From contig JAUIMC010000008.1 of the NCBI GenBank assembly GCA_030433215.1, forward strand, positions 62,001 to 126,000: 64,000 nucleotides of DNA, read 5' to 3'. Positions 1 to 64,000 of the stretch are shown here, one piece after another. This DNA comes from Alphaproteobacteria bacterium (GTDB lineage Bacteria; Pseudomonadota; Alphaproteobacteria; Caulobacterales; Parvularculaceae). Every line of letters begins with the position of its first letter. The stretch's first letter is position 1. Both the position numbers and the translations under genes were made by a program. The notes below the pieces were generated by a model. That model was not told the origin of the DNA. It worked only from the letters and a program-made list of their open reading frames with translations, and made no database searches.

Positions 1-333
1 GCGCGCGAGCTCGAAAAAGCCGAAACCAATCTCGGCATCCTCGCCACCGTCGGCTCGGTCTCGCCGTTTATCGGCCTTTTCGGCACGGTCTGGGGCATCA
101 TGAACGCTTTCACCGCGATCGGCATGACCAAGGACACGAACCTCGCGGTCGTGGCGCCCGGCATCGCTGAGGCGCTGTTTGCGACGGCGCTCGGGCTTAT
201 CGCGGCGATCCCCGCGGTCATCGGCTACAACCGCTATTCCGGGGTGCTCAATTCCTTCGCCGTGCGCCTGCAAGGCTTCGCCGACGAGTTTTCCGCCATC
301 CTCTCCGGCCAGCTTGACGGGAGAACGCGCTGA
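1..333 (+). CDS. tolQ: TolQ, C-terminal part (cut by window edge)
   Basis: The reading frame is open from base 1 and ends in TGA at 331-333, so only about the last 110 residues are present. They carry the TolQ/ExbB/MotA signature, a Gly/Thr-rich membrane segment (GILATVGSVSPFIGLFGTVWGIM), and a second hydrophobic segment (GIAEALFATALGLIAAIPAV). TolQ is an inner-membrane proton-channel subunit that works with TolR to energise TolA, which keeps the outer membrane attached during division. The stop overlaps the tolR start by one base, which indicates translational coupling. The family assignment is secure from the motifs and the following tolR-tolA-tolB-pal order; the N-terminus is outside the window. 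Confidence 0.93.
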   Translation, partial: ARELEKAETNLGILATVGSVSPFIGLFGTVWGIMNAFTAIGMTKDTNLAVVAPGIAEALFATALGLIAAIPAVIGYNRYSGVLNSFAVRLQGFADEFSAILSGQLDGRTR

Positions 334-767
334 TGGCGGTCAGTCTCAACACCGGCGGCGGGCGCCACCGTCCCGGCCACACCCGGCCCATGGCCGAAAT
401 CAACGTAACGCCCATGGTCGACGTCATGCTTGTTCTCCTGATCGTTTTCATGGTCGCCGCGCCGCTTTTGACCGTCGGCGTCGCCGTCGATCTGCCCGAG
501 ACCTCGGCCAATCCGATCCAGGACGAGGGCGAGCCCCTGACGGTGACCGTCTCCGCGGACGGCACGATCTATGTGCAGGAAACGGTCGTGGAATACGAAA
601 ATCTCGTGCCGCATCTCGAAGCCGTGGCGACCGCCGGCTATGACCAGCGCATTTTCATTCGCGGCGACCAGAACCGCGCCTATGGCGACATTGTCCGCGT
701 CATGGGCCGCATCAACGCCGCCGGATTCCGCCGCATCGGTCTCGTGACCGATCCGGAACTGGAATGA
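333..767 (+). CDS. tolR: TolR, proton-channel subunit of the Tol-Pal system
   Basis: 144 residues, the usual length for TolR/ExbD. A short cytoplasmic N-terminus containing AEINVTPMVDVMLVLL leads into one membrane helix (about residues 29-48). The helix carries the conserved proton-path aspartate D30, and a periplasmic domain follows. TolR couples proton flow through TolQ to TolA movement. The ATG at 333 overlaps the tolQ stop (TGATG arrangement), which fixes the start. tolA follows after 38 bases. Identification rests on the signature and the operon context. Confidence 0.95.
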   Translation: MAVSLNTGGGRHRPGHTRPMAEINVTPMVDVMLVLLIVFMVAAPLLTVGVAVDLPETSANPIQDEGEPLTVTVSADGTIYVQETVVEYENLVPHLEAVATAGYDQRIFIRGDQNRAYGDIVRVMGRINAAGFRRIGLVTDPELE

Positions 768-805
768 GGCATACGGACGTTTTGTAGTCAGGACCCCTTA
801 GGTTC

Positions 806-1687
806 ATGCGTTTTGGCCTCTTTGCATCGGTGCTGTTTCACCTCGCTGTTATTTTCGGCGGGCTGGTCTGGCTGCCGTCTTTTCGCAAGCTGCCCGATGT
901 CGCGCCGGAGCCTTACATCCCGCTCGACCTCATCAAGGACGCCGAGCTCGATCTGAAAACCAGCGTCCCGGCCGCCGCGCCCGAGCCCGTCGAGGAAGAA
1001 GAGCCGGAACCGGACCTGCCTGAACCTGTTGTCGAGGAGGAGCCTGCGCCGGCCGAAGAAGCCGCGGAGCCGGAACCCACGCCAGAGCCCGAGCCCGAAC
1101 CGGAGCCTGTCGAGGAGGAGCCGGCGCCCGAACCCGAGCCTGAAGAACCCGAGCCGGAACCCCAGCCTGACCCGGAGCCGCCCAAGGAAGCGCCGACCGT
1201 GAAGCCGAAGCCGCAAGAGGACGAGCTTGATCTCGACGCCCTGTCGAAGCTGATCGACAAGGAGCGCGAGACCGAACAGACGCAGCAACAGCGCGACGCG
1301 CCCTCGCAAACGACCGAGCAGGCGGACGAGGCGCGCCCGGCCATCGGCGCCGGCGACCGGCTGACGGCCAGCGACGAGGCCAAGCTGAAAGCGGCCATGG
1401 CCCGGTGCTGGAACGCCAGCGCCATCATCGGCGCGCCGGAGCCGGAACAGCTTCTGGTGGTGATCGATTTCGAACTCAACCGCGACGGCACGCTCGCCTC
1501 GCCTCCGAGGGTGGTGAACGAGCTGCAAATCAATCTATCGGGAAACAGGTTCTGGCGGGTGGCGCAGCGCGAGGCGCTCAGCGCCGTCTCCAAATGCGCG
1601 CCTTACGATTTCCTGCCCGTGGAGCGTTACGAGAGCTGGAAGGAATTCCGCTTCAATTTCAGCCCCTCCGACATGGTCGGGCTTTGA
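806..1687 (+). CDS. tolA: TolA-like envelope-spanning protein
   Basis: 293 residues. A hydrophobic N-terminal anchor (about residues 5-22) is followed by a long acidic Pro-Glu linker (about 45-130, many EPEPEP units), a Lys/Glu/Gln-rich stretch, and a C-terminal globular domain (about 190-293) with two cysteines (RCWNAS and SKCAPYDF). This matches TolA architecture: TolA spans the periplasm and links TolQR to TolB/Pal. Here the linker is Pro-Glu rather than the Ala/Lys-rich helix of enterobacterial TolA, so it is likely an extended rod. The low-complexity linker also creates long spurious frames on the opposite strand. Position between tolR and tolB supports the call. Confidence 0.85.
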   Translation: MRFGLFASVLFHLAVIFGGLVWLPSFRKLPDVAPEPYIPLDLIKDAELDLKTSVPAAAPEPVEEEEPEPDLPEPVVEEEPAPAEEAAEPEPTPEPEPEPEPVEEEPAPEPEPEEPEPEPQPDPEPPKEAPTVKPKPQEDELDLDALSKLIDKERETEQTQQQRDAPSQTTEQADEARPAIGAGDRLTASDEAKLKAAMARCWNASAIIGAPEPEQLLVVIDFELNRDGTLASPPRVVNELQINLSGNRFWRVAQREALSAVSKCAPYDFLPVERYESWKEFRFNFSPSDMVGL

Positions 1688-1780
1688 GGCGGAAAAAGCA
1701 TGAAGCGTTTGTCAGTTCGAAAGCGCGTCGACTGAATTTAGGGTGAACATTTTTCAGGGGGCCTGAAAGAGAGTAACGAC

Positions 1781-3121
1781 ATGAAAAAGATTTTGACCAT
1801 CCTCCTGACCGCGTTTGTTGCGGCTGTTTCGCTGGCCCTGTCGCCGGCGACGGCGCAGCGCGCGACCATCGACATCACGCAAGGCAATGTCGACCCGATG
1901 CCCGTCGCGGCGCCGGATTTCATCGGCGCGGACGAACAGACCATGGGGCTCGGGCGCGACATCACCGGCGTCATCATGAACGATCTCGATCGTTCTGGTC
2001 TTTTCCAGGTGATCGACCAGCGCGCCTATATCCAGAAGCCTGAAAGCGTCAATGAACGCCCGCGCTTTCCCGACTGGCGCCTGATCAAGGCCGAGGTCCT
2101 CATTGTCGGCGAGGTGCAGGAGCTTTCCGACGGACGCATCCAGGTCTCGACCCGCGTCTGGGACGTTTACTCCAACGAACAGCTCGGCGCCGTCGCCTTC
2201 AAGACGCCCGCCGACAACTGGCGGCGCGCCGCGCACAAGGTGGCGGATTTCGTTTACAAGACGCTGACCGGCGAAACCGGCTATTTCGACACCCGCGTCG
2301 TCTTCGTGCATGAAACCGGGCCGAAGGAAAACCGCGTCAAGCGCCTGATGATCATGGATCAGGACGGCGCCAATCCGATCCCGCTCACGGACGGGCTCAA
2401 CTATCAGGTGCTGACGCCGCGCTTTTCGCCGACGCAGCAGCAGATCACTTACATGGCGCTGTTCGATAATCGTCCGGGCCAGGTCTATCTCTTCAACATC
2501 GAAACCGGCGAGCAGGAACAGCTCGGCAATTTCCGCGGCATGACCTTCGCGCCGCGTTTCTCGCCGGACGGGCGCAAGGTGCTGATGTCCATGGAGCGCA
2601 GCGGCAATTCCGACATCTTCATGATGGATCTGTCGACACGCCGCCTGACGCGTCTCACCGACAATCCGGCGATCGACGTGTCGCCCACCATGTCGCCGGA
2701 CGGCCGGCGCATCGCCTTCACCTCCGACCGCGGCGGCACCCAGCAGATCTATACGATGAACGCCGACGGCACGAACCAGAAGCGCATCACCTTCGGCGAA
2801 GGCCGCTACCAGACGCCGGTCTGGAGCCCGCGCGGCGACCTCGTCGCCTTCACGCGGCAATATAACGGCCGCTTTTACATCGGCGTCATCCGCCCCGACG
2901 GATCGGGCGAGCGGCTGCTGACGGAAAGCTATCTGGAAGAGGGGCCGACCTGGTCGCCCAACGGCCGGGTCATCATGTTCTACCGCCAGACGGCCACCCG
3001 CCGCGACGGCTCCGGGGGTGAAAGCCAGCTCTGGTCAGTCGACCTGACCGGCAGAAATTTGAGGCGCGTGCGGACGCCCGGCGACGCTTCTGACCCGGCC
3101 TGGTCGCCGCTTTTGCCGTAA
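1781..3121 (+). CDS. tolB: TolB periplasmic beta-propeller
   Basis: 446 residues with a Sec signal peptide (MKKILTILLTAF...SPATAQ). An N-terminal alpha/beta domain (about 25-160) precedes a C-terminal six-bladed propeller of repeated SPDGRRIAFTSDRGG and WSPRGDLVAF type blades (about 200-446). TolB binds Pal and TolA in the periplasm. A purine-rich stretch (AAAGAGAG) sits a few bases before the ATG. tolB lies 93 bases after tolA. A 297-base gap to pal shows no gene and probably holds a separate pal promoter, though I cannot place convincing -35/-10 boxes there. Confidence 0.96.
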   Translation: MKKILTILLTAFVAAVSLALSPATAQRATIDITQGNVDPMPVAAPDFIGADEQTMGLGRDITGVIMNDLDRSGLFQVIDQRAYIQKPESVNERPRFPDWRLIKAEVLIVGEVQELSDGRIQVSTRVWDVYSNEQLGAVAFKTPADNWRRAAHKVADFVYKTLTGETGYFDTRVVFVHETGPKENRVKRLMIMDQDGANPIPLTDGLNYQVLTPRFSPTQQQITYMALFDNRPGQVYLFNIETGEQEQLGNFRGMTFAPRFSPDGRKVLMSMERSGNSDIFMMDLSTRRLTRLTDNPAIDVSPTMSPDGRRIAFTSDRGGTQQIYTMNADGTNQKRITFGEGRYQTPVWSPRGDLVAFTRQYNGRFYIGVIRPDGSGERLLTESYLEEGPTWSPNGRVIMFYRQTATRRDGSGGESQLWSVDLTGRNLRRVRTPGDASDPAWSPLLP

Positions 3122-3418
3122 ATTGTTCGAATCAGGAGCTTTTTCCGGGCAATCGTAACTGAAAATTCATTTTCGCGCCGGAACGGGCGTTCTTGATTGC
3201 TGAGGCGGGTCTCGCTACGATTCAGATGTTGGTTAAATTTTATCCTTTGACCGACACTGAATTGTAATGCGGGGGAATTAAACCTTCCGTTGCGATTATG
3301 CGCCACAATAGCGTGCGGCATTGTGTGAAATGTGGCTTAGGGGCGGGGGCGCGCTCGCCGGGCCGGATCAAAAAGCCCAGCGGTTGAAACCGGTGACTGG
3401 GGAAGTGGAGCTGAAGAG

Positions 3419-3922
3419 ATGAACAAATTTTTGAAAGTGGCGGGGATTTTCGCCTCACTGGCGCTGATTTCTGCATGTGCCTCGACTGGTCCTGACGTCG
3501 ATACGACGGACACCAGCGACACGATGGTCGACACCGGTCCCTCGGGCCCTGTGCCGGGCACCCAGGCCGATCTGGAACAATCCGCCGGTCATCGCGTGTT
3601 TTTCGGGTTTGATCAGTACACGCTGACGACGGAAGCGCAGTCGACGCTTTCCAAGCAGGCCGCCTGGCTGAAGGAATATCCGGAAACCCGCATTCTCGTC
3701 GCCGGCAATTGCGACGAACGCGGCACCCGCGAATACAACCTTGCGCTCGGCGCCCGCCGCGCGGAAGCCGCCAAATCCTATCTTGTGAGCCTCGGCGTCG
3801 ACGCCGCGCGCATCACGACGGTCTCCTATGGCAAAGAGCGTCCGATCGACCCGCGGTCGACGGAAGCCGCCTGGGCGATGAACCGGAACTCGACCACGAC
3901 GATCACGTCCACCGGCGCATAA
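3419..3922 (+). CDS. pal: Pal, peptidoglycan-associated lipoprotein
   Basis: 167 residues. The lipoprotein signal peptide ends in LISAC, with the lipidated cysteine at residue 20. A Thr/Asp-rich linker leads to an OmpA-like peptidoglycan-binding domain (about 58-165) containing the typical NCDERGTREYNLALGARRA stretch. Pal sits in the inner leaflet of the outer membrane, binds diaminopimelate peptidoglycan and is handled by TolB. GGAG lies 9 bases before the ATG. A strong terminator follows, so pal ends a transcription unit distinct from cpoB. Confidence 0.97.
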   Translation: MNKFLKVAGIFASLALISACASTGPDVDTTDTSDTMVDTGPSGPVPGTQADLEQSAGHRVFFGFDQYTLTTEAQSTLSKQAAWLKEYPETRILVAGNCDERGTREYNLALGARRAEAAKSYLVSLGVDAARITTVSYGKERPIDPRSTEAAWAMNRNSTTTITSTGA

Positions 3923-3958
3923 CGCGTTGGCGGCGCCGTCAGGCGACGATAATAAGGG

Positions 3959-3991
3959 GGCGCGCCGTCACGCCGGCGCGCCTTTCTTTTT
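3959..3991 (+). terminator. Rho-independent terminator after pal
   Basis: A perfect 9-bp stem (GGCGCGCCG at 3959-3967 with CGGCGCGCC at 3974-3982) has a 6-base loop and is followed by a T-rich tract (TTTCTTTTT). It lies 37 bases past the pal stop. Confidence 0.9.
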
Positions 3992-4079
3992 GCGATTAGA
4001 CCATGCAATTTGACGAAGGGCGCGTTTTCGCCTTGTTTTCGTGTCATACTGGCATTCGCTGTTTGGGTTTGAGGTAATC

Positions 4080-4946
4080 ATGACGTCAATCAACACTGGC
4101 ATCAGAACGGGTCTTCTGGCGGTTGCGGCCGCGCTTTTCACAGCCGCGTCCCCGGCGCAGGCGGGCACGAAAGACGACATTCGCGACTTGCAGGCGCGTC
4201 TCGCCACGGCTGAACAGGCGCTGGCGGCGCAGTCTCAGACCACCGTGAAAATCTCCCAGCTCGAACGCCAGATCCAGCAACTGACCGGCCAGGTGGAAGA
4301 ACTCAGCTATCGCCTCGATCTCGCCAATCAGCGTCTCGACGCGGTCAGCGCGGTGCTGGCGGGCGACGCCAACTTTTCCGCGCCAGGCGATTTCGGCGCC
4401 AATGGCGCGTCAAGCGGTCCCGGCGGCGGTCCCGTTTCGCTGATGCCCGGCGCTGAGGGCGGCGACCCGATTGGCGACCAGATCGCCCAGGCCGGCCAAA
4501 ACGCCCAGGCCGGCGGCCCTGACGCGGACGCGGCGGCGGCGGGCGACGTTTCCCTGCCGCTCGATCCCAATGCGGCCTTCGACTACGCCTCGAGCTTCCT
4601 GCTCGCCGGCGATTACGCCCGCGCCAAGGCGGCCTTCAACATGTATGTCGAGGCCTTTCCAAGTCATCCGCGTACGGCGGATGCGCAGTTCCGGCTAGGC
4701 GAAATTCATCTGGCGCTCGGCGAAAACGCCGCCGCCGCCGATGCTTTCATCGCGCATATCCGGAACTATCCGAACGATCCGCGCTCGGCCGAAGCGTATC
4801 TGAAACTCGGCACCGCTTTCGCGCGTCTTGAAAAGACGAAAGAGGCCTGCACGGTGTTCAAGACCATGAAGTCGAAACATCCGAACGCGTCTTCGCCGGT
4901 CCTGCAGCGCGCCGATCTCGAAATGGCGCGCATCGACTGCCAGTAA
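4080..4946 (+). CDS. cpoB: CpoB/YbgF-like cell-division coordinator, TPR protein
   Basis: I start this at the ATG at 4080, which has GAGGT 4 bases upstream and opens directly into a signal peptide (about 26 residues ending SPAQA). An in-frame ATG 39 bases earlier would add 13 unlikely residues. The mature protein has an N-terminal coiled coil (about 30-90, LARQLxxLxxQVEELSYRLDLANQRLD type), a Gly/Ala/Asp linker, and C-terminal tetratricopeptide repeats (about 160-285, AFDYASSFLLAGDYARAKAAF). This is CpoB/YbgF layout: a periplasmic partner of TolA that coordinates peptidoglycan synthesis with outer-membrane constriction. tilS follows after 3 bases. Confidence 0.9.
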   Translation: MTSINTGIRTGLLAVAAALFTAASPAQAGTKDDIRDLQARLATAEQALAAQSQTTVKISQLERQIQQLTGQVEELSYRLDLANQRLDAVSAVLAGDANFSAPGDFGANGASSGPGGGPVSLMPGAEGGDPIGDQIAQAGQNAQAGGPDADAAAAGDVSLPLDPNAAFDYASSFLLAGDYARAKAAFNMYVEAFPSHPRTADAQFRLGEIHLALGENAAAADAFIAHIRNYPNDPRSAEAYLKLGTAFARLEKTKEACTVFKTMKSKHPNASSPVLQRADLEMARIDCQ

Positions 4947-4949
4947 GCG

Positions 4950-6257
4950 GTGGCCCATGACGCGCTGTCGCCGGAGGCTTTCGCCGCACGGCTCGACGCG
5001 CTTCATCCTCCTCAAAAACTTGCGCTCGCCCTTTCGGGCGGGCGCGATTCCGTTGCGCTCCTGAAACTCTGCGCCGGCTATGCGCGGGCGAGGGGGCTTT
5101 CGCTTTGCGCCTATACCGTCGATCACGGTTTGCGCGCCGAAGCGGCCGACGAGGCCCGGCGGGCCGGGGAATGGGCGAAGGCCGCCGGCGCTGCTCATCG
5201 CATTCTCAGATGGTCAGGCGACAAGCCTTCGGCAGGCGTTCAGGCGGCGGCGCGCCAGGCGCGCTATCGTCTTCTCATTGAAGCGGCGCAGGAAGACGGC
5301 TGCGGAGCGCTGATGACCGCACACACCCTGGACGATCAGGCGGAGACGCTGTTCATGCGCCTTGCCCGCAGCGCCGGGCCGAAAGGGCTGGCCTCCATGC
5401 GCGAGGAAAGCCTCGTTGCGAGCGGGCCCGGCGCGCCGGTCCGTCTGTTGCGGCCCCTGCTTTCCTTTTCACGGGGCGAAATCACGCGATGGCTCGAGGG
5501 TGAGGGACAGGACTTCGTCGACGACCCCTCCAATGACGATCCGGCCTTCGAGCGCGTGCGCGTGCGCGCGCTGCTGGCGGCGCTGGGCGAGCAGGATATC
5601 CTGACGGCGAAAGCGCTCGGCGAGACGGCGCGCAGGATGGCCGCCGCCGCCGACCGGCTTGCGAAGGCGGAAGACGATCTCTTCGATCATAGCGGCGGCT
5701 GCTTTTACGGCTGGGGCGGGATTTCCCTCGACCGCTGGGACCCCCAGGCCTCCGGCGCCGCCGGTCTCGCTCGCCGGCTTGTCCATGCGGCGGGCGGCGG
5801 CGCGTTCGCTCCGAATGAAGACGCCGCCGCCGAGGCGTTTGCGGGCGCCGTCAGCACGGGCGGGGGCGCGCTTGCCGGCGCGCTCCTGCGCCGCTGGAAG
5901 GGGCGGTTCTGGGTCGTGAGAGAACCGGCGGCGCTTCTGGGACGCGCCGGGGAGGCGGCTGCGGCCCCCGAGCCGCTTCAAGGGGCGCTGTTATGGGACC
6001 GGCGCTTCATCGTCTCCGCGCGGGACGGGGCGCAGGATCTCGCCGTCGCGGCGCTCGGGGGGGCGGGTAAAAGTTTTCTCGGACCCCGGGCGGGGCTTTT
6101 TCCCGGCCCGGCCGAAGCGCTCTCGACTCTGCCCGGGCTTTACCGCCGCGGCGTATTGATCGCCGCCCTGTCGTCCCCATTTAGGACCGGTGAGACGACG
6201 GCTGCGCGCGCGCTGGCGCGGGAACGCTATGATGGCGGAATTGTTAGATTTTATTAG
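4950..6257 (+). CDS. tilS: TilS, tRNA(Ile)-lysidine synthase
   Basis: 435 residues from a GTG start at 4950, three bases after the cpoB stop. The N-terminal ATP-pyrophosphatase domain carries the PP-loop SGGRDS near residue 30, followed by YTVDHGLR and TAHTLDDQAET, which are the TilS signatures. The enzyme attaches lysine to C34 of the AUA-reading isoleucine tRNA, changing its specificity from Met to Ile; it is essential. The C-terminal region is Ala/Gly-rich and poorly conserved. Order tilS then ftsH is common in proteobacteria. Confidence 0.93.
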   Translation: MAHDALSPEAFAARLDALHPPQKLALALSGGRDSVALLKLCAGYARARGLSLCAYTVDHGLRAEAADEARRAGEWAKAAGAAHRILRWSGDKPSAGVQAAARQARYRLLIEAAQEDGCGALMTAHTLDDQAETLFMRLARSAGPKGLASMREESLVASGPGAPVRLLRPLLSFSRGEITRWLEGEGQDFVDDPSNDDPAFERVRVRALLAALGEQDILTAKALGETARRMAAAADRLAKAEDDLFDHSGGCFYGWGGISLDRWDPQASGAAGLARRLVHAAGGGAFAPNEDAAAEAFAGAVSTGGGALAGALLRRWKGRFWVVREPAALLGRAGEAAAAPEPLQGALLWDRRFIVSARDGAQDLAVAALGGAGKSFLGPRAGLFPGPAEALSTLPGLYRRGVLIAALSSPFRTGETTAARALARERYDGGIVRFY

Positions 6258-6271
6258 ATTTGGCGGGTTTT

Positions 6272-6319
6272 GCGCCATTTAAGATGGCGCTGGCATTTCT
6301 TAACGCCTATCTAATAGGC
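6272..6319 (+). promoter_or_regulatory. Two inverted repeats in the tilS-ftsH gap
   Basis: A 7-bp stem GCGCCAT/ATGGCGC (6272-6278, 6284-6290) is followed by GCCTAT/ATAGGC (6305-6310, 6314-6319). The first may end tilS transcription. The second surrounds CCTATCTAAT, which resembles an alphaproteobacterial heat-shock (sigma-32) -10 box, but I see no properly spaced -35. The function is inferred only. Confidence 0.35.
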
Positions 6320-6381
6320 TCTCTATCAGTACGGACCGGCGCGCCGCCGGCTTGGCGGGGCGACGAAAGGAACGGGATCGA

Positions 6382-8319
6382 ATGAACGGACGCAATCTAC
6401 TCATCTGGGGCCTAGTCATCGTCTTTTTCGTGGTGGCCCTGCAATTGTTCGAGTTCTCGAGCCCCGGCCCGCAGCAAACCCAGCTCACCTATTCCAACTT
6501 CATCCAGCGCGTCGACAATGGCGGCGTTTCGACCGCGTCCGTCTCCAAGGGCGAGGTCACCGGCGAGCTTTCCGACGGCACGGCCTATGTCACCACCATT
6601 CCCGAGGACGGCCAGATCGCCATCGCCGACAAGCTCGATGCGGCGGGCGTCGATACGGAAATCCAGAAGGAAGAAGAGCTGCCGATCCTGCTCTCGCTCC
6701 TGATCAACATCCTGCCGCTCCTCATCTTCCTCGCCTTCTTCCTGTTCATCATGCGCCAGATGCAAGGCGCCGGCGGCAAGGCCATGGGCTTCGGCAAGTC
6801 CAAGGCGAAGCTTCTGACCGAGCGCCAGGGCCGCGTCACCTTCGACGACGTCGCTGGCATCGACGAAGCGAAAGAAGAGCTCGAGGAGATCGTCGAATAT
6901 CTGAAAGACCCGATGAAGTTCCAGCGCCTCGGCGGCAAGATCCCCAAGGGCGCGCTCCTTGTCGGCCCGCCGGGCACCGGTAAGACGCTGCTCGCCCGCG
7001 CCATCGCCGGCGAAGCGAATGTGCCCTTCTTCACGATTTCGGGCTCCGACTTCGTTGAGATGTTTGTCGGCGTCGGCGCGTCCCGCGTGCGCGACATGTT
7101 CGATCAGGCGAAAAAGAACGCGCCCTGCATCATCTTCATCGACGAGATCGATGCGGTGGGCCGTCACCGCGGCGCCGGGCTCGGCGGCGGCAATGACGAA
7201 CGCGAGCAGACCCTGAACCAGCTTCTCGTCGAGATGGACGGCTTCGAGGCGAATGAGGGCATCATCCTCATCGCCGCCACCAACCGTCCCGACGTGCTCG
7301 ATCCGGCGCTGTTGCGTCCGGGCCGCTTCGACCGCCAGGTCGTGGTGCCGAACCCGGATGTGGCGGGCCGCGAAAAGATTTTGAACGTCCACGCCAAGAA
7401 AGTCCCGCTGGCGCCGGATGTGAACATCCGCACTATCGCGCGCGGCACGCCGGGCTTTTCCGGCGCTGATCTCGCGAACCTCGTCAACGAGGCGGCGCTG
7501 CTCGCCGCGCGGCGCGGCAAGCGCTTCGTCACCGCGAAGGAGTTCGACGATTCCAAGGACAAGGTCATGATGGGGGCGGAACGCCGCTCCATGGTGATGA
7601 CCGAGGACGAGAAAAAACTCACCGCCTATCACGAGGCGGGCCACGCCATGGTGTCGATCTGCGTGCCGGGCAACGACCCCGTGCACAAGGCGACGATCAT
7701 TCCGCGCGGCCGGGCGCTGGGCATGGTGCAATCGCTGCCCGAACGCGACCGCTATTCCATGACGCTGGAGCAGATGACGGCCCGCATCGCCATGGCCATG
7801 GGCGGACGCGTCGCCGAAGAGCTGAAATTCGGCAAGGAGAAAGTCACCTCCGGCGCGTCGTCCGACATTGATATGGCGACCAAGATCGCGCGCGCCATGG
7901 TCACCCAATACGGGCTGTCCGAAAAACTCGGGCCCATCGCCTATTCCGAAGACGAGGGCGAGGTGTTCCTCGGTCAGTCGATCGCGCGCACCAAGTCGAT
8001 CTCCACCGAGACGGCGAAACTCATCGAGGACGAGATCAAGCGTTTTGTCACCGAAGGCTATGAAAAGGCGCGTCAGGTCCTGACCGACCGCCGCGACGAC
8101 TGGGAGCGGCTGGCTCAGGCGTTGCTCGAGTTTGAAACGCTGACCGGCGAGGAGATTCAAAAGCTTCTCAATGGCGAGACCATCGTTCGCGAAGACCCCA
8201 TTGATCCGAAAGATCACACGCCGCCGTCCTCTGTGCCGAGCACCGGCGCGCCCGCCGGCGGCAAGAAGAAAGACGACGACGGGACCGGCGGCATGGAGCC
8301 GAGCCCGCAAGGGGCGTAA
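6382..8319 (+). CDS. ftsH: FtsH, membrane-anchored ATP-dependent zinc metalloprotease
   Basis: 645 residues from the ATG at 6382, preceded by AAAGGAAC. An in-frame TTG 30 bases upstream is less likely. Two membrane helices (about 6-22 and 105-125) flank a small periplasmic domain. An AAA+ domain follows with Walker A GPPGTGKT (about 205), Walker B IIFIDEID and the second region of homology ending RPGRFDRQ. The M41 protease domain has the zinc motif HEAGH. FtsH degrades misfolded membrane proteins and regulators such as sigma-32 and LpxC. The tail is short and charged. Confidence 0.98.
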
Positions 8320-8337
8320 CAACAAACGGCGGCTTCT

Positions 8338-8946
8338 ATGACTGGCGATATTCAGGAGCCGCCGCCCCATCTCATAAGCCGCCTTCAAGAGCGCTACGGC
8401 GAACCCCATCGCGCTTATCACACTTGGGCGCATGTCGAAGCGCTGCTGAAATGCTTTCATAGCAACAAGAACATGCTCAACGCCCCTGTAACGGTCTTGT
8501 GGGCGCTTTACTGGCACGATGCGATCTATGATCCTGCATCTGGCGAGAATGAACTGGAGAGCGCCAAGCTCTTGCGCAATGACGCAGAAGGCCTTCTCTC
8601 GGAAGAGGCGACGGCTGATGCGGCGGCGATCATCGAAGCCACAGCAAAGCATCTGGTTCCAAACGCCATGCCCGCCGGAAAGCAGTCGGATCTTGAATTC
8701 TTTCTGGATATAGATCTTTCCATACTTGGCCGGGATGAAAAGACGTTTGATGCTTATGAAGCTGCAATCCGAAAGGAATACGCTTTCGTTCCCGAGGCAA
8801 TGTACAAGGCTGGCCGCGCGGCTGTCCTCAAGGGGTTTCTAGATCGCGAATGTCTGTATTTTACGGATATATTCAGGGATCGCTGGGAAGCACAGGCAAG
8901 GGCGAACCTGCAACGTTCGATTGCCCATCTGGAATTGGCGTCATAG
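8338..8946 (+). CDS. HD-superfamily metal-dependent phosphohydrolase (COG4339-like)
   Basis: 202 residues. YHTWAHVEALL (about 26-36) and ALYWHDAIYDP (about 56-66), with a later DIDLSILG, supply the His/Asp ligands of an HD-type metal site; ENELESAKLL follows the second motif. This pattern belongs to the predicted metal-dependent HD phosphohydrolases related to COG4339, whose substrates are not established. The gene lies 18 bases after ftsH and 33 before folP on the same strand, so it probably belongs to the same transcription unit. Its codon choice looks somewhat less GC-extreme than that of its neighbours. Confidence 0.75.
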   Translation: MTGDIQEPPPHLISRLQERYGEPHRAYHTWAHVEALLKCFHSNKNMLNAPVTVLWALYWHDAIYDPASGENELESAKLLRNDAEGLLSEEATADAAAIIEATAKHLVPNAMPAGKQSDLEFFLDIDLSILGRDEKTFDAYEAAIRKEYAFVPEAMYKAGRAAVLKGFLDRECLYFTDIFRDRWEAQARANLQRSIAHLELAS

Positions 8947-8979
8947 CGCCGTTTTGAGGAATGGCTAACAGGCCGCAGC

Positions 8980-9807
8980 ATGTCTGAGAAAACCGCCAGC
9001 TATAAGATCATGGGCGTCGTCAATGCGACGCCCGATTCCTTTTCCGACGGCGGACAATTTTCCGACGCGCAGGCGGCGGTCGCCCATGGGCTGAAGCTCG
9101 CCGAAGAGGGTGCGGAGATTCTCGACATCGGCGGGGAGTCGACGCGGCCCGGCGCCGACCTCGTCTCGGTTCAGGATGAAATCGCCAGAACCGTTCCGGT
9201 GATTGAAGGGCTTGCCCGAGAAGGCGCCAAAGCTGCCATTTCCATCGATACGCGAAAGCCGGACGTAGCCCGCGCCGCCATGGAGGCGGGCGCCGCGATC
9301 TGGAACGACGTGACGGCGCTTTCTTTCGCGCCGAACAGTCTCGACTGCGCCGCGTCGCTTTCGTGCGACATTGTCCTGATGCATGCCCAGGGCGACCCCA
9401 AGACCATGCAGGACGATCCGCATTATGACGATGTGGTGGAGGAGGTGTACGCCTATCTCGCCGGCCGCATCGAGGCCTGCGTCAAGGCCGGCGTCAGCGA
9501 GGACCGCCTGATCGTCGATCCGGGGATCGGCTTCGGCAAGACGCTCGAACACAATCTTCTGCTGCTCCGCGATCTCGGCCGGTTCTGCGCCCTCGGACGG
9601 CCGGTGCTGCTCGGCGCCTCGCGCAAGCGGTTTATCGCCGCCCTGGACAGGAAGAGCCCCGCCGATCAGCGGCTCGGGGGTTCCCTGGCGGCGGTTCTGG
9701 CTGGGTTCCGCCAGAGCGCCTCGATTTTCCGCGTGCATGACGTCGCCGCCACCCGGCAGGCCTTAACTGTGGCTAACGCCATAGAAAATCCGCATTTTTC
9801 CCGTTAA
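8980..9807 (+). CDS. folP: FolP, dihydropteroate synthase
   Basis: 275 residues. MGVVNATPDSFSDGG (near residue 10) and DIGGESTRPGA (about 48-58) are the two PROSITE-type DHPS signatures. DPGIGFGKT and LLGASRKRFI complete the pterin and pABA/phosphate pocket. The enzyme condenses dihydropterin pyrophosphate with p-aminobenzoate in folate synthesis and is the sulfonamide target. folP next to glmM, downstream of ftsH, is a widespread proteobacterial order. Confidence 0.97.
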   Translation: MSEKTASYKIMGVVNATPDSFSDGGQFSDAQAAVAHGLKLAEEGAEILDIGGESTRPGADLVSVQDEIARTVPVIEGLAREGAKAAISIDTRKPDVARAAMEAGAAIWNDVTALSFAPNSLDCAASLSCDIVLMHAQGDPKTMQDDPHYDDVVEEVYAYLAGRIEACVKAGVSEDRLIVDPGIGFGKTLEHNLLLLRDLGRFCALGRPVLLGASRKRFIAALDRKSPADQRLGGSLAAVLAGFRQSASIFRVHDVAATRQALTVANAIENPHFSR

Positions 9808-9894
9808 GGCATTTTCGAAGCCCTTATGCTAGGGTGGGGACTGGCGGATCGCGCGACGCGCAAGGCCGCCGCGTGACGAAGGAGTGCAGGGCCC

Positions 9895-11262
9895 ATGCGG
9901 GGCGACGACCAGATGACCGGCAAACGCGAAATTTTCGGCACCGACGGCGTGCGCGGCCTCGCCAATGCAGGCGCGATGACGCCGGACAATATCATGGCGC
10001 TCGGCCTCGCCGTGGGGCGGGTGTTCAAGAACGGCGCGCACCGCCATCGCGTGGTGATCGGCAAGGATACGCGCCTGTCCGGCTATATGATCGAGCCTGC
10101 GCTGACCGCCGGCTTCGCCGCCTCCGGCATGGATGTTTTCCTGCTCGGTCCCTTGCCGACGCCGGCCATGGCGATGCTGACGCGGTCCTTGCGCGCCGAT
10201 CTCGGCGTTATGATCTCCGCCTCGCATAATCCCTATTTCGACAATGGCGTGAAATTTTTCGGTCCCGACGGGTTCAAGCTGTCCGATGAAACCGAGCTCG
10301 AGATCGAGCGCCTGATCAAGGAAGGCCCGGGCGCAGGGCTCGCTGATTCCGCCGATCTCGGCCGGGTGAAGCGCGTCGAGGATGCGGGCGCGCGCTATAT
10401 CGAATTCGCGAAAGCCGCTTTTCCGCGCCGCTCCTCTCTTGAAGGGGTGCGCGTCGTCATCGATTGCGCGAATGGCGCCGGTTACAAGGTCGCCCCGACC
10501 GTGCTCTGGGAACTCGGCGCCGAAGTGAAGATGATCGGCGACGAGCCCAACGGCTTCAACATCAACCAGAATGTGGGCTCCACGGCGCCGAAGAAGATGC
10601 AGGATGCGGTGCTCGAATATCGCGCCGATATCGGCATTGCGCTCGACGGCGACGCCGACCGGGTCATCATCGCCGATGAAAAAGGCCGGCTTGTCGACGG
10701 CGATCAGATTCTGGCTCTGATCGCGCGGGCCTGGAAAAAGAGCGGCGCCTTGAAGGGCGGCGGCGTGGTCTCCACCGTGATGGCCAATATGGGCCTCCAT
10801 AAATTCCTGGAGAGCGAAGGGCTTTCCCTGCTGCGCACGAAAGTCGGCGACCGCTATGTCGTTGAGGAGATGCGCGCACGCGGCATCAATGTCGGCGGCG
10901 AGCCCTCGGGCCATGTAGTGCTGTCCGATTACGGCACCACGGGCGACGGTCTCGTGACGGCCTTGCAGGTGCTGGCGGTGGTCGTCGACGAAGGCCGCAA
11001 GGTCAGCGACGTCTGCAACTGTTTCGAGCCCTTCCCGCAGTTGCTGCGCAATGTCCGCTACAAGGGCGGCGACCCCCTGGAGGCCGAAGGCGTCAAGCTC
11101 GCCATCAAGGCGGGCGAGGACAAGCTCGGGTCGAAAGGGCGTCTCGTGATCCGCAAATCCGGCACCGAACCGCTGATTCGGGTCATGGGCGAGGGCGAAA
11201 GCGCGGCGCTTGTGGATGGCGTGGTAAGCGACATCTGCGCGGCTGTCGAAGCCGCGGCCTAA
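9895..11262 (+). CDS. glmM: GlmM, phosphoglucosamine mutase
   Basis: 455 residues. FGTDGVRG at the N-terminus, the phosphoserine loop SASHNP (about residue 108), the metal-binding loop DGDADR (about 250) and the C-terminal phosphate-binding loop [12 protein letters not shown] identify GlmM. It interconverts glucosamine-6-phosphate and glucosamine-1-phosphate for peptidoglycan and lipid A. AAGGAG at 9879-9884 is 10 bases from the ATG at 9895. An in-frame ATG at 9913 would fit the family start ([12 protein letters not shown]) but lies 28 bases from that site. Confidence 0.97.
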
Positions 11263-11280
11263 AGCTTTCCGCCAAAACGA

Positions 11281-11314
11281 AAACGGCCGGGCGCGGGGAC
11301 CGCCCGGCCGTTCT
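11281..11314. terminator. Bidirectional hairpin between glmM and the convergent peroxidase gene
   Basis: A perfect 12-bp stem (AACGGCCGGGCG at 11282-11293 with CGCCCGGCCGTT at 11301-11312) has a 7-base loop. It lies between two convergent genes and could terminate both, with A/T residues flanking either side. Confidence 0.8.
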
Positions 11315-11324
11315 CACGCCGGCG

Positions 11325-11873
11325 CTACGCGGCTTGCTGCTGCGTGCGCACCACGGGGAAGTCGATCGCCGTTTCGGCGACGTGATTGATATAGTTGGTC
11401 AGGATATTGGCGACCGTGACGGCCACGGTCTCAACGATCTCGCCTTCGCTGAGGCCGCCATTGCGGGCGTCGGCGATATCCGCGTTGGAGACGAGGCCGC
11501 GCTTGTCGACGACGGCGACGGCGAATTTCAGGATCGCGTTCAGTTTCGGATCGGACGAGCGGCCATTGAGGCGCGCGGTGATTTCCGTCTGGTCCACTTT
11601 GAGGTTTTTCGAAATCGCCGAATGAGCGGAGGCGCAGTAATCGCAGGTGTTTGCGCCGGCGACGGCGAGCGCCACGGCTTCGCGGGTTTTCTGATCGAAG
11701 GAGCCTTCGCCCAGCGTGTCGTTGAAATTCAGCGCGGCGGCGAGGACGGCCGGTTCATTGGCCATGACGCGATAAAGATTCGGGACCATCCCGACTTTCG
11801 ATTTGATGGCGCCGAAGAGATTTGCGGCTTCCGGCGAGGCGGCGTTGTCTGAAACGGGATTAAGGCGTGACAT
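11325..11873 (-). CDS. AhpD-like carboxymuconolactone-decarboxylase-family peroxidase
   Basis: 182 residues. The central motif TCDYCASAHSAI (about 76-87) contains the CxxC...H triad of AhpD-type alkylhydroperoxidases, and the surrounding helices (REAVALAVAGAN, LKFAVAVVDKRG) match the CMD fold. Such proteins reduce peroxides using the CxxC pair. The gene is divergent from a TetR regulator, with about 148 bases between starts, so TetR control is likely. Typical TetR/peroxidase pairs respond to electrophiles or oxidants, but the inducer here is unknown. Confidence 0.85.
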   Translation of the reverse strand: MSRLNPVSDNAASPEAANLFGAIKSKVGMVPNLYRVMANEPAVLAAALNFNDTLGEGSFDQKTREAVALAVAGANTCDYCASAHSAISKNLKVDQTEITARLNGRSSDPKLNAILKFAVAVVDKRGLVSNADIADARNGGLSEGEIVETVAVTVANILTNYINHVAETAIDFPVVRTQQQAA

Positions 11874-11964
11874 AGGGTTTCTCCTTTAGCGGTTATGGGT
11901 TCGATCTTGTTTTGCCCCGGTGTTGTTGTGCCCGGCTGCAGGCTCCATATGGAATTACGGACTG

Positions 11965-11995
11965 ATTGGTCAATAATTGGATCCGGACTATCCGG
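11965..11995. promoter_or_regulatory. Candidate operator half-sites between peroxidase and tetR genes
   Basis: Two inverted repeats sit in the divergent intergenic region: ATTG-GT-CAAT (11965-11974) and CCGGA-CTA-TCCGG (11983-11995, perfect 5-bp arms). They lie 27-60 bases before the tetR start, where a TetR-family autorepressor would bind. Binding is inferred. Confidence 0.4.
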
Positions 11996-12021
11996 TAACG
12001 ATAGAGTGAGAGGATTTACCG

Positions 12022-12591
12022 ATGGCGCGCTTGCGGGAATTCGATATCGACGAAGCCCTGGACGCGATGATGGATGTCTTCTGGCGCGAGGGCTATGAGG
12101 GCGCGTCGATGCAGGACATCGAGGCGGCGACGGGGCTGAACAAGCAGAGCCTTTACCGTGTCTTTGCCGACAAGCGGGCGATGTATCTCGCCGCGCTCGC
12201 CCGCTATGAGGAGATGGCGTCGGCCAGGATAGAAGAGATGCTGACCCGCGCGGGGACGCCTGAAGCGCGCTTTCGCGCGCTTTTCGACGATCTTCTGGCG
12301 CAGGCGGCGAAAGGCGAGCGGTCGGGCTGCTTTCTCTGTAACGCCGCGGCCGACCAGGGCCAGCAGGACAAGGTGACAACCGAGCGGGTCGCCGCCGCCA
12401 TGCGGCGCATCGAGAAAATCTTTCGCGCCGGTCTTGCGGAAGCCCCCGCCTATCAGCGCGACGCGCAGGCCCGCGAGGAAAAAGCGGCTTCCCTTATGGC
12501 CGCCTATCTGGGGCTGCGCGTTTTGAGCAAAGCGAACGCGCCCTTGCGGCTTTTGAAAGAGGCGGCGGCGGGTGCGTTGGCGGACATATAA
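12022..12591 (+). CDS. TetR/AcrR-family transcriptional regulator
   Basis: 189 residues. The N-terminal helix-turn-helix (about 8-55) reads FDIDEALDAMMDVFWREGYEGASMQDIEAATGLNKQSLYRVFADKRAMYLAAL, with the TetR hallmark G-(L/M)-x(4)-LYxxFxxK. The C-terminal helical domain contains GCFLCNAAAD, typical of TetR members with a C-terminal NEMDC-like ligand domain. It probably represses the divergent AhpD-like gene and itself. GAGAGGA lies 8 bases upstream of the ATG, and a terminator follows immediately. Confidence 0.88.
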   Translation: MARLREFDIDEALDAMMDVFWREGYEGASMQDIEAATGLNKQSLYRVFADKRAMYLAALARYEEMASARIEEMLTRAGTPEARFRALFDDLLAQAAKGERSGCFLCNAAADQGQQDKVTTERVAAAMRRIEKIFRAGLAEAPAYQRDAQAREEKAASLMAAYLGLRVLSKANAPLRLLKEAAAGALADI

Positions 12592-12629
12592 AAACCCGCC
12601 GGCAGGATACGCATGCCGGCGGGCTTTGA
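12591..12629 (+). terminator. Terminator after the tetR gene
   Basis: A 9-bp stem (CCCGCCGGC at 12595-12603 with GCCGGCGGG at 12615-12623) is preceded by A-residues and followed by a short CTTTG. It could serve both this gene and the convergent secreted-protein gene. Confidence 0.65.
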
Positions 12630-12652
12630 AGACGCTCTAAAGACTGAGCGGT

Positions 12653-13102
12653 TTAAGTGATGATGCGGATCTCGGCGCGGCGCGAACATTCGCGGCGAGC
12701 GATCCGGTGCAGGCGGCGGTTCGGCACATAGCGGGCCTGGGGGCCGCGCGCATCGACCGTGCAGAGAAGGCGCTGGCCGTGACGCGTGCGCACCACCCGT
12801 TCGGTCAGCACGATGCGGGCGCGATAGCGCGTGTCATAGACTTCGCGATTGACGAGACGCCCGCCGCCCCGGCCGCGATGGTCGCCGCGATAGCCATTGC
12901 GGCGGCCGCGGTCGTCATAACGGTCATAGCGATTGTACCGGCCGCGGCGGTCATGGTCGCGATCGCTGATGCTGATCGAGAAACTGACGCCCGAGTCGCG
13001 GCGCTGTTCGGGGTGACGGTCAGGCGCGGCCGAAGCCGCGCCGAAGCCAAGCGCCGAGACGGCGAGGCCGGCGGCGATCAACGGTTTCAGGAATTTTTTC
13101 AT
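12653..13102 (-). CDS. Secreted Arg/Tyr/Gly-rich small basic protein, unknown function
   Basis: 149 residues from the ATG at 13102, with GGAG 5 bases upstream. The frame stays open much further upstream, but that extension has no signal peptide at its start and is rejected. A clear signal peptide (KKFLKPLIAAGLAVSALGFGAASAA) is followed by a low-complexity region rich in R, D, G and Y (about 40-90: RGRYNRYDRYDDRGRRNGYRG type), then a basic C-terminal domain (TVDARGPQARYVPNRRLHRIARREC) with two cysteines. Similar Arg-rich periplasmic proteins are common in alphaproteobacteria without a known role. I do not recognise the family. Confidence 0.75.
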   Translation of the reverse strand: MKKFLKPLIAAGLAVSALGFGAASAAPDRHPEQRRDSGVSFSISISDRDHDRRGRYNRYDRYDDRGRRNGYRGDHRGRGGGRLVNREVYDTRYRARIVLTERVVRTRHGQRLLCTVDARGPQARYVPNRRLHRIARRECSRRAEIRIIT

Positions 13103-13324
13103 GTCGGTCTCCGTGCTTGCCCCAGCCGGATGTCGATAACCGCCAACATGGCCGCAGAATGCGGCGAGATTGGCGCAATTTAGGGTCGAAAAGCCGCCGG
13201 AGAGGCCAATCCGCGCAACTCTTTGTGAAGGGCGCGCGAGCGTCCGGCGATGGCCGGATATTGGGCAGGGGGCGCGCAGGGAGGCGATTGCGCGCGCGGC
13301 GCAAATCGTCTTAATAATTTCCCC

Positions 13325-13816
13325 ATGGGCTTTACGAATGGACAGGCGATGACAGGCGCGGGCGCTGAGAAAGACGGCGACGGCGCGCCGCCTATGGAAA
13401 ATTGCGGCCTCGCGGCGGCGATCGACGTCGTCGGCGACCGCTGGACCCTGCTCATCATCCGCTCCGCGCTTTATGGCGTGACCCGCTTCGACGAGTTGCA
13501 GACGAGCCTCGCCATGCCCCGCACGGTGCTGTCGAGCCGGCTGAAGCGGCTTGTGGAGCACGGGGTGTTGCGCCGCCGCGCCTATAAGGAAGAGGGCCAG
13601 CGCACGCGCCACCAATATGTGCTGACCCAGAAAGGCGTCGATCTCGCGCTGCCCTTGATGGCGCTGATGCAATGGGGCCAGAAGCACGTCCTCACGCAAG
13701 GCGGCGCTCCTGGCATTATCAGCCGGCGCACCGGCCAGCCCCTGCAGCTCGGTCTCATTGACAATACCGGCTCGACCGCGGCGCTGACCGACGTCCAGTT
13801 CCGCAAAGCCTCCTAA
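13325..13816 (+). CDS. HxlR-family winged-helix regulator
   Basis: About 163 residues. The HxlR signature runs NCGLAAAIDVVGDRWTLLIIRSALYGVTRFDELQ... followed by MPRTVLSSRLKRLVEHGVLRR and the wing (QRTRHQYVLTQKG). The family regulates aldehyde, quinone or drug responses. The start is uncertain: ATG 13325 lies just after TTAATAATTT, which could be a -10 box giving a leaderless transcript; ATG 13349 is the alternative. No Shine-Dalgarno sequence is obvious for either. The cysteine just before the HTH core (ENCG) is a conserved redox-sensing position in several members. Confidence 0.85.
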   Translation: MGFTNGQAMTGAGAEKDGDGAPPMENCGLAAAIDVVGDRWTLLIIRSALYGVTRFDELQTSLAMPRTVLSSRLKRLVEHGVLRRRAYKEEGQRTRHQYVLTQKGVDLALPLMALMQWGQKHVLTQGGAPGIISRRTGQPLQLGLIDNTGSTAALTDVQFRKAS

Positions 13817-14250
13817 GCCAGATCCATCGTCATTTGCGGCGCGCCGTCAGAGGTTTTCTCCGCCGTCACGCCTTCCTGGCCGATAACCGCCGACACGCGG
13901 CTGCGATAAGCCGAAAAGCTCTCGAAACTGACGACGTCCACCGGTTCGTCGAACTGGATGACGACGCGCAAATGATCGTCCTGCATGGCGCGCAGCGCGA
14001 TAATCTCGCCCGTGAACGCCTGGCCGAGATAGCGGCCGCTGACGCGCGAGCCCAGTTGAAAGCGCTTTAAAGGCGGCCGGTTGCCGGCCGCCGCATGCAG
14101 CGTGTTCCAGTCGCGAAAGCCGTATTGTTTCGCAACCAGCTCCAGGCTTTCGCTGTGGGTGAGAAAATCGCCGTCTTCATCGAGACCGGCGCGCAGGCGT
14201 CTCGCCTGTTGTTTGAGCGCATCAAGAGACGGCAAAGTGGGATCGGTCAT
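13813..14250 (-). CDS. Glyoxalase-superfamily-associated small protein
   Basis: 145 residues, starting at the ATG at 14250, where GAGG lies 6 bases upstream. The N-terminus (LDALKQQARRLRAGLDEDGDFLTHSESLELVAKQYGFRDWNTLHAAAG) is a motif I associate with alphaproteobacterial proteins annotated as glyoxalase superfamily. The remainder (RFQLGSRVSGRYLGQAFTGEIIALRAM...) looks like a small beta-rich domain. It overlaps the HxlR gene by 4 bases, tail to tail. The function is not established; the assignment is by pattern memory only. Confidence 0.6.
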   Translation of the reverse strand: MTDPTLPSLDALKQQARRLRAGLDEDGDFLTHSESLELVAKQYGFRDWNTLHAAAGNRPPLKRFQLGSRVSGRYLGQAFTGEIIALRAMQDDHLRVVIQFDEPVDVVSFESFSAYRSRVSAVIGQEGVTAEKTSDGAPQMTMDLA

Positions 14251-14433
14251 GGCAAGCCTCGTCTTTCGCCATGCGGAATGTTCAGATGGGGCTCGCATTG
14301 CCATCGGTCCGCAGGGCTTCATGAAAGCGGGCTGAACCAAGGATCAATCGAAGGACTTCACCAAAAGCTGAAAAGCTCGCGAGCGGCTGGGGCCTTCACC
14401 CGTGGCGGGAAATAGGCGCGGGGGCCGCGCCTG

Positions 14434-14628
14434 TCAATCTGTCTTGTTCGCGCGCCGGCCGCCCGTGGCGATCACCGCGCCGGCGACGATCAGGAAAATC
14501 CCGAACCCGAAGAGGAGCCAGGACGCGGCAGGGTCCGCGCCGAGGCGGAAGGCGGCGCCCGGAAAAAGCTGGATCGCCAGCGCCGCAAGGCATGAGCCGA
14601 GCCCGGTTGAAATCAGCATGTTGGTCAT
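14434..14628 (-). CDS. Small two-helix membrane protein, unknown
   Basis: 64 residues from the ATG at 14628, preceded by GGGAGAG. Two hydrophobic segments (about 4-22, STGLGSCLAALAIQLF; about 33-53, SWLLFGFGIFLIVAGAVIAT) are followed by a basic tail GGRRANK, which suggests an inner-membrane hairpin with the tail in the cytoplasm. There is no recognised family. It diverges from thiD. Confidence 0.6.
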   Translation of the reverse strand: MTNMLISTGLGSCLAALAIQLFPGAAFRLGADPAASWLLFGFGIFLIVAGAVIATGGRRANKTD

Positions 14629-14768
14629 GAAAAGCTCTCCCTCGCCGTCGCTTTTCGAGCCTCTATTGCGCAATTCGGGCGCATGTTTGAAAACCTCGTG
14701 GCGGATTGTAGCAAAAGTGGTGGCCGGTTTTGCGTCAGCAATCCGCCAAAAGGAAAAACAAGGCGACA

Positions 14769-15572
14769 ATGGGAAGGTTTATGAAAGGCCGCGTCCTCAT
14801 CATCGCCGGGTCGGACCCCTCGGGCGGCGCCGGCATCCAGGCCGACATCAAGACCGTGACGGCGCTCGGCGGCTATGCGGCGGCGGCGATCACCGCGCTC
14901 ACCGTGCAGAACACGAAAGGCGTTTCCGCCGTGCATGGCGTCGCGCCGGAAATCGTCGCCGCGCAGATCGAGGCGGTGATGGACGATATCGGCGCCGACG
15001 CCATCAAGATCGGCATGATCGGGGACGTCGAAACCGCCAAAGTCATTGAAGCGGCTTTGAAAAAACACGCCTCCGTTGCTGTCGTGCTCGATCCCGTCTT
15101 GGTCGCGACCAGCGGCGATGCGCTCGCGAAAGACGGCGTTGCGGCGTTCATTCGCGACCGCCTTCTTCCACTCGCGGCGGTGATTACGCCGAACACGGAT
15201 GAAGCGGCGGCGCTCACCGGGCTTCGCATCGGGGCGCGAGAAGACAAAATCCAGGCGGGAAAAGCCCTGATCGGGGCGGGCGCCGCCGCCGCCCTCGTCA
15301 AGGGCGGGCACGGGACGGGCGAAACGGCCGAGGACGTGCTGGTGCTGGAAGGCGGCGAGCGCGTCTATTCCAATCCGCGCCTTGAGACCACGTCGACCCA
15401 TGGCACAGGGTGCACGCTTGCATCCGCTATCGCGACAGGGCTGGCGCAGGGAATGGCGCTGCCCGCGGCGGTCAAACGCGCCATCGACTATACGCACAAG
15501 GCCATCGACACGGCGCCGGGTTTCGGCGGCGGGCATGGGCCGCTCAATCACGCTCATCCGTGTGAGGATTGA
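14769..15572 (+). CDS. thiD: ThiD, hydroxymethylpyrimidine / HMP-phosphate kinase
   Basis: 267 residues. RVLIIAGSDPSGGAGIQADIKT at the N-terminus and TTSTHGTGCTLASAIAT near residue 215 are the ribokinase-fold signatures of ThiD; the latter holds the anion hole and catalytic base. It phosphorylates HMP and HMP-P in thiamine synthesis, directly after ThiC. ATG 14769 has AAGG 5 bases upstream. The family-like start MKGR at 14781 is the alternative. It is not linked to thiC (12 kb away) and no riboswitch is visible before it. Confidence 0.95.
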   Translation: MGRFMKGRVLIIAGSDPSGGAGIQADIKTVTALGGYAAAAITALTVQNTKGVSAVHGVAPEIVAAQIEAVMDDIGADAIKIGMIGDVETAKVIEAALKKHASVAVVLDPVLVATSGDALAKDGVAAFIRDRLLPLAAVITPNTDEAAALTGLRIGAREDKIQAGKALIGAGAAAALVKGGHGTGETAEDVLVLEGGERVYSNPRLETTSTHGTGCTLASAIATGLAQGMALPAAVKRAIDYTHKAIDTAPGFGGGHGPLNHAHPCED

Positions 15573-15670
15573 GCCGCGCCAGCGCTGCTATCGAAAACAG
15601 AAGATATTCTGGTTTGCCTGGAATTCCTTCCGGTTCGATATGAACAACGAGAGATGAGGAGACACGCGCC

Positions 15671-16558
15671 ATGGCCGATTATGATTTCGTGACGCTCGAC
15701 GTTTTCACGGACAGGAAATTCACCGGCAACCAGCTTGCCGTCCTTCTCGATGCGCAAGGGCTGACGCTCGACCAGATGCAGACCATCACGCGCGAATTCA
15801 ATTACGCGGAATCGACCTTTGTCCTGCCGCCGGAAAATCCGGAAAACACCGCGCGCGTACGGATATTCACGCCGGGCTATGAGATGCCTTTCGCCGGCCA
15901 TCCGACCGTCGGGACGGCGATTGCGGTCGCCCGCGCAAGGGGCCTTAAAGGCGAGGTCCGGCTGGAGCTCAATACAGGCGTGTTTCCGGTCAGGGTCGAT
16001 CTCTCCGAAGATTCCGGCTTCGCCGAGTTTCAAAACCCCAACCTGCCGGAAGAGACCGGCGCGGCGCCCTCTGCCGAAAAGATCGCCGCGGCTCTTTCGC
16101 TGCCTGCCGATGTTCTCGACGCGGGGGATCACAAGCCCCGCCGCTGCGGCGCCGGCGTGGATTATGTCTATGTGAAAACCTCGCTCGAGAACGTGAAGAA
16201 GGCGAAAGTGAACAGCGCCGCCTGGGATGCGCTGGAGATAGACGAGATCGTCGGCCTTTATCTCTATGCTGAGGGCGGCGAGGCCGCGGACGCCGATTAC
16301 CATGTGCGCATGTTCGCCCCCGGGGCCGGCGTCATGGAGGACCCGGCGACCGGCAGCGCGGCGGCGGGCTTCCCGGCGCAGATCGTCCGCAGCCAGAGCG
16401 TTCCGGATGGCGAACATCGCTTGGTGATCGAGCAGGGCTTCGAAATGGGCCGGCCGAGCCGTCTCCTGGCGACGGTCGCGGTCGAGAACGGCGCTGTGCG
16501 CTCCGTGCGCATCGGCGGCGACGCGGTGTTCGTCCAGGAGGGGCGGATTTCGGTCTGA
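15671..16558 (+). CDS. PhzF-family isomerase/epimerase-like protein
   Basis: 295 residues. FTGNQLAVLLDA (about 18-29), NYAESTFVL with the conserved glutamate at about residue 45, PFAGHPTVGTA (about 72-82) and MEDPATGSAAAG (about 217-228) match the PhzF/YddE fold. PhzF isomerises a phenazine precursor, but most family members are uncharacterised and no other phenazine gene is nearby. A purine-rich GAGATGAGGAG lies upstream. Substrate unknown. Confidence 0.88.
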   Translation: MADYDFVTLDVFTDRKFTGNQLAVLLDAQGLTLDQMQTITREFNYAESTFVLPPENPENTARVRIFTPGYEMPFAGHPTVGTAIAVARARGLKGEVRLELNTGVFPVRVDLSEDSGFAEFQNPNLPEETGAAPSAEKIAAALSLPADVLDAGDHKPRRCGAGVDYVYVKTSLENVKKAKVNSAAWDALEIDEIVGLYLYAEGGEAADADYHVRMFAPGAGVMEDPATGSAAAGFPAQIVRSQSVPDGEHRLVIEQGFEMGRPSRLLATVAVENGAVRSVRIGGDAVFVQEGRISV

Positions 16559-16699
16559 GCCCCTTTGCCGGCGGGGCCTAAGGCGTCTTTACCCGCCGTT
16601 TACGCTTCGCGCGCCCGCAGCTTCTTTTTCCCGAAAGAGAGAAAATCTCTTCATGGCGCGCCATTTTGTCATTTGACGGCGCCGCCCCATCCATGCAAT

Positions 16700-16762
16700 G
16701 CCATGCGCGGGCCACGCCTCCCCAACGAGGCGCGACCCATCTGAGAGGATGGGAGTAAAAAC
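16700..16762 (+). ncRNA. serC-type leader RNA (cis-regulatory)
   Basis: Two tandem hairpins lie directly before serC: CGCCTC/GAGGCG (16715-16720, 16727-16732) and CCCATC/GATGGG (16736-16741, 16748-16753). The second hairpin contains part of the Shine-Dalgarno GGGAG (16751-16755), 7 bases before the ATG. This is the arrangement of the alphaproteobacterial serC RNA motif described upstream of serC-serA operons, whose ligand is not known to me. The match is by position and structure; a covariance-model score would settle it. Confidence 0.75.
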
Positions 16763-17920
16763 ATGACTCAGAAACCGTCTGCGCGCCCCCAGCGCGCTTA
16801 TTTTTCGTCCGGACCCTGCGCAAAGCGCCCTGGTTGGTCTCCGGAAAATCTTCAAACCGACACCCTCGGCCGCTCGCATCGTTCGAAGCTCGGCAAAGCC
16901 CGTCTTCAGGATGCGATTGCGCGCACACGCGCGCTGTTGGGCGTGCCTGACGATTACCGCATCGGCATTGTGCCGGCGTCGGACACCGGCGCCGTTGAAA
17001 TGGCTATGTGGTCCATGTTGGGCGAGCGCCCCGTGGACATGCTCGCCTGGGAAAGCTTCGGCGAAGGCTGGATCACCGATGCGGTGAAGCAGCTGAAACT
17101 CGATGCGCGGGTCTTGAAGGCGCCCTACGGCGAAATTGCCGACCTTGCCGCCGTCGATCCCAAGCACGACGTCGTTTTCACCTGGAACGGCACCACCTCG
17201 GGCGTGCGCGTGCCGAACGCCGACTGGATCAGCGAGGCCCGCGAAGGCGTCACGATCTGCGACGCGACGTCTGCGGTTTTCGCGCAACCGCTCGACTGGC
17301 CGAAGCTCGATGTCGTCACCTATTCCTGGCAGAAAGTGCTGGGCGGCGAGGGGGCCCATGGCGTTCTCATTCTGTCGCCCCGCGCGGTCGAGCGGCTTGA
17401 AAGCTACACGCCGCCCTGGCCGCTGCCGAAGCTGTTCCGCCTCACCAAGGGCGGCAAGCTCAATGAGGGCATTTTCGAGGGCGCGACCATCAATACGCCG
17501 TCCATGCTCTGCGTCGAGGATTATCTCGACGCCCTGAAATGGGCCGAAAGCCTCGGCGGGATCGAGGCGCTCCACGCCCGCGCCGACGCCAATGCGGCGG
17601 CGCTCGGCGATTTCGTCGAAGGCGCGGACTGGCTCGATCATCTCTGCGCCGATCCGGCGATCCGCTCCAACACTTCCGTGTGCCTGAAGATTGTCGATCC
17701 CGACATCGTCAAGCTCGACGAGGACGCGCAGCGTGCTTTCGTGAAGGCAATGGACAAGCTGCTCGAAGCGGAGGGCGCAGCCTACGACATCAACGGCTAT
17801 CGCGACGCGCCCCCGGGCCTTCGCATCTGGTGCGGCGCCACGGTCGAGACCGCGGATGTCAAGGCGCTCGGTCCCTGGCTCGACTGGGCCTTCGCCGAAG
17901 CGAAAAAATCCCTCAGTTAA
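16763..17920 (+). CDS. serC: SerC, phosphoserine aminotransferase
   Basis: 385 residues. [14 protein letters not shown] at the N-terminus, [13 protein letters not shown], the strand [14 protein letters not shown] and the PLP-lysine motif [15 protein letters not shown] (about 188-202) mark the long alphaproteobacterial SerC type, distinct in sequence from the enterobacterial enzyme. It converts 3-phosphohydroxypyruvate and glutamate to phosphoserine. serA follows after about 100 bases, and the pair is probably cotranscribed from the promoter upstream of the leader RNA. Confidence 0.95.
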
Positions 17921-17936
17921 CAGATTAAATCCGCTC

Positions 17937-18000
17937 GTTCCGGCGAAGGCCGGAACCTTGTTCCCAAGCGTGAAGAGATCCCGGCTTTCGCCGGGATGAG
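17937..18000. repeat. Pair of REP-like palindromes between serC and serA
   Basis: Two palindromes, GTTCCGGCGAAGGCCGGAAC (17937-17956) and ATCCCGGCTTTCGCCGGGAT (17978-17997), are separated by about 21 bases. Both use the core CCGGC-(G/T)(A/T)-GCCGG. They are the kind of short interspersed palindrome found between alphaproteobacterial genes. Together they would form strong mRNA hairpins inside the serC-serA transcript. Confidence 0.7.
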
Positions 18001-18021
18001 CGGTAAAAAAGGAATAAACTT

Positions 18022-19602
18022 ATGCCCAAAGTTCTCGTATCCGATAAATTGAGCGAAACGGCGGTCCGTATCTTCAAGGAACGCGGCGTCGACGTCGACT
18101 ATGAACCGAGCCTCGGCAAGGACAAGGAAAAGCTGCTCTCCGTCATCGATCAGTATGACGGCCTGGCGGTGCGCTCCGCCACCAAGGCGACGGCGCCGCT
18201 GATCGAAGCCGGCAAGAACCTCAAAGTCATCGGCCGCGCCGGCATCGGCGTCGACAATATCGACATTCCGGCGGCGACCGCCGCGGGCGTCGTCGTCATG
18301 AACACGCCTTACGGCAACGCCATCACGACCGCTGAACACGCCATCGCGATGATGTTCTCGCTGGTGCGCCTCATCCCTCAGGCGAACGCCTCGACCCATC
18401 AGGGCAAGTGGGAAAAATCGGCCTTCATGGGCACCGAAGTCTACGGCAAGACGCTGGGCGTCATCGGCTGCGGCAATATCGGCTCCATCGTCGCGGATCG
18501 CGGCGTCGGCCTTAAAATGCGCGTCGTCGCTTACGACCCGTTCCTGACCGAGGAACGCGCCATCAAGCTCGGCGTTGAAAAGGCCGATCTCGACACGCTC
18601 CTGTCGCGCGCCGACATCGTCACGGTGCACACGCCCCTGACCGACCAGACGCGCAATATCCTGAGCCGCAATAATCTTTCCAAGCTCAAGAAGGGCGCTT
18701 TCGTCATCAACTGCGCGCGCGGCGGCCTCCTCGACGAAGAGGCGCTGAAAGACCTGCTCGATGAAGGCCACCTCGCCGGGGCGGCCCTCGACGTTTTCGA
18801 AACCGAACCCGCGACCGATCACCCGCTCTTCGGCAATCCGAAAGTCGTGGCGACGCCGCATCTCGGCGCCTCCACCAATGAAGCGCAAGAAAACGTGGCG
18901 ATCCAGATCGCCGAGCAGATGGCCGATTACCTGATGCGCGGCGCGGTCTCGAACTCCCTGAACTCGCCGTCTGTGACGGCCGAAGAGGCGCCGCGCCTGA
19001 AACCCTATATCGCGCTCGCTGAAAAACTCGGCGCCTTCGCCGGGCAACTGACGCGCTCGGGCCTGAAAAAGATCGAGATCGTCTATGAAGGCGACATTTC
19101 CGAGCTTAACCTGAAACCGCTCACCGCCTCGGCTGTGGCGGGCGTGTTGAAGCCGATGCTGTCGGAAGTGAACATCGTCAACGCGCCGGTGATCGCGCGC
19201 GAGCGCGGGGTCTCCATCGCGGAAACCGTGCGCGACGAAGCCGACGCCTATGACAGCATCATCCGTCTCAAGATCACCTCGGAGACACAGACCCGGACCG
19301 TTTCCGGCACGCTCTTCGGCGGCGCCCCGCGCATTGTCGAGATCAAGGGCGTCGACATGGAGGCGTCGTTCTCGCCGCACATGCTCTACACCACCAATGA
19401 GGACAAGCCGGGCTTTATCGGCGCCCTCGGGCGGACGCTGGGCGAGGCGGGCATGAATATCGGCACCTTCAATCTCGGCCGCGAGACGTCGGGCGAGGGG
19501 GCGATCGCGCTGGTCGCGGTGGACGAGCCGATTTCCGACGAACTCCTCGAACAGGTGCGCGCCCTGCCGCATGTGACCCAGGCGACGGCGCTCGCTTTTT
19601 AG
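18022..19602 (+). CDS. serA: SerA, D-3-phosphoglycerate dehydrogenase (long form with ACT domain)
   Basis: 526 residues, the length of the type with an intervening domain and a C-terminal ACT domain. GRAGIGVDNIDIPAAT, the Rossmann motif GKTLGVIGCGNIGSIVADR (about 145-163), NCARGGLLDEEAL and the catalytic histidine in TPHLGAST are all visible. The C-terminal ACT domain (about 455-526, MLYTTNEDKPGFIGALGRTLGEAGMNI) would give serine feedback. It oxidises 3-phosphoglycerate, the step before SerC. Confidence 0.97.
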   Translation: MPKVLVSDKLSETAVRIFKERGVDVDYEPSLGKDKEKLLSVIDQYDGLAVRSATKATAPLIEAGKNLKVIGRAGIGVDNIDIPAATAAGVVVMNTPYGNAITTAEHAIAMMFSLVRLIPQANASTHQGKWEKSAFMGTEVYGKTLGVIGCGNIGSIVADRGVGLKMRVVAYDPFLTEERAIKLGVEKADLDTLLSRADIVTVHTPLTDQTRNILSRNNLSKLKKGAFVINCARGGLLDEEALKDLLDEGHLAGAALDVFETEPATDHPLFGNPKVVATPHLGASTNEAQENVAIQIAEQMADYLMRGAVSNSLNSPSVTAEEAPRLKPYIALAEKLGAFAGQLTRSGLKKIEIVYEGDISELNLKPLTASAVAGVLKPMLSEVNIVNAPVIARERGVSIAETVRDEADAYDSIIRLKITSETQTRTVSGTLFGGAPRIVEIKGVDMEASFSPHMLYTTNEDKPGFIGALGRTLGEAGMNIGTFNLGRETSGEGAIALVAVDEPISDELLEQVRALPHVTQATALAF

Positions 19603-19701
19603 GCCCGCAAGGCGTCCCGAAACGGCCCGTTTGCGGGTGCATTGACCGGGCCGAAGAAGGCCCTATGGTGCGCCCGCAATTACCCGACTTTGGAGGCTTG
19701 A

Positions 19702-20990
<1,289 letters not shown>

Positions 20991-20994
<4 letters not shown>

Positions 20995-22139
20995 GCGCGT
21001 TGCGCCGCCGCAATGCGCTGCGCCATCTGCGCATGGCCGGCGAGCATGCGGATGCGCTCGCCTTGATCGGGCTCCAGCGACCAGTTCCCGTGCTCCACCG
21101 TGCCGCCGAGCAGGACCGAACTCTTGCGCGGGAACATGTAGAGATAGCCCTCGGGCGTGCCCGTGACATAGCCGTAATCGACTTCCGGCTGCGGCAAGAG
21201 CATGGTCAATTGCCCGCGCGCCGGCGCCATTGCGTCGTCGCCGAACAGCGCCTTCGCGCCGAGCCCCGTACAGTTGAAGATGAGCCTTTCTTTTAAGTCG
21301 AAAACCTCATCGGCGGTCTCGAAGTTTTTCTGCATGATGCGCCCGCCTGCATTCTCGACGGCCTGCATCAGCGCGCGCAGATAAATATCCGGGTCGATCA
21401 TCAGCGCGTGGTGGCGCTCCACATAGCCATAGCCGAAATAACGCTCGGGGTTCTCTTCCGTCGCCAGCCCCGTATAGAGATCGTCGCCTTCGATATAGGG
21501 TGTGCGCTCTTTCAGGGGCGGGGCTTCCCGGAGATTGAGATAGCGCATGTAGTAAACGCCGTAAGCCGGATCGTTTGCGAGATGCTGGAATTTGCGCTGG
21601 GCGATGCGCGCCGCGCGCACGAACTGCATCAGGAATTCCTCCGTCACCGCCTCGCGCCCGGCGAACAGCGTCGTCGGATGCCAATAGGCGCCGGCGATGT
21701 TGGACGTCGTATGGGGCGGCAGGGCGCCGCCGTAGACGCTCACCTCATAGCCGCGGCGTAACAAGAGCAGCGCTGTCGTCAGCCCCATCACCCCGGCGCC
21801 GAGAACGGCGGTGCGTTTCCGGTCGATCCCATCCGCAAGTTCGACGGCGAGCTGCGCGCAGCCCCAGGATAGCGTCACCCCGCAGCCGCCATGGCCGTAA
21901 TTGTGGATGACGTCGCGGCGCCCGAACTTTTCGCGCTCGAGGCGGAAGCCGCTGCGGCGATAGGGGCGAAGGCCGACGACCGTGCGGATCTCGCGTGAGG
22001 GTTGGGACAGGACCGGCGCGTAAGGCGCCTCGAAAGGGCGGGCGTGATCGTCCGCGGCGCGCGCGGGCGAGAATGCGGGAAGCGAGCCAAGGGCGGGACT
22101 GAGGGCGGCCGCTGTCAGAAACCGGCGTCGTGCGATCAT
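20991..22139 (-). CDS. Tat-exported DAO-family FAD oxidoreductase with circularly permuted motif order
   Basis: 382 residues with a twin-arginine signal ([11 protein letters not shown]...). The D-amino-acid-oxidase elements are all present but out of order. The segment that normally ends the fold, [16 protein letters not shown] plus [17 protein letters not shown] (about 52-97), comes first. The FAD Rossmann motif [22 protein letters not shown] (about 112-133) follows, then [26 protein letters not shown] and [11 protein letters not shown] (about 345-355), where the protein ends. This is a circular permutation of the DAO fold. Homologues with this order probably exist in related genomes; I recall the pattern but cannot verify it. 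The substrate is unknown; likely a periplasmic D-amino acid or amine. Confidence 0.85.
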
Positions 22140-22279
22140 GATGCGTCATTCCCCTGATGATTGCCCGTGCGCGCATCTTTTCGCGGCCCGTCTCTCGGCG
22201 CAAGCTCCCGGGCTCGTGACGGAAGCGGTGCTGGCGCGCCATGTCGCCGCGGCCTATACTGCGCATGGAAAGGATCGTC

Positions 22280-22738
22280 ATGAACAAGGTCAAAAGCTTC
22301 ATTTTCCCGGCCGTTCTTGCCGTCGGCGCAGTGGTTTTCGCTCTTTCCGGGCGGACCTCGGCGACGGGCGCCGACTACGCTCTCGACCGCGAGCCGGAAG
22401 TGATCGCCGCGACCTTTTCTTCGGCCTGGTGTTCCGCCTGCAAGATCCTCGAGCCGCGGCTGGCGAAAGTGATCCCCGACTTCGCCGACAAGCCGGTGAA
22501 ATTCGTCGAGCTCGATTTCACCTTCGGCCAGCGCGAGGAAGTCGAGGCCAAGGCGCGCGCTGAAGGTCTCGCCGAGATTTATCCGCGCTTTGAAGGCGCG
22601 ACGGGGTTCACGCTGCTCGTTGACCGGGAGACCGGTGAGATCATCGACAGGCTGACCGTCGACTATTCCCAATCGGCCATGCGCTCTGCGCTCGCCCGGG
22701 CGCTCGCCGTGGCGCAGGCCGCGCCGGCGGCGGAATAG
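22280..22738 (+). CDS. Membrane-anchored/exported thioredoxin-like protein
   Basis: 152 residues from the ATG at 22280 (AAAGGA 6 bases upstream). An N-terminal signal or anchor (about 5-24, SFIFPAVLAVGAVVFALSG) precedes a thioredoxin fold with the active-site motif SAWCSACKILEP (about 52-63; WCSAC is a CxxC pair) and ATGFTLLVDRETGEI near the cis-Pro region. The expected cis-Pro is replaced by Gly-Phe-Thr, which is unusual. It probably acts as a periplasmic thiol reductase or oxidase. Partners are not evident. Confidence 0.75.
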   Translation: MNKVKSFIFPAVLAVGAVVFALSGRTSATGADYALDREPEVIAATFSSAWCSACKILEPRLAKVIPDFADKPVKFVELDFTFGQREEVEAKARAEGLAEIYPRFEGATGFTLLVDRETGEIIDRLTVDYSQSAMRSALARALAVAQAAPAAE

Positions 22739-22870
22739 TTATTCTTTATACGGAACTTCCGATTTCGGGACGGTTTCGCGATTGCGAAAATACCGCTTCG
22801 GGACGCGCCGGCGACGCCTTTGGCGCGCGATTTTTCTTGCGCTTTTTCGCCTTTTGAGGCAGCATGAAAG

Positions 22871-23035
22871 CCGTTCCGAGGGGCGTCCCGCCTGTCGCCA
22901 GTGGACGACGGCTCGTGCGACGCGCAACTCATTGATCCTTCTTGGGATCAGGAGCAATACGCGCCAGGGAGCCAGGGCAATGGGACTGAGAGAGACCCTT
23001 TGAACCTGAACCGGGTCATGCCGGCGCAGGAACGG
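22871..23035 (+). ncRNA. TPP (thiamine pyrophosphate) riboswitch with very long P3 arm, no thiamine gene downstream
   Basis: P1 pairs CCGTTCC (22871-22877) with GGAACGG (23029-23035). GAGGGGCG at 22878-22885 matches the 5' conserved part of the second riboswitch in this window. ACTGAGA (22985-22991), GACCCTTTGAACCTGA and the P5 pair CCGG/CCGG (23011-23014, 23021-23024) followed by CGCAGGA are the conserved THI-box elements. P3 starts GTCCC (22885-22889) and closes GGGAC (22982-22986), enclosing about 92 bases with its own hairpin (TGATCC/GGATCA). The next genes on this strand are not recognisable thiamine genes. Confidence 0.85.
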
Positions 23036-23102
23036 AACAGCGAAAGACTTGGAGAACCCTGCGTTTTTAAGATGCAGCGTCGACTGAGCCTGACGTCGAT
23101 TT

Positions 23103-23140
23103 CCTCATCGCTGGATCCGCAAGCTTAAGCGGCGATGAGG
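23103..23140 (+). terminator. Hairpin downstream of the orphan TPP riboswitch (possible terminator/attenuator)
   Basis: The outer stem is CCTCATCG (23103-23110) with CGATGAGG (23133-23140); the inner stem is CCGC/GCGG. It lies 68 bases after the aptamer. A T-run is weak (CCCTTTTG some 10 bases later), so termination is uncertain. The rest of the 22739-23325 gap holds a small TTTCGC/GCGAAA hairpin at 22774-22789 and no gene I can support. Confidence 0.4.
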
Positions 23141-23325
23141 AGACCGGCCCTTTTGTAAAGTTTAGGCGCGGCGTCTGGTTGCGCGCATCCGGCATATAAT
23201 TCCTGTACGGCGCAGCGCCGCCCTTTCGGGGTGCGGCGCATGAATGGCTGTGTCCTGGCTCTATTCCTTTCGCCGCCGGGGGGGGCTAGACTTCTTCCCT
23301 TGAGAACAAAGAAGGGGAGACCATC

Positions 23326-23661
23326 ATGAAAATTATTCTGTTGAGCAGCTTGCTGCTTCTGCCCGGCGCGGCGTTCGCGCAGCCGGCGAAAGAGCTGCAA
23401 AAGCCGGCGATCTCGCAAGTCATCACCGCGCAAATTGGCTCGAACGAAGGCGAAACGGGCCCCACCTTGTCCGGCCTTTTGAGCGAGGGCTATGAAATTA
23501 TCAATGTGGACGCGCCCGTAGGCGAGGCCAATGCGCGCTTTATCCTCAGAAAAGGCAATGTGATCTATTCCTGCCTGCAGCGGGTTTATCGCGAAGGAAC
23601 GGGCTCCGGGCGCAATCGCGGCATTCCGTCGATCTGCGAAAATCTTACGCCCGCGACATAA
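23326..23661 (+). CDS. Small secreted protein, unknown
   Basis: 111 residues. The signal peptide (MKIILLSSLLLLPGAAFAQ) is followed by a short domain (about 28-105) with two cysteines (VIYSCLQRVY and PSICENL) that could form a disulfide. GGGGAG lies upstream of the ATG. It is the first gene after the orphan TPP riboswitch, 290 bases downstream, but nothing in it suggests thiamine binding. I recognise no family. Confidence 0.7.
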   Translation: MKIILLSSLLLLPGAAFAQPAKELQKPAISQVITAQIGSNEGETGPTLSGLLSEGYEIINVDAPVGEANARFILRKGNVIYSCLQRVYREGTGSGRNRGIPSICENLTPAT

Positions 23662-23692
23662 AACCGGCGCAATTTCCGAAAAAATAAACAGC

Positions 23693-24451
23693 ATGATGAA
23701 CACAGCATTGCTCGCCGGGGCAATCATGCTTCTGGCGGCGCCGGCTTTTGCACAAGAGCCGGCGCCGCACTGCGCAGCGGTCTCGGATAACGATATCGAA
23801 TACATCGTCTGCCGTTTCGACCCGCAAGAGAAGGGTCTTCGCCTGTTCCTCAAGGACGAGGCGGGCGAGCCTTACCGCCATTTCAATTTCCTGAAAGATG
23901 CGCTGGCCGAACGGAACGAACGCCTCGTCTTCGCCATGAACGCCGGCATGTATCATGAAGACCGCGCTCCGGTGGGGCTATATGTCGAGAAAGGCGAAGA
24001 AGCATCGGCGCTCAACGACAATGACGGGCCCGGCAATTTTCACCTGAAACCGAACGGCGTTTTCTTCGTCACGCAGACCGGGGAAGCGGGCGTTCTGGAG
24101 ACGCAAGCCTTTAAGGATGCAGGCGTTAAGGTTGGGTACGCCACGCAATCGGGACCCATGCTGGTGATCGACGGCGAGATTCATCGGCGCTTCCTGCCCG
24201 ATTCCGATTCCCTGAAGCGGCGCAATGGCGTCGGCGTCACCGAAGACGGAGAAACGATCTTCGTTCTTTCCGACAGCCCGGTGCGGTTTTATGATTTCGC
24301 GACCTTCTTCCGCGAGCGCTTAAAGACGCCGAATGCGCTTTATCTCGACGGAACAATCTCGCGCATTTACGCGCCGGAGATCGACCGTAACGATCCGGGC
24401 GTGGCGATGGGGCCGATTGTCGGCGCCGTCGCGGGGGCAAGAAAAGATTGA
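23693..24451 (+). CDS. Phosphodiester glycosidase (NAGPA/DUF2233) family secreted protein
   Basis: 252 residues with a signal peptide (LLAGAIMLLAAPAFAQ). FAMNAGMYHEDRAPVGLYVEKG (about 82-103), KPNGVFFV, ATQSGPMLVIDGEIH, RRNGVGVTEDGETIFVLSD and NALYLDGTISRIY are typical of the DUF2233/YigE branch of phosphodiester glycosidases, related to the N-acetylglucosamine-1-phosphodiester enzyme that uncovers mannose-6-phosphate. The bacterial substrate is unknown. It lies 31 bases after the preceding small secreted protein gene. The start could be either of two adjacent ATGs. Confidence 0.85.
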   Translation: MMNTALLAGAIMLLAAPAFAQEPAPHCAAVSDNDIEYIVCRFDPQEKGLRLFLKDEAGEPYRHFNFLKDALAERNERLVFAMNAGMYHEDRAPVGLYVEKGEEASALNDNDGPGNFHLKPNGVFFVTQTGEAGVLETQAFKDAGVKVGYATQSGPMLVIDGEIHRRFLPDSDSLKRRNGVGVTEDGETIFVLSDSPVRFYDFATFFRERLKTPNALYLDGTISRIYAPEIDRNDPGVAMGPIVGAVAGARKD

Positions 24452-24542
24452 CTTTACCGCCTGCGCGCTGCGCCGGCCCTTTGCATCCGGCGCGGAAAGC
24501 GGCATGCTGGCGGCGCCGCAGCCCGAAGGAGCTCTTGTTTCC

Positions 24543-25862
24543 GTGAAAAGCCCCGTGAATATACTCGCCGCCGCCCTTGGTCTCGTCCTGTCTCCCGCCG
24601 CCGCGCTCGCGCAAGACGCGCTCAGTGAAGAAGAGGCGGCGATTGTCGCCCGCGTGGACGCGAATTTCGAGGAGTCGATTTCGTTTCTCGAAGAGGTCGT
24701 GAACATCAATTCCGGCACCATGAACCATGAGGGCGTGCGCGAGGCCGGCCACGCTTTCACCGGGCCTTTCGAGGCGCTCGGCTTCAAGGTGAAGTGGATC
24801 GAACAGGACAGCGTCAACCGCGCCGGCCATTTCCAGGCCGTGAAGAAAGGCGATACGGGCGCGAAACTTCTTCTCATCGGCCATCTCGACACGGTGTTTG
24901 AAAAAGACGGCGACTTCCTCGAATGGAGCCGCGACGGTGATGTCGCCAAGGGGCCGGGCGTCGTCGACATGAAGGGCGGCGACGTCGTGCTGCTCTACGC
25001 GCTGAAAGCGCTCGACGATCTCGATCTTATTGATGACGCCGACGTCACCGTCCTGATGACCGGCGACGAGGAAATGAGCGGCAAGCCCATCGACATCTCC
25101 CGCAAGGATCTCATCAAGGCGGCGAAACGCGCCGATGCGGCGCTGAATTTCGAGGGCGGCTCTGAGGGCGAAGTCGTCGCCTCGCGCCGCGGCTCCTCCG
25201 GCTGGACGCTGACCACGACCGGCGTGCGCGCCCATTCGAGCCAGGTGTTTTCGGACACTGTCGGCGCCGGCGCGGTTTTCGAAATGGCGCGCATTCTTGA
25301 CGAAGTTTACGAAGCCCTCGCCGAAGAAGAGTTCCTGACCTTCAATCCCGGCGTCATCGTCGGCGGCACCGACGTCAAATACGACAAGGACGCAACGCGC
25401 GGTTCGGCCTTCGGCAAGACCAATGTGGTGGCGCAGAAGGCGGTGGTCGACGGCGGGCTCCGCTTCATCTCCGAAGAGCAGAAGGCGGCGGCGCGCGAGA
25501 CAATGCGCGAGATCGCCGCCAATCACCGGCCGCAAACCGGCGCCGAGTTCGAGTTCGAGGACAGCTATCCGGCAATGACGCCCACCGAGGGCAATATGAA
25601 ACTCCTCGCGCTCGTCTCCGAGGTCAGCGAGGATCTGGGCCAGGGCCCGTTGAAGGCCAACGACCCGGCCCAGCGCGGCGCCGCGGACATTTCCTTCGCC
25701 GCGCCCCATGTGCCGGCCTCCATGGACGGGCTCGGGCCGCTCGGCGGCGCCGGGCACACGCCTGACGAATGGCTCGACATTCCCTCCGTCAAGGCGGCGA
25801 CGGCGCGCGCGGCGCTGATCATCTATCGCCTGACGCGCGAAGACGCGCCGAGCTTCGAATAG
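24543..25862 (+). CDS. Secreted M20-family metallopeptidase (carboxypeptidase G2-like)
   Basis: 439 residues from the GTG at 24543, chosen because GAAGGAG ends 11 bases upstream and because it opens directly into a signal peptide (KSPVNILAAALGLVLSPAAALAQ). An in-frame ATG at 24504 would add 13 residues. Metal ligands and the catalytic base appear in GHLDTVF, KGPGVVDMKGGD and TGDEEMSGK; the dimerisation domain contains ARRGSSGWTLTTTGVRAHSS. M20 enzymes of this type cleave C-terminal amino acids such as glutamate from peptides or folates. Confidence 0.88.
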   Translation: MKSPVNILAAALGLVLSPAAALAQDALSEEEAAIVARVDANFEESISFLEEVVNINSGTMNHEGVREAGHAFTGPFEALGFKVKWIEQDSVNRAGHFQAVKKGDTGAKLLLIGHLDTVFEKDGDFLEWSRDGDVAKGPGVVDMKGGDVVLLYALKALDDLDLIDDADVTVLMTGDEEMSGKPIDISRKDLIKAAKRADAALNFEGGSEGEVVASRRGSSGWTLTTTGVRAHSSQVFSDTVGAGAVFEMARILDEVYEALAEEEFLTFNPGVIVGGTDVKYDKDATRGSAFGKTNVVAQKAVVDGGLRFISEEQKAAARETMREIAANHRPQTGAEFEFEDSYPAMTPTEGNMKLLALVSEVSEDLGQGPLKANDPAQRGAADISFAAPHVPASMDGLGPLGGAGHTPDEWLDIPSVKAATARAALIIYRLTREDAPSFE

Positions 25863-25875
25863 GGCGAAGCGGATC

Positions 25876-26628
25876 ATGTCCGGCGCGATCAAAACCGTCA
25901 TCATCGGCGAACGCTTTTGCGGGCCGAAGACCTCCGGCAATGGCGGTTATACGGCGGGCCTAATAGCGCAAGCCATCGCCGGGCCCGCCTCCGTCACGCT
26001 GAAGGCGCCGCCGCCCCTCGACACGCCGATTGACTTGCGCGCGGGCGAGGGCGGCAAGGTTGAAGCCGTTGCGGGCGACACGCTGATCGCCGTCGCTGAG
26101 CCGGGCGAGGTGACGGTCGACCCGCCGGCGATCCCCGGCGACGACGCCATCGCGCAGGCTCATGACGATTTCCTGAAAGCCGAGGACGGCTTCCAGATCA
26201 TTCCCTATTGCTTCGTATGCGGAAAGGAACGCGCGCCGGGCGACGGCCTGCGCATTTTTTCCGGCCCCGCGCCCGAAAGCCCGGTCAACGCGGATTTCTG
26301 GACGCCGGGCGAAGACCTCGCTGGCGAAGACGGGCTCGTCCGCCCTGAATATCTCTGGGCCGCGCTCGACTGTCCCACGGCCTATGCCTTGCGTGTCGGC
26401 AAGCGCATGACCCTGCTCGGGCGCTTCGCGGCGGACATCAAACGCCGCCCGAAGCCCGGCGAGCGCCTGATCGCCGCCGCCTGGCGCACGGGCGAGGACG
26501 GGCGCAAGCATTATTCCGCTTCCGTCCTGCTCGATGAAAGCCGCGCGGTCATCGCCTGCGCCAACGCCATCTGGATCGAGCTTGCGGACCCCGCGCTGAT
26601 CGAAAAACTCCGGCGCGAAAACGCCTGA
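25876..26628 (+). CDS. Hotdog-fold thioesterase-like protein
   Basis: 250 residues. A C-terminal hotdog-like half (about 108-250) contains YCFVCGKERAPGDGLRIFSGP, a FWTPGEDL segment, VRPEYLWAALDCPTAYAL and LLGRFAADIKRRPKPGERL, a pattern seen in uncharacterised PaaI/acyl-CoA thioesterase relatives. The N-terminal half (GERFCGPKTSGNGGYTAGLIA...) resembles a second degenerate hotdog. The CxxC in CFVCG may bind a metal. It follows the peptidase by 13 bases. The substrate is unknown. Confidence 0.65.
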   Translation: MSGAIKTVIIGERFCGPKTSGNGGYTAGLIAQAIAGPASVTLKAPPPLDTPIDLRAGEGGKVEAVAGDTLIAVAEPGEVTVDPPAIPGDDAIAQAHDDFLKAEDGFQIIPYCFVCGKERAPGDGLRIFSGPAPESPVNADFWTPGEDLAGEDGLVRPEYLWAALDCPTAYALRVGKRMTLLGRFAADIKRRPKPGERLIAAAWRTGEDGRKHYSASVLLDESRAVIACANAIWIELADPALIEKLRRENA

Positions 26629-26703
26629 AACCGCCCGGTTTTCCCCGCCCGCCCGTGCGTGGTCTTCCTTGATGCGCCGTCGCCGATTTGCTAGGAAAGC
26701 GGC

Positions 26704-26825
26704 GTATTCCGAGGGGCGCCGGCGGCACCGGCTGAGACCTTGTTTTTTCTCTTCCCATAGGAAGGGGAAACGGCACAGGGGCACCCTTTGAACCTGATCG
26801 GTTAAGACCGGCGTAGGGACGGAGG
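26704..26825 (+). ncRNA. TPP riboswitch controlling the thiC operon
   Basis: GAGGGGCGCC with P3 GCCGG/CCGGC, GGCTGAGA, a P3a insert (CTTCC/GGAAG hairpin), CACCCTTTGAACCTGATC, then the P4/P5 arm GGTTAAGACCGGCGTAGGGA make a complete THI-box. The Shine-Dalgarno GGAGG (26821-26825) directly abuts the 3' strand of P1 and lies 6 bases before the ATG at 26832, so TPP binding should block translation initiation. Confidence 0.95.
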
Positions 26826-26831
26826 CTGAAG

Positions 26832-27242
26832 ATGATCACCACTGCAACCGTGCTGACCCTGTCGCTCGCGAAAGCGATGGGCGTTTATTTCATCGCCGGC
26901 GGGCTGTCGGGCTTGATCAGCCGCGAGCGATGGGCGGCGATCCTCGATGAGTTCATGGCGCGGCCCGCGCTTACCTTCATCTCCGGCGTCTTCGTGTTCG
27001 TCCTCGGCGCGGCGCTCGTCATGCTCCACAATCTCTGGACCGACCCGCTGGCGATCGCCGTGACGCTGATCGGCTGGGCGGCGGCCATCGAAGGCCTGAT
27101 CTTGGTGGTCTATCCGGACCCGCTCCTGAAATGGGCGGTCAACTTCGTCCGCCCCGGCGCGGTCCGCGCCTTTTCGGTTCTCACCATCCTTCTCGGCGCC
27201 GTCTTCCTGGCGCTCGGCTTCACCGGCCGGGCGGGGCTTTAA
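26832..27242 (+). CDS. Small four-helix membrane protein under TPP control, unknown
   Basis: 136 residues with four hydrophobic segments (about 5-27, 47-67, 72-95, 108-130). It starts right at the riboswitch-controlled ribosome site and is followed 38 bases later by thiC, so it is the first gene of a TPP-repressed operon. The second half (AAIEGLILVVYPDPLLKW...SVLTILLGAVFLALG) faintly recalls the DUF2065/YjeT type, without certainty. Location suggests a role in uptake or handling of thiamine or its pyrimidine, which is inference from context only. Confidence 0.8.
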   Translation: MITTATVLTLSLAKAMGVYFIAGGLSGLISRERWAAILDEFMARPALTFISGVFVFVLGAALVMLHNLWTDPLAIAVTLIGWAAAIEGLILVVYPDPLLKWAVNFVRPGAVRAFSVLTILLGAVFLALGFTGRAGL

Positions 27243-27280
27243 GGCGCGCATCACTGGTTCCCTCCAAAGAGAGATTTTAA

Positions 27281-29191
<1,911 letters not shown>

Positions 29192-29207
29192 AACTTATCA
29201 ACCAATT

Positions 29208-29702
29208 ATGATTTTTTTGGTCACTTCATCTCAGTTCGTTTCGCTTGGGTTGGCGCTAGACTTAGTGGGCGTTCTAATGCTTGGAATTGATTTGATTAGA
29301 GTTCAAACGCGTTCCATTGAGAGCGTAAATGAACTCAAAGTGAATTTGTTCGAAAATAAGGAGAGTCTGAAATTCTCAACCGAATGCCTAAAAGAGTCGT
29401 CATCAAAATTAGGAAGATGGATTTCAGAAGACGAGTATTGGGATTTTCACGTAGAAGACGAAGTCTCCTATAATGTGCGGGAAATGCGCAGTCAGTCGAA
29501 GGAACTCGGCGAAAATATTGAGGCGGTAACTTTATCTATAGATAGTCTTGTTGAGGCGTTAGAGAGAAACGCTATTAATGTTGATCAGGTGGCGAACGCA
29601 ACTTTGGTAGTTTCAAAAATTGGGTTGGCGCTAATATTCATTGGTTTTGTTTTGCAGTTGTGCGGAGCTGCTGGAGCTGAAATTTATTTTAAGTTGTTTT
29701 AG
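29208..29702 (+). CDS. Low-GC orphan protein with two membrane segments and a helical middle
   Basis: 164 residues, 16 bases after thiC. A hydrophobic N-terminal segment (about 8-27) and a C-terminal one (about 137-160) flank a charged, probably coiled-coil middle (SIESVNELKVNLFENKESLKF...). Base composition is clearly AT-richer than neighbours, with codons such as TTA, ATA and AGA, suggesting recent acquisition. There is no Shine-Dalgarno site, and I recognise no family. It has no visible terminator before the repeat cluster that follows. Confidence 0.6.
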   Translation: MIFLVTSSQFVSLGLALDLVGVLMLGIDLIRVQTRSIESVNELKVNLFENKESLKFSTECLKESSSKLGRWISEDEYWDFHVEDEVSYNVREMRSQSKELGENIEAVTLSIDSLVEALERNAINVDQVANATLVVSKIGLALIFIGFVLQLCGAAGAEIYFKLF

Positions 29703-29756
29703 CAAGTAGGGCGGGTTAGCGCAGCGTAACCCGCCATTTGTTTTGCGGCTGAACTT

Positions 29757-29817
29757 ACCCCCTCCGTCATCCCGGGCTCGCGCCCGGTCTGACACCTCCC
29801 CCGCAGGCGGGGGAGGA
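29757..29817 (+). repeat. Double-hairpin repeat, solo copy 1
   Basis: A 61-bp unit beginning ACCCCCTCCGTCATCC contains two palindromes: CCGGG...CCCGG around GCTCGCG, and CTCCCCCGC/GCGGGGGAG. It is nearly identical (one mismatch by eye) to the copy at 30492-30552. A further palindrome, GGCGGGTTA/TAACCCGCC (29709-29733), lies just upstream. Otherwise the 29703-29952 gap has no gene. Confidence 0.85.
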
Positions 29818-29902
29818 AGGGAGCCTTGTTGCAAGTCATTCCTTGAAGAAATCCATCCGCCTTACGAAACTTTTTCACGGCCGCCCTTGCGCCAACCTCC
29901 TT

Positions 29903-29918
29903 AAATGTATATACATTT
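29903..29918. promoter_or_regulatory. Perfect 16-bp palindromic operator AAATGTATATACATTT
   Basis: A perfect inverted repeat (AAATGTAT with ATACATTT) lies 34 bases upstream of the small RHH-like gene, in an AT-rich patch that probably also holds its promoter. Ribbon-helix-helix repressors typically bind such short symmetric TGTATATACA-like sites, so autoregulation is likely. Binding is inferred. Confidence 0.7.
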
Positions 29919-29952
29919 GATATCGAAGTGATAACGGAATGGCGCCGGTCCC

Positions 29953-30189
29953 ATGGCGGATGACAGGAAGAACAGCGACAAGAGCCCGAAAAAAGGGGCG
30001 GTGAAGAAACCGGCTGACGACAAACGCGAAAAGAAAAACAAGAAAGACAGCCAGCTTGTCATCCGGCTGAACCGGGAGTTGCGCGACCGTTTCGTGGATC
30101 TTTGCGATGAACTGGACACCAGTGCGGCCAGAGAGCTGCGCGGGTTCATGAAAGAGTTTGTGCGCAAGCACGACGAAAAAGAAAAATAA
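29953..30189 (+). CDS. Ribbon-helix-helix-like small DNA-binding protein with Lys-rich tail
   Basis: 78 residues. The first about 34 residues are a disordered, Lys/Asp-rich arm (KKGAVKKPADDKREKKNKKD). Residues about 35-75 (QLVIRLNRELRDRFVDLCDELDTSAARELRGFMKEFVRKH) have the beta-strand plus two-helix pattern of Arc/MetJ/CopG-type DNA-binding proteins. A perfect palindrome upstream is its probable operator. A second tiny Lys-rich gene follows after 13 bases. No toxin partner of usual size is present, so this is not a standard toxin-antitoxin pair. Confidence 0.75.
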   Translation: MADDRKNSDKSPKKGAVKKPADDKREKKNKKDSQLVIRLNRELRDRFVDLCDELDTSAARELRGFMKEFVRKHDEKEK

Positions 30190-30202
30190 GGAGGCCATTT
30201 AA

Positions 30203-30319
30203 ATGGCGAAGAAAAAAGTCAAAGCGCTGAAAAAAGAGATCCGCTCGCGCAAGAAACGCATTGCGCGCCAGGAATCCAAGCTGAAAAAAGCAAGAAAAGC
30301 GCTGAAGAAAGCGGCCTAA
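30203..30319 (+). CDS. 38-residue Lys/Arg/Ala-rich protein
   Basis: An ATG at 30203 with a strong AAGGAGG (30188-30194) 8 bases upstream opens a 38-codon frame: about half Lys/Arg, the rest mostly Ala with a few Leu (starts MAKKKVKALKKEIRSRKKR, ends KALKKAA). It is predicted to be one amphipathic basic helix, like a histone H1-type tail or a small ribosome- or nucleic-acid-binding peptide. It forms a two-gene operon with the RHH-like gene and ends in a strong terminator 25 bases after the stop. The strong ribosome site and terminator argue that it is real. Confidence 0.75.
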   Translation: MAKKKVKALKKEIRSRKKRIARQESKLKKARKALKKAA

Positions 30320-30344
30320 CGCGCCGCTTCTTTTGCTAAGACTA

Positions 30345-30383
30345 AAACCCGCCGCTCTTTCCCCCAAGCCGGCGGGTTTTTTT
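30345..30383 (+). terminator. Rho-independent terminator after the Lys-rich gene
   Basis: The stem AAACCCGCC (30345-30353) pairs with GGCGGGTTT (30371-30379) and runs straight into TTTTTTT. Confidence 0.92.
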
Positions 30384-30403
30384 CATGCCTGCGCGTCTTT
30401 TTT

Positions 30404-30449
30404 CTTCCCCCGTTTACGGGGGAAGTACCGGCGAAGCCGGGGATGGGGG
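30404..30449 (-). repeat. Double-hairpin repeat, solo copy 2 (inverted)
   Basis: A 46-bp unit on the opposite orientation to copy 1: CTTCCCCCG/CGGGGGAAG followed by CCGGCGAAGCCGG and ATGGGGG. It is the same element type as 30586-30631, differing at a few bases in the loops and in the second stem. Confidence 0.8.
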
Positions 30450-30491
30450 GGGCGGCGATGCGGAAAACCGGTTTTGCGTGGCTTTGGCGAA

Positions 30492-30552
30492 ACCCCCTCC
30501 GTCATCCCGGGCTCGCGCCCGGTCTGACACCTCCCCCGCAAGCGGGGGAGGA
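30492..30552 (+). repeat. Double-hairpin repeat, solo copy 3
   Basis: A 61-bp near-identical copy of 29757-29817 (AAG versus AGG in the second loop). It lies in a 312-base stretch without a gene, between the Lys-rich gene and the DUF559 gene; that stretch is made almost entirely of a terminator and three repeat copies. Confidence 0.85.
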
Positions 30553-30585
30553 GGGCGCTTCTGCTACAGGCCAGCGCAAGCGCCT

Positions 30586-30631
30586 CTTCCCCCGTTTGCG
30601 GGGGAAGTCCCCGCGAAGCGGGGGATGGGGG
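30586..30631 (-). repeat. Double-hairpin repeat abutting the 3' end of the DUF559 gene
   Basis: CTTCCCCCGTTTGCGGGGGAAG followed by CCCCGCGAAGCGGGG and ATGGGGG. The repeat ends exactly where the stop codon (30632-30634) of the DUF559 gene begins. Orientation is inverted relative to the copy on the other side of the gene (31032-31080). Confidence 0.85.
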
Positions 30632-31018
30632 TTAGTCTTCCTTTTCGGGTTTCGAGCTCAAAAATAAAACGGAGTTTCGCGCCGCGTCATGGATCGTCTC
30701 CAGGACGCCGTCCATATTGTCGTGGATTTCGCGGTTCCAGAAACGCAGCACTACCCAGCCTTCCTGGTTCAAAAAAGCATCACGCTTCGCATCATGGGCG
30801 AGTGCTGTCTCGAAGCCATGCTGTTCGCCGTCGCATTCGATGACGAGCATCGCTTCTATGCAGGCGAAGTCGGCGATGTAGGGACCGATCGTATGCTGGC
30901 GGCGAAAACGGAAACCGCCGAGCTGCTTGTTGCGTAACCGCACCCATAAGCGCCGTTCCGCTTCTGGCATGATCTTGCGCAGGTTTCGCGCCTGTTTGTG
31001 AGGTTTGCGGATCGGCAT
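30632..31018 (-). CDS. DUF559 endonuclease-fold (Vsr-like) protein
   Basis: 128 residues. ARNLRKIMPEAERRLWVRLRNKQLGGFRFRRQHTIGPYIADFACIEAMLVIECDGEQH followed by RDAFLNQEGWVVLRFWNREIHDN is the DUF559 pattern: a PD-(D/E)xK-like nuclease core related to very-short-patch repair endonuclease, with catalytic D and E/D residues in the DFAC...IECDG region. The biological role is unestablished. It stands alone, hemmed by inverted repeats on both sides, and its start codon is about 13 bases from the right-hand repeat, leaving almost no room for its own promoter outside the repeat. Confidence 0.9.
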   Translation of the reverse strand: MPIRKPHKQARNLRKIMPEAERRLWVRLRNKQLGGFRFRRQHTIGPYIADFACIEAMLVIECDGEQHGFETALAHDAKRDAFLNQEGWVVLRFWNREIHDNMDGVLETIHDAARNSVLFLSSKPEKED

Positions 31019-31031
31019 GAGGAGAGGCTAA

Positions 31032-31080
31032 CCCCCTCCGGCCCTGCGGGCCACCTCCCCCGTGAACAGGGGAGGAAGAG
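31032..31080 (+). repeat. Double-hairpin repeat upstream of the DUF559 gene
   Basis: ACCCCCTCC, then GGCCCTGCGGGCC, then CCTCCCCCGTGAACAGGGGAGG. It has the same layout as copies 29757 and 30492 but a different first stem, and is inverted relative to 30586-30631. Confidence 0.8.
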
Positions 31081-31088
31081 TTCGGCGC

Positions 31089-31805
31089 TTAGGCGACGTT
31101 CATCGCCACAATCACTGCGCCCAGCACCAGGCATAATCCGTAGACCGCCTTTCCCATGCGGTCGGGCGAGATGCCGGCGGTGATGCGCTTGCCGATGAAG
31201 CTCGCGACGATGACGGCGGGAATGCTCGCCGCGGCGTAGGTCAGGACCTCGCGGCTCCAGAAGCCGGCGACGGCGTGGCCCGCGGCGATCATCACCGTCA
31301 CGGGCAGGAAGAAAGCCTGCGTCACCGCGAGGAAGCGCTCGGGCGGCCAGCGCCGCATGGCGCCGTAGAAAATGATCGGCGGGCCGGGGATGTTGTAGGC
31401 GCCGCCGAGAATGCCGCCCGCGAATCCGGCCGCGAAGCGCCAGCGCCGGTCCTTGATCTCGACCGACGCCGGGCGGAACAGGGAATAAAGACTGAAGGCG
31501 ATGATGATCAGCCCGAGCGCGACGAGGAGCGGCGCGCGCGGCGCATGGGCGAGGAGAAAGACGCCGATGGGAACGCCCGCCGCCGCCGCCGCGATCAGCC
31601 CGGCCGCCTCGCCGAGGTGAAGGCCTTTGCGGTTCTGGACGATCATCACGGCGCTGAGCGAAATGCCTGACAGCGCCACCAGCGCCGCCGCCGAAGGGGC
31701 GTCCATGACGAGGGCCAGCGCCGGCATGGCGACGAGCGCAAAGCCGAAGCCCACCCCGCCCTGCAGGATTCCGGCGACGAACAATATGGCGATGACCGCA
31801 AGCAT
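31089..31805 (-). CDS. TauE/SafE (TSUP) family membrane transporter
   Basis: 238 residues with about eight hydrophobic segments. The N-terminal motif LFVAGILQGGVGFGFALVAMPAL and the internal repeat FAAGFAGGILGGAYNIPGPPIIFYGA are the paired TSUP signatures. Members export or import sulfite, sulfoacetate or other organosulfur anions, but substrate cannot be read from sequence. It ends a few bases from the right edge of the DUF559 repeat unit. Confidence 0.9.
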   Translation of the reverse strand: MLAVIAILFVAGILQGGVGFGFALVAMPALALVMDAPSAAALVALSGISLSAVMIVQNRKGLHLGEAAGLIAAAAAGVPIGVFLLAHAPRAPLLVALGLIIIAFSLYSLFRPASVEIKDRRWRFAAGFAGGILGGAYNIPGPPIIFYGAMRRWPPERFLAVTQAFFLPVTVMIAAGHAVAGFWSREVLTYAAASIPAVIVASFIGKRITAGISPDRMGKAVYGLCLVLGAVIVAMNVA

Positions 31806-31980
31806 AGGCCGGGTTTAGCGGGTTCTCGCCGTTTGGAAAGGGGGCCTGGTTGAAAGGGGGGGCGGCAAATCAACAGTGCGCCGCCGGTCGTGAGATTGTC
31901 GCAATATTTCCCTTCCCCCTCATTTCACCGCAGTTATATTGGGCGCTGGAATTGGACTTGAGCAAAAGGGCGGGGGCTTC

Positions 31981-33891
31981 ATGCGCGCTATTCTGGCGAT
32001 ACTTCTTCTTTTGGCGCTCGGCGCCGGGGGCTACTGGGCTTATCGGCATTTCGCAGAGCCTACCGCGTCGCTTTCCTCGGGCGCCGACCCGATGGACGCT
32101 GAGCTTGCTTTCTTCGAGGCCATGAAAGACGCGGTTGTCGACTCGCCCATGGCCGGGGAAGAGGAGCTCAGAGCCTTCGCCGCTGCGCTGACGGATTATG
32201 CGGCGATCGAGATCGGCTCCGTTGAAGCGGAAGAAGGCGGCGCCGTGGCGCGCGATGTCGTCGTGACGCTGCGGGACTTTGACGAGGCCGGCATGCGTAT
32301 CGACGAGTTCCGGCTGTGGGGCGCAGACCCCGCGGCGCTCGCCGCCATTTCCGGCGGCGGCGAAGAGGGCGTGCGGCTTGCCGAGCGCATCGACGCGCGC
32401 GGGATCGAATGGTTCGGTCTCGACGGGCTTGTGAAACAATCGATGCAGGCCGGTGAAGACGCCCTCATCGCCTCGGCGGCGAGCTTTGCCGGTGAGCTGG
32501 ACGCGGCCGATGCTGCGGCTCTGGAGATGGAGATCGGACGCTATGATGTGGGCGCGGGGCGCACCATCATCGACGGCCTGACGCTTTTCCCCTTGTCTTC
32601 CGACAGGCCCGCAGAAGACGCGGCGCCCTTCATGAAGATCATGGCGGAGATCGCCCGCGTGTCGCGCATGGCCAGCGTCGACGCCGTCGCGGTCTACGAC
32701 ATGAAGACTGTCTTCGACTTCGAACAGGCTGGTCAGGAATCCGCCATGGCCCTGACAATGCCGCTTAGCGGCTATCGCGGCTATGCGCGCGGCGACATCG
32801 AAAGCATGGCCGCGCGGGACATGGTCTATTCCATGGATGGGGAGATTCCCGCCGCCACGCCGGAGGCGCCGGATGCGCCGCCTGTGCCCATGACCATGGC
32901 CGGCGGGTTTGATAGTTACGCCGTGTCGGGTCTTCGTCTGGCGACGCTTTACGCCTATCTCGAGAAGGGCCAGTTGCCGCCCACAAGCGAGCATGATTTG
33001 ATGAGCCTCGGCCGCTGGCGCGTGCTGGGCGAACGCATCGAAATCGGCGGCGAGCCGTTTTACTCGGTCAAAGAAACCAATATGGACCTGTCGAAGTTCC
33101 ACTGGCTGGTCCCGACCGAGATTGCCTTCGCGTCCGACGACATCGTCTATCACATCGGCGGGTTCATGGATTATGTCGCGGATATCGCCGCCGCGCAGGA
33201 TCCGTCTGCGGCTGATCAAGAGACGATGGAAGACATGGAGGCGGCGCTCGCAATCCTGGAAAAGCACGGCCTCTCCGACGTGGTGCTCGATTTCGACATG
33301 CGCGCGGCGTGGGACCCCGGGACCGGCGGCGTGAAAGGCGGTTTCGATCTGGACGCCGCTGATTTCGCTTTGGTGGAGGAAAGCGCCGAAGGCGCGCTTG
33401 CGGATTTTGAGTCTTTTGCGGCGCTGGCGCCGGCTGAGGGCGAGGCGATGGACTGGCCCGCGCTTGCCGCCCTCGTGAGCGAAACATTCGTGATCGACCA
33501 TGCGGCGCTTTCGCTTGAAGACAAGGGCGGCATAGCAAAGAGCTTTGGCCTGGCCGTCGACTTCGCCCAGCTGGCGCCGGAGGGCGATCCGGGCGCGGCG
33601 ATGTTGCGCAACTCGACGCCCGAGGATCTGCGCCAGTCGACGGCGGGGATGATGCGGATCGCCGCGAGCCAGGCGGCGCAGGGCTTCCCGCCGGCGGTCG
33701 CCTATATCGGCGCCGTCGCGGATTTCATTCAGCATGGCGGCGCGCTGCGCGCAGAAATCGCCCCGTCCGGGCCGGTCAGTCTGGGCGACATCGAGGCGGC
33801 GGGCGCTTCCGGTCAGGATCCGCAAGGGCTGATCGACCTTCTGGGCTTTACGCTGGTCCATGAGCGCCCGGCCGAGGCTGCGGGAAACTAG
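31981..33891 (+). CDS. Large membrane-anchored periplasmic protein, unknown
   Basis: 636 residues from the ATG at 31981. A single N-terminal anchor (MRAILAILLLLALGAGGYWAY) is followed by a long acidic, Ala/Gly/Asp-rich soluble region with no cysteine pairs or catalytic motifs I recognise. Recurrent segments such as LTDYAAIEIGSVEAEEGGAVARDVVVTLRDFDEAGMRIDEFRLWGADPAAL and IEIGGEPFYSVKETNMDLSKF suggest several alpha/beta repeats, as in AsmA/DUF945-type periplasmic proteins, but I cannot confirm this. It stands alone, with metY next on the same strand. Confidence 0.75.
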   Translation: MRAILAILLLLALGAGGYWAYRHFAEPTASLSSGADPMDAELAFFEAMKDAVVDSPMAGEEELRAFAAALTDYAAIEIGSVEAEEGGAVARDVVVTLRDFDEAGMRIDEFRLWGADPAALAAISGGGEEGVRLAERIDARGIEWFGLDGLVKQSMQAGEDALIASAASFAGELDAADAAALEMEIGRYDVGAGRTIIDGLTLFPLSSDRPAEDAAPFMKIMAEIARVSRMASVDAVAVYDMKTVFDFEQAGQESAMALTMPLSGYRGYARGDIESMAARDMVYSMDGEIPAATPEAPDAPPVPMTMAGGFDSYAVSGLRLATLYAYLEKGQLPPTSEHDLMSLGRWRVLGERIEIGGEPFYSVKETNMDLSKFHWLVPTEIAFASDDIVYHIGGFMDYVADIAAAQDPSAADQETMEDMEAALAILEKHGLSDVVLDFDMRAAWDPGTGGVKGGFDLDAADFALVEESAEGALADFESFAALAPAEGEAMDWPALAALVSETFVIDHAALSLEDKGGIAKSFGLAVDFAQLAPEGDPGAAMLRNSTPEDLRQSTAGMMRIAASQAAQGFPPAVAYIGAVADFIQHGGALRAEIAPSGPVSLGDIEAAGASGQDPQGLIDLLGFTLVHERPAEAAGN

Positions 33892-33982
33892 GGGCGAGGC
33901 AAGGGCTGTCGGCGCCCTACCGCCGCGCGATCATCCGGGCTAAACAGGCCGCCCGTTCCACGCCCCCGAAGGGAAGATGCTC

Positions 33983-35272
33983 ATGACCGACGAAACCCCC
34001 GCCTATAAATTTGAAACCGCGCAGCTGCACGCCGGCGCCGCGCCGGACCCGACGACCAAGGCGCGCGCGACCCCGATCTATCAGACCACGTCCTATGTCT
34101 TCGACGACGTCGACCACGCCGCGCGGCTTTTTAATCTCGAAGAGTTCGGCAATGTCTATACGCGGATCATGAATCCGACGACGGACGTCCTCGAACAGCG
34201 CGTCGCCGCGCTCGAGGGCGGAACGGCGGCGCTCGCCGTGGCGTCCGGTCATGCGGCGCAGCTCGTGGTGCTGCACACGCTTCTGGAGCCGGGCGACCAT
34301 TACGTGGCGGCGCGCCAGCTCTATGGCGGCTCGGTCAACCAGTTCGACCACGCCTTCAAGCGCTTCGGCTGGGAAGTGGACTGGGCCGACGGCGCTGACC
34401 CGGAAAGTTTCAAAAAAGCGGTGGGCCCGAAGACGAAAGCGATCTTCATTGAGAGCTTCGCCAATCCGGCGGGCGCGCCGACCGACATCGCCGCCATCGC
34501 GGCGGTGGCGAAAGAGGCGGGCGTGCCGCTGATCGTCGACAACACCATGGCGACGCCCTATCTCGTGCGCCCCTTCGAGCACGGCGCCAATATCGTCGTT
34601 CATTCCCTGACCAAGTTTCTCGGGGGCCACGGCACCTCCATGGGCGGGATCATTGTCGACGGCGGCAATTTCGACTGGTCGGCGGATCAGCGCTTCAAGC
34701 ATCTCGTGGAGCCGAACGACGATTATCACGGCATGGAGTTCGTGAAGACCTTCGGGCCGATCGCCTTCGCCATCGCCTGCCGCGTCCTCGGCCTGCGCGC
34801 GCTCGGGCCGGCGATTTCGCCGTTCAACGCGTTTCTCGTCTTGCAGGGGATCGAGACGCTTTCCCTCAGGATGGAGCGCCATTGCGAAAACGCGCTCAAG
34901 ATCGCGCAATATCTCGAGGCCCATGACAAGGTCGACTGGGTCGCCTATCCGGGGCTTGAGAGCCACCCCAAACACGCGCTGATGAAAAAGCTCTCGCCCA
35001 AGGGCGCGGGCTCGGTCTTCACCTTCGGGGTCAAGGGCGGCTATGCGGCCGGCGTTGAAGTCGTCAAGAACGTGAAGCTTTTCAGCCACCTCGCCAATAT
35101 CGGCGACGCCAAGAGCCTGATCATCCATCCCGCCTCAACGACGCACCGTCAGCTGACGGATGAACAAAAGACCGCCGCCGGCGCCGGGCCGGACGTGGTG
35201 CGCCTTTCCATCGGCATCGAGAACGCCGACGATATTATCGCCGATCTGGCGCAGGCCCTGGACGCTTGTTGA
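33983..35272 (+). CDS. metY: MetY-type O-acetylhomoserine sulfhydrylase
   Basis: 429 residues from the second of two close ATGs (33983; AGGGA ends 8 bases upstream, whereas 33977 is too close). FETAQLHAGAAPDPTTKARATPIYQTTSYVF, NPTTDVLEQRVAALEGG, VDNTMATPYLVRPFEHGANIVVHSLTKFLGGHGTSMGG (PLP lysine in SLTKF) and SHPASTTHRQL are the long O-acetylhomoserine/O-acetylserine sulfhydrylase pattern. It makes homocysteine from O-acetylhomoserine and sulfide. It fits with the sulfur genes 5 kb downstream (cysH, sqdB). Confidence 0.93.
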   Translation: MTDETPAYKFETAQLHAGAAPDPTTKARATPIYQTTSYVFDDVDHAARLFNLEEFGNVYTRIMNPTTDVLEQRVAALEGGTAALAVASGHAAQLVVLHTLLEPGDHYVAARQLYGGSVNQFDHAFKRFGWEVDWADGADPESFKKAVGPKTKAIFIESFANPAGAPTDIAAIAAVAKEAGVPLIVDNTMATPYLVRPFEHGANIVVHSLTKFLGGHGTSMGGIIVDGGNFDWSADQRFKHLVEPNDDYHGMEFVKTFGPIAFAIACRVLGLRALGPAISPFNAFLVLQGIETLSLRMERHCENALKIAQYLEAHDKVDWVAYPGLESHPKHALMKKLSPKGAGSVFTFGVKGGYAAGVEVVKNVKLFSHLANIGDAKSLIIHPASTTHRQLTDEQKTAAGAGPDVVRLSIGIENADDIIADLAQALDAC

Positions 35273-35373
35273 GTGATGATAACTATCTGATATAAAGAAA
35301 GAATTTCGCGAGCGAACTGATTGGCCCGCGGACTGTTGGAGTATTTGCGTTTTAATGAACCCAAGGGGATTTG

Positions 35374-35610
35374 ATGATGAGAAAAAAGCAACTTTTGTTG
35401 AGCGCCGCCTTCGGTCTTGCCGCAGCCGGTCTTGTCGCTTGCGGCGATGACAGCATCGAAGACGACATGGAAGACGCTGCGGACGATATGGAAGACGCAG
35501 CGGACGATGTCGGCGACGACATTGAAGATGCGGCCGACGACACCGGCGACGCCATGGAAGACGCGGCTGACGATGTGGAAGACGAAGTCGACGACGATCC
35601 GATGCAATAA
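35374..35610 (+). CDS. Small acidic repeat lipoprotein
   Basis: 78 residues from ATG 35374 (35377 is equally possible; AAGGGG lies upstream). A signal peptide ends in the lipobox LVAC. The mature part is almost only Asp, Glu, Ala and Met arranged in about five imperfect repeats of MEDAADD with variants VGDDIEDAADD and TGDAMEDAADD. It should be extremely acidic and helical or disordered, possibly binding cations or other envelope proteins. A terminator follows 39 bases after the stop. I recognise no family beyond entericidin-like size. Confidence 0.8.
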   Translation: MMRKKQLLLSAAFGLAAAGLVACGDDSIEDDMEDAADDMEDAADDVGDDIEDAADDTGDAMEDAADDVEDEVDDDPMQ

Positions 35611-35649
35611 GTCCGGCTTTCGCCGCTGACATCGTTTTTTAAAAAGTTG

Positions 35650-35684
35650 AACCGGCGCTTCGCTTCTTGCGGGCGCCGGTTTTT
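35650..35684. terminator. Terminator between lipoprotein and AEC transporter genes
   Basis: The stem AACCGGCGC (35650-35658) pairs with GCGCCGGTT (35673-35681) and is followed by TTT. It lies between convergent genes and touches the stop codon of the transporter gene. Confidence 0.85.
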
Positions 35685-36619
35685 CATGCCGAGACCAGCC
35701 ACAAGACCAGGGGAACGGTCGCCGCCGACAACAGCACGCCGGCGGCGATGGCGCCTGAGACCGCCGCGACGCTGGCGTTCTCCTTGATGGCGAAAAGATA
35801 GGGATTCATGCCCGTGGGCAGCGCCGCGAAAATTGTGACCAGCGCCGTTTCGCGCGGCGGCAGGTGAAAAACGAGCGCCGCCAGCACCCAGGCGATGAAA
35901 GGGAAAATCGCCATCTTGAGCGCCATGATCGCCGCGACGCCGGCGAGATTGCCGCGCAAGGGGTAGGCGGCGACAGCGAGCCCCAGGGCGAAAAGCCCGG
36001 TCGGGATCGCCGCCTCGCCGCCGAGATCGATGATGCGCGCGCCGATCGCCGGCATGGTCCAGCCGCTGGCGTTCCAGAGCGCGCCGGCCGCGAGCGACAG
36101 CACCACATTGTTCTTCGCGAGCGAAACGAAAACGCCGCCGGTTGTCTTGATGATATTGACGTCGCGCTGGCGGTTCGCCAACGCCGCCCAGAGCGTGCCG
36201 AAGAACCAGTGGCTTGCGGCATGGACCGCGATGATCAGCGCGGCAATGATAAGGCCTTCTTCGCCATAGGCGAGATAGGCGATGGAAAGACCCATCATGC
36301 CGAGATTGCCGAAGGTCGAGGCGAAGGCCGTCGCCGAGCCGCCCGCCGCGCCAAGTCCTTTTATGCGGCTGGCGCCGAAGAGAACGATCAGCCAGATGAT
36401 GGCGGCGGCGGCGTAATAGGCGCTCCACACGCCGGTGGCCGACTGCGTGATCTCCACTTGCTGCATGGTGCGGAAAAGCAGCGGCGGCACGCAGAAATAA
36501 AGCACGAAGTCATTGAGTCCCTTCACGCCCTCGCGGCTGATCAGGCCGGTTTTCGCTGCGGCGTAGCCGCAGGCGATGATGAAAAAAACCGGAATGATGA
36601 CAGTGAGGATTTCGGCCAT
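35684..36619 (-). CDS. Auxin efflux carrier (AEC) family transporter
   Basis: 311 residues from the ATG at 36619; the longer open frame upstream has no membrane or domain content and is rejected. About ten hydrophobic helices are seen: PVFFIIACGYAAAKTGLISREGVKGLNDFVLYFCVPPLLF at the N-terminus, FGNLGMMGLSIAYLAYGEEGL in the middle and LPTGMNPYLFAIKENASVAAV near the C-terminus are AEC hallmarks. Bacterial members carry malate, malonate or other carboxylates. Substrate unknown. Confidence 0.92.
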   Translation of the reverse strand: MAEILTVIIPVFFIIACGYAAAKTGLISREGVKGLNDFVLYFCVPPLLFRTMQQVEITQSATGVWSAYYAAAAIIWLIVLFGASRIKGLGAAGGSATAFASTFGNLGMMGLSIAYLAYGEEGLIIAALIIAVHAASHWFFGTLWAALANRQRDVNIIKTTGGVFVSLAKNNVVLSLAAGALWNASGWTMPAIGARIIDLGGEAAIPTGLFALGLAVAAYPLRGNLAGVAAIMALKMAIFPFIAWVLAALVFHLPPRETALVTIFAALPTGMNPYLFAIKENASVAAVSGAIAAGVLLSAATVPLVLWLVSA

Positions 36620-36764
36620 GAAGGAGGAACTCGCGGGGTCTTGGGGCTTCGCGATGTCACTTCTTTGCGCCGATGTCGAGGGCGGGCGCCGAAAAGTCTT
36701 GCCGGCGCGCCATGGAAGCCGGCGGCGCGATGGGCTATCAGGAGAGGAAGAGAAGGAGCGGCGG

Positions 36765-37625
36765 ATGAGAGTTTGGGCGATCCTTGCGGTCATGTGTTTC
36801 GCGGGCGGGGCGCTGGCCCAGCCGGCGGACGACCCGGCGCAAGACTTTGCGATGAGGCAGGAGGCCTATCTCGCGGAGGCCCGGGCCGCGCTCGCCGAAA
36901 ACCCCGATGATTCCGATGCGCGGATCTGGGCCGGGCGCCGGCTCGGCTATCTCGGCCGCTATGACGAAGCCATGGAGGAGTTACGGGAGGGATGGGGCCG
37001 CTTCCCGGAGGATGCGCGCTTTCCCCGCCATCTCGGCCACCGGCTGATCTCGACCCGCCGCTTCGACGAGGCGGCGAATGTCTTGCAGGCGGGCGCCGAT
37101 CTTATGGCGGCGCGTCCCGACAAGGTCGAACCGGACGGGCTTCCCAACGCCGCCGGCGTGCCGACCTCCACCCTAAAAGGAAATATCTTTTACCACCTTG
37201 CGCTCGCCCATTACCTGATGGGCGATTACGCGCGGGCGGCGACCGTCTGGGCCGAGGCGGCGGCGGTCGCGGAAAACCCGGACGCCGCGGCGGCGAGCCG
37301 GTACTGGCTTTACCTCTCGCGGATGCGCGCCGGCGATGAAGCCGGCGCCGCCGAAGCTTTGGCGCCGGTGACGGCGGACTGGGAACTGATCGAAAATCAC
37401 GATTACCATCGCCTGTCGCTTTGTTTCAAAGCGGTCGATGAATGCGAGGCGCTGGAAGCCGAAGCCATGAAAAGCGAAGGCGTCGCGGCGGGCACGCTGC
37501 TTTACGGGCTCGGCGCCAAGGCGCTGATCGACGGCGACGAAAAGCGCGCGCAAAAAATCTTTGCGCGCATCCTCGACGGCGCCGCCCCGGCGAGCTTCGG
37601 TTACATTGCAGCAGAAGCGGAATAG
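36765..37625 (+). CDS. Secreted TPR-containing protein
   Basis: 286 residues from the ATG at 36765 (AGAAGGAG upstream). The signal peptide (VWAILAVMCFAGGALAQ) is followed by tetratricopeptide-like helices (about 30-200): ARAALAENPDDSDARIWAGRRLGYLGRYDEAMEELREG, HRLISTRRFDEAANVLQAG and LALAHYLMGDYARAATVWAEAA. Two C-terminal cysteines (LCFKAVDECEAL) may pair. The gene overlaps nothing but abuts the aminotransferase gene (1-base gap). A periplasmic scaffold role is likely; the partner is unknown. Confidence 0.8.
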   Translation: MRVWAILAVMCFAGGALAQPADDPAQDFAMRQEAYLAEARAALAENPDDSDARIWAGRRLGYLGRYDEAMEELREGWGRFPEDARFPRHLGHRLISTRRFDEAANVLQAGADLMAARPDKVEPDGLPNAAGVPTSTLKGNIFYHLALAHYLMGDYARAATVWAEAAAVAENPDAAAASRYWLYLSRMRAGDEAGAAEALAPVTADWELIENHDYHRLSLCFKAVDECEALEAEAMKSEGVAAGTLLYGLGAKALIDGDEKRAQKIFARILDGAAPASFGYIAAEAE

Positions 37626-37626
37626 C

Positions 37627-38799
37627 ATGACCCGGTCTTTCAATCCTGTTTACTCCGGCCGTCCGGAATCGATCTTTCCCACCATGTCGAAACTGGCGCG
37701 CAAGGTTGACGCGATCAATCTCGGTCAGGGTTTTCCCGACGAGGACGGACCGTCGGAAATCCGCAACATCGCCGCGCAGGCGATCCTTGAGGGACCGAAC
37801 CAGTATGTGCCCGTCGAAGGCACGCCGGACCTGCGCGAGGCGGTGGCGCGCGATAACAAGCGTTTTTACGGCCTCGATATCGACCCCATGACCGAAACGC
37901 TGGTGGTCTCCGGCGCGACCGAAGGGCTCGCCGCGGCGTTTCAGGGGCTTCTTGTTCCCGGCGACGAGGCGGTGCTGCTGGCGCCGTTCTACGAAAGCTA
38001 TGCGCCGCAGATCGAGGCGGCGGGCGGCGTTCTGCGCATCGTCGATCTCGAGCCGCCCTCATGGCGGCTTGACGCAGACGCGCTCGAGGCGGCGATCACG
38101 GAGAAAACGAAGCTCATTGTCGTGAACACGCCGCACAATCCGCTCGGCAAGGTGATGAGCATGGCTGAGCTGGAGATTGTCGCCGATGCTGCGCGCCGTC
38201 ACGATCTCTTCGTCGTTTGCGACGAGGTTTACGAGCGGCTCGTCTTCGACGGCGAGCGCCATACGCCGCTGATGACGCTGCCCGGCATGCGCGACCGCGT
38301 GTTGCGCATCGGATCGGCGGGCAAGACCTTTTCGCTCACCGGGTTTCGCATCGGGTATGTCACCGCTTCGGCGCCGCTGATCACGGCGATCATGAAAGCG
38401 CATACGCATCTCGCCTATACCTCGCCCGGTCCGCTCGAGGCGGCGGTCGCGGCGGGGCTTAATCTCGGCGACGATTATTTCGATGCGTTCGTTGCGGACA
38501 TGCAGAAAAAACGCGACCTCCTGGCGTCGGGGCTTGCGGCGGCGGGGCTGGAGACGATGCCCTGTGAGGGGACTTATTTCATCACCGTCGACATTCGCTC
38601 GGTCGGGGGGGACGACGACGTCGCGTTCTGCAAGGAAATCACGGAAAAGGCGAAGGTCGCGGCGGTGCCCATTTCCGCTTTTTATCATCCCTCCCAGACG
38701 GGCGCGCCGCGCAACTATGCGCGCTTTTGCTTCTGCAAGCGTCCCGAGGTGCTGGAAGAAGCCTCGCGCCGGCTCAAAGCCTATTTCACCGGGGCCTGA
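37627..38799 (+). CDS. Class I/II PLP aminotransferase (methionine/kynurenine aminotransferase type)
   Basis: 390 residues starting at the ATG at 37627, one base after the TPR gene stop. NLGQGFPDEDGP (about 34-45), NQYVPVEGTPDLREAVA, SGATEGLAAA, NTPHNPLGKV, VCDEVYERLVF and the PLP lysine in GSAGKTFSLTGFRIGY follow the YbdL/kynurenine aminotransferase subgroup. These act on methionine, kynurenine or aromatic amino acids. The exact substrate is undetermined. Confidence 0.88.
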   Translation: MTRSFNPVYSGRPESIFPTMSKLARKVDAINLGQGFPDEDGPSEIRNIAAQAILEGPNQYVPVEGTPDLREAVARDNKRFYGLDIDPMTETLVVSGATEGLAAAFQGLLVPGDEAVLLAPFYESYAPQIEAAGGVLRIVDLEPPSWRLDADALEAAITEKTKLIVVNTPHNPLGKVMSMAELEIVADAARRHDLFVVCDEVYERLVFDGERHTPLMTLPGMRDRVLRIGSAGKTFSLTGFRIGYVTASAPLITAIMKAHTHLAYTSPGPLEAAVAAGLNLGDDYFDAFVADMQKKRDLLASGLAAAGLETMPCEGTYFITVDIRSVGGDDDVAFCKEITEKAKVAAVPISAFYHPSQTGAPRNYARFCFCKRPEVLEEASRRLKAYFTGA

Positions 38800-38813
38800 G
38801 AAAGGAAAGACCC

Positions 38814-39407
38814 ATGCGCCTGTTTCTCATGCTGTTTCTTATGCTGGCGGCCGGTGCGCTCTTGTCAGGCTGCGTCGTCGCGAAGACCGCGACCGGCGTC
38901 ACCAAAACGGCCGTGAAGACCACGGCGGGCGTCACGGGCGCCGCCGCCGGCGCGGCGTTCGGCGGCGATGACGACGATGACGGCCGAGAAGCGCGCGGCC
39001 ATGACGACGACCCGCGGCCTTTCGAGCCGGGCCGCAACGCCATGATGGATGTGGACATCGCCTTGCAGGCCGCAAAGATCAGCAGACGGAATGTTCTTCT
39101 GGTGCTCGGCGCCAACTGGTGTCACGACAGCCGCGGGCTCGCGGCGCAGTTTCAGGAGGGCGAGCTGCAAGAGGTGATCGCGGAAGGCTATGAGCTGGTC
39201 TGGGTCGACACCGGCTATCGTGACCGCAACCTCGATGTCGCCGCGCGTTTCGGCGTCATGGAGCTTTACGGCACGCCGACGGTGCTCATCGTTTCGCCGG
39301 AGGGCGCGCTTTTAAACCGCGAAAGCGTCCATGACTGGCGCACAGCCGCGTCGACGCCTTACGATCAGACGCTATCCTATTTCAGGCGTTACGCGGGAAA
39401 ACGGTAA
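38814..39407 (+). CDS. Lipoprotein with thioredoxin fold lacking the second active-site cysteine
   Basis: 197 residues from the ATG at 38814 (AAAGGAAAG upstream). The lipobox is LLSGC. An Ala/Thr-rich stretch with a DDDDD run leads to a thioredoxin-like domain (about 85-195): NVLLVLGANWCHDSRGLAAQF in place of WCxxC, and cis-Pro region ELYGTPTVLIVSPEG. The missing second cysteine means no dithiol chemistry; a binding or DsbD/TlpA-like accessory role is possible. It follows the aminotransferase by 14 bases. Confidence 0.78.
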   Translation: MRLFLMLFLMLAAGALLSGCVVAKTATGVTKTAVKTTAGVTGAAAGAAFGGDDDDDGREARGHDDDPRPFEPGRNAMMDVDIALQAAKISRRNVLLVLGANWCHDSRGLAAQFQEGELQEVIAEGYELVWVDTGYRDRNLDVAARFGVMELYGTPTVLIVSPEGALLNRESVHDWRTAASTPYDQTLSYFRRYAGKR

Positions 39408-39411
39408 GCGC

Positions 39412-40599
39412 TTACGCGCCCGCTTTGCCCTGCTGCTCCGAGGTCCAGTAGGAAACGCACGGGATCTTGGTCTTGTCGCAGCGATGGGCGTATTTCTTCG
39501 CGATTTCCGTGACTTCCTCGAGAAGCCCGTCTTCGAGGGTGATCGGGTCGAGGCCCAGCCCCAGAAGGCGCTGGTTTTCCACGTGAAGGTCGTTTTCAGC
39601 GTCCTCTTTGCGCGGATTGCTCACATATTCGATGGCCGCGCCGGTCTTTTTCTCGATCAGCTGGGCCAGTTCGCGCACCCGGTGGGTCTCGGTCATCTGG
39701 TTGAGAATCCGCACGCGCTCGCCATGCTGCGGCGGGTTTTCGATGGCGAGCTCGATGCACTTCACCGTGTCCTGAATGTGGATGAAGGCGCGCGTCTGGC
39801 CGCCGGTGCCGTGCACGGTCATGGGAAAGCCGACCGCCGCCTGCATCAGGAAGCGGTTCAACACCGTGCCGTAATCGCCGTCATAATCGAAGCGATTGAT
39901 CAGGCGTTCGTCTTTTTTCGTTTCTTCGGTTTGCGTGCCCCAGACGATGCCCTGATGGAGATCGGTGATCTTCAGTCCGTCATTCTTGTTGTAGAACGCG
40001 AACAGCAGCTGATCCTGGGTCTTGGTCATGTGATAGATCGAGCCCGGATTGGCCGGGTAAAGGATCTCCTGGCGGATCTCCTGGCCGTCGTCGGTTTCGA
40101 TCTTGATCGGCAGATAGCCTTCGGGAATTTTCATCCCCGCCGTGCCGTAGCCGTAAACGCCCATGGTGCCGAGATGGACCAGATGCGCGTCGACGCCGCT
40201 CTCGACGATGGCGGCGAGAATGTTGTTGGTGGCGTTGAGGTTGTTATCGACCGTGTAGCGCTTGTGATAGGACGACTTCATCGAATAGGGCGCCGCGCGC
40301 TGTTCGGCGAAGTGCACGATGGCGTCCGGTTCGAAATCCTTGATCAGGTTTAAAAGCCGCGAATAGTTCCGCGACACGTCGATATGTTCGAACATGATGC
40401 GCCGGCCGGAGACTTCCTCCCAGGCGGCGAGACGGGCCGAGACAGGCTTGATCGGCGTGAGGCTTTCCACCTCGAGCTCGATGTCGATCTTGCGCCGGGA
40501 GAGATTGTCCACAATAACGACGTCATGGCCGATATTCGAAAGATGCAGCGCCGTCGGCCAACCGCAGAACCCATCTCCCCCAATCACCAGGATCTTCAT
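39412..40599 (-). CDS. sqdB: SqdB, UDP-sulfoquinovose synthase
   Basis: 395 residues from the ATG at 40599, with AGGAAG upstream on this strand. The N-terminus KILVIGGDGFCGWPTALHLSNIGHDV is the SQD1/SqdB version of the SDR nucleotide motif; HFAEQRAAPYSMKS, GTMGVYGYG and the catalytic SIYHMTKTQDQ (YxxxK) follow. It adds sulfite to UDP-glucose to make UDP-sulfoquinovose for the sulfolipid SQDG. The glycosyltransferase (sqdC/sqdD/sqdX) is not in the window. It diverges from cysH. Confidence 0.93.
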   Translation of the reverse strand: MKILVIGGDGFCGWPTALHLSNIGHDVVIVDNLSRRKIDIELEVESLTPIKPVSARLAAWEEVSGRRIMFEHIDVSRNYSRLLNLIKDFEPDAIVHFAEQRAAPYSMKSSYHKRYTVDNNLNATNNILAAIVESGVDAHLVHLGTMGVYGYGTAGMKIPEGYLPIKIETDDGQEIRQEILYPANPGSIYHMTKTQDQLLFAFYNKNDGLKITDLHQGIVWGTQTEETKKDERLINRFDYDGDYGTVLNRFLMQAAVGFPMTVHGTGGQTRAFIHIQDTVKCIELAIENPPQHGERVRILNQMTETHRVRELAQLIEKKTGAAIEYVSNPRKEDAENDLHVENQRLLGLGLDPITLEDGLLEEVTEIAKKYAHRCDKTKIPCVSYWTSEQQGKAGA

Positions 40600-40807
40600 A
40601 TCGCTTCCTATTTCCAGGTATCGCCGCGCTGCTTCGCGCCCCTGCTTGCAACGCTTAACGGCTCGTCTTAGAGCCCCGAAGGCGCTCTGCGCAACCCCTT
40701 GAGCCTCCAATCGGCGCCGCTTTCGGCCTTCCGGCGATTGACGGCGCGCGCCGCGCCCCGCTAGCCTTTTGCACCGCAGCGAATGGTTTGCGCCGGGATG
40801 GACGGGG

Positions 40808-41512
40808 ATGGCTTGCTTGACGGCGATTGAAGACAAAACGGAGAGCCTCAACAGCCTCTATAAGGGCTGGGGCGCGGCGGCGATCATCGCCCATGCGGCC
40901 GGGGAGGCTTTTGCGGGCCGGATCGCTTTCGTTTCCTCTTTCGGCGCCGAATCGGCAGTGCTTTTGCACCTGATGGCGTCCGTGGACCCGGCGATCCCGG
41001 TGCTTTTCCTCGACACCAACAAGCTTTTCGGGGAGACGGTGCGTTACCGCTCCCGTCTTCAGCATCATCTGGGCCTTGAGGACTGCCGCGTGATCGGGCC
41101 GCGAAAGCGCGATCTGGAACGCGAGGACCCGCAAGGGGTCCTGTCCATGCGCGATCCCGACGAATGCTGCCGGTTGCGCAAGGCGGAGCCCCTGACCCGC
41201 GCCCTAAAAGACTTCGACTGCTGGGCGACCGGCAGGAAGCGCCACCAGACCGAGTTCCGCAACGCCATGGAGACCGTCGAGCATGACGGGTCGTCCTTCA
41301 AGCTGAACCCGCTCGCCGACTGGACCCGCGCCGACATCACCGATTATTTTTCAGCCCATAAGCTGCCCGAACATCCGCTGGTCAAACAGGGCTATCACTC
41401 CATCGGCTGCATGCCCTGCACGTCGAAAGTCGTCGACGAAAACGACGCGCGCTCGGGCCGCTGGGCCGGCCAGGCCAAGACCGAATGTGGGATTCATTCG
41501 CCGAAGAAGTGA
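40808..41512 (+). CDS. cysH: CysH, adenylylsulfate (APS) reductase, iron-sulfur type
   Basis: 234 residues. SSFGAESAVLLHLMA at the PP-loop, LDTNKLFGETVRYR, DPDECCRLRKAEPL and IGCMPCT carry the CC...CxxC ligands of a [4Fe-4S] cluster, and ECGIH near the end holds the catalytic cysteine. The CC pair marks the APS-using bacterial/plant-type enzyme rather than the PAPS-only type. It makes sulfite, the sulfur donor for the divergent sqdB. The start at 40808 lacks an obvious Shine-Dalgarno site; GGACGGGG precedes it. Confidence 0.93.
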   Translation: MACLTAIEDKTESLNSLYKGWGAAAIIAHAAGEAFAGRIAFVSSFGAESAVLLHLMASVDPAIPVLFLDTNKLFGETVRYRSRLQHHLGLEDCRVIGPRKRDLEREDPQGVLSMRDPDECCRLRKAEPLTRALKDFDCWATGRKRHQTEFRNAMETVEHDGSSFKLNPLADWTRADITDYFSAHKLPEHPLVKQGYHSIGCMPCTSKVVDENDARSGRWAGQAKTECGIHSPKK

Positions 41513-42379
41513 CTACTCGCCGGCGAGGCGCAGGAGATATTGTCCGTACTGATTTTTCTTCAGCGGCTCAGCGAGGCTTTTCAGCTGCGCCTTGTCGATG
41601 AAGCCGGCGCGATAGGCGATCTCCTCGGGGCAGGCGACTTTCAGGCCCTGCCGGGTTTCGATGGTCTGGACGAAATGCGAGGCCTCGAGCAGCGATTCAT
41701 GGGTGCCGGTGTCGAGCCAGGCGAAACCGCGCCCGAGCATCTGGGCGCTGAGCGCGCCGTCCTTCATGTACATTTCGTTGAGCGTCGTGATTTCAAGCTC
41801 GCCGCGGGCCGAGGGCTTCACCTTCTTGGCGCGCTCCACGACGGTTTCGTCGTAGAAATAAAGCCCGGTGGCGGCGAAGTTGGATTTCGGCTTGGCCGGT
41901 TTTTCCTCAATGGAAATCACTTCGTCCTTGTCGTTGAATTCGATGACGCCGTAGCGTTCCGGGTCCGTCACCTGATAGGCGAAAATCACGGCGCCTTTGT
42001 CGAGCGAGGCCGCGTCGCGCAGATGGTCGGTCAGGCCGTGGCCGTAAAAGATGTTGTCGCCGAGAACGAGCGCGCATTTGTCGCCGGCGATGAAGTCTTC
42101 GCCGATGATGAAGGCTTGGGCGAGCCCGTCCGGCGAGGGCTGCACCGCATACTCTATATTGATCCCCCATTCCGACCCGTCGCCGAGCAGGCGCTCGAAA
42201 GAGGCGCGGTCTTCCGGCGTCGTGATGACGAGAATATCCTTGATCCCCGCCAGCATGAGAACGCTTAACGGGTAATAGATCATCGGCTTGTCATAGATCG
42301 GCGTCAGCTGTTTCGAGACGCCCCGTGTCACCGGGTAAAGACGCGTGCCCGAGCCCCCGGCGAGAATGATCCCCTTCAT
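41513..42379 (-). CDS. rfbA: RfbA, glucose-1-phosphate thymidylyltransferase
   Basis: 288 residues. [46 protein letters not shown] is the defining N-terminus; [27 protein letters not shown] and [18 protein letters not shown] follow. It makes dTDP-glucose from glucose-1-phosphate and dTTP, the first step of dTDP-rhamnose (and related deoxysugar) synthesis. Its stop directly abuts the cysH stop. It is the last gene of the rfbB-rfbD-rfbA unit on this strand. Confidence 0.97.
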
Positions 42380-42398
42380 GACGTCTGTCCTTCTTTCC

Positions 42399-43253
42399 TT
42401 AGGCCGACTTCAATAGGCCGATGACGCGGCGCAGGCTTTCGCGCCAGTCCGGCTGGCCGATCCCGAATTCGCGTTCGATCTTCGCGCAGTCGAGCACCGT
42501 GTTCAGCGGCCTTTGCGCCAGCGTCGGATAATCTTCGGTTTTGATGTGCGAAACCTTTACGTCGCGCCCGGCGATCTCGAAAATCTTTTCCGCGAAGCTC
42601 GCCCAGCTCACCGCCGGGGCGCCCTGGAAATGATAGAGCCCCGCGCCGGGGGCGCCGCGATGCTTCTTGCCCGCAATGGCGAGCAGCGCCTTGGCGATAT
42701 CGCCCGCCGCGGTGGGCCCGCCGATCTGGTCGGCGACGATGGATAATTCGGCGCGGCTTTCCGAAAGGCGCAGCATGGTTTTCACGAAATTGCCGCCATA
42801 TTCGGAAAACACCCAGGAGGTGCGGATGATCACCGCCTGGCCGTGGGCCGCGGCGACGGCGATTTCGCCTTCGCGTTTGGTCGCGCCATAGACATTGAGC
42901 GGCGCGGTTTCCGCGTCTTCGCCGAGACGCTCTTCGCTGGCGCCGTCGAAGACGTAATCGGTTGAAAGATGGAGAAAGGGAATGCCGGCGGTTTGCGCGG
43001 CCTCGGCCATTTCCGCCGGGGCGGCGGCGTTAAGGCGACGGGCCGCGGCTTCGTCCTCTTCGGCCTTGTCGACGGCGGTGTAGGCGGCGGCGTTGATCAC
43101 AAGATCGGGCTTGTGCGCGGCAATGGCCTCGCGCGCCGCGCCGGGCGTCATCAGGTCCGTGTCTTCGCGGCCGAGCGCTGTCACCGTCTCTCCGCCCGCG
43201 TCCTTCAGGGCCCGGGCGACCTGACCGTTCTTGCCGAAAACCAGCATGCGCAT
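42399..43253 (-). CDS. rfbD: RfbD, dTDP-4-dehydrorhamnose reductase
   Basis: 284 residues. [19 protein letters not shown] (Rossmann), [25 protein letters not shown] and [10 protein letters not shown] (YxxxK) match RmlD. It reduces dTDP-4-dehydrorhamnose to dTDP-L-rhamnose. It lies between rfbB and rfbA with short gaps (47 and 19 bases). A separate rfbC epimerase gene is not present here. Confidence 0.95.
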
Positions 43254-43300
43254 GATGCGTCTTCGCTTTCTTTAATCGTCTTCGTGGCGGGCGTTTGGCG

Positions 43301-44353
43301 TCAGGCCGATTTCAGGCCCTGGCGTTTTGCGGTGTCGAAGCCGCCCTGGCGGATCTTTTCCCACCAGTCGCGATTGTCGAGATACCACTTCACCGTTTCG
43401 CGCATGCCGCCTTCGATGGAATGCGCCGGGGTCCAGCCGAGTTCCCGGCCGATCTTGTCGCAGTTGATGGCGTAGCGCTTGTCGTGCCCCGGACGGTCGG
43501 CGACGAATTTGATCAGGCTGTCATGGGGCGCGTGCGCGGAGTCTTTCAGTTCCTCGTCGAGCACCGCGCAGATCGTCTTGACGAGCTCGAGATTGGTGCG
43601 CTCGGCGCGCCCGCCGATATTGTAGGTCTCGCCCGGCTTGCCCGCGCGCGCGACGAGCAAGAGCGCCTGCGCGTGGTCTTCTACATGCAGCCAGTCGCGG
43701 ATCTGGTCGCCCTTGCCGTAGATCGGAATGGCCTTGCCTTCGAGCGCGTTGATGATGACCACCGGAATAAGCTTTTCGGGAAACTGGTAAGGCCCGTAAT
43801 TGTTCGAGCAGTTGGTGACGATCACCGGCAGGTTGAAGGTCTCGCGCCAAGCGCGCGCCAGCATGTCGGAGGAGGCTTTGGCGGCGGAGTAGGGCGAGTT
43901 CGGCTGATAGGGCGAGGTCTCGGTGAACTCGCCGGTCGGCCCCAGCGAGCCGTAGACCTCGTCGGTGGAAATATGGTGGAAGCGAAAAGCTTCCGGCGCG
44001 TCGCCGCTCGCCACATAGGCGCGCGCGGCCTCGAGCAGCACATAGGCGCCGACGATATTGGTCTGGATGAAGGCGCCGGGGCCGTCGATCGAGCGGTCCA
44101 CATGGGTCTCGGCGGCGAGGTTCATGATCGCGTCCGGCTTGAACTCTGAGACCAGGCGCGTCATCGCCGCAAAGTCGCAGATGTCTTCTTTCGCGAAGCG
44201 GTAGCGCGGATCGTCCGCAACCATGGCCACATTGTCCGGATTGGCGGCGTAGGTGAGCTTGTCGACATTCAGCACATCGTCGCCATCCGCGATCGCCTGG
44301 CGCACCACGGCCGACCCGATAAAGCCGGCGCCGCCGGTAACCATAAGCCTCAT
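43301..44353 (-). CDS. rfbB: RfbB, dTDP-glucose 4,6-dehydratase
   Basis: 350 residues from the ATG at 44353 (GGGAG upstream). [47 protein letters not shown] and [12 protein letters not shown] (YxxxK) are the family signatures. It oxidises then dehydrates dTDP-glucose to the 4-keto-6-deoxy sugar. It is the first gene of the unit, so the promoter should be in the 44354-44728 gap. Confidence 0.97.
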
Positions 44354-44728
44354 GGCTTGTCTCCCTCTTGCGTCTGTCACGCGCGATACCGCCGCGACGC
44401 AGCAAGAAACGCGCCGCCGCGTTTCCCGTCACAGGTGTCTAACACGGCGCAGCGGCGTTTAAAGCCGCGATCCCTCGAAAATAAGGTTAAAGATCGGGGA
44501 GGGGCGACGGGGAGTGGAGCGGCCGGAGCAGCCGCCGGGATCGCTCGGCGGCGCGGCCGAAATCGGGGCGTGACCCGTTTTTCCGGATTCTTACGAAAAC
44601 ATTAACAGGAGGCTGATGCGCGTCCGCCGCCGATTGCGGGGCGCGTCTGGGGCTTTCGTCTCTCCGCTGGCCGGAGGGGGTGTGGGGGTTGCGGATGGCC
44701 GCGGCCTGAAAATTCAGGAGTAAAAGTA
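44354..44728. other. Intergenic region between divergent rfbB and a PEP-CTERM-like gene
   Basis: 375 bases with no gene I can support. The GC-poorer part around 44560-44610 (TTCTTACGAAAACATTAACAGG) may hold the promoter of the secreted-protein gene. A 35-codon frame with AGGAGG only 3 bases before its ATG (44616-44723) was rejected. Confidence 0.5.
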
Positions 44729-45613
44729 ATGAAGTTACTGAAATATATGGCCGTCGCAGGGGTCCTTACGGCCTGGAGCGGGGCGGCGAATGCGGCCGCG
44801 ATCCTCTACGGGATCGACAACGATACGGACTCGCTCGTGACCATCAACACGTCGACGGGCGTCGTCTCGACCGTCGGGCCGACCAATCAGTCAACTGAAT
44901 CCTACTACAACTATATCGGGATGACGGTGGCTGATGACGGCACGATCTACGTCACCGATCAGAACAGCTTCGGCCCGGATGGCGCGTTGGTGACGCTTGA
45001 CCGGACGACGGGCGCCGAAACCTCGCGTGTGGAGACGACGCAGGCTTCAAGCGGCTTCTCCCGCGCGCAGACAGGCATTGCGTTCGACGAAGGCGGCGTC
45101 CTCTATTCGACGCAGTCCCTTTCTTCCTCCGCCTATCTCAACACGGTCAATACGGCGACCGGCGTCTTGACGGAGATCGACAGGCTCGCAGCGCCGATCA
45201 TCGGCGGCGATCATCCGTCAAGCCTCGCCTTTGCGCCGGACGGAACCCTTTTCGGCATCGATGGAAGGCATCTAGTCACCATCGACAAAACCAACGGCGA
45301 TGTCGTGCATCTTGGGCCGGACCTGTCCGGCCTCTACAACAACCTCAACATTGCGTTCGATCCCGACGGCACGCTTTACGCAACGACCAGCGGTTTTGAC
45401 GACTATCTCCTGACGCTCGATCCGCTGACCGGCGCCGTCATCTCGAGCATGCTGCTTTCGAGCGTTGACAGTTCTCTCAGCCTTGCGGGCATTGCGTTCT
45501 TCACGGAGGGCGATGTGACCTCGCCGTCGGAAGTACCGATCCCGGCGGCGGCGTTTCTGTTCGCGCCATTCGCAGCCGGCTTCATGCGGCTGAAGCGGCG
45601 CAAAGCGTCGTAA
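44729..45613 (+). CDS. Secreted beta-propeller-like protein with PEP-CTERM (VPxPA)-type sorting tail
   Basis: 294 residues. A signal peptide (KLLKYMAVAGVLTAWSGAANA) is followed by repeated units such as LYGIDNDTDSLVTINTSTGVVSTVG and LAFAPDGTLFGIDGRHLVTIDKTNGDVVHLG (propeller-like blades). The C-terminus is VPIPAAAFLFAPFAAGFMRLKRRK, that is VPxPA plus a hydrophobic stretch plus a basic tail. This is the VPLPA-CTERM variant of PEP-CTERM, processed by an exosortase in exopolysaccharide-producing bacteria. No exosortase is in the window. AGGAG lies 8 bases before the ATG. Confidence 0.85.
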   Translation: MKLLKYMAVAGVLTAWSGAANAAAILYGIDNDTDSLVTINTSTGVVSTVGPTNQSTESYYNYIGMTVADDGTIYVTDQNSFGPDGALVTLDRTTGAETSRVETTQASSGFSRAQTGIAFDEGGVLYSTQSLSSSAYLNTVNTATGVLTEIDRLAAPIIGGDHPSSLAFAPDGTLFGIDGRHLVTIDKTNGDVVHLGPDLSGLYNNLNIAFDPDGTLYATTSGFDDYLLTLDPLTGAVISSMLLSSVDSSLSLAGIAFFTEGDVTSPSEVPIPAAAFLFAPFAAGFMRLKRRKAS

Positions 45614-45780
45614 ACACCGGAAACAAAGTTTGTTTTCAAAGGCGGGGATGCGCGACGGCGCGTCCCCGTTTTTCATGGGCGCTGCCGCGTTCCGAAAGCC
45701 GGGCGCGCCTCCTTGCTTTCTATTGCGCCGTGCGACAGTTTCCTCGTCGTCTCATCCCTCCCGTTCCATAGACGCGAAAC

Positions 45781-47595
45781 ATGTCCGCCGATCCGCTGCA
45801 CGTTCTAAAAACCGTCTATGGCTATGACTCTTTCCGGGGGCGTCAGGCCGAGATTATCGAGCATGTGATTGCAGGCGCGCACGCCTTTGTGGTCATGCCC
45901 ACGGGCGGGGGGAAGTCGCTGTGCTATCAGATCCCGGCCCTGTGCCGGGAGGGCGCGGGGCTCGTCGTCTCGCCCCTGATCGCGCTGATGGACGATCAGG
46001 TGACGGCGCTGGCGCAGGCTGGCGTTAAAGCCGCCGCGCTCAATTCACGCCTTGCCGGCGCGGAGCGCGAAGCGGTCTGGCGGGATCTGGAGCGCGGCGA
46101 ACTCGATCTTCTCTATATGGCGCCGGAGACGCTGTTGAGGCCCGGGACCCTTAACCGGCTGAAAGGCGCGCCCCTGTCGCTCATCGCCATCGACGAGGCG
46201 CATTGCCTGTCGCAATGGGGGCATGATTTTCGCCCGGAATACCGCGCGCTGGACTGTCTCGTGGATCTCTTCCCCGAAACACCGCGGATTGCGCTGACCG
46301 CTACGGCCGATGCGCCGACGCGCGCCGAAATCGTCTCACACCTCAATATCGGCGAGGAAAACAGCTTCATCGCCGGCTTCGACCGGCCGAATATCCGTTA
46401 CAGCGCCGCCGAAAAACGCGACACGACCCGGCAGATGCTACAGTTTCTGGAGGCCCGCAAAGGCGAAAGCGGCATCGTCTATTGCCTCAGCAAGCGCAAG
46501 ACCGAGGATGTCGCCGAGACCCTCAACGCCCATGGCTTCACGGCGCTCGTCTATCACGCCGGCATGGACATGAAGGACCGCGAGGCGAATCAGCGGCGCT
46601 TCCAGCTCGAGCCCGGCGTCGTCATGGTCGCCACCGTCGCCTTCGGCATGGGGATCGACAAGCCGGATGTGCGTTTCGTCGTGCATGCGGACCTGCCGTC
46701 GAGCATCGAGGCTTATTATCAGGAGACCGGGCGGGCGGGCCGCGACGGGCTGCCCGCCGAGGCGTTGATGTTTTACGGCGCGCGCGACATTTCGCTGCGG
46801 CGCATGTTCATCGATGAATCCGATGCGCCGGACGCGCGCAAGCGCATGGAGCACGCCAAGCTCGAAGCGCTATTGGGCTTCGCGGAAACCTGCGGGTGCC
46901 GGCGCAGCGTGCTGCTCGATTATTTCGGCGACGACAGCGGTCCTTGCGGCAATTGCGATGTCTGCCTCGATCCGCCCGAGACCTTCGATGGCGCTCTGGC
47001 GGCGCAAAAGGTTTTGTCGTGCATCTACCGCACGGGCGAGCGGTTCGGTCAGGCGCATGTGATTTCCGTGCTGCTGGGCGAGGCGGATGAGCGCATCGAG
47101 CGCCTCGGCCATGACGGCGTCTCCACGTTCGGCATCGGCAAGGAGCATAATCGCGCGAGCTGGCGCTCGATCATGCGCCAGTTGATCGCGCAAGGGCTCG
47201 TCACGGCGGACGTCGCCGGTCATGGCGGTCTTTCCATCTCGCCGAGGGGGCGGGACTTTCTGCGCGACAAGCCGCCGCTTAATCTCCGTGTACTGAAGAA
47301 ACCGCAGGGCAAGAAGGGCGCGAAACGCGGCGAGGCGGCCGCCGATCTGGCGCCGGCCGACGCGGCCCTGTTCGAGGAGCTGCGCCGCAAGCGGCTTGAG
47401 CTCGCGAAAACCCAGAACGTGCCGCCTTACGTGATCTTTCACGACAAGACGTTGCGGGAAATGGCGCGGCGGCGCCCCTGCGCGCCGTCCGACCTCGCCG
47501 GGCTCGCCGGCGTCGGCGAGGCCAAGCTTGAACGCTATGGCGAGGCTTTCCTCGACGTGATCAACGCCCATGAGGCGGGCGCCGCCGGCCCTTAA
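45781..47595 (+). CDS. recQ: RecQ ATP-dependent DNA helicase
   Basis: 604 residues. GYDSFRGRQAEIIEHV, Walker A MPTGGGKSLCYQIPAL, AIDEAHCLSQWGHDFRPEY (DEAH), HAGMDMKDREANQRRF, YYQETGRAGRDGLPAEAL, the zinc cysteines in CGCRRSVLLDYFGDDSGPCGNCDVC, and a C-terminal HRDC domain (about 525-595, FEELRRKRLELAKTQNVPPYVIFHDKTLREMARRRP) give the full RecQ layout. It unwinds recombination intermediates. It is flanked by unrelated genes. Confidence 0.97.
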   Translation: MSADPLHVLKTVYGYDSFRGRQAEIIEHVIAGAHAFVVMPTGGGKSLCYQIPALCREGAGLVVSPLIALMDDQVTALAQAGVKAAALNSRLAGAEREAVWRDLERGELDLLYMAPETLLRPGTLNRLKGAPLSLIAIDEAHCLSQWGHDFRPEYRALDCLVDLFPETPRIALTATADAPTRAEIVSHLNIGEENSFIAGFDRPNIRYSAAEKRDTTRQMLQFLEARKGESGIVYCLSKRKTEDVAETLNAHGFTALVYHAGMDMKDREANQRRFQLEPGVVMVATVAFGMGIDKPDVRFVVHADLPSSIEAYYQETGRAGRDGLPAEALMFYGARDISLRRMFIDESDAPDARKRMEHAKLEALLGFAETCGCRRSVLLDYFGDDSGPCGNCDVCLDPPETFDGALAAQKVLSCIYRTGERFGQAHVISVLLGEADERIERLGHDGVSTFGIGKEHNRASWRSIMRQLIAQGLVTADVAGHGGLSISPRGRDFLRDKPPLNLRVLKKPQGKKGAKRGEAAADLAPADAALFEELRRKRLELAKTQNVPPYVIFHDKTLREMARRRPCAPSDLAGLAGVGEAKLERYGEAFLDVINAHEAGAAGP

Positions 47596-47691
47596 CGGGC
47601 TCCGGGCGAAAAGAACTGTCGTGAGATTTGAAATGGCGGGACGAACAAATCTCGTCTGAACTTAAAACGAGCCTGCCAAGCCGTGCCCAAC

Positions 47692-47931
47692 CTACAGCCG
47701 TTTCGCGGCAAACGCTCGGCCCGAGCCTGATTTCAAATATGTCTCAAACTTAACAGCCCGCGCCTCATCGCTGAAGGCCACATAGGTTTGCAGGCGCCAG
47801 GGTCTGTATTTTCGCGTGTGCGCCACGGCGCCGGAATTATGTTTGAGAAGACGCGACTTTATGTCGTCGGTAAGGCCGGTGTAGTGGCGGCTCTCGTCAG
47901 TGAGGCTTTGCAGGATGTAAACATATTTCAT
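47692..47931 (-). CDS. GIY-YIG domain protein (UPF0213/COG2827 type)
   Basis: 79 residues from the ATG at 47931. KYVYILQSLTDESRHYTGLTDDIKSRLLKHNSGAVAHTRKYRPWRL is the GIY-YIG motif form (YVYIL...YTGLT, with Arg and the later Glu in FETYLKSGSG). These tiny nuclease-fold proteins have no settled function. The frame continues upstream into palindromic repeat sequence, which supports the ATG at 47931. It lies beside tRNA-Ala. Confidence 0.88.
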   Translation of the reverse strand: MKYVYILQSLTDESRHYTGLTDDIKSRLLKHNSGAVAHTRKYRPWRLQTYVAFSDEARAVKFETYLKSGSGRAFAAKRL

Positions 47932-47934
47932 GAC

Positions 47935-48054
47935 ACGTCCGCCTTCGCTGAAGCTTCGGCGGGACAGCCTTCGCCTGCTCAAAGCTTGCACACGTCATGA
48001 TCGTATTCATTTGGGTTGGCTTGCCAAGCCGAAGCCAGCGTAGCTGGCGAAGGC
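47935..48054. repeat. Palindromic repeat sequence between the GIY-YIG gene and tRNA-Ala
   Basis: CCGCC...GGCGG (47939-47963, around CTTCGCTGAAGCTTC) and imperfect CTTCGCC/GGCGAAGG elements (for example GGCGAAGGCTGG at 48046-48057). The type is often found beside GIY-YIG genes in alphaproteobacteria, from memory. Copy number in this genome cannot be judged from one window. Confidence 0.5.
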
Positions 48055-48130
<76 letters not shown>

Positions 48131-48263
48131 GTGCCAGTCATGGGCGCTTTGGGGAGCGCCCGCGGAACCTCCCGCCAGGGCCGGTGGTCCTGTCGAGAGC
48201 GGCGGAACCTAGCCACGCCGTTCCGCCGATGCAAGACGAAAATAAGCCCTGCCGTAGTCTTCC

Positions 48264-48698
48264 TTAGTCTTCGTCGTCGCCGCCCTTTTTGACGATGCCG
48301 GTGACGTCGTCGTCGTCATCGTCGTCGAGGAGGCCGCTATTGTCGTCATCCTCGTCGTCCTCGTCGATGTCGACGCCGATATCGCCGATGCCGGCCAGTT
48401 CGTCGTCGTCATCCTCGTCACTGCTCTCGTCGTCATCGAGCGAGGGACGGCGGTTCGACTTGGGCGCGCGTTTTTCCTTCTCCGCGCTTTCAAGCGAGGT
48501 TTCCTTCTCGGTGGGCTTGGACTCTGTCGTCTTTTCCTCTTCGTCATCTTCCTTGCGGCCCCGGCGCGGCTTCAACAGCGCTTCCGGAATGAATTCATGG
48601 TCGCATTTGGGGCAATGCGCCGGTTCTTTGTTGAGGTCGTAAAAGCGCACGCCGCATTCCGGGCAATCGCGCTTAACGCCGAGTTCAGGTTTTGTCAT
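48264..48698 (-). CDS. FYDLN-acid family protein (TIGR02300)
   Basis: 144 residues from the ATG at 48698. The N-terminus KPELGVKRDCPECGVRFYDLNKEPAHCPKCDHEFIPEALLKPRRGRK carries a CxxC...CxxC zinc ribbon and the FYDLN motif; a long Lys/Glu then Asp-rich tail follows (about 100-144). This family is restricted to alphaproteobacteria and has no known function. A nucleic-acid or ribosome-associated role is a guess from the zinc ribbon. It lies between tRNA-Ala and aroA on the opposite strand. Confidence 0.92.
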   Translation of the reverse strand: MTKPELGVKRDCPECGVRFYDLNKEPAHCPKCDHEFIPEALLKPRRGRKEDDEEEKTTESKPTEKETSLESAEKEKRAPKSNRRPSLDDDESSDEDDDDELAGIGDIGVDIDEDDEDDDNSGLLDDDDDDDVTGIVKKGGDDED

Positions 48699-48811
48699 GA
48701 ATGGTCGTCCGTAGGGAAATGTCTGATGAAAGGCGCCCTGTTGCCACGGCAAGGGGCGGCTGTCAAAAGGATTGCGCCCATTCCAGCCGGGCTTCAGGAG
48801 AACTGACCCAG

Positions 48812-50170
48812 ATGACCGCGAGCCAAGCGAAACCGGCCCGTCTCATGACAGGACGCGTCTCGGCGCGCCGTGCGGGGCCCCTGCATGGGGCTGCGGCCGC
48901 GCCGGGCGACAAGTCAATTTCGCACCGCTCGCTCATTCTGGGCGCGCTCTCGCCCGGCGAGACGCGGATCAGCGGCCTGCTCGAGGCTGACGACGTCCTG
49001 AGGACGGCGGCGGCCATGCGGGGCCTCGGCGCCGGGGTCGAGCGCGACGGCCCCCACGGGCAGGCTGTCTGGCGGGTTTCGGGCGCGCCCTGGCAGAGCC
49101 CCGAAAAAGCCCTCTATCTCGGCAATTCCGGCACCGGGGTGAGGCTCATCATGGGCGCGGTCGCGGGCGCGCGGATTGCGGCGACCTTCGAGGGCGATAT
49201 TTCCCTGCGCGGGCGGCCCATGGGCCGGGTGCTCGAACCCTTGCGCATGATGGGCGCGGAGGCCACGGACCGGGACGGGCGCCTGCCGGTGAGGTTGGAG
49301 GCGAATGGCGGGCTCAAGGCCGTCAAGGTGAAGCTCGCGACCCCTTCCGCGCAGGTGAAGTCGGCAATCCTTTTGGCCGCGCTCGGGGCGGAGGGCGTCA
49401 CCCGCGTCCACGAGCCGGAACTCTGCCGCGATCATACGGAGCGGATGCTGGAGGCTTTCGGCGTCGCGCTTTCCATGGAGCCCGAGGGCGCGGGCGGGCG
49501 CTATATCGAGATTGCAGGCGGCCAGACGCTGAAATCCTGCGATGTGGTCGTGCCGGGCGATCCCTCTTCGGCGGCCTTTCCCATCGCGGCGGCGCTGATT
49601 ATCCCGAATTCCGACGTCACCATCAAAGGCGTTCTGGTTAACCCGCTGCGCGCCGGGCTCTATGAGACGCTGCGCGAGATGGGCGCGGACATTTCCTTCG
49701 AGAACACGCGCGTCGAAAACGGCGAGCCGGTCGCGGACATCCGCGCGCGCCATTCGGTGCTGCGCGGGGTCGAGGTGCCGGCAAGCCGCGCGCCTTCGAT
49801 GATCGACGAATATCCGATCCTCGCCGTGCTGGCGTCGCACGCCCATGGCGAGACCATGATGACCGGGCTCGAAGAGCTCCGTGTCAAGGAAAGCGACCGC
49901 ATCGCCTGCGTCGAGGCCGGGCTGGCCGCGAATGGCGGCGATGTGGCGAGCGGACCCGACTGGCTGCGGGTGCGCGGGCAGGGCAAGCCGCTGAATGGCG
50001 GCGCCATGGTGAAGACCCATCACGATCACCGCATCGCCATGAGTTTCCTGGTGGCGGGGCTGGCCAGCGGCAAGCCCGTGGAGATCGACGACGCCTCGAT
50101 GATCGCCACCAGCTTTCCTGACTTTTTCGACCTCATGGCCGCGCTCGGCGCCGATATCGTCGCCGGGTGA
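48812..50170 (+). CDS. aroA: AroA, 3-phosphoshikimate 1-carboxyvinyltransferase (class II-like)
   Basis: 452 residues from the ATG at 48812 (AGGAG 11 bases upstream). GDKSISHRSLILGALSPGETRISGLLEADDV, LGNSGTGVRLIMG, the PSAQVKSAILLA loop, VPGDPSSAAFPIAAALI, SMIDEYPILAVLASHAHGET and ELRVKESDR match the class II (CP4-like) EPSP synthases of alphaproteobacteria. The glyphosate-relevant loop reads NSGTG, with Gly where CP4 has Ala. It joins phosphoenolpyruvate to shikimate-3-phosphate. cmk follows, a common pairing. Confidence 0.96.
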   Translation: MTASQAKPARLMTGRVSARRAGPLHGAAAAPGDKSISHRSLILGALSPGETRISGLLEADDVLRTAAAMRGLGAGVERDGPHGQAVWRVSGAPWQSPEKALYLGNSGTGVRLIMGAVAGARIAATFEGDISLRGRPMGRVLEPLRMMGAEATDRDGRLPVRLEANGGLKAVKVKLATPSAQVKSAILLAALGAEGVTRVHEPELCRDHTERMLEAFGVALSMEPEGAGGRYIEIAGGQTLKSCDVVVPGDPSSAAFPIAAALIIPNSDVTIKGVLVNPLRAGLYETLREMGADISFENTRVENGEPVADIRARHSVLRGVEVPASRAPSMIDEYPILAVLASHAHGETMMTGLEELRVKESDRIACVEAGLAANGGDVASGPDWLRVRGQGKPLNGGAMVKTHHDHRIAMSFLVAGLASGKPVEIDDASMIATSFPDFFDLMAALGADIVAG

Positions 50171-50219
50171 CGTTTCGCGCCTTGCGTAAAGCGGCGGCCA
50201 TCGCCTAAGCAGCACGCCC

Positions 50220-50891
50220 ATGGACGACGCTTCCGGGACCCCTTCACTGGTTATCGCCCTCGACGGCCCCGCCGCCTCCGGCAAGGGCACGCTGGCGCGC
50301 CTGATTTCCGATCATTACGGCTTTGCGCATCTCGACACCGGCACGCTCTATCGCGGCGTCGCCTGGGTGGTGATGAATGCGGGCGGCGACCCGGCGGACC
50401 CGGAAACCGCCGCTGCGGCGGCCCGGGACTATGCGGTGGAGAAGGTCGCCGGGGCCGATATCCGCACCAAGGAGGTGGGGGCGGCGGCGAGCGTGGTGGC
50501 CGCGAACAGCGCGGTTCGGGCGGCGCTCCTCGATTTCCAGCGCCGCTTCGCCAAGCATCCGCCCAAGAACGCCGCCGGCGCAGTGCTCGACGGGCGCGAT
50601 ATCGGCACCGTGGTCTGCCCCGACGCGACGGTGAAGTTCTTCGTCACGGCGAGCCCCAAGACCCGCGCCCGCCGGCGCTGGCTGGAGCTTGCTCCCGCCC
50701 GTCCGGGCCTGGAAGAATCCGAGATTTATCAGGACCTTCTGGACCGGGACGCCCGGGATGCGGCCCGCGACGACGCCCCCATGGCGGCGGCGGCGGATGC
50801 GGAGTTGCTAGATACGACTCATTTGTCTATAGACGCGGCCTTCGCGGCGGCGCGCCGCGTGATTGACGGCGTTTTCCGGCGCTGCGGCTGA
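50220..50891 (+). CDS. cmk: Cmk, cytidylate kinase
   Basis: 223 residues. IALDGPAASGKGTLARLIS (P-loop), LDTGTLYRGVAWVVMNAG, VLDGRDIGTVVCPDA and TASPKTRARRRWLEL match bacterial CMP kinase. It phosphorylates CMP and dCMP. Order aroA-cmk-rpsA is widely conserved in proteobacteria. There is no clear Shine-Dalgarno site; a 49-base gap follows aroA. Confidence 0.96.
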   Translation: MDDASGTPSLVIALDGPAASGKGTLARLISDHYGFAHLDTGTLYRGVAWVVMNAGGDPADPETAAAAARDYAVEKVAGADIRTKEVGAAASVVAANSAVRAALLDFQRRFAKHPPKNAAGAVLDGRDIGTVVCPDATVKFFVTASPKTRARRRWLELAPARPGLEESEIYQDLLDRDARDAARDDAPMAAAADAELLDTTHLSIDAAFAAARRVIDGVFRRCG

Positions 50892-51066
50892 CAGGCCGTT
50901 CCGCCGACCGATCTCAGAAAACGTGTTTTTTTGTCCGTCTATCCGGAATCAGCGCCGTCATAACCTTAACTCGGCTCAATTGTCCGGGGTGACCAACTTG
51001 CCCGGAAAGACCGCCGGATAAACCGGCAGGCATTGAAAAGCTGAAACTGGAGATACGTGTTAACTC

Positions 51067-52773
51067 ATGTCTGAAACCCTTAACCCGTCCCGCGACGATT
51101 TCGCGGAAATGCTTGAAGCCTCCCTCGTCGACCGCCAGGATTTTGAAGATACGGTTGTCAAAGGCAAAATCACCGCCATCGAAAAAGACGTCGCCGTCAT
51201 TGATGTCGGTTTGAAAACCGAGGGCCGCGTCCCTCTCAAAGAATTCTCCCAGCCCGGCAAACCGGCCGACCTTTCCGTCGGCGACACTGTCGAAGTCTTC
51301 ATCGAGCGCGTCGAGAACGCGCAGGGCGAAGCGGTGATCAGCCGCGAAAAAGCGCGCCGCGAAGAAGCCTGGGACCGTCTCGAAAAAATCTTCGAAAAAG
51401 GCGACCGCGTCGACGGCGAGATTTTCAATCGCGTCAAAGGCGGCTTCACCGTGGATCTCGGCGGCGCCGTGGCGTTCCTGCCGGGTTCGCAGGTCGACAT
51501 CCGCCCCGTGCGCGACGCCGGCCCGCTGATGAACATTCCGCAGCCTTTCCGCATTTTGAAAATGGACAAGCGCCGCGGCAACATCGTCGTGTCGCGCCGC
51601 GCCATCCTTGAAGAAGACCGCGCCGAACAGCGCCAGGAAGTCGTCAAGGAGCTCAATGAGGGCGATGAACGCGAAGGCGTCGTCAAGAACATCACCGAAT
51701 ATGGCGCGTTCGTCGAACTCGCGCCGGGCGTCGATGGTCTTCTGCACGTCACCGACATGTCGTGGTCGCGCGTCAACCATCCGTCGGAAGTGCTCGGCGT
51801 CAACGACACCGTGCGCGTGAAGATCATCAAGATCAATCCGGAAACGCACCGCATCTCGCTCGGCATCAAGCAATTGACGCCGGATCCGTGGGAAGGCGTC
51901 GCGGCGAAATATCCGATCGGCGCGAAGTTCTCCGGCAAGGTCACGAACATCACCGATTACGGCGCGTTCGTGGAACTGGAAGACGGCATCGAAGGCCTCG
52001 TCCACGTTTCCGAAATGAGCTGGGTGAAAAAGAACGTCCACCCGGGCAAGATCGTGTCGACCTCTCAGGAAGTCGAAGTCATGGTGCTCGAAGTCGACGA
52101 GCAAAAGCGCCGGATTTCGCTCGGCCTCAAACAGTGCGCCGACAATCCATGGGAGCGTTTCGCCGAAGAGCATCCCATCGGCTCGATCATCGAAGGCGAG
52201 ATCAAGAACATCACCGAATTTGGTCTGTTCGTCGGTCTCAACGAAGAGATGGACGGCATGGTCCACCTCTCCGATCTCGACTGGAACCGGTCCGGCGAGG
52301 ATGCGATCAAGGATTATGAGAAGGGCCAGGTCATTCAGGCCAAGGTTCTTGATGTCGATCCTGAAAAAGAACGCATCTCGCTCGGCGTGAAACAGGTCGG
52401 CTCCGACCCGATGGACGCCATCGGCGGCATCTCGCGCGGCGCGGACGTCACCTGCACTGTCACCGCCATCGAAAGCGGCGGCATCGAAGTGCAGATCGGC
52501 GGCTCCGACGGTCCGAAAGCCTTCATCCGCAAGTCGGATCTGTCCAAAGACCGCGGCGAGCAGCGTCCCGAGCGCTTCGCCGTGGGCGACAAGATCGACG
52601 CCCGCGTCACCGCGATCGACTCCAAGACGCGCCGCATCAACGTGTCGATCAAGGCGCGCGAAGTGGCGGAGGAGAAAGAAGCCGTGGAACAATACGGCTC
52701 TGCGGACTCAGGCGCTTCGCTCGGCGACATTCTCGGCGCCGCGCTGAAGGAAAATGAAGGCAAGGACGACTAA
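51067..52773 (+). CDS. rpsA: RpsA, 30S ribosomal protein S1
   Basis: 568 residues with six S1 (OB-fold) repeats. Two N-terminal repeats begin VVKGKITAIEKDVAVIDVGLKTEG and RVDGEIFNRVKGGFTVDLGG; four RNA-binding repeats follow (REGVVKNITEYGAFVELAPGVDGLLHVTDMSW, FSGKVTNITDYGAFVELEDGIEGLVHVSEMSW and so on). The last repeat is more divergent. Its own start has GGAG 14 bases away, a weak site as expected for S1 genes that autoregulate. Confidence 0.98.
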   Translation: MSETLNPSRDDFAEMLEASLVDRQDFEDTVVKGKITAIEKDVAVIDVGLKTEGRVPLKEFSQPGKPADLSVGDTVEVFIERVENAQGEAVISREKARREEAWDRLEKIFEKGDRVDGEIFNRVKGGFTVDLGGAVAFLPGSQVDIRPVRDAGPLMNIPQPFRILKMDKRRGNIVVSRRAILEEDRAEQRQEVVKELNEGDEREGVVKNITEYGAFVELAPGVDGLLHVTDMSWSRVNHPSEVLGVNDTVRVKIIKINPETHRISLGIKQLTPDPWEGVAAKYPIGAKFSGKVTNITDYGAFVELEDGIEGLVHVSEMSWVKKNVHPGKIVSTSQEVEVMVLEVDEQKRRISLGLKQCADNPWERFAEEHPIGSIIEGEIKNITEFGLFVGLNEEMDGMVHLSDLDWNRSGEDAIKDYEKGQVIQAKVLDVDPEKERISLGVKQVGSDPMDAIGGISRGADVTCTVTAIESGGIEVQIGGSDGPKAFIRKSDLSKDRGEQRPERFAVGDKIDARVTAIDSKTRRINVSIKAREVAEEKEAVEQYGSADSGASLGDILGAALKENEGKDD

Positions 52774-52799
52774 GTCCAAACCGCCTTTACTGTTCATGA

Positions 52800-52833
52800 A
52801 ACGCCCCCGCAGCGATGCGGGGGCGTTTTTGTT
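52800..52833 (+). terminator. Rho-independent terminator after rpsA
   Basis: The stem AACGCCCCCGC (52800-52810) pairs perfectly with GCGGGGGCGTT (52817-52827) around a 6-base loop, followed by TTTGTTT. Confidence 0.95.
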
Positions 52834-52851
52834 TCCGGGATAAGGGATGTA

Positions 52852-52916
52852 GGGACTAGGGATTAGGCGGTAAGAGCCTTAAATTCGTTGTGTCCTAATT
52901 CCAGAAACCCAGTCCC
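52852..52916. repeat. Long imperfect stem-loop upstream of mutM
   Basis: GGGACT (52852-52857) and GGATTAGG (52860-52867) pair with CCTAATTCC (52894-52902) and AGTCCC (52911-52916). It ends 19 bases before mutM. It resembles GGGATTAGGGA-type intergenic repeats; effect unknown. Confidence 0.55.
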
Positions 52917-52935
52917 CGGATACTGTTGCTGTCTC

Positions 52936-53796
52936 ATGCCCGAGCTGCCCGAAGTTGAAACCGTCCGCCGCGGTCTTGCGCCGGTGATGGAAGGCGCGGT
53001 CTTTGCCGGGGTCGAGGCGCGCAGGCCGGATCTGCGCTTTCCCCTGCCGGGCGATTTCGCCGGCCGGCTCGTCGGCCAGCGCGTCGACAGTCTCGACCGG
53101 CGGGGCAAGTACCTGATTGCGCATCTGTCTTCGGGCGAAAGCCTGATCATGCATCTCGGCATGTCGGGGCGGTTCACCATCGAGGCGGGCGCTGCGCATC
53201 AGCCCGGGGTTTTCTCCCGCGCCCATGACTGCAATCCCCGGCACGACCACGTGGTGTTCGAGTTTTCCGGGCCCGCGCCGGGCCGTGTGACCTATAATGA
53301 TCCGCGGCGTTTCGGGTTCATGGACATCGCGGGCCCCGGCGAGCTGGAGACGTGCCGCCATTTCAAGGGCATGGGCCCCGAACCCCTGGGCAACGGCTTT
53401 TCTCCCGCTGTCCTGAAAGCGGCGCTGAAGGGCAGGGCGGCCCCGATCAAGGCGGCGCTCCTCGATCAACATGTGGTGGCCGGGCTCGGCAATATCTATG
53501 TCTGCGAGGCGTTGTTCCGGGCCGGAATCTCGCCCCGGCGCAAGGCGGGGTCCGTGGCCGGCAAGCGGTCGGACCGGCTTTACAGCGAGATTATTGCAGT
53601 CTTGAATGACGCGATTGAGGCTGGCGGATCATCGTTAAGAGACTTCGCCGCCGCCGACGGGGCCTTGGGGTATTTCCAGCATCGGTTCGATGTCTATGAC
53701 CGGGAAGGCGAGCAATGTCGCCGATGCGACAAACCCGTGCGCCGGCTTGTCCAGGCCGGGCGGTCGACCTTTTTCTGCCCCTCTTGCCAGCGCTGA
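52936..53796 (+). CDS. mutM: MutM (Fpg), formamidopyrimidine-DNA glycosylase
   Basis: 286 residues from the ATG at 52936, set by the required N-terminus [14 protein letters not shown], in which Pro2 and Glu3 are catalytic. [37 protein letters not shown] (H2TH) and the C-terminal zinc finger [24 protein letters not shown] follow. It excises 8-oxoguanine. The mutM-rpsT order is common in alphaproteobacteria. Confidence 0.97.
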
Positions 53797-53902
53797 AATT
53801 AGGCGGAAAATAAGGCTCCCCGCTATGTTGACGGGTCCGGATCAGGGGTCTATACACCGCCGCTCGCGCCGCAGGGCGGCTCCTGAAATTGAGTGACGAA
53901 AT

Positions 53903-54169
53903 ATGGCTAATACAGCTTCCGCAAAGAAGATGGTGCGCAAGATCGCGCGCCGTACCGCAGTGAAAAAATCTCGCCGTTCGCGCGTGCGTTCCTTCCTGCG
54001 CAAAGTTGAGGAAGCGATTTCGTCCGGCGACAAGGCCGCTGCAGAAGCAGCGTTCAAGAATGCGCAGCCTGAGCTGCATCGCGCAGTGAATAAAGGCGTC
54101 TTTCATTCGAAGACGGTGTCGAGAAAACTCTCTCGTCTTTCCGCGCGCATTAAAGGTCTTGCTGCGTAA
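53903..54169 (+). CDS. rpsT: RpsT, 30S ribosomal protein S20
   Basis: 88 residues, the normal length. [38 protein letters not shown] is the typical Lys/Arg-rich helical N-terminus, and the C-terminus [22 protein letters not shown] is characteristic. It ends in a terminator about 35 bases after the stop. rpsT next to dnaA is an alphaproteobacterial arrangement. Confidence 0.97.
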
Positions 54170-54203
54170 GATTTTTCGCGTAGCACATTTCGGTTTTTGT
54201 AAG

Positions 54204-54240
54204 GCGCGCGCGCAAGATTTTGCGGGCGCGTTTGTTTTTT
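54204..54240 (+). terminator. Terminator after rpsT
   Basis: The inner stem GCAA/TTGC around a GATT loop is extended by mismatched GC-rich arms (GCGCGC...GGGCGCG) and followed by TTTGTTTTTT. Confidence 0.8.
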
Positions 54241-54834
54241 CAGTTTGTGTTGTTGTTGTGTTTTCATGAAGCGGGTTTGCGCACCGCATGCATCATGCAT
54301 GGAATGCGCTTAGCCTATTTCGTGCGCATCTTTGTGTAACGATTTGTTTTTGTTGTAAGCGTGATTTTTGTTGGCGTTTCGCGGCGTTTTGAGTGCAAAA
54401 AAAATGACACAAAATACGCTGCTGAGGCGAATCAAAGCTTGACGCTCATCCTTAAGATTATCTATGCTGGGTTTAGTCAATTACGACGGGTGCGGACGAA
54501 TTTCCGCGCAATCAGTTTCAGTTTTGATATGTGTTTTTGGCTGGCCGTTTCGTTTCCAATGAAACGGCTGCTGCGTAGGCACGCTGTGTGACTTTAGAAA
54601 GTCGGGGACAGACAGAATGAAAAGCGGCGACTCTCTTCCATTAGCATTTTTACATCTTGCCTTTCTGGAAGCGGACGGGCTTCTGCTCTAACCTGAATAT
54701 GCTTACGCGCCGGCTTGTACTGTCGGCTTTTACCAAAACGAAAACAAGCAAGTTAAAAAAATCTGGCGTTCGGCGTCCGGTCTTTCGGCGCCGCGCGATG
54801 GCGGGGTTTTGACTTAATTTTGGGCGGTTCAACC
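54241..54834. other. AT-richer gap upstream of dnaA, candidate origin-associated region
   Basis: About 590 bases, clearly lower in GC than the surrounding genes and with no gene I can support. It contains a 31-bp palindrome (54279-54309), a perfect GCCGTTTC/GAAACGGC hairpin (54544-54568) and GACTTT-AG-AAAGTC (54590-54603). I found no TTATCCACA-type DnaA box on either strand; the nearest is TTATCTATG around 54460. It could hold the dnaA promoter, the origin, or both; the sequence does not decide. Confidence 0.5.
54279..54309. repeat. 31-bp interrupted palindrome upstream of dnaA
   Basis: GCGCA-ccg-CATGCAT-c-ATGCATG-gaa-TGCGC: the inner 15 bases form perfect 7-bp arms around one C, the outer 5-bp arms are also complementary, and only three positions per side break symmetry. 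No T-run follows, so it is probably a protein-binding site rather than a terminator. Confidence 0.7.
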
Positions 54835-56274
54835 ATGACAGGCGAAAACAATATGAGCGGGCGGGAGACAGAGGCGGATCTCTTCAAGCGGTACCATACG
54901 GCGCTGCGCATGCGTGTCGGCGATGCGAAATACACTTCCTGGTTCAAGGATCTCGGCCTTGAAGAATACAGCGAGGAATGCGTGACGTTGTCGACGGGCT
55001 CGGAAGCCAAGCGCGACATGCTCGACCATCGTTTCTTTCCGGTGCTGAAAGAAACCTGGCTGAAAGAAGTCGGACCGTTCCGCAAGATGCGGCTGACGGT
55101 GATGAAGAACGCGCTCAGCGCTTTTGCGGCGCGCATTGACGCGCAGGAAGAACGGCGCGCGGCGGCCGTTGAGACCGTTGCCGCGCCGGCGGCCGCTCCG
55201 CGCGGCCCGAAGGAAGCGAAAGACAAGGACGCGAATTTCGGCGAGCTGGCGACGCCGCTCGATCCGCGCCGCACCTTTTCCTCTTTCGCCGTGGACGCCT
55301 CCAACCGCATCGCCTGGGCCGCCGCCCATGAAGCGCTTTCCGAGGGCCGCGCGCGCGAGCTGATTTACGTTTACGGGCCTTCGGGCGTCGGCAAGACGCA
55401 TATTCTTCAGGCGATCGCGCATGCCTGGCTTGAAGACGACGCGCGCGGAGCCGCCGGCTATGTCACCTATAATAACTTCTCCAACGCCTGCGTCAGCGCG
55501 GTGTGGTCCAATGCGACGGCGGCGCTTCACAAAGCGCTCCTGGCGCACAAGTTTCTCGCTTTTGACGACATTCATTTCTTGAACGGCAAAAATCGGACAC
55601 AGGAGGAATTATTGATCGTGATTGACGCAGCGCTCGACAGCGGCAAGCAGGTCGTCATCGCCGGCGAATTGCCGCCGGCCAAACTCGCCGAGGCGGGCAT
55701 CAACCAGCGCCTCGCGGACCGGCTTGCGGGCGGCATTTGCGCCCCGATCCACCCGGGCGACGAAGCGCTGCGCATGGCGGTCCTGAAAAAGCGCCTGGAG
55801 CAGAGCCCGGCCTCCTGCACCGTCTCGGAAGATGCGCTCGCCTTTATCGCCCGGACCTTCACCCAGTCCATGCGCGAGACCATCGGGGCCTTGAACCAGC
55901 TCCTGTTGATGTATGGCGCGGAAGAGATCGTGGTCGATCTCGATGAAGCGAAATCGGTCCTGAAATCCCGCCTCGAGGACCGCCGCCGGGCGGCCACCAT
56001 CGAGGACGCCATCGCCGCCGGCGCCGAGGCTTTCGGGCTGAAGCTGGAGGATATGACCGGCCGCTCCCAGCCTCAGCGTATCGTGCGCGCCCGTCACGCG
56101 GTGGTCTGGTGCGCCCGCGAGGTCCTCAAAGAGTCGTTCCCGCGCATCGGCAAGGCCCTGAGACGCGATCATACGACCGTCATGTCTTCCTATCGCCGGG
56201 CCCAGGCCCTGATCGAGCGCGACAAGGCGTTTCAGGACGGGGTCAAGCGGATCCGCGAAGCTCTCGAGGGCTAA
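54835..56274 (+). CDS. dnaA: Divergent DnaA, replication initiator
   Basis: 479 residues from ATG 54835 (TTG 54820 and ATG 54853 are alternatives; none has a good Shine-Dalgarno). Domain I is weak but present (YTSWFKDLGLEEYSEECVTL). The AAA+ domain has Walker A YGPSGVGKTHIL in place of the usual GGVGLGKTHL, Walker B FLAFDDIHFLNGKNRTQEE and sensor 2 MRETIGALNQL. Domain IV ends IGKALRRDHTTVMSSYRR: the usual FGGRDHTTV loop is one residue shorter, with FGG replaced by LR, and RPRQ is replaced by RARH. The dnaN-recF-gyrB context confirms identity despite divergence. Confidence 0.92.
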   Translation: MTGENNMSGRETEADLFKRYHTALRMRVGDAKYTSWFKDLGLEEYSEECVTLSTGSEAKRDMLDHRFFPVLKETWLKEVGPFRKMRLTVMKNALSAFAARIDAQEERRAAAVETVAAPAAAPRGPKEAKDKDANFGELATPLDPRRTFSSFAVDASNRIAWAAAHEALSEGRARELIYVYGPSGVGKTHILQAIAHAWLEDDARGAAGYVTYNNFSNACVSAVWSNATAALHKALLAHKFLAFDDIHFLNGKNRTQEELLIVIDAALDSGKQVVIAGELPPAKLAEAGINQRLADRLAGGICAPIHPGDEALRMAVLKKRLEQSPASCTVSEDALAFIARTFTQSMRETIGALNQLLLMYGAEEIVVDLDEAKSVLKSRLEDRRRAATIEDAIAAGAEAFGLKLEDMTGRSQPQRIVRARHAVVWCAREVLKESFPRIGKALRRDHTTVMSSYRRAQALIERDKAFQDGVKRIREALEG

Positions 56275-56532
56275 TTTTCCGCCCTTTGAGGCGGCATAAA
56301 AACCGCTTTGAAAACAGCCCGATACCGGCCCGGCGCCGGCGCGTGAAATACGCGCCGGCGCTAGCTTTTTCGGGGCTTTTTCGGCTATACTCCAGGTGGA
56401 TTTTTCGCCCTTCGATTCGTGTCTTTCGCGCCCTTTCCGACGAGGCGCCGAAGCGCCGGACCGGGGGCTTCAAAATAGCAGCGGCGGGCGTTTTTTCTTC
56501 GCCCGGGATCATTTCGAGAGAGCACTCCGCAT

Positions 56533-57650
56533 ATGAAAGTCACGATTGAACGGTCAGCCCTGTCGAAAGCGCTGGGGCATGTGCAAAGCGTTGTCGAGCG
56601 GCGCAACACGATCCCGATCCTCTCGAACGTCTTGTTGCAGGCCGACGGCGGCGCGCTGACGCTGACCGCCACCGATCTCGACATCGAGATTTCCGAGGAG
56701 GCGCCGGCCGATGTCGCCGGCAAGGGCGCGACCACGGTTTCGGCGCTGACGCTTTTCGAAATCGTCAAGCGTCTGCCTGACGGCGCGCAGGTGCGCCTGG
56801 AGCTGTCAGCGGAAGAGGGCCGGCTTCAGGTCTCTTCGGGGCGCTCGCAATTCTCGCTCGCAGTTCTGCCCGAGGACGATTTCCCGTCGCTGGCGACCGA
56901 GGATCTCGAAACGAAATTCTCCATGCCGACCGCCGATCTGCGCCGCCTTCTCGGCAAGGCGCGCTTTGCGATGTCGCAGGAGGAAACGCGCTATTACCTG
57001 AACGGCGTTTATCTCCACGCCCATACGGAAGGCGATGCGCCGGCGCTGCGCGCCGCGGCGACGGACGGCCACCGGCTGGCGCGCATCGATGCGGGGCTTC
57101 CCGACGGCGCGGCGTCGATGCCCGGCGTCATCGTGCCGCGCAAGGCCATTGCGGAGCTCGGGCGGCTTCTCGAGGACGCGGAAGAGAACGTCGAAATCTC
57201 CGTCTCCCCGGCGAAAATCCGGTTCGGTTTCGGCGCCGGCTATCTGACGTCGAAACTCATCGACGGCTCGTTCCCCGATTACGAGCGCGTCATCCCGAAA
57301 GGCAACACCAACGTCCTGCGCGTCGAAACCAAAGATTTCTCGCAGGCCGTGGATCGCGTCTCCACCGTCTCGGCGGACCGCACGCGCTCGGTGAAGCTCG
57401 CGCTCGAGGCGGACCGGCTGCGCCTTACCGTCAACAATCCCGAGGCGGGTTCGGCGCTTGAAGAGCTTTCCGTCGATTATGGCGGCGATGCTTTGGAGAT
57501 CGGGTTCAACGCGCGCTATCTTCTCGATGTCGCGCAGCAGATCGACGGCGAGACCGCGACCTTCCGGCTCGCCGATCCGTCCTCGCCCACGGTCATTCTC
57601 GATGAAGAGGATGAGCACGCGCTTTACGTTCTCATGCCGCTAAGGGTCTG

Positions 57651-57651
<1 letters not shown>
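56533..57651 (+). CDS. dnaN: DnaN, DNA polymerase III sliding clamp
   Basis: 372 residues. MKVTIERSALSKALGHVQSVVERRNTIPILSNVLLQADGG, LTATDLDIEISEE, the peptide-binding C-terminus HALYVLMPLRV and three repeated clamp domains identify the beta clamp. It confers processivity on Pol III. A 258-base gap after dnaA contains no gene; recF follows with a one-base overlap (TGATG). Confidence 0.98.
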
Positions 57652-61303
<3,652 letters not shown>

Positions 61304-61307
61304 CGGC

Positions 61308-62279
61308 CTAGTTGTCGTTCGCCGCTTCGACGCCGTAGCGCGTCACCTCATAGCCGCGAGCTTCGAGCAGCGCCGGCACGGAATCGTCGCCCACGAGGTG
61401 TCCCGCCCCGACCGCGACGAAACCCTTGCCGCTCTCGGCTTTTAAAACCGCGTCGAGCTGTTCGACCCAGTTGCGGTTGCGCTCTGCGAGGAGGCTTTCA
61501 TAAACCGCCGGCGCCATGTCGCGCATGTCCTCGTTCATCTGCGCGTCGATGACGCCGAGATCGGCGTTCGCCCAGGCGCGGTAAAGATCGTCAAAGGATT
61601 CTTCCTGCTCGTCCCAGTCGCGAATGGTGAGGATGAGGAGGTTCTTTTCCACTTCCGGCTCGAGCGTGGTGAAGAGGGCGAGCTGTTCCTGGATGGTTTC
61701 GAAGAACCGCACGTCCTTGCCGGCGGCTTTCGCCTCTTTCATGAGAACGCTGTCGGCGCCGTGGCTCGGGTCGAAGCCCTGATTGATGATGAACTGAACG
61801 CTGAGGCTCAAAAAGGCGTTCCAAGGGCGCATGGTGTCGATTGCGGCGAAGGGCAGCTTCACTTCGTTTGCGATCTCGCGCAGTTTTTGCGCGTCCGCCT
61901 CGTTGAGCATGCCTGACAATGTCACGCCGCGCTTGTTGAAGCCTTGCGTCATGACCGTGTTGACGGTGATGGCCTCCGCTCCGGGCGTGTCGGCCTCGAC
62001 TTCGAAATAGACGACATCCGCTTCGCTGAAGGCGGCGTTGAGGGCGTCCCGGCGCCAGTCGAGGCCCGGGGGCAGGATGTGGAAGGTCCCGAACAGGACG
62101 TAATCGGAATCGGCGTCCCGCACCCGCCACATGGCCGGCGCCGCGATTTCCGCGCCCATCTCTTCGGCTTTCGGCGGTTGCGCCTTGCCGGCTTGGGCTT
62201 GGGGCGCCTGCGCGGCGGCTGGGAGCGATCCGGCGCTGAGGACGGCGGCGCTGGCGGCGGCGAAAAGATGTTTCATCAC
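61308..62279 (-). CDS. TraB/GumN family secreted protein
   Basis: 323 residues with a signal peptide (KHLFAAASAAVLSAGSLPAAAQA). MWRVRDADSDYVLFGTFHILPPGLDWR and the C-terminal GFVAVGAGHLVGDDSVPALLEARGYEV are the paired TraB/GumN motifs (GTFH and GHLVG). They form a Tiki/EreA-like metalloprotein fold; a peptidase role is proposed for relatives but not shown for bacteria. It converges on gyrB with a 4-base gap. Confidence 0.9.
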   Translation of the reverse strand: MMKHLFAAASAAVLSAGSLPAAAQAPQAQAGKAQPPKAEEMGAEIAAPAMWRVRDADSDYVLFGTFHILPPGLDWRRDALNAAFSEADVVYFEVEADTPGAEAITVNTVMTQGFNKRGVTLSGMLNEADAQKLREIANEVKLPFAAIDTMRPWNAFLSLSVQFIINQGFDPSHGADSVLMKEAKAAGKDVRFFETIQEQLALFTTLEPEVEKNLLILTIRDWDEQEESFDDLYRAWANADLGVIDAQMNEDMRDMAPAVYESLLAERNRNWVEQLDAVLKAESGKGFVAVGAGHLVGDDSVPALLEARGYEVTRYGVEAANDN

Positions 62280-62505
62280 GGGAGCTCGGGACCTCTCATG
62301 GCTGCGCAGGGGAGCCGCGCGGAAAAAGGGCGTTCACCCTATCTGGCGCCTTCATCCTGGCGCATCAAGTGGGCGAAATCAGGGCCGCGCGCGGGCCTAG
62401 GCCGTGCCGCTGAGGTCGTGCAGCCGGGGTCGTGTGCTCGGGGCCCTGCGGGGCTCCGCGCTTGCGGGGGGCGCCTCAATCGCGTAAACCCCGGAACCTC
62501 AAGCC

Positions 62506-62582
<77 letters not shown>

Positions 62583-62718
62583 TTTTTATATCTCGCGCCG
62601 GTTCGCTTCGCGAACGGCTCCGATGGGGCGCCCTGGCGGGGCGGCGCGCAGTCGCGCTTTGAAGCGCTGCCTAAAACGACTTTTCTTTTCGCTCGCTGCG
62701 GTTTGCGCGAGTCTATTG

Positions 62719-63216
62719 TTATGCGTGGCCGGCCTGGTGATAGGCGCGGACCACCTCGAACGGCTTCTTCGGCGCGGCGGCGCTTTCGAGGACTACCGGC
62801 GGCGCCTCGATCGTAAAACCTCCCGCCTTGAAACTGTGCGCCACGGTGTTGGCGGCGGCGCGGCCCATCTCCTCGCCGCGCCCGCCCATGAGCCAGCGCA
62901 GATGTGCGTCCCGGCGCGCCGCGTCGTCATCCTGGGCGGCGGCGAGCATGGCGACGATGCTGAGCTCGTCGCAGGTGACGCCGCAGCAGCCGGGCGCCGC
63001 GAGGCAGATGCGCCGGGCCCCTTCCGACCCCAGCGCGCGCGCCAGAAAGCGAAGTCCGCCGAGCGCCGGCGTTCCGTAATCGCCGAACGCCGTCTTGAAG
63101 CCGCGCACCACGACATCGCAGCGTCCCTGGCCGAGCGCCGCGGCGCGAAAGCCCCAGACGGCGTAGCCGCCGCCGTCGCCGAGACTGGGGATGGTGATTT
63201 GAGCGACAAAAGCCAT
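62719..63216 (-). CDS. DUF6628-like protein, possibly iron-regulated
   Basis: 165 residues from the ATG at 63216. AFVAQITIPSLGDGGGYAVWGFRAAALGQGRCDVVVRGFKTAFGDYG, LRFLARALGSEGARRICLAAPGCCGVTCDELSIVAML and LRWLMGGRGEE resemble what I remember of DUF6628 proteins in sphingomonads and relatives; the paired cysteines in APGCCGVTC are a conserved feature. Function unknown. A Fur-like palindrome lies 53 bases upstream of the start, suggesting iron control. The family match is moderate. Confidence 0.65.
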   Translation of the reverse strand: MAFVAQITIPSLGDGGGYAVWGFRAAALGQGRCDVVVRGFKTAFGDYGTPALGGLRFLARALGSEGARRICLAAPGCCGVTCDELSIVAMLAAAQDDDAARRDAHLRWLMGGRGEEMGRAAANTVAHSFKAGGFTIEAPPVVLESAAAPKKPFEVVRAYHQAGHA

Positions 63217-63268
63217 GGCGCGGCTCCCTTCCGGTTTCGCCCGGCAAGGCGGGCGTCGGGACACTTTA

Positions 63269-63291
63269 TTGCAAATGAGAATTATTCGCAA
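63269..63291. promoter_or_regulatory. Fur/Irr-like iron box upstream of the DUF6628-like gene
   Basis: A 23-bp near-palindrome begins TTGCAAATGAG and ends AATTATTCGCAA. Eight of eleven base pairs are symmetric, with TTGC/GCAA ends and ATGAGAATTATT in the centre, close to Fur boxes. It sits 53 bases before the gene start. A regulator is not in the window. Confidence 0.6.
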
Positions 63292-63340
63292 TACAAAAGC
63301 GGCGCTTTGTTTCCCATAGGTCCGGGGCCTTGCCCGGCCA

Positions 63341-63400
63341 GTCTCTGGACAAGTTGTCTCTGGCAAAGCTGTCCCCGGTCAAGCTGCCTGTGGCCAGGCG
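63341..63400 (+). repeat. 15-bp degenerate tandem repeat
   Basis: Four consecutive 15-base units: GTCTCTGGACAAGTT, GTCTCTGGCAAAGCT, GTCCCCGGTCAAGCT and GCCTGTGGCCAGGCG. The unit keeps G-T/C-C, GG and the CAAGCT core; the fourth is the most diverged. It lies in the 63217-63548 gap, which otherwise holds the Fur-like box and the cspA terminator. Confidence 0.65.
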
Positions 63401-63485
63401 CGGCTTTGGCCGGGCGCGCCGTCAGGCGAGACAAGGCCGGCGCCGCCGGGCGCGGGGGACCATCAGCCTACGTATGAAATAGAGG

Positions 63486-63524
63486 AAAAAAAAACCGCCG
63501 CGGGCGAGGGCGCGCGCGGCGGTT
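63486..63524 (-). terminator. Terminator of the cold-shock gene
   Basis: On the minus strand a 10-bp stem AACCGCCGCG/CGCGGCGGTT (63515-63524 with 63493-63502) runs into a T-tract of at least 7. Confidence 0.9.
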
Positions 63525-63548
63525 GATACGCTTAAACGTGGCGGGAAC

Positions 63549-63752
63549 TCAGATTTCCTTCAAATTCCCGGCGGATGTTTTTCCGCGTTGCTCAACAAGT
63601 TCGTACGAGACTTTCTGGCCCTCTTGCAGATCGGCCATGCCCGCTTGCTTGACGGCGGAAATATGCACGAACACGTCTTTGCCGCCATCGTCAGGGGCGA
63701 TAAATCCGTATCCTTTCGTGGCGTTGAACCATTTGACAGCGCCTGTAGCCAT
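63549..63752 (-). CDS. CspA-family cold-shock domain protein
   Basis: 67 residues from the ATG at 63752; AGGAG lies 9 bases upstream, and an upstream in-frame extension is rejected. [33 protein letters not shown] contains both RNP motifs (KGYGFI and VFVHIS). It binds single-stranded RNA and DNA and acts as an RNA chaperone. Which csp paralogue it is cannot be told from sequence. Confidence 0.96.
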
Positions 63753-64000
63753 TCTTCGATCTCCTATCATGGCGTCTTCCCCTGGCCTGACCGCGATTTT
63801 CGCGTTTCGGCGAGGGTCTTGGGTCGGCAACCATGTCTTGGGATCTAACGTAACGGCCAGTCTTCCCGGAAAGGAGCGGGGTCGTGATAGACAGTCAAAA
63901 CAAAGTCGCGAAGTAGATTTGAGTACACAGGGCGCTCGCCGTCAAGTTGTGTAGAGTGCGCTGGGTGCGCTAATCGGTAAATACAAATGTCATAATTTAA
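63753..64000 (-). other. Leader region of the cold-shock gene, to the window edge
   Basis: About 248 bases without a supportable gene. Cold-shock genes often have long structured 5' leaders, so much of this may be transcribed. It turns AT-richer near the end (AATACAAATGTCATAATT), where a promoter could lie. Confidence 0.35.

Follow-up and report, generated by a model that had tools for sequence, protein, structure and literature searches.

The element described here lies on the plus strand of the window (the whole stretch of 64,000 nucleotides that was analysed), behind a thioredoxin-like gene (22241..22738, +; Pfam PF00085) that is outside the RNA. From 5' to 3' it comprises a promoter-like pair of motifs (22836..22865, +), a TPP aptamer with an enlarged P3 (22873..23038, +) and a conserved hairpin of up to 17 pairs (23095..23148, +). 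A small secreted protein with no Pfam match (23326-23661) and a phosphodiester glycosidase (PF09992; 23693-24451) are encoded behind it. An ordinary TPP riboswitch, separate from the element and 3.7 kb beyond it, was found at 26702..26836 (+; 63.2 bits) before a DoxX-like gene and thiC (labels by eye). The preliminary description had stated that no thiamine gene stands directly behind the aptamer, and this holds. It had offered three explanations: a thiamine gene was lost, the downstream secreted genes are TPP-controlled, or the element now works alone as a regulatory RNA. Two further features of the window were recorded. A serC leader motif (RF00517, 58.7 bits) occupies 16705-16757 immediately before a gene at 16763, serC by eye, in accord with what this family leads one to expect. 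On the minus strand, a secreted-looking gene of D-amino-acid-oxidase type by eye (20991-22139) lies beside purA; tblastn matches to it were obtained in the own genome and in G023, G009, G045 and G063.

The aptamer had been placed at 22871-23035. It is real, with bounds of 22873-23038 and a length of 166 nt, and all conserved THI-box parts could be seen as claimed (GAGGGGCG, CTGAGA, ACCCTTTGAACCTGA and GCCGGCG). The helices on the plus strand were assigned as P1 (22873-22878/23033-23038), P2 (22879-22882/22996-22999) and P3 (22885-22889/22982-22986), with CUGAGA at 22986-22991 and P4-P5 at 23005-23030. The true P1 is GTTCCG/CGGAAC, that is 6 bp and not the 7 bp first counted, the A-T pair next to it being counted with P2 by Rfam. 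P3 proper, GTCCC/GGGAC, encloses a 92-nt arm. Helices P1-P5 and the conserved core nucleotides of RF00059 are present. CUGAGA, which doubled as search anchor, occurs in every aligned member, and GGCG is kept in 34 of 34 elements. The position after CCUGA is U in 31 of the 34; the window copy and two relatives carry A instead of this consensus base. A trial alignment (A2) was made on 8 copies. The main alignment (A1) held 25 of the 28 copies then known and omitted G022 and G042, which are close to others, and G045, which has a very long P3. In these 25 copies the named structure was paired in 97.1% of cells, and 10 of 43 pairs had changed on both sides. The covariation score was reached by 0 of 500 shuffles, and sliding the partner by 1-3 columns lowered the pairing to 32-46%.

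Scored with RF00059, the window element reached 48.8 bits (E 1.8e-8 in 701 bases). The aptamer was found, yet below the gathering score of 54.3 bits, which is the detection threshold. The shortfall is explained by the P3 arm, which the model cannot place: it takes bases near 22960 as P1, misses the true P1 and also assigns the P3 bases wrongly. The listed copies of relatives likewise score below the gathering score. For fungal TPP riboswitches, passages of PMC11683625 report that RF00059 often fails once P3 exceeds about 60 nt. A search of Rfam at E up to 10 over the element gave no other plausible family. We built a covariance model, R1, from the 25 element copies. The window copy scored 178.9 bits with R1 and was itself a training row, so the worth of this model lies in the gap between members and other matches. 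Members reached at least 150 bits in 32 genomes and every other match at most 83 bits, the best other TPP riboswitch scoring 77 bits in the family and 83 bits in 299 genomes of the order.

The enlargement of P3 had been estimated at about 92 bases, and the arm indeed measures 92 nt (22890..22981, +). It folds as a three-way junction: one branch is the hairpin GTCG..CGAC (22894-22909), the other a longer stem with interruptions and a variable tip. The TGATCC/GGATCA hairpin noticed before is real (22933-22938/22945-22950), but it falls where relatives differ most within the arm. When the arm was analysed alone in the same 25 copies (alignment A4), 95.0% of cells were paired and 8 of 20 pairs had changed on both sides, a number reached by 4 of 500 shuffles; the covariation score was reached by 0 of 500. 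The fifth pair of the hairpin GUCGN..NCGAC is A-U in 13 copies, C-G in 4, G-C in 1 and U-A in 1, and is unpaired in 6, the window among them. With an arm model, R2, the arm was confined to the element in 62 family genomes except for three weak matches of 22.6-29 bits (G049, 29.0; G082, 24.8; a second place in G016, 22.6). A match of 26.1 bits in G074 was that genome's own element. Across the class, R2 at E 1e-6 found no arm in the 384 other genomes, and BLAST with the element gave no second arm copy among the matches listed. An inserted repeat or a separate RNA family was rejected as identity of the arm, since BLAST and R2 place it inside the element.

Behind the aptamer, a hairpin at 23103-23140 had been proposed as expression platform. 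The hairpin is real and longer than described (23095-23148), with a predicted energy of -27.4 kcal/mol and a z of -4.7 against shuffles. It was found in 33 of 34 genomes, none being recognised in G002. The alignment (A3) held 31 of the 33 hairpins and omitted G045 and G074. In it, 93.5% of cells were paired, and 6 pairs had changed on both sides, which 5 of 500 shuffles reached. Further pair types in the hairpin failed to beat the shuffles (305 of 500 reached the value), and of the 29 copies with letters on both sides, 23 have a mismatch at the fifth pair. From the P1 region to the hairpin, the RNA would span about 276 nt in the window and 212-548 nt (median 267) in the 33 genomes. The order of aptamer and then hairpin is that of an attenuator. 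This brings in the main rival explanation, a cis riboswitch in which TPP would decide transcription past the hairpin into the next gene. The window hairpin is followed by CCTTTTGT, in keeping with such a switch, and the window is among the 3 of 33 genomes with at least five T in the 8 bases after the hairpin. The other 30 have fewer than five, which counts against the cis switch and led us to reject the hairpin as an intrinsic terminator. Its proposed role as expression platform is possible, with the same T counts standing against it.

The 5' end of the element is marked by the promoter-like pair, CTTG (22836-22839) and CAGCAT (22860-22865), which ends 8 nt before P1. CTTG is found upstream of P1 in 34 of 34 copies, at 36 nt in 25 genomes and 37 nt in 9, and a conserved CA...T follows about 25 nt after it. 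In the columns before P1, T is found at -7 in 30, A at -11 in 28 and C at -12 in 26 of the 34. With this placement, the RNA start would fall at P1. The second hexamer is a poor TATAAT and the pair is absent from the report of a sigma-70 scan, and we therefore call it promoter-like only. Two observations concern the same region. A terminator-like stem with a T run (22804-22842) lies behind the thioredoxin-like gene, and this T run overlaps a conserved CGATTTT before CTTG. GAGTC, a GANTC site and as such a target of CcrM methylation, overlaps the second hexamer in 10 of 34 copies by eye (for example L066, L080 and L089), the window having GAGGC.

Among relatives, a first DNA search of 40 and an RF00059 search of 60 placed the element in its own and in other genera. 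Overall, the element including its arm was found in 34 of 62 Parvularculaceae genomes, comprising 32 with an R1 score of at least 150 bits and, in addition, G045 and G074. By genus, this R1 score was reached in 25 of 28 genomes of the own genus g1, 6 of 9 of g16 and 1 of 1 of g15. G045 and G074 belong to g13 and carry the element with a P3 so much larger that R1 splits it; they were recovered by the 5' signature. A third g13 genome (66% complete) gave no match. The aptamer is about 335 nt long in G045 (L087 2766-3100) and G074 (L127 4687-5020), owing to the grown P3 arm. Three of the 28 g1 genomes and three of the 9 g16 genomes, some of them incomplete, lack the element, and in G041 and G063 the thioredoxin locus is present without it. 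In sampled genomes outside the family, none was found in the order (n=299) or the class (n=385), and with R1 at E 1e-22 over the 385 class genomes the own genome alone passed. A degenerate 21-base pattern of the 5' strand, matched exactly against 84,980 species, hit 37 loci. We counted 32 of them as true, 26 from Marinicaulis (now Hyphococcus), Parvularcula(ceae) or Amphiplicatus and 6 labelled only Alphaproteobacteria. R1 was run on 15 of the 37: ten loci of Parvularculaceae type or Alphaproteobacteria were all recovered, eight of them with at least 150 bits and two of g13 type with 62-65, and five loci outside those groups gave no match (at most 13.5 bits). Two named isolates, Hyphococcus (Marinicaulis) flavus SY-3-19 and Amphiplicatus metriothermophilus CGMCC 1.12710, carry the element, which makes direct testing possible.

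Synteny in these relatives was constant on one side only. A thioredoxin-like homologue lies upstream on the same strand at 34 of 34 loci (68-894 nt before P1, at most 400 nt in 25), and the downstream genes vary. By tblastn, 3 of 34 genomes have the small secreted protein behind the element, namely the own genome, G021 and G043 (44-45% similar), a count that could overlook copies of so short and fast-changing a protein. No gene follows the element more often than the phosphodiester glycosidase (20 of 34 genomes), which lies within 300 nt of the hairpin in 9. At several of the other glycosidase loci a gene of opposite direction intervenes. Elsewhere a beta-barrel protein or a hotdog-like gene (by eye) is found. 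Six genomes have a downstream gene with Pfam support that faces the element: SSF in G023 and G009, DsrE in G016, Trans_reg_C in G003, YkuD in G048 and amine oxidase in G045. A codon-usage heuristic put the next gene on the strand of the element in 24 of 31 genomes and on the other strand in 7, no downstream gene being called in 3 of the 34. This census is rough, placing a plus-strand frame before the Pfam-supported minus-strand gene in G009 and G045 and missing the thioredoxin-like gene at some loci, and the statement on orientation therefore rests on the six Pfam cases. For the suggestion that the secreted genes are TPP-controlled, the glycosidase provides an argument, and the rare secreted protein and the intervening opposite genes weaken it; the case is weak. 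For a cis riboswitch in general, the recurrent glycosidase is consistent with a cis role in part of the family, as is the co-directional majority by the heuristic; it lowers our estimate for a free RNA and raises that for the rival. The variable downstream genes and the six facing genes argue in the other direction. Where the gene behind the element is opposite-facing, serving as a gene leader cannot be the shared function, and we therefore take the element as an RNA gene.

Secondary structure predictions bear on the same question. In the 34 genomes the aptamer fold costs 0.4-6.2 kcal/mol (median 2.1) relative to the free ensemble, a price that ligand binding could pay. In ligand-free folds of the full-length RNA, P2 had a probability above 0.5 in 6 of 33 genomes and P3 in 4 of 33; ordinary aptamers folded alone (29 copies) had medians of 0.93 for P2 and 0.98 for P3. 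The predicted probability of the long hairpin exceeded 0.5 in 29 of the 33 genomes; it fell to nearly zero in G020, G007 and G042 and to 0.25 in G043. Because of the energy gap and the mostly unpredicted P2 and P3, the ligand could reshape the 5' part while the hairpin stays formed. The hairpin yields to other pairing in 4 of the 33 folds, which favours a cis switch, but its formation in the remaining 29 means that no general antiterminator was seen. Taken with the T counts and the changing neighbours, we consider the cis riboswitch possible but unlikely. A 5' hairpin GGGCG/CGCCT competing with P2 and P3 exceeded 0.5 in just 6 of 34 genomes, so it is not claimed. A duplex test against the thiC start in 21 genomes, crude and with mononucleotide shuffles, was negative (mean z -0.31). 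A hairpin arm was also weighed as a seed for pairing in trans. Allowing two mismatches at most, 8 genomes had 6-22 sites each for its 18-mer, a count that takes in the element itself, against 0-1 for the reversed control. The 18-mer, unlike its reversed control, fits the codon word D-F-L-I-A-G; we took the excess as probably a coding coincidence and rejected this candidate.

Next, the element was compared with the ordinary riboswitch. In 28 of 34 genomes thiC lies in the fetched stretch, on the same strand, 0.6-7.6 kb after the hairpin and with its own ordinary TPP riboswitch; this riboswitch begins at most 0.5 kb after the element in G002, G022 and G060. The loss of a thiamine gene was thus not borne out by the search, which covered thiC. 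The ordinary riboswitch at 26702..26836 is probably a paralogue of the element. One might then regard the element as the decaying leftover of a thiC riboswitch duplication, in line with the likeness of its 5' P1/P2 strand to that of the thiC riboswitch in the same genomes, with the proximity of thiC and with its absence from some genomes. However, in the 24 genomes with both, the 5' P1/P2 strand is more conserved in the element than in the working thiC riboswitch (100% over 12 nt vs 96% over 14 nt), and so is the 5' side of P3 (82% vs 73%). The core is at 89% vs 70%, a comparison confounded by the variable P3a of the ordinary riboswitch. The 3' side of P3 in the element is at 67% and the tip at 22%; in G011, outside those 24, the 5' strand differs at two positions. 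Aptamer, arm and hairpin also carry compensatory changes. Given this conservation and covariation, decay to a pseudogene is very improbable.

The sister genus g17 offers a hint on origin. In G072 (L131 4402-4570) a TPP aptamer with a short P3 is followed by a similar hairpin, TTATTTGT and then thiC, and in G069 (L121 4697-4860) the same arrangement precedes a short gene and a DoxX-like gene. These g17 riboswitches have a long hairpin, GGGCTTTCCTCGC..GCGAGGAGAGCC, and a T-rich tail, like the orphan 3' hairpin by eye. Both loci speak for the cis riboswitch. The arrangement suggests that the hairpin began as the terminator of a cis switch and was retained after the element had separated, the likeness being one judged by eye.

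As judged from the alignments, the aptamer core, arm and hairpin are under selection and the promoter-like spacing is fixed, while the downstream genes change. The element is best read as a free-standing TPP-sensing non-coding RNA that would act in trans or as a TPP sink, to which we assign a probability of roughly 0.57. The third of the early explanations, an element working alone as a regulatory RNA, thereby fared best of the three, on account of the fixed spacing, the conservation and the changing or convergent downstream genes. Transcription, an end near the hairpin, TPP binding and everything concerning a partner are what we infer. Transcription would start from a promoter whose position leaves at most a few bases between the 5' end and P1. 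The RNA would fold as a TPP aptamer whose P3 bears the three-way-junction arm, and the long hairpin would close it. Binding of TPP would draw P1, P2 and P3 together and thereby decide whether the arm is displayed. Display of the arm to a partner is the likely output of this model. The RNA would then work at a distance from where it is encoded, pairing with that partner or sequestering it, or would serve as a TPP sink. Within the free-standing reading, we tentatively propose, at somewhat less than even odds, a TPP-gated trans-acting RNA: a thiC-type riboswitch that a whole lineage would have made into an independent RNA gene, whose new arm and 3' hairpin contact another RNA or protein in one ligand state only.

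The sink alternative holds that an abundant RNA binds and buffers TPP. TPP pools are usually large, which speaks against it, and a sink leaves the conserved arm and hairpin unexplained. An architecture without a constant gene behind it would suit a sink, and a precedent exists in the c-di-GMP reservoir proposed for Bdellovibrio merRNA in the relevant passages of PMC3627812. On balance we regard the sink as improbable.

Compared with the RF00059 riboswitch, the element has the same P1-P5 layout, CUGAGA, a core of ACCC..GAACCUGA..GCCGGCG and covariation. It differs by its 92-nt three-way-junction P3 arm with much conserved sequence, the lack of P3a, the absence of a thiamine gene directly behind, its own promoter-like start and a score under the cut-off. 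SroA is a TPP riboswitch. Free or trans-acting riboswitch RNAs are rare cases in the portions of the literature consulted, namely SreA, Rli55, EutX and merRNA (PMC8383071, PMC7266159, PMC3627812); SroA is described there as riboswitch-like with an uncharacterised mechanism (PMC8383071). Like SreA, Rli55 and EutX, the present element is proposed as a riboswitch RNA acting away from its own gene. According to passages of PMC8383071 and PMC7266159, those RNAs sense SAM or cobalamin and have known partners, and SreA precedes a gene, whereas the element has a TPP-type aptamer and a putative partner. Like merRNA, it would be a non-coding RNA that contains a riboswitch aptamer and is followed by no conserved reading frame; as the passages of PMC3627812 have it, merRNA binds c-di-GMP and its massive expression was demonstrated, whereas the TPP-type element is known here from sequence alone. 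Fungal TPP riboswitches also have a P3 of about 100 nt and more, but in the sections of PMC11683625 concerned this P3 is variable and the switches lie within genes, whereas much of the arm sequence is conserved in the element.

TPP riboswitches are described in the abstract of PMC6414600 as the most widespread class. They are known chiefly as cis elements, normally placed ahead of a thiamine gene. A conserved, separate TPP-sensing RNA would be a new form of this known type; the element was not described in the open-access literature among the matches listed. The standard Rfam cut-off conceals such members in bacteria. A family conserved as a separate RNA gene, with a new conserved P3 domain, would show a metabolite switch becoming a free regulator. 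If the TPP-gated trans-acting RNA proved true, the cells would read their vitamin B1 status at distant genes.
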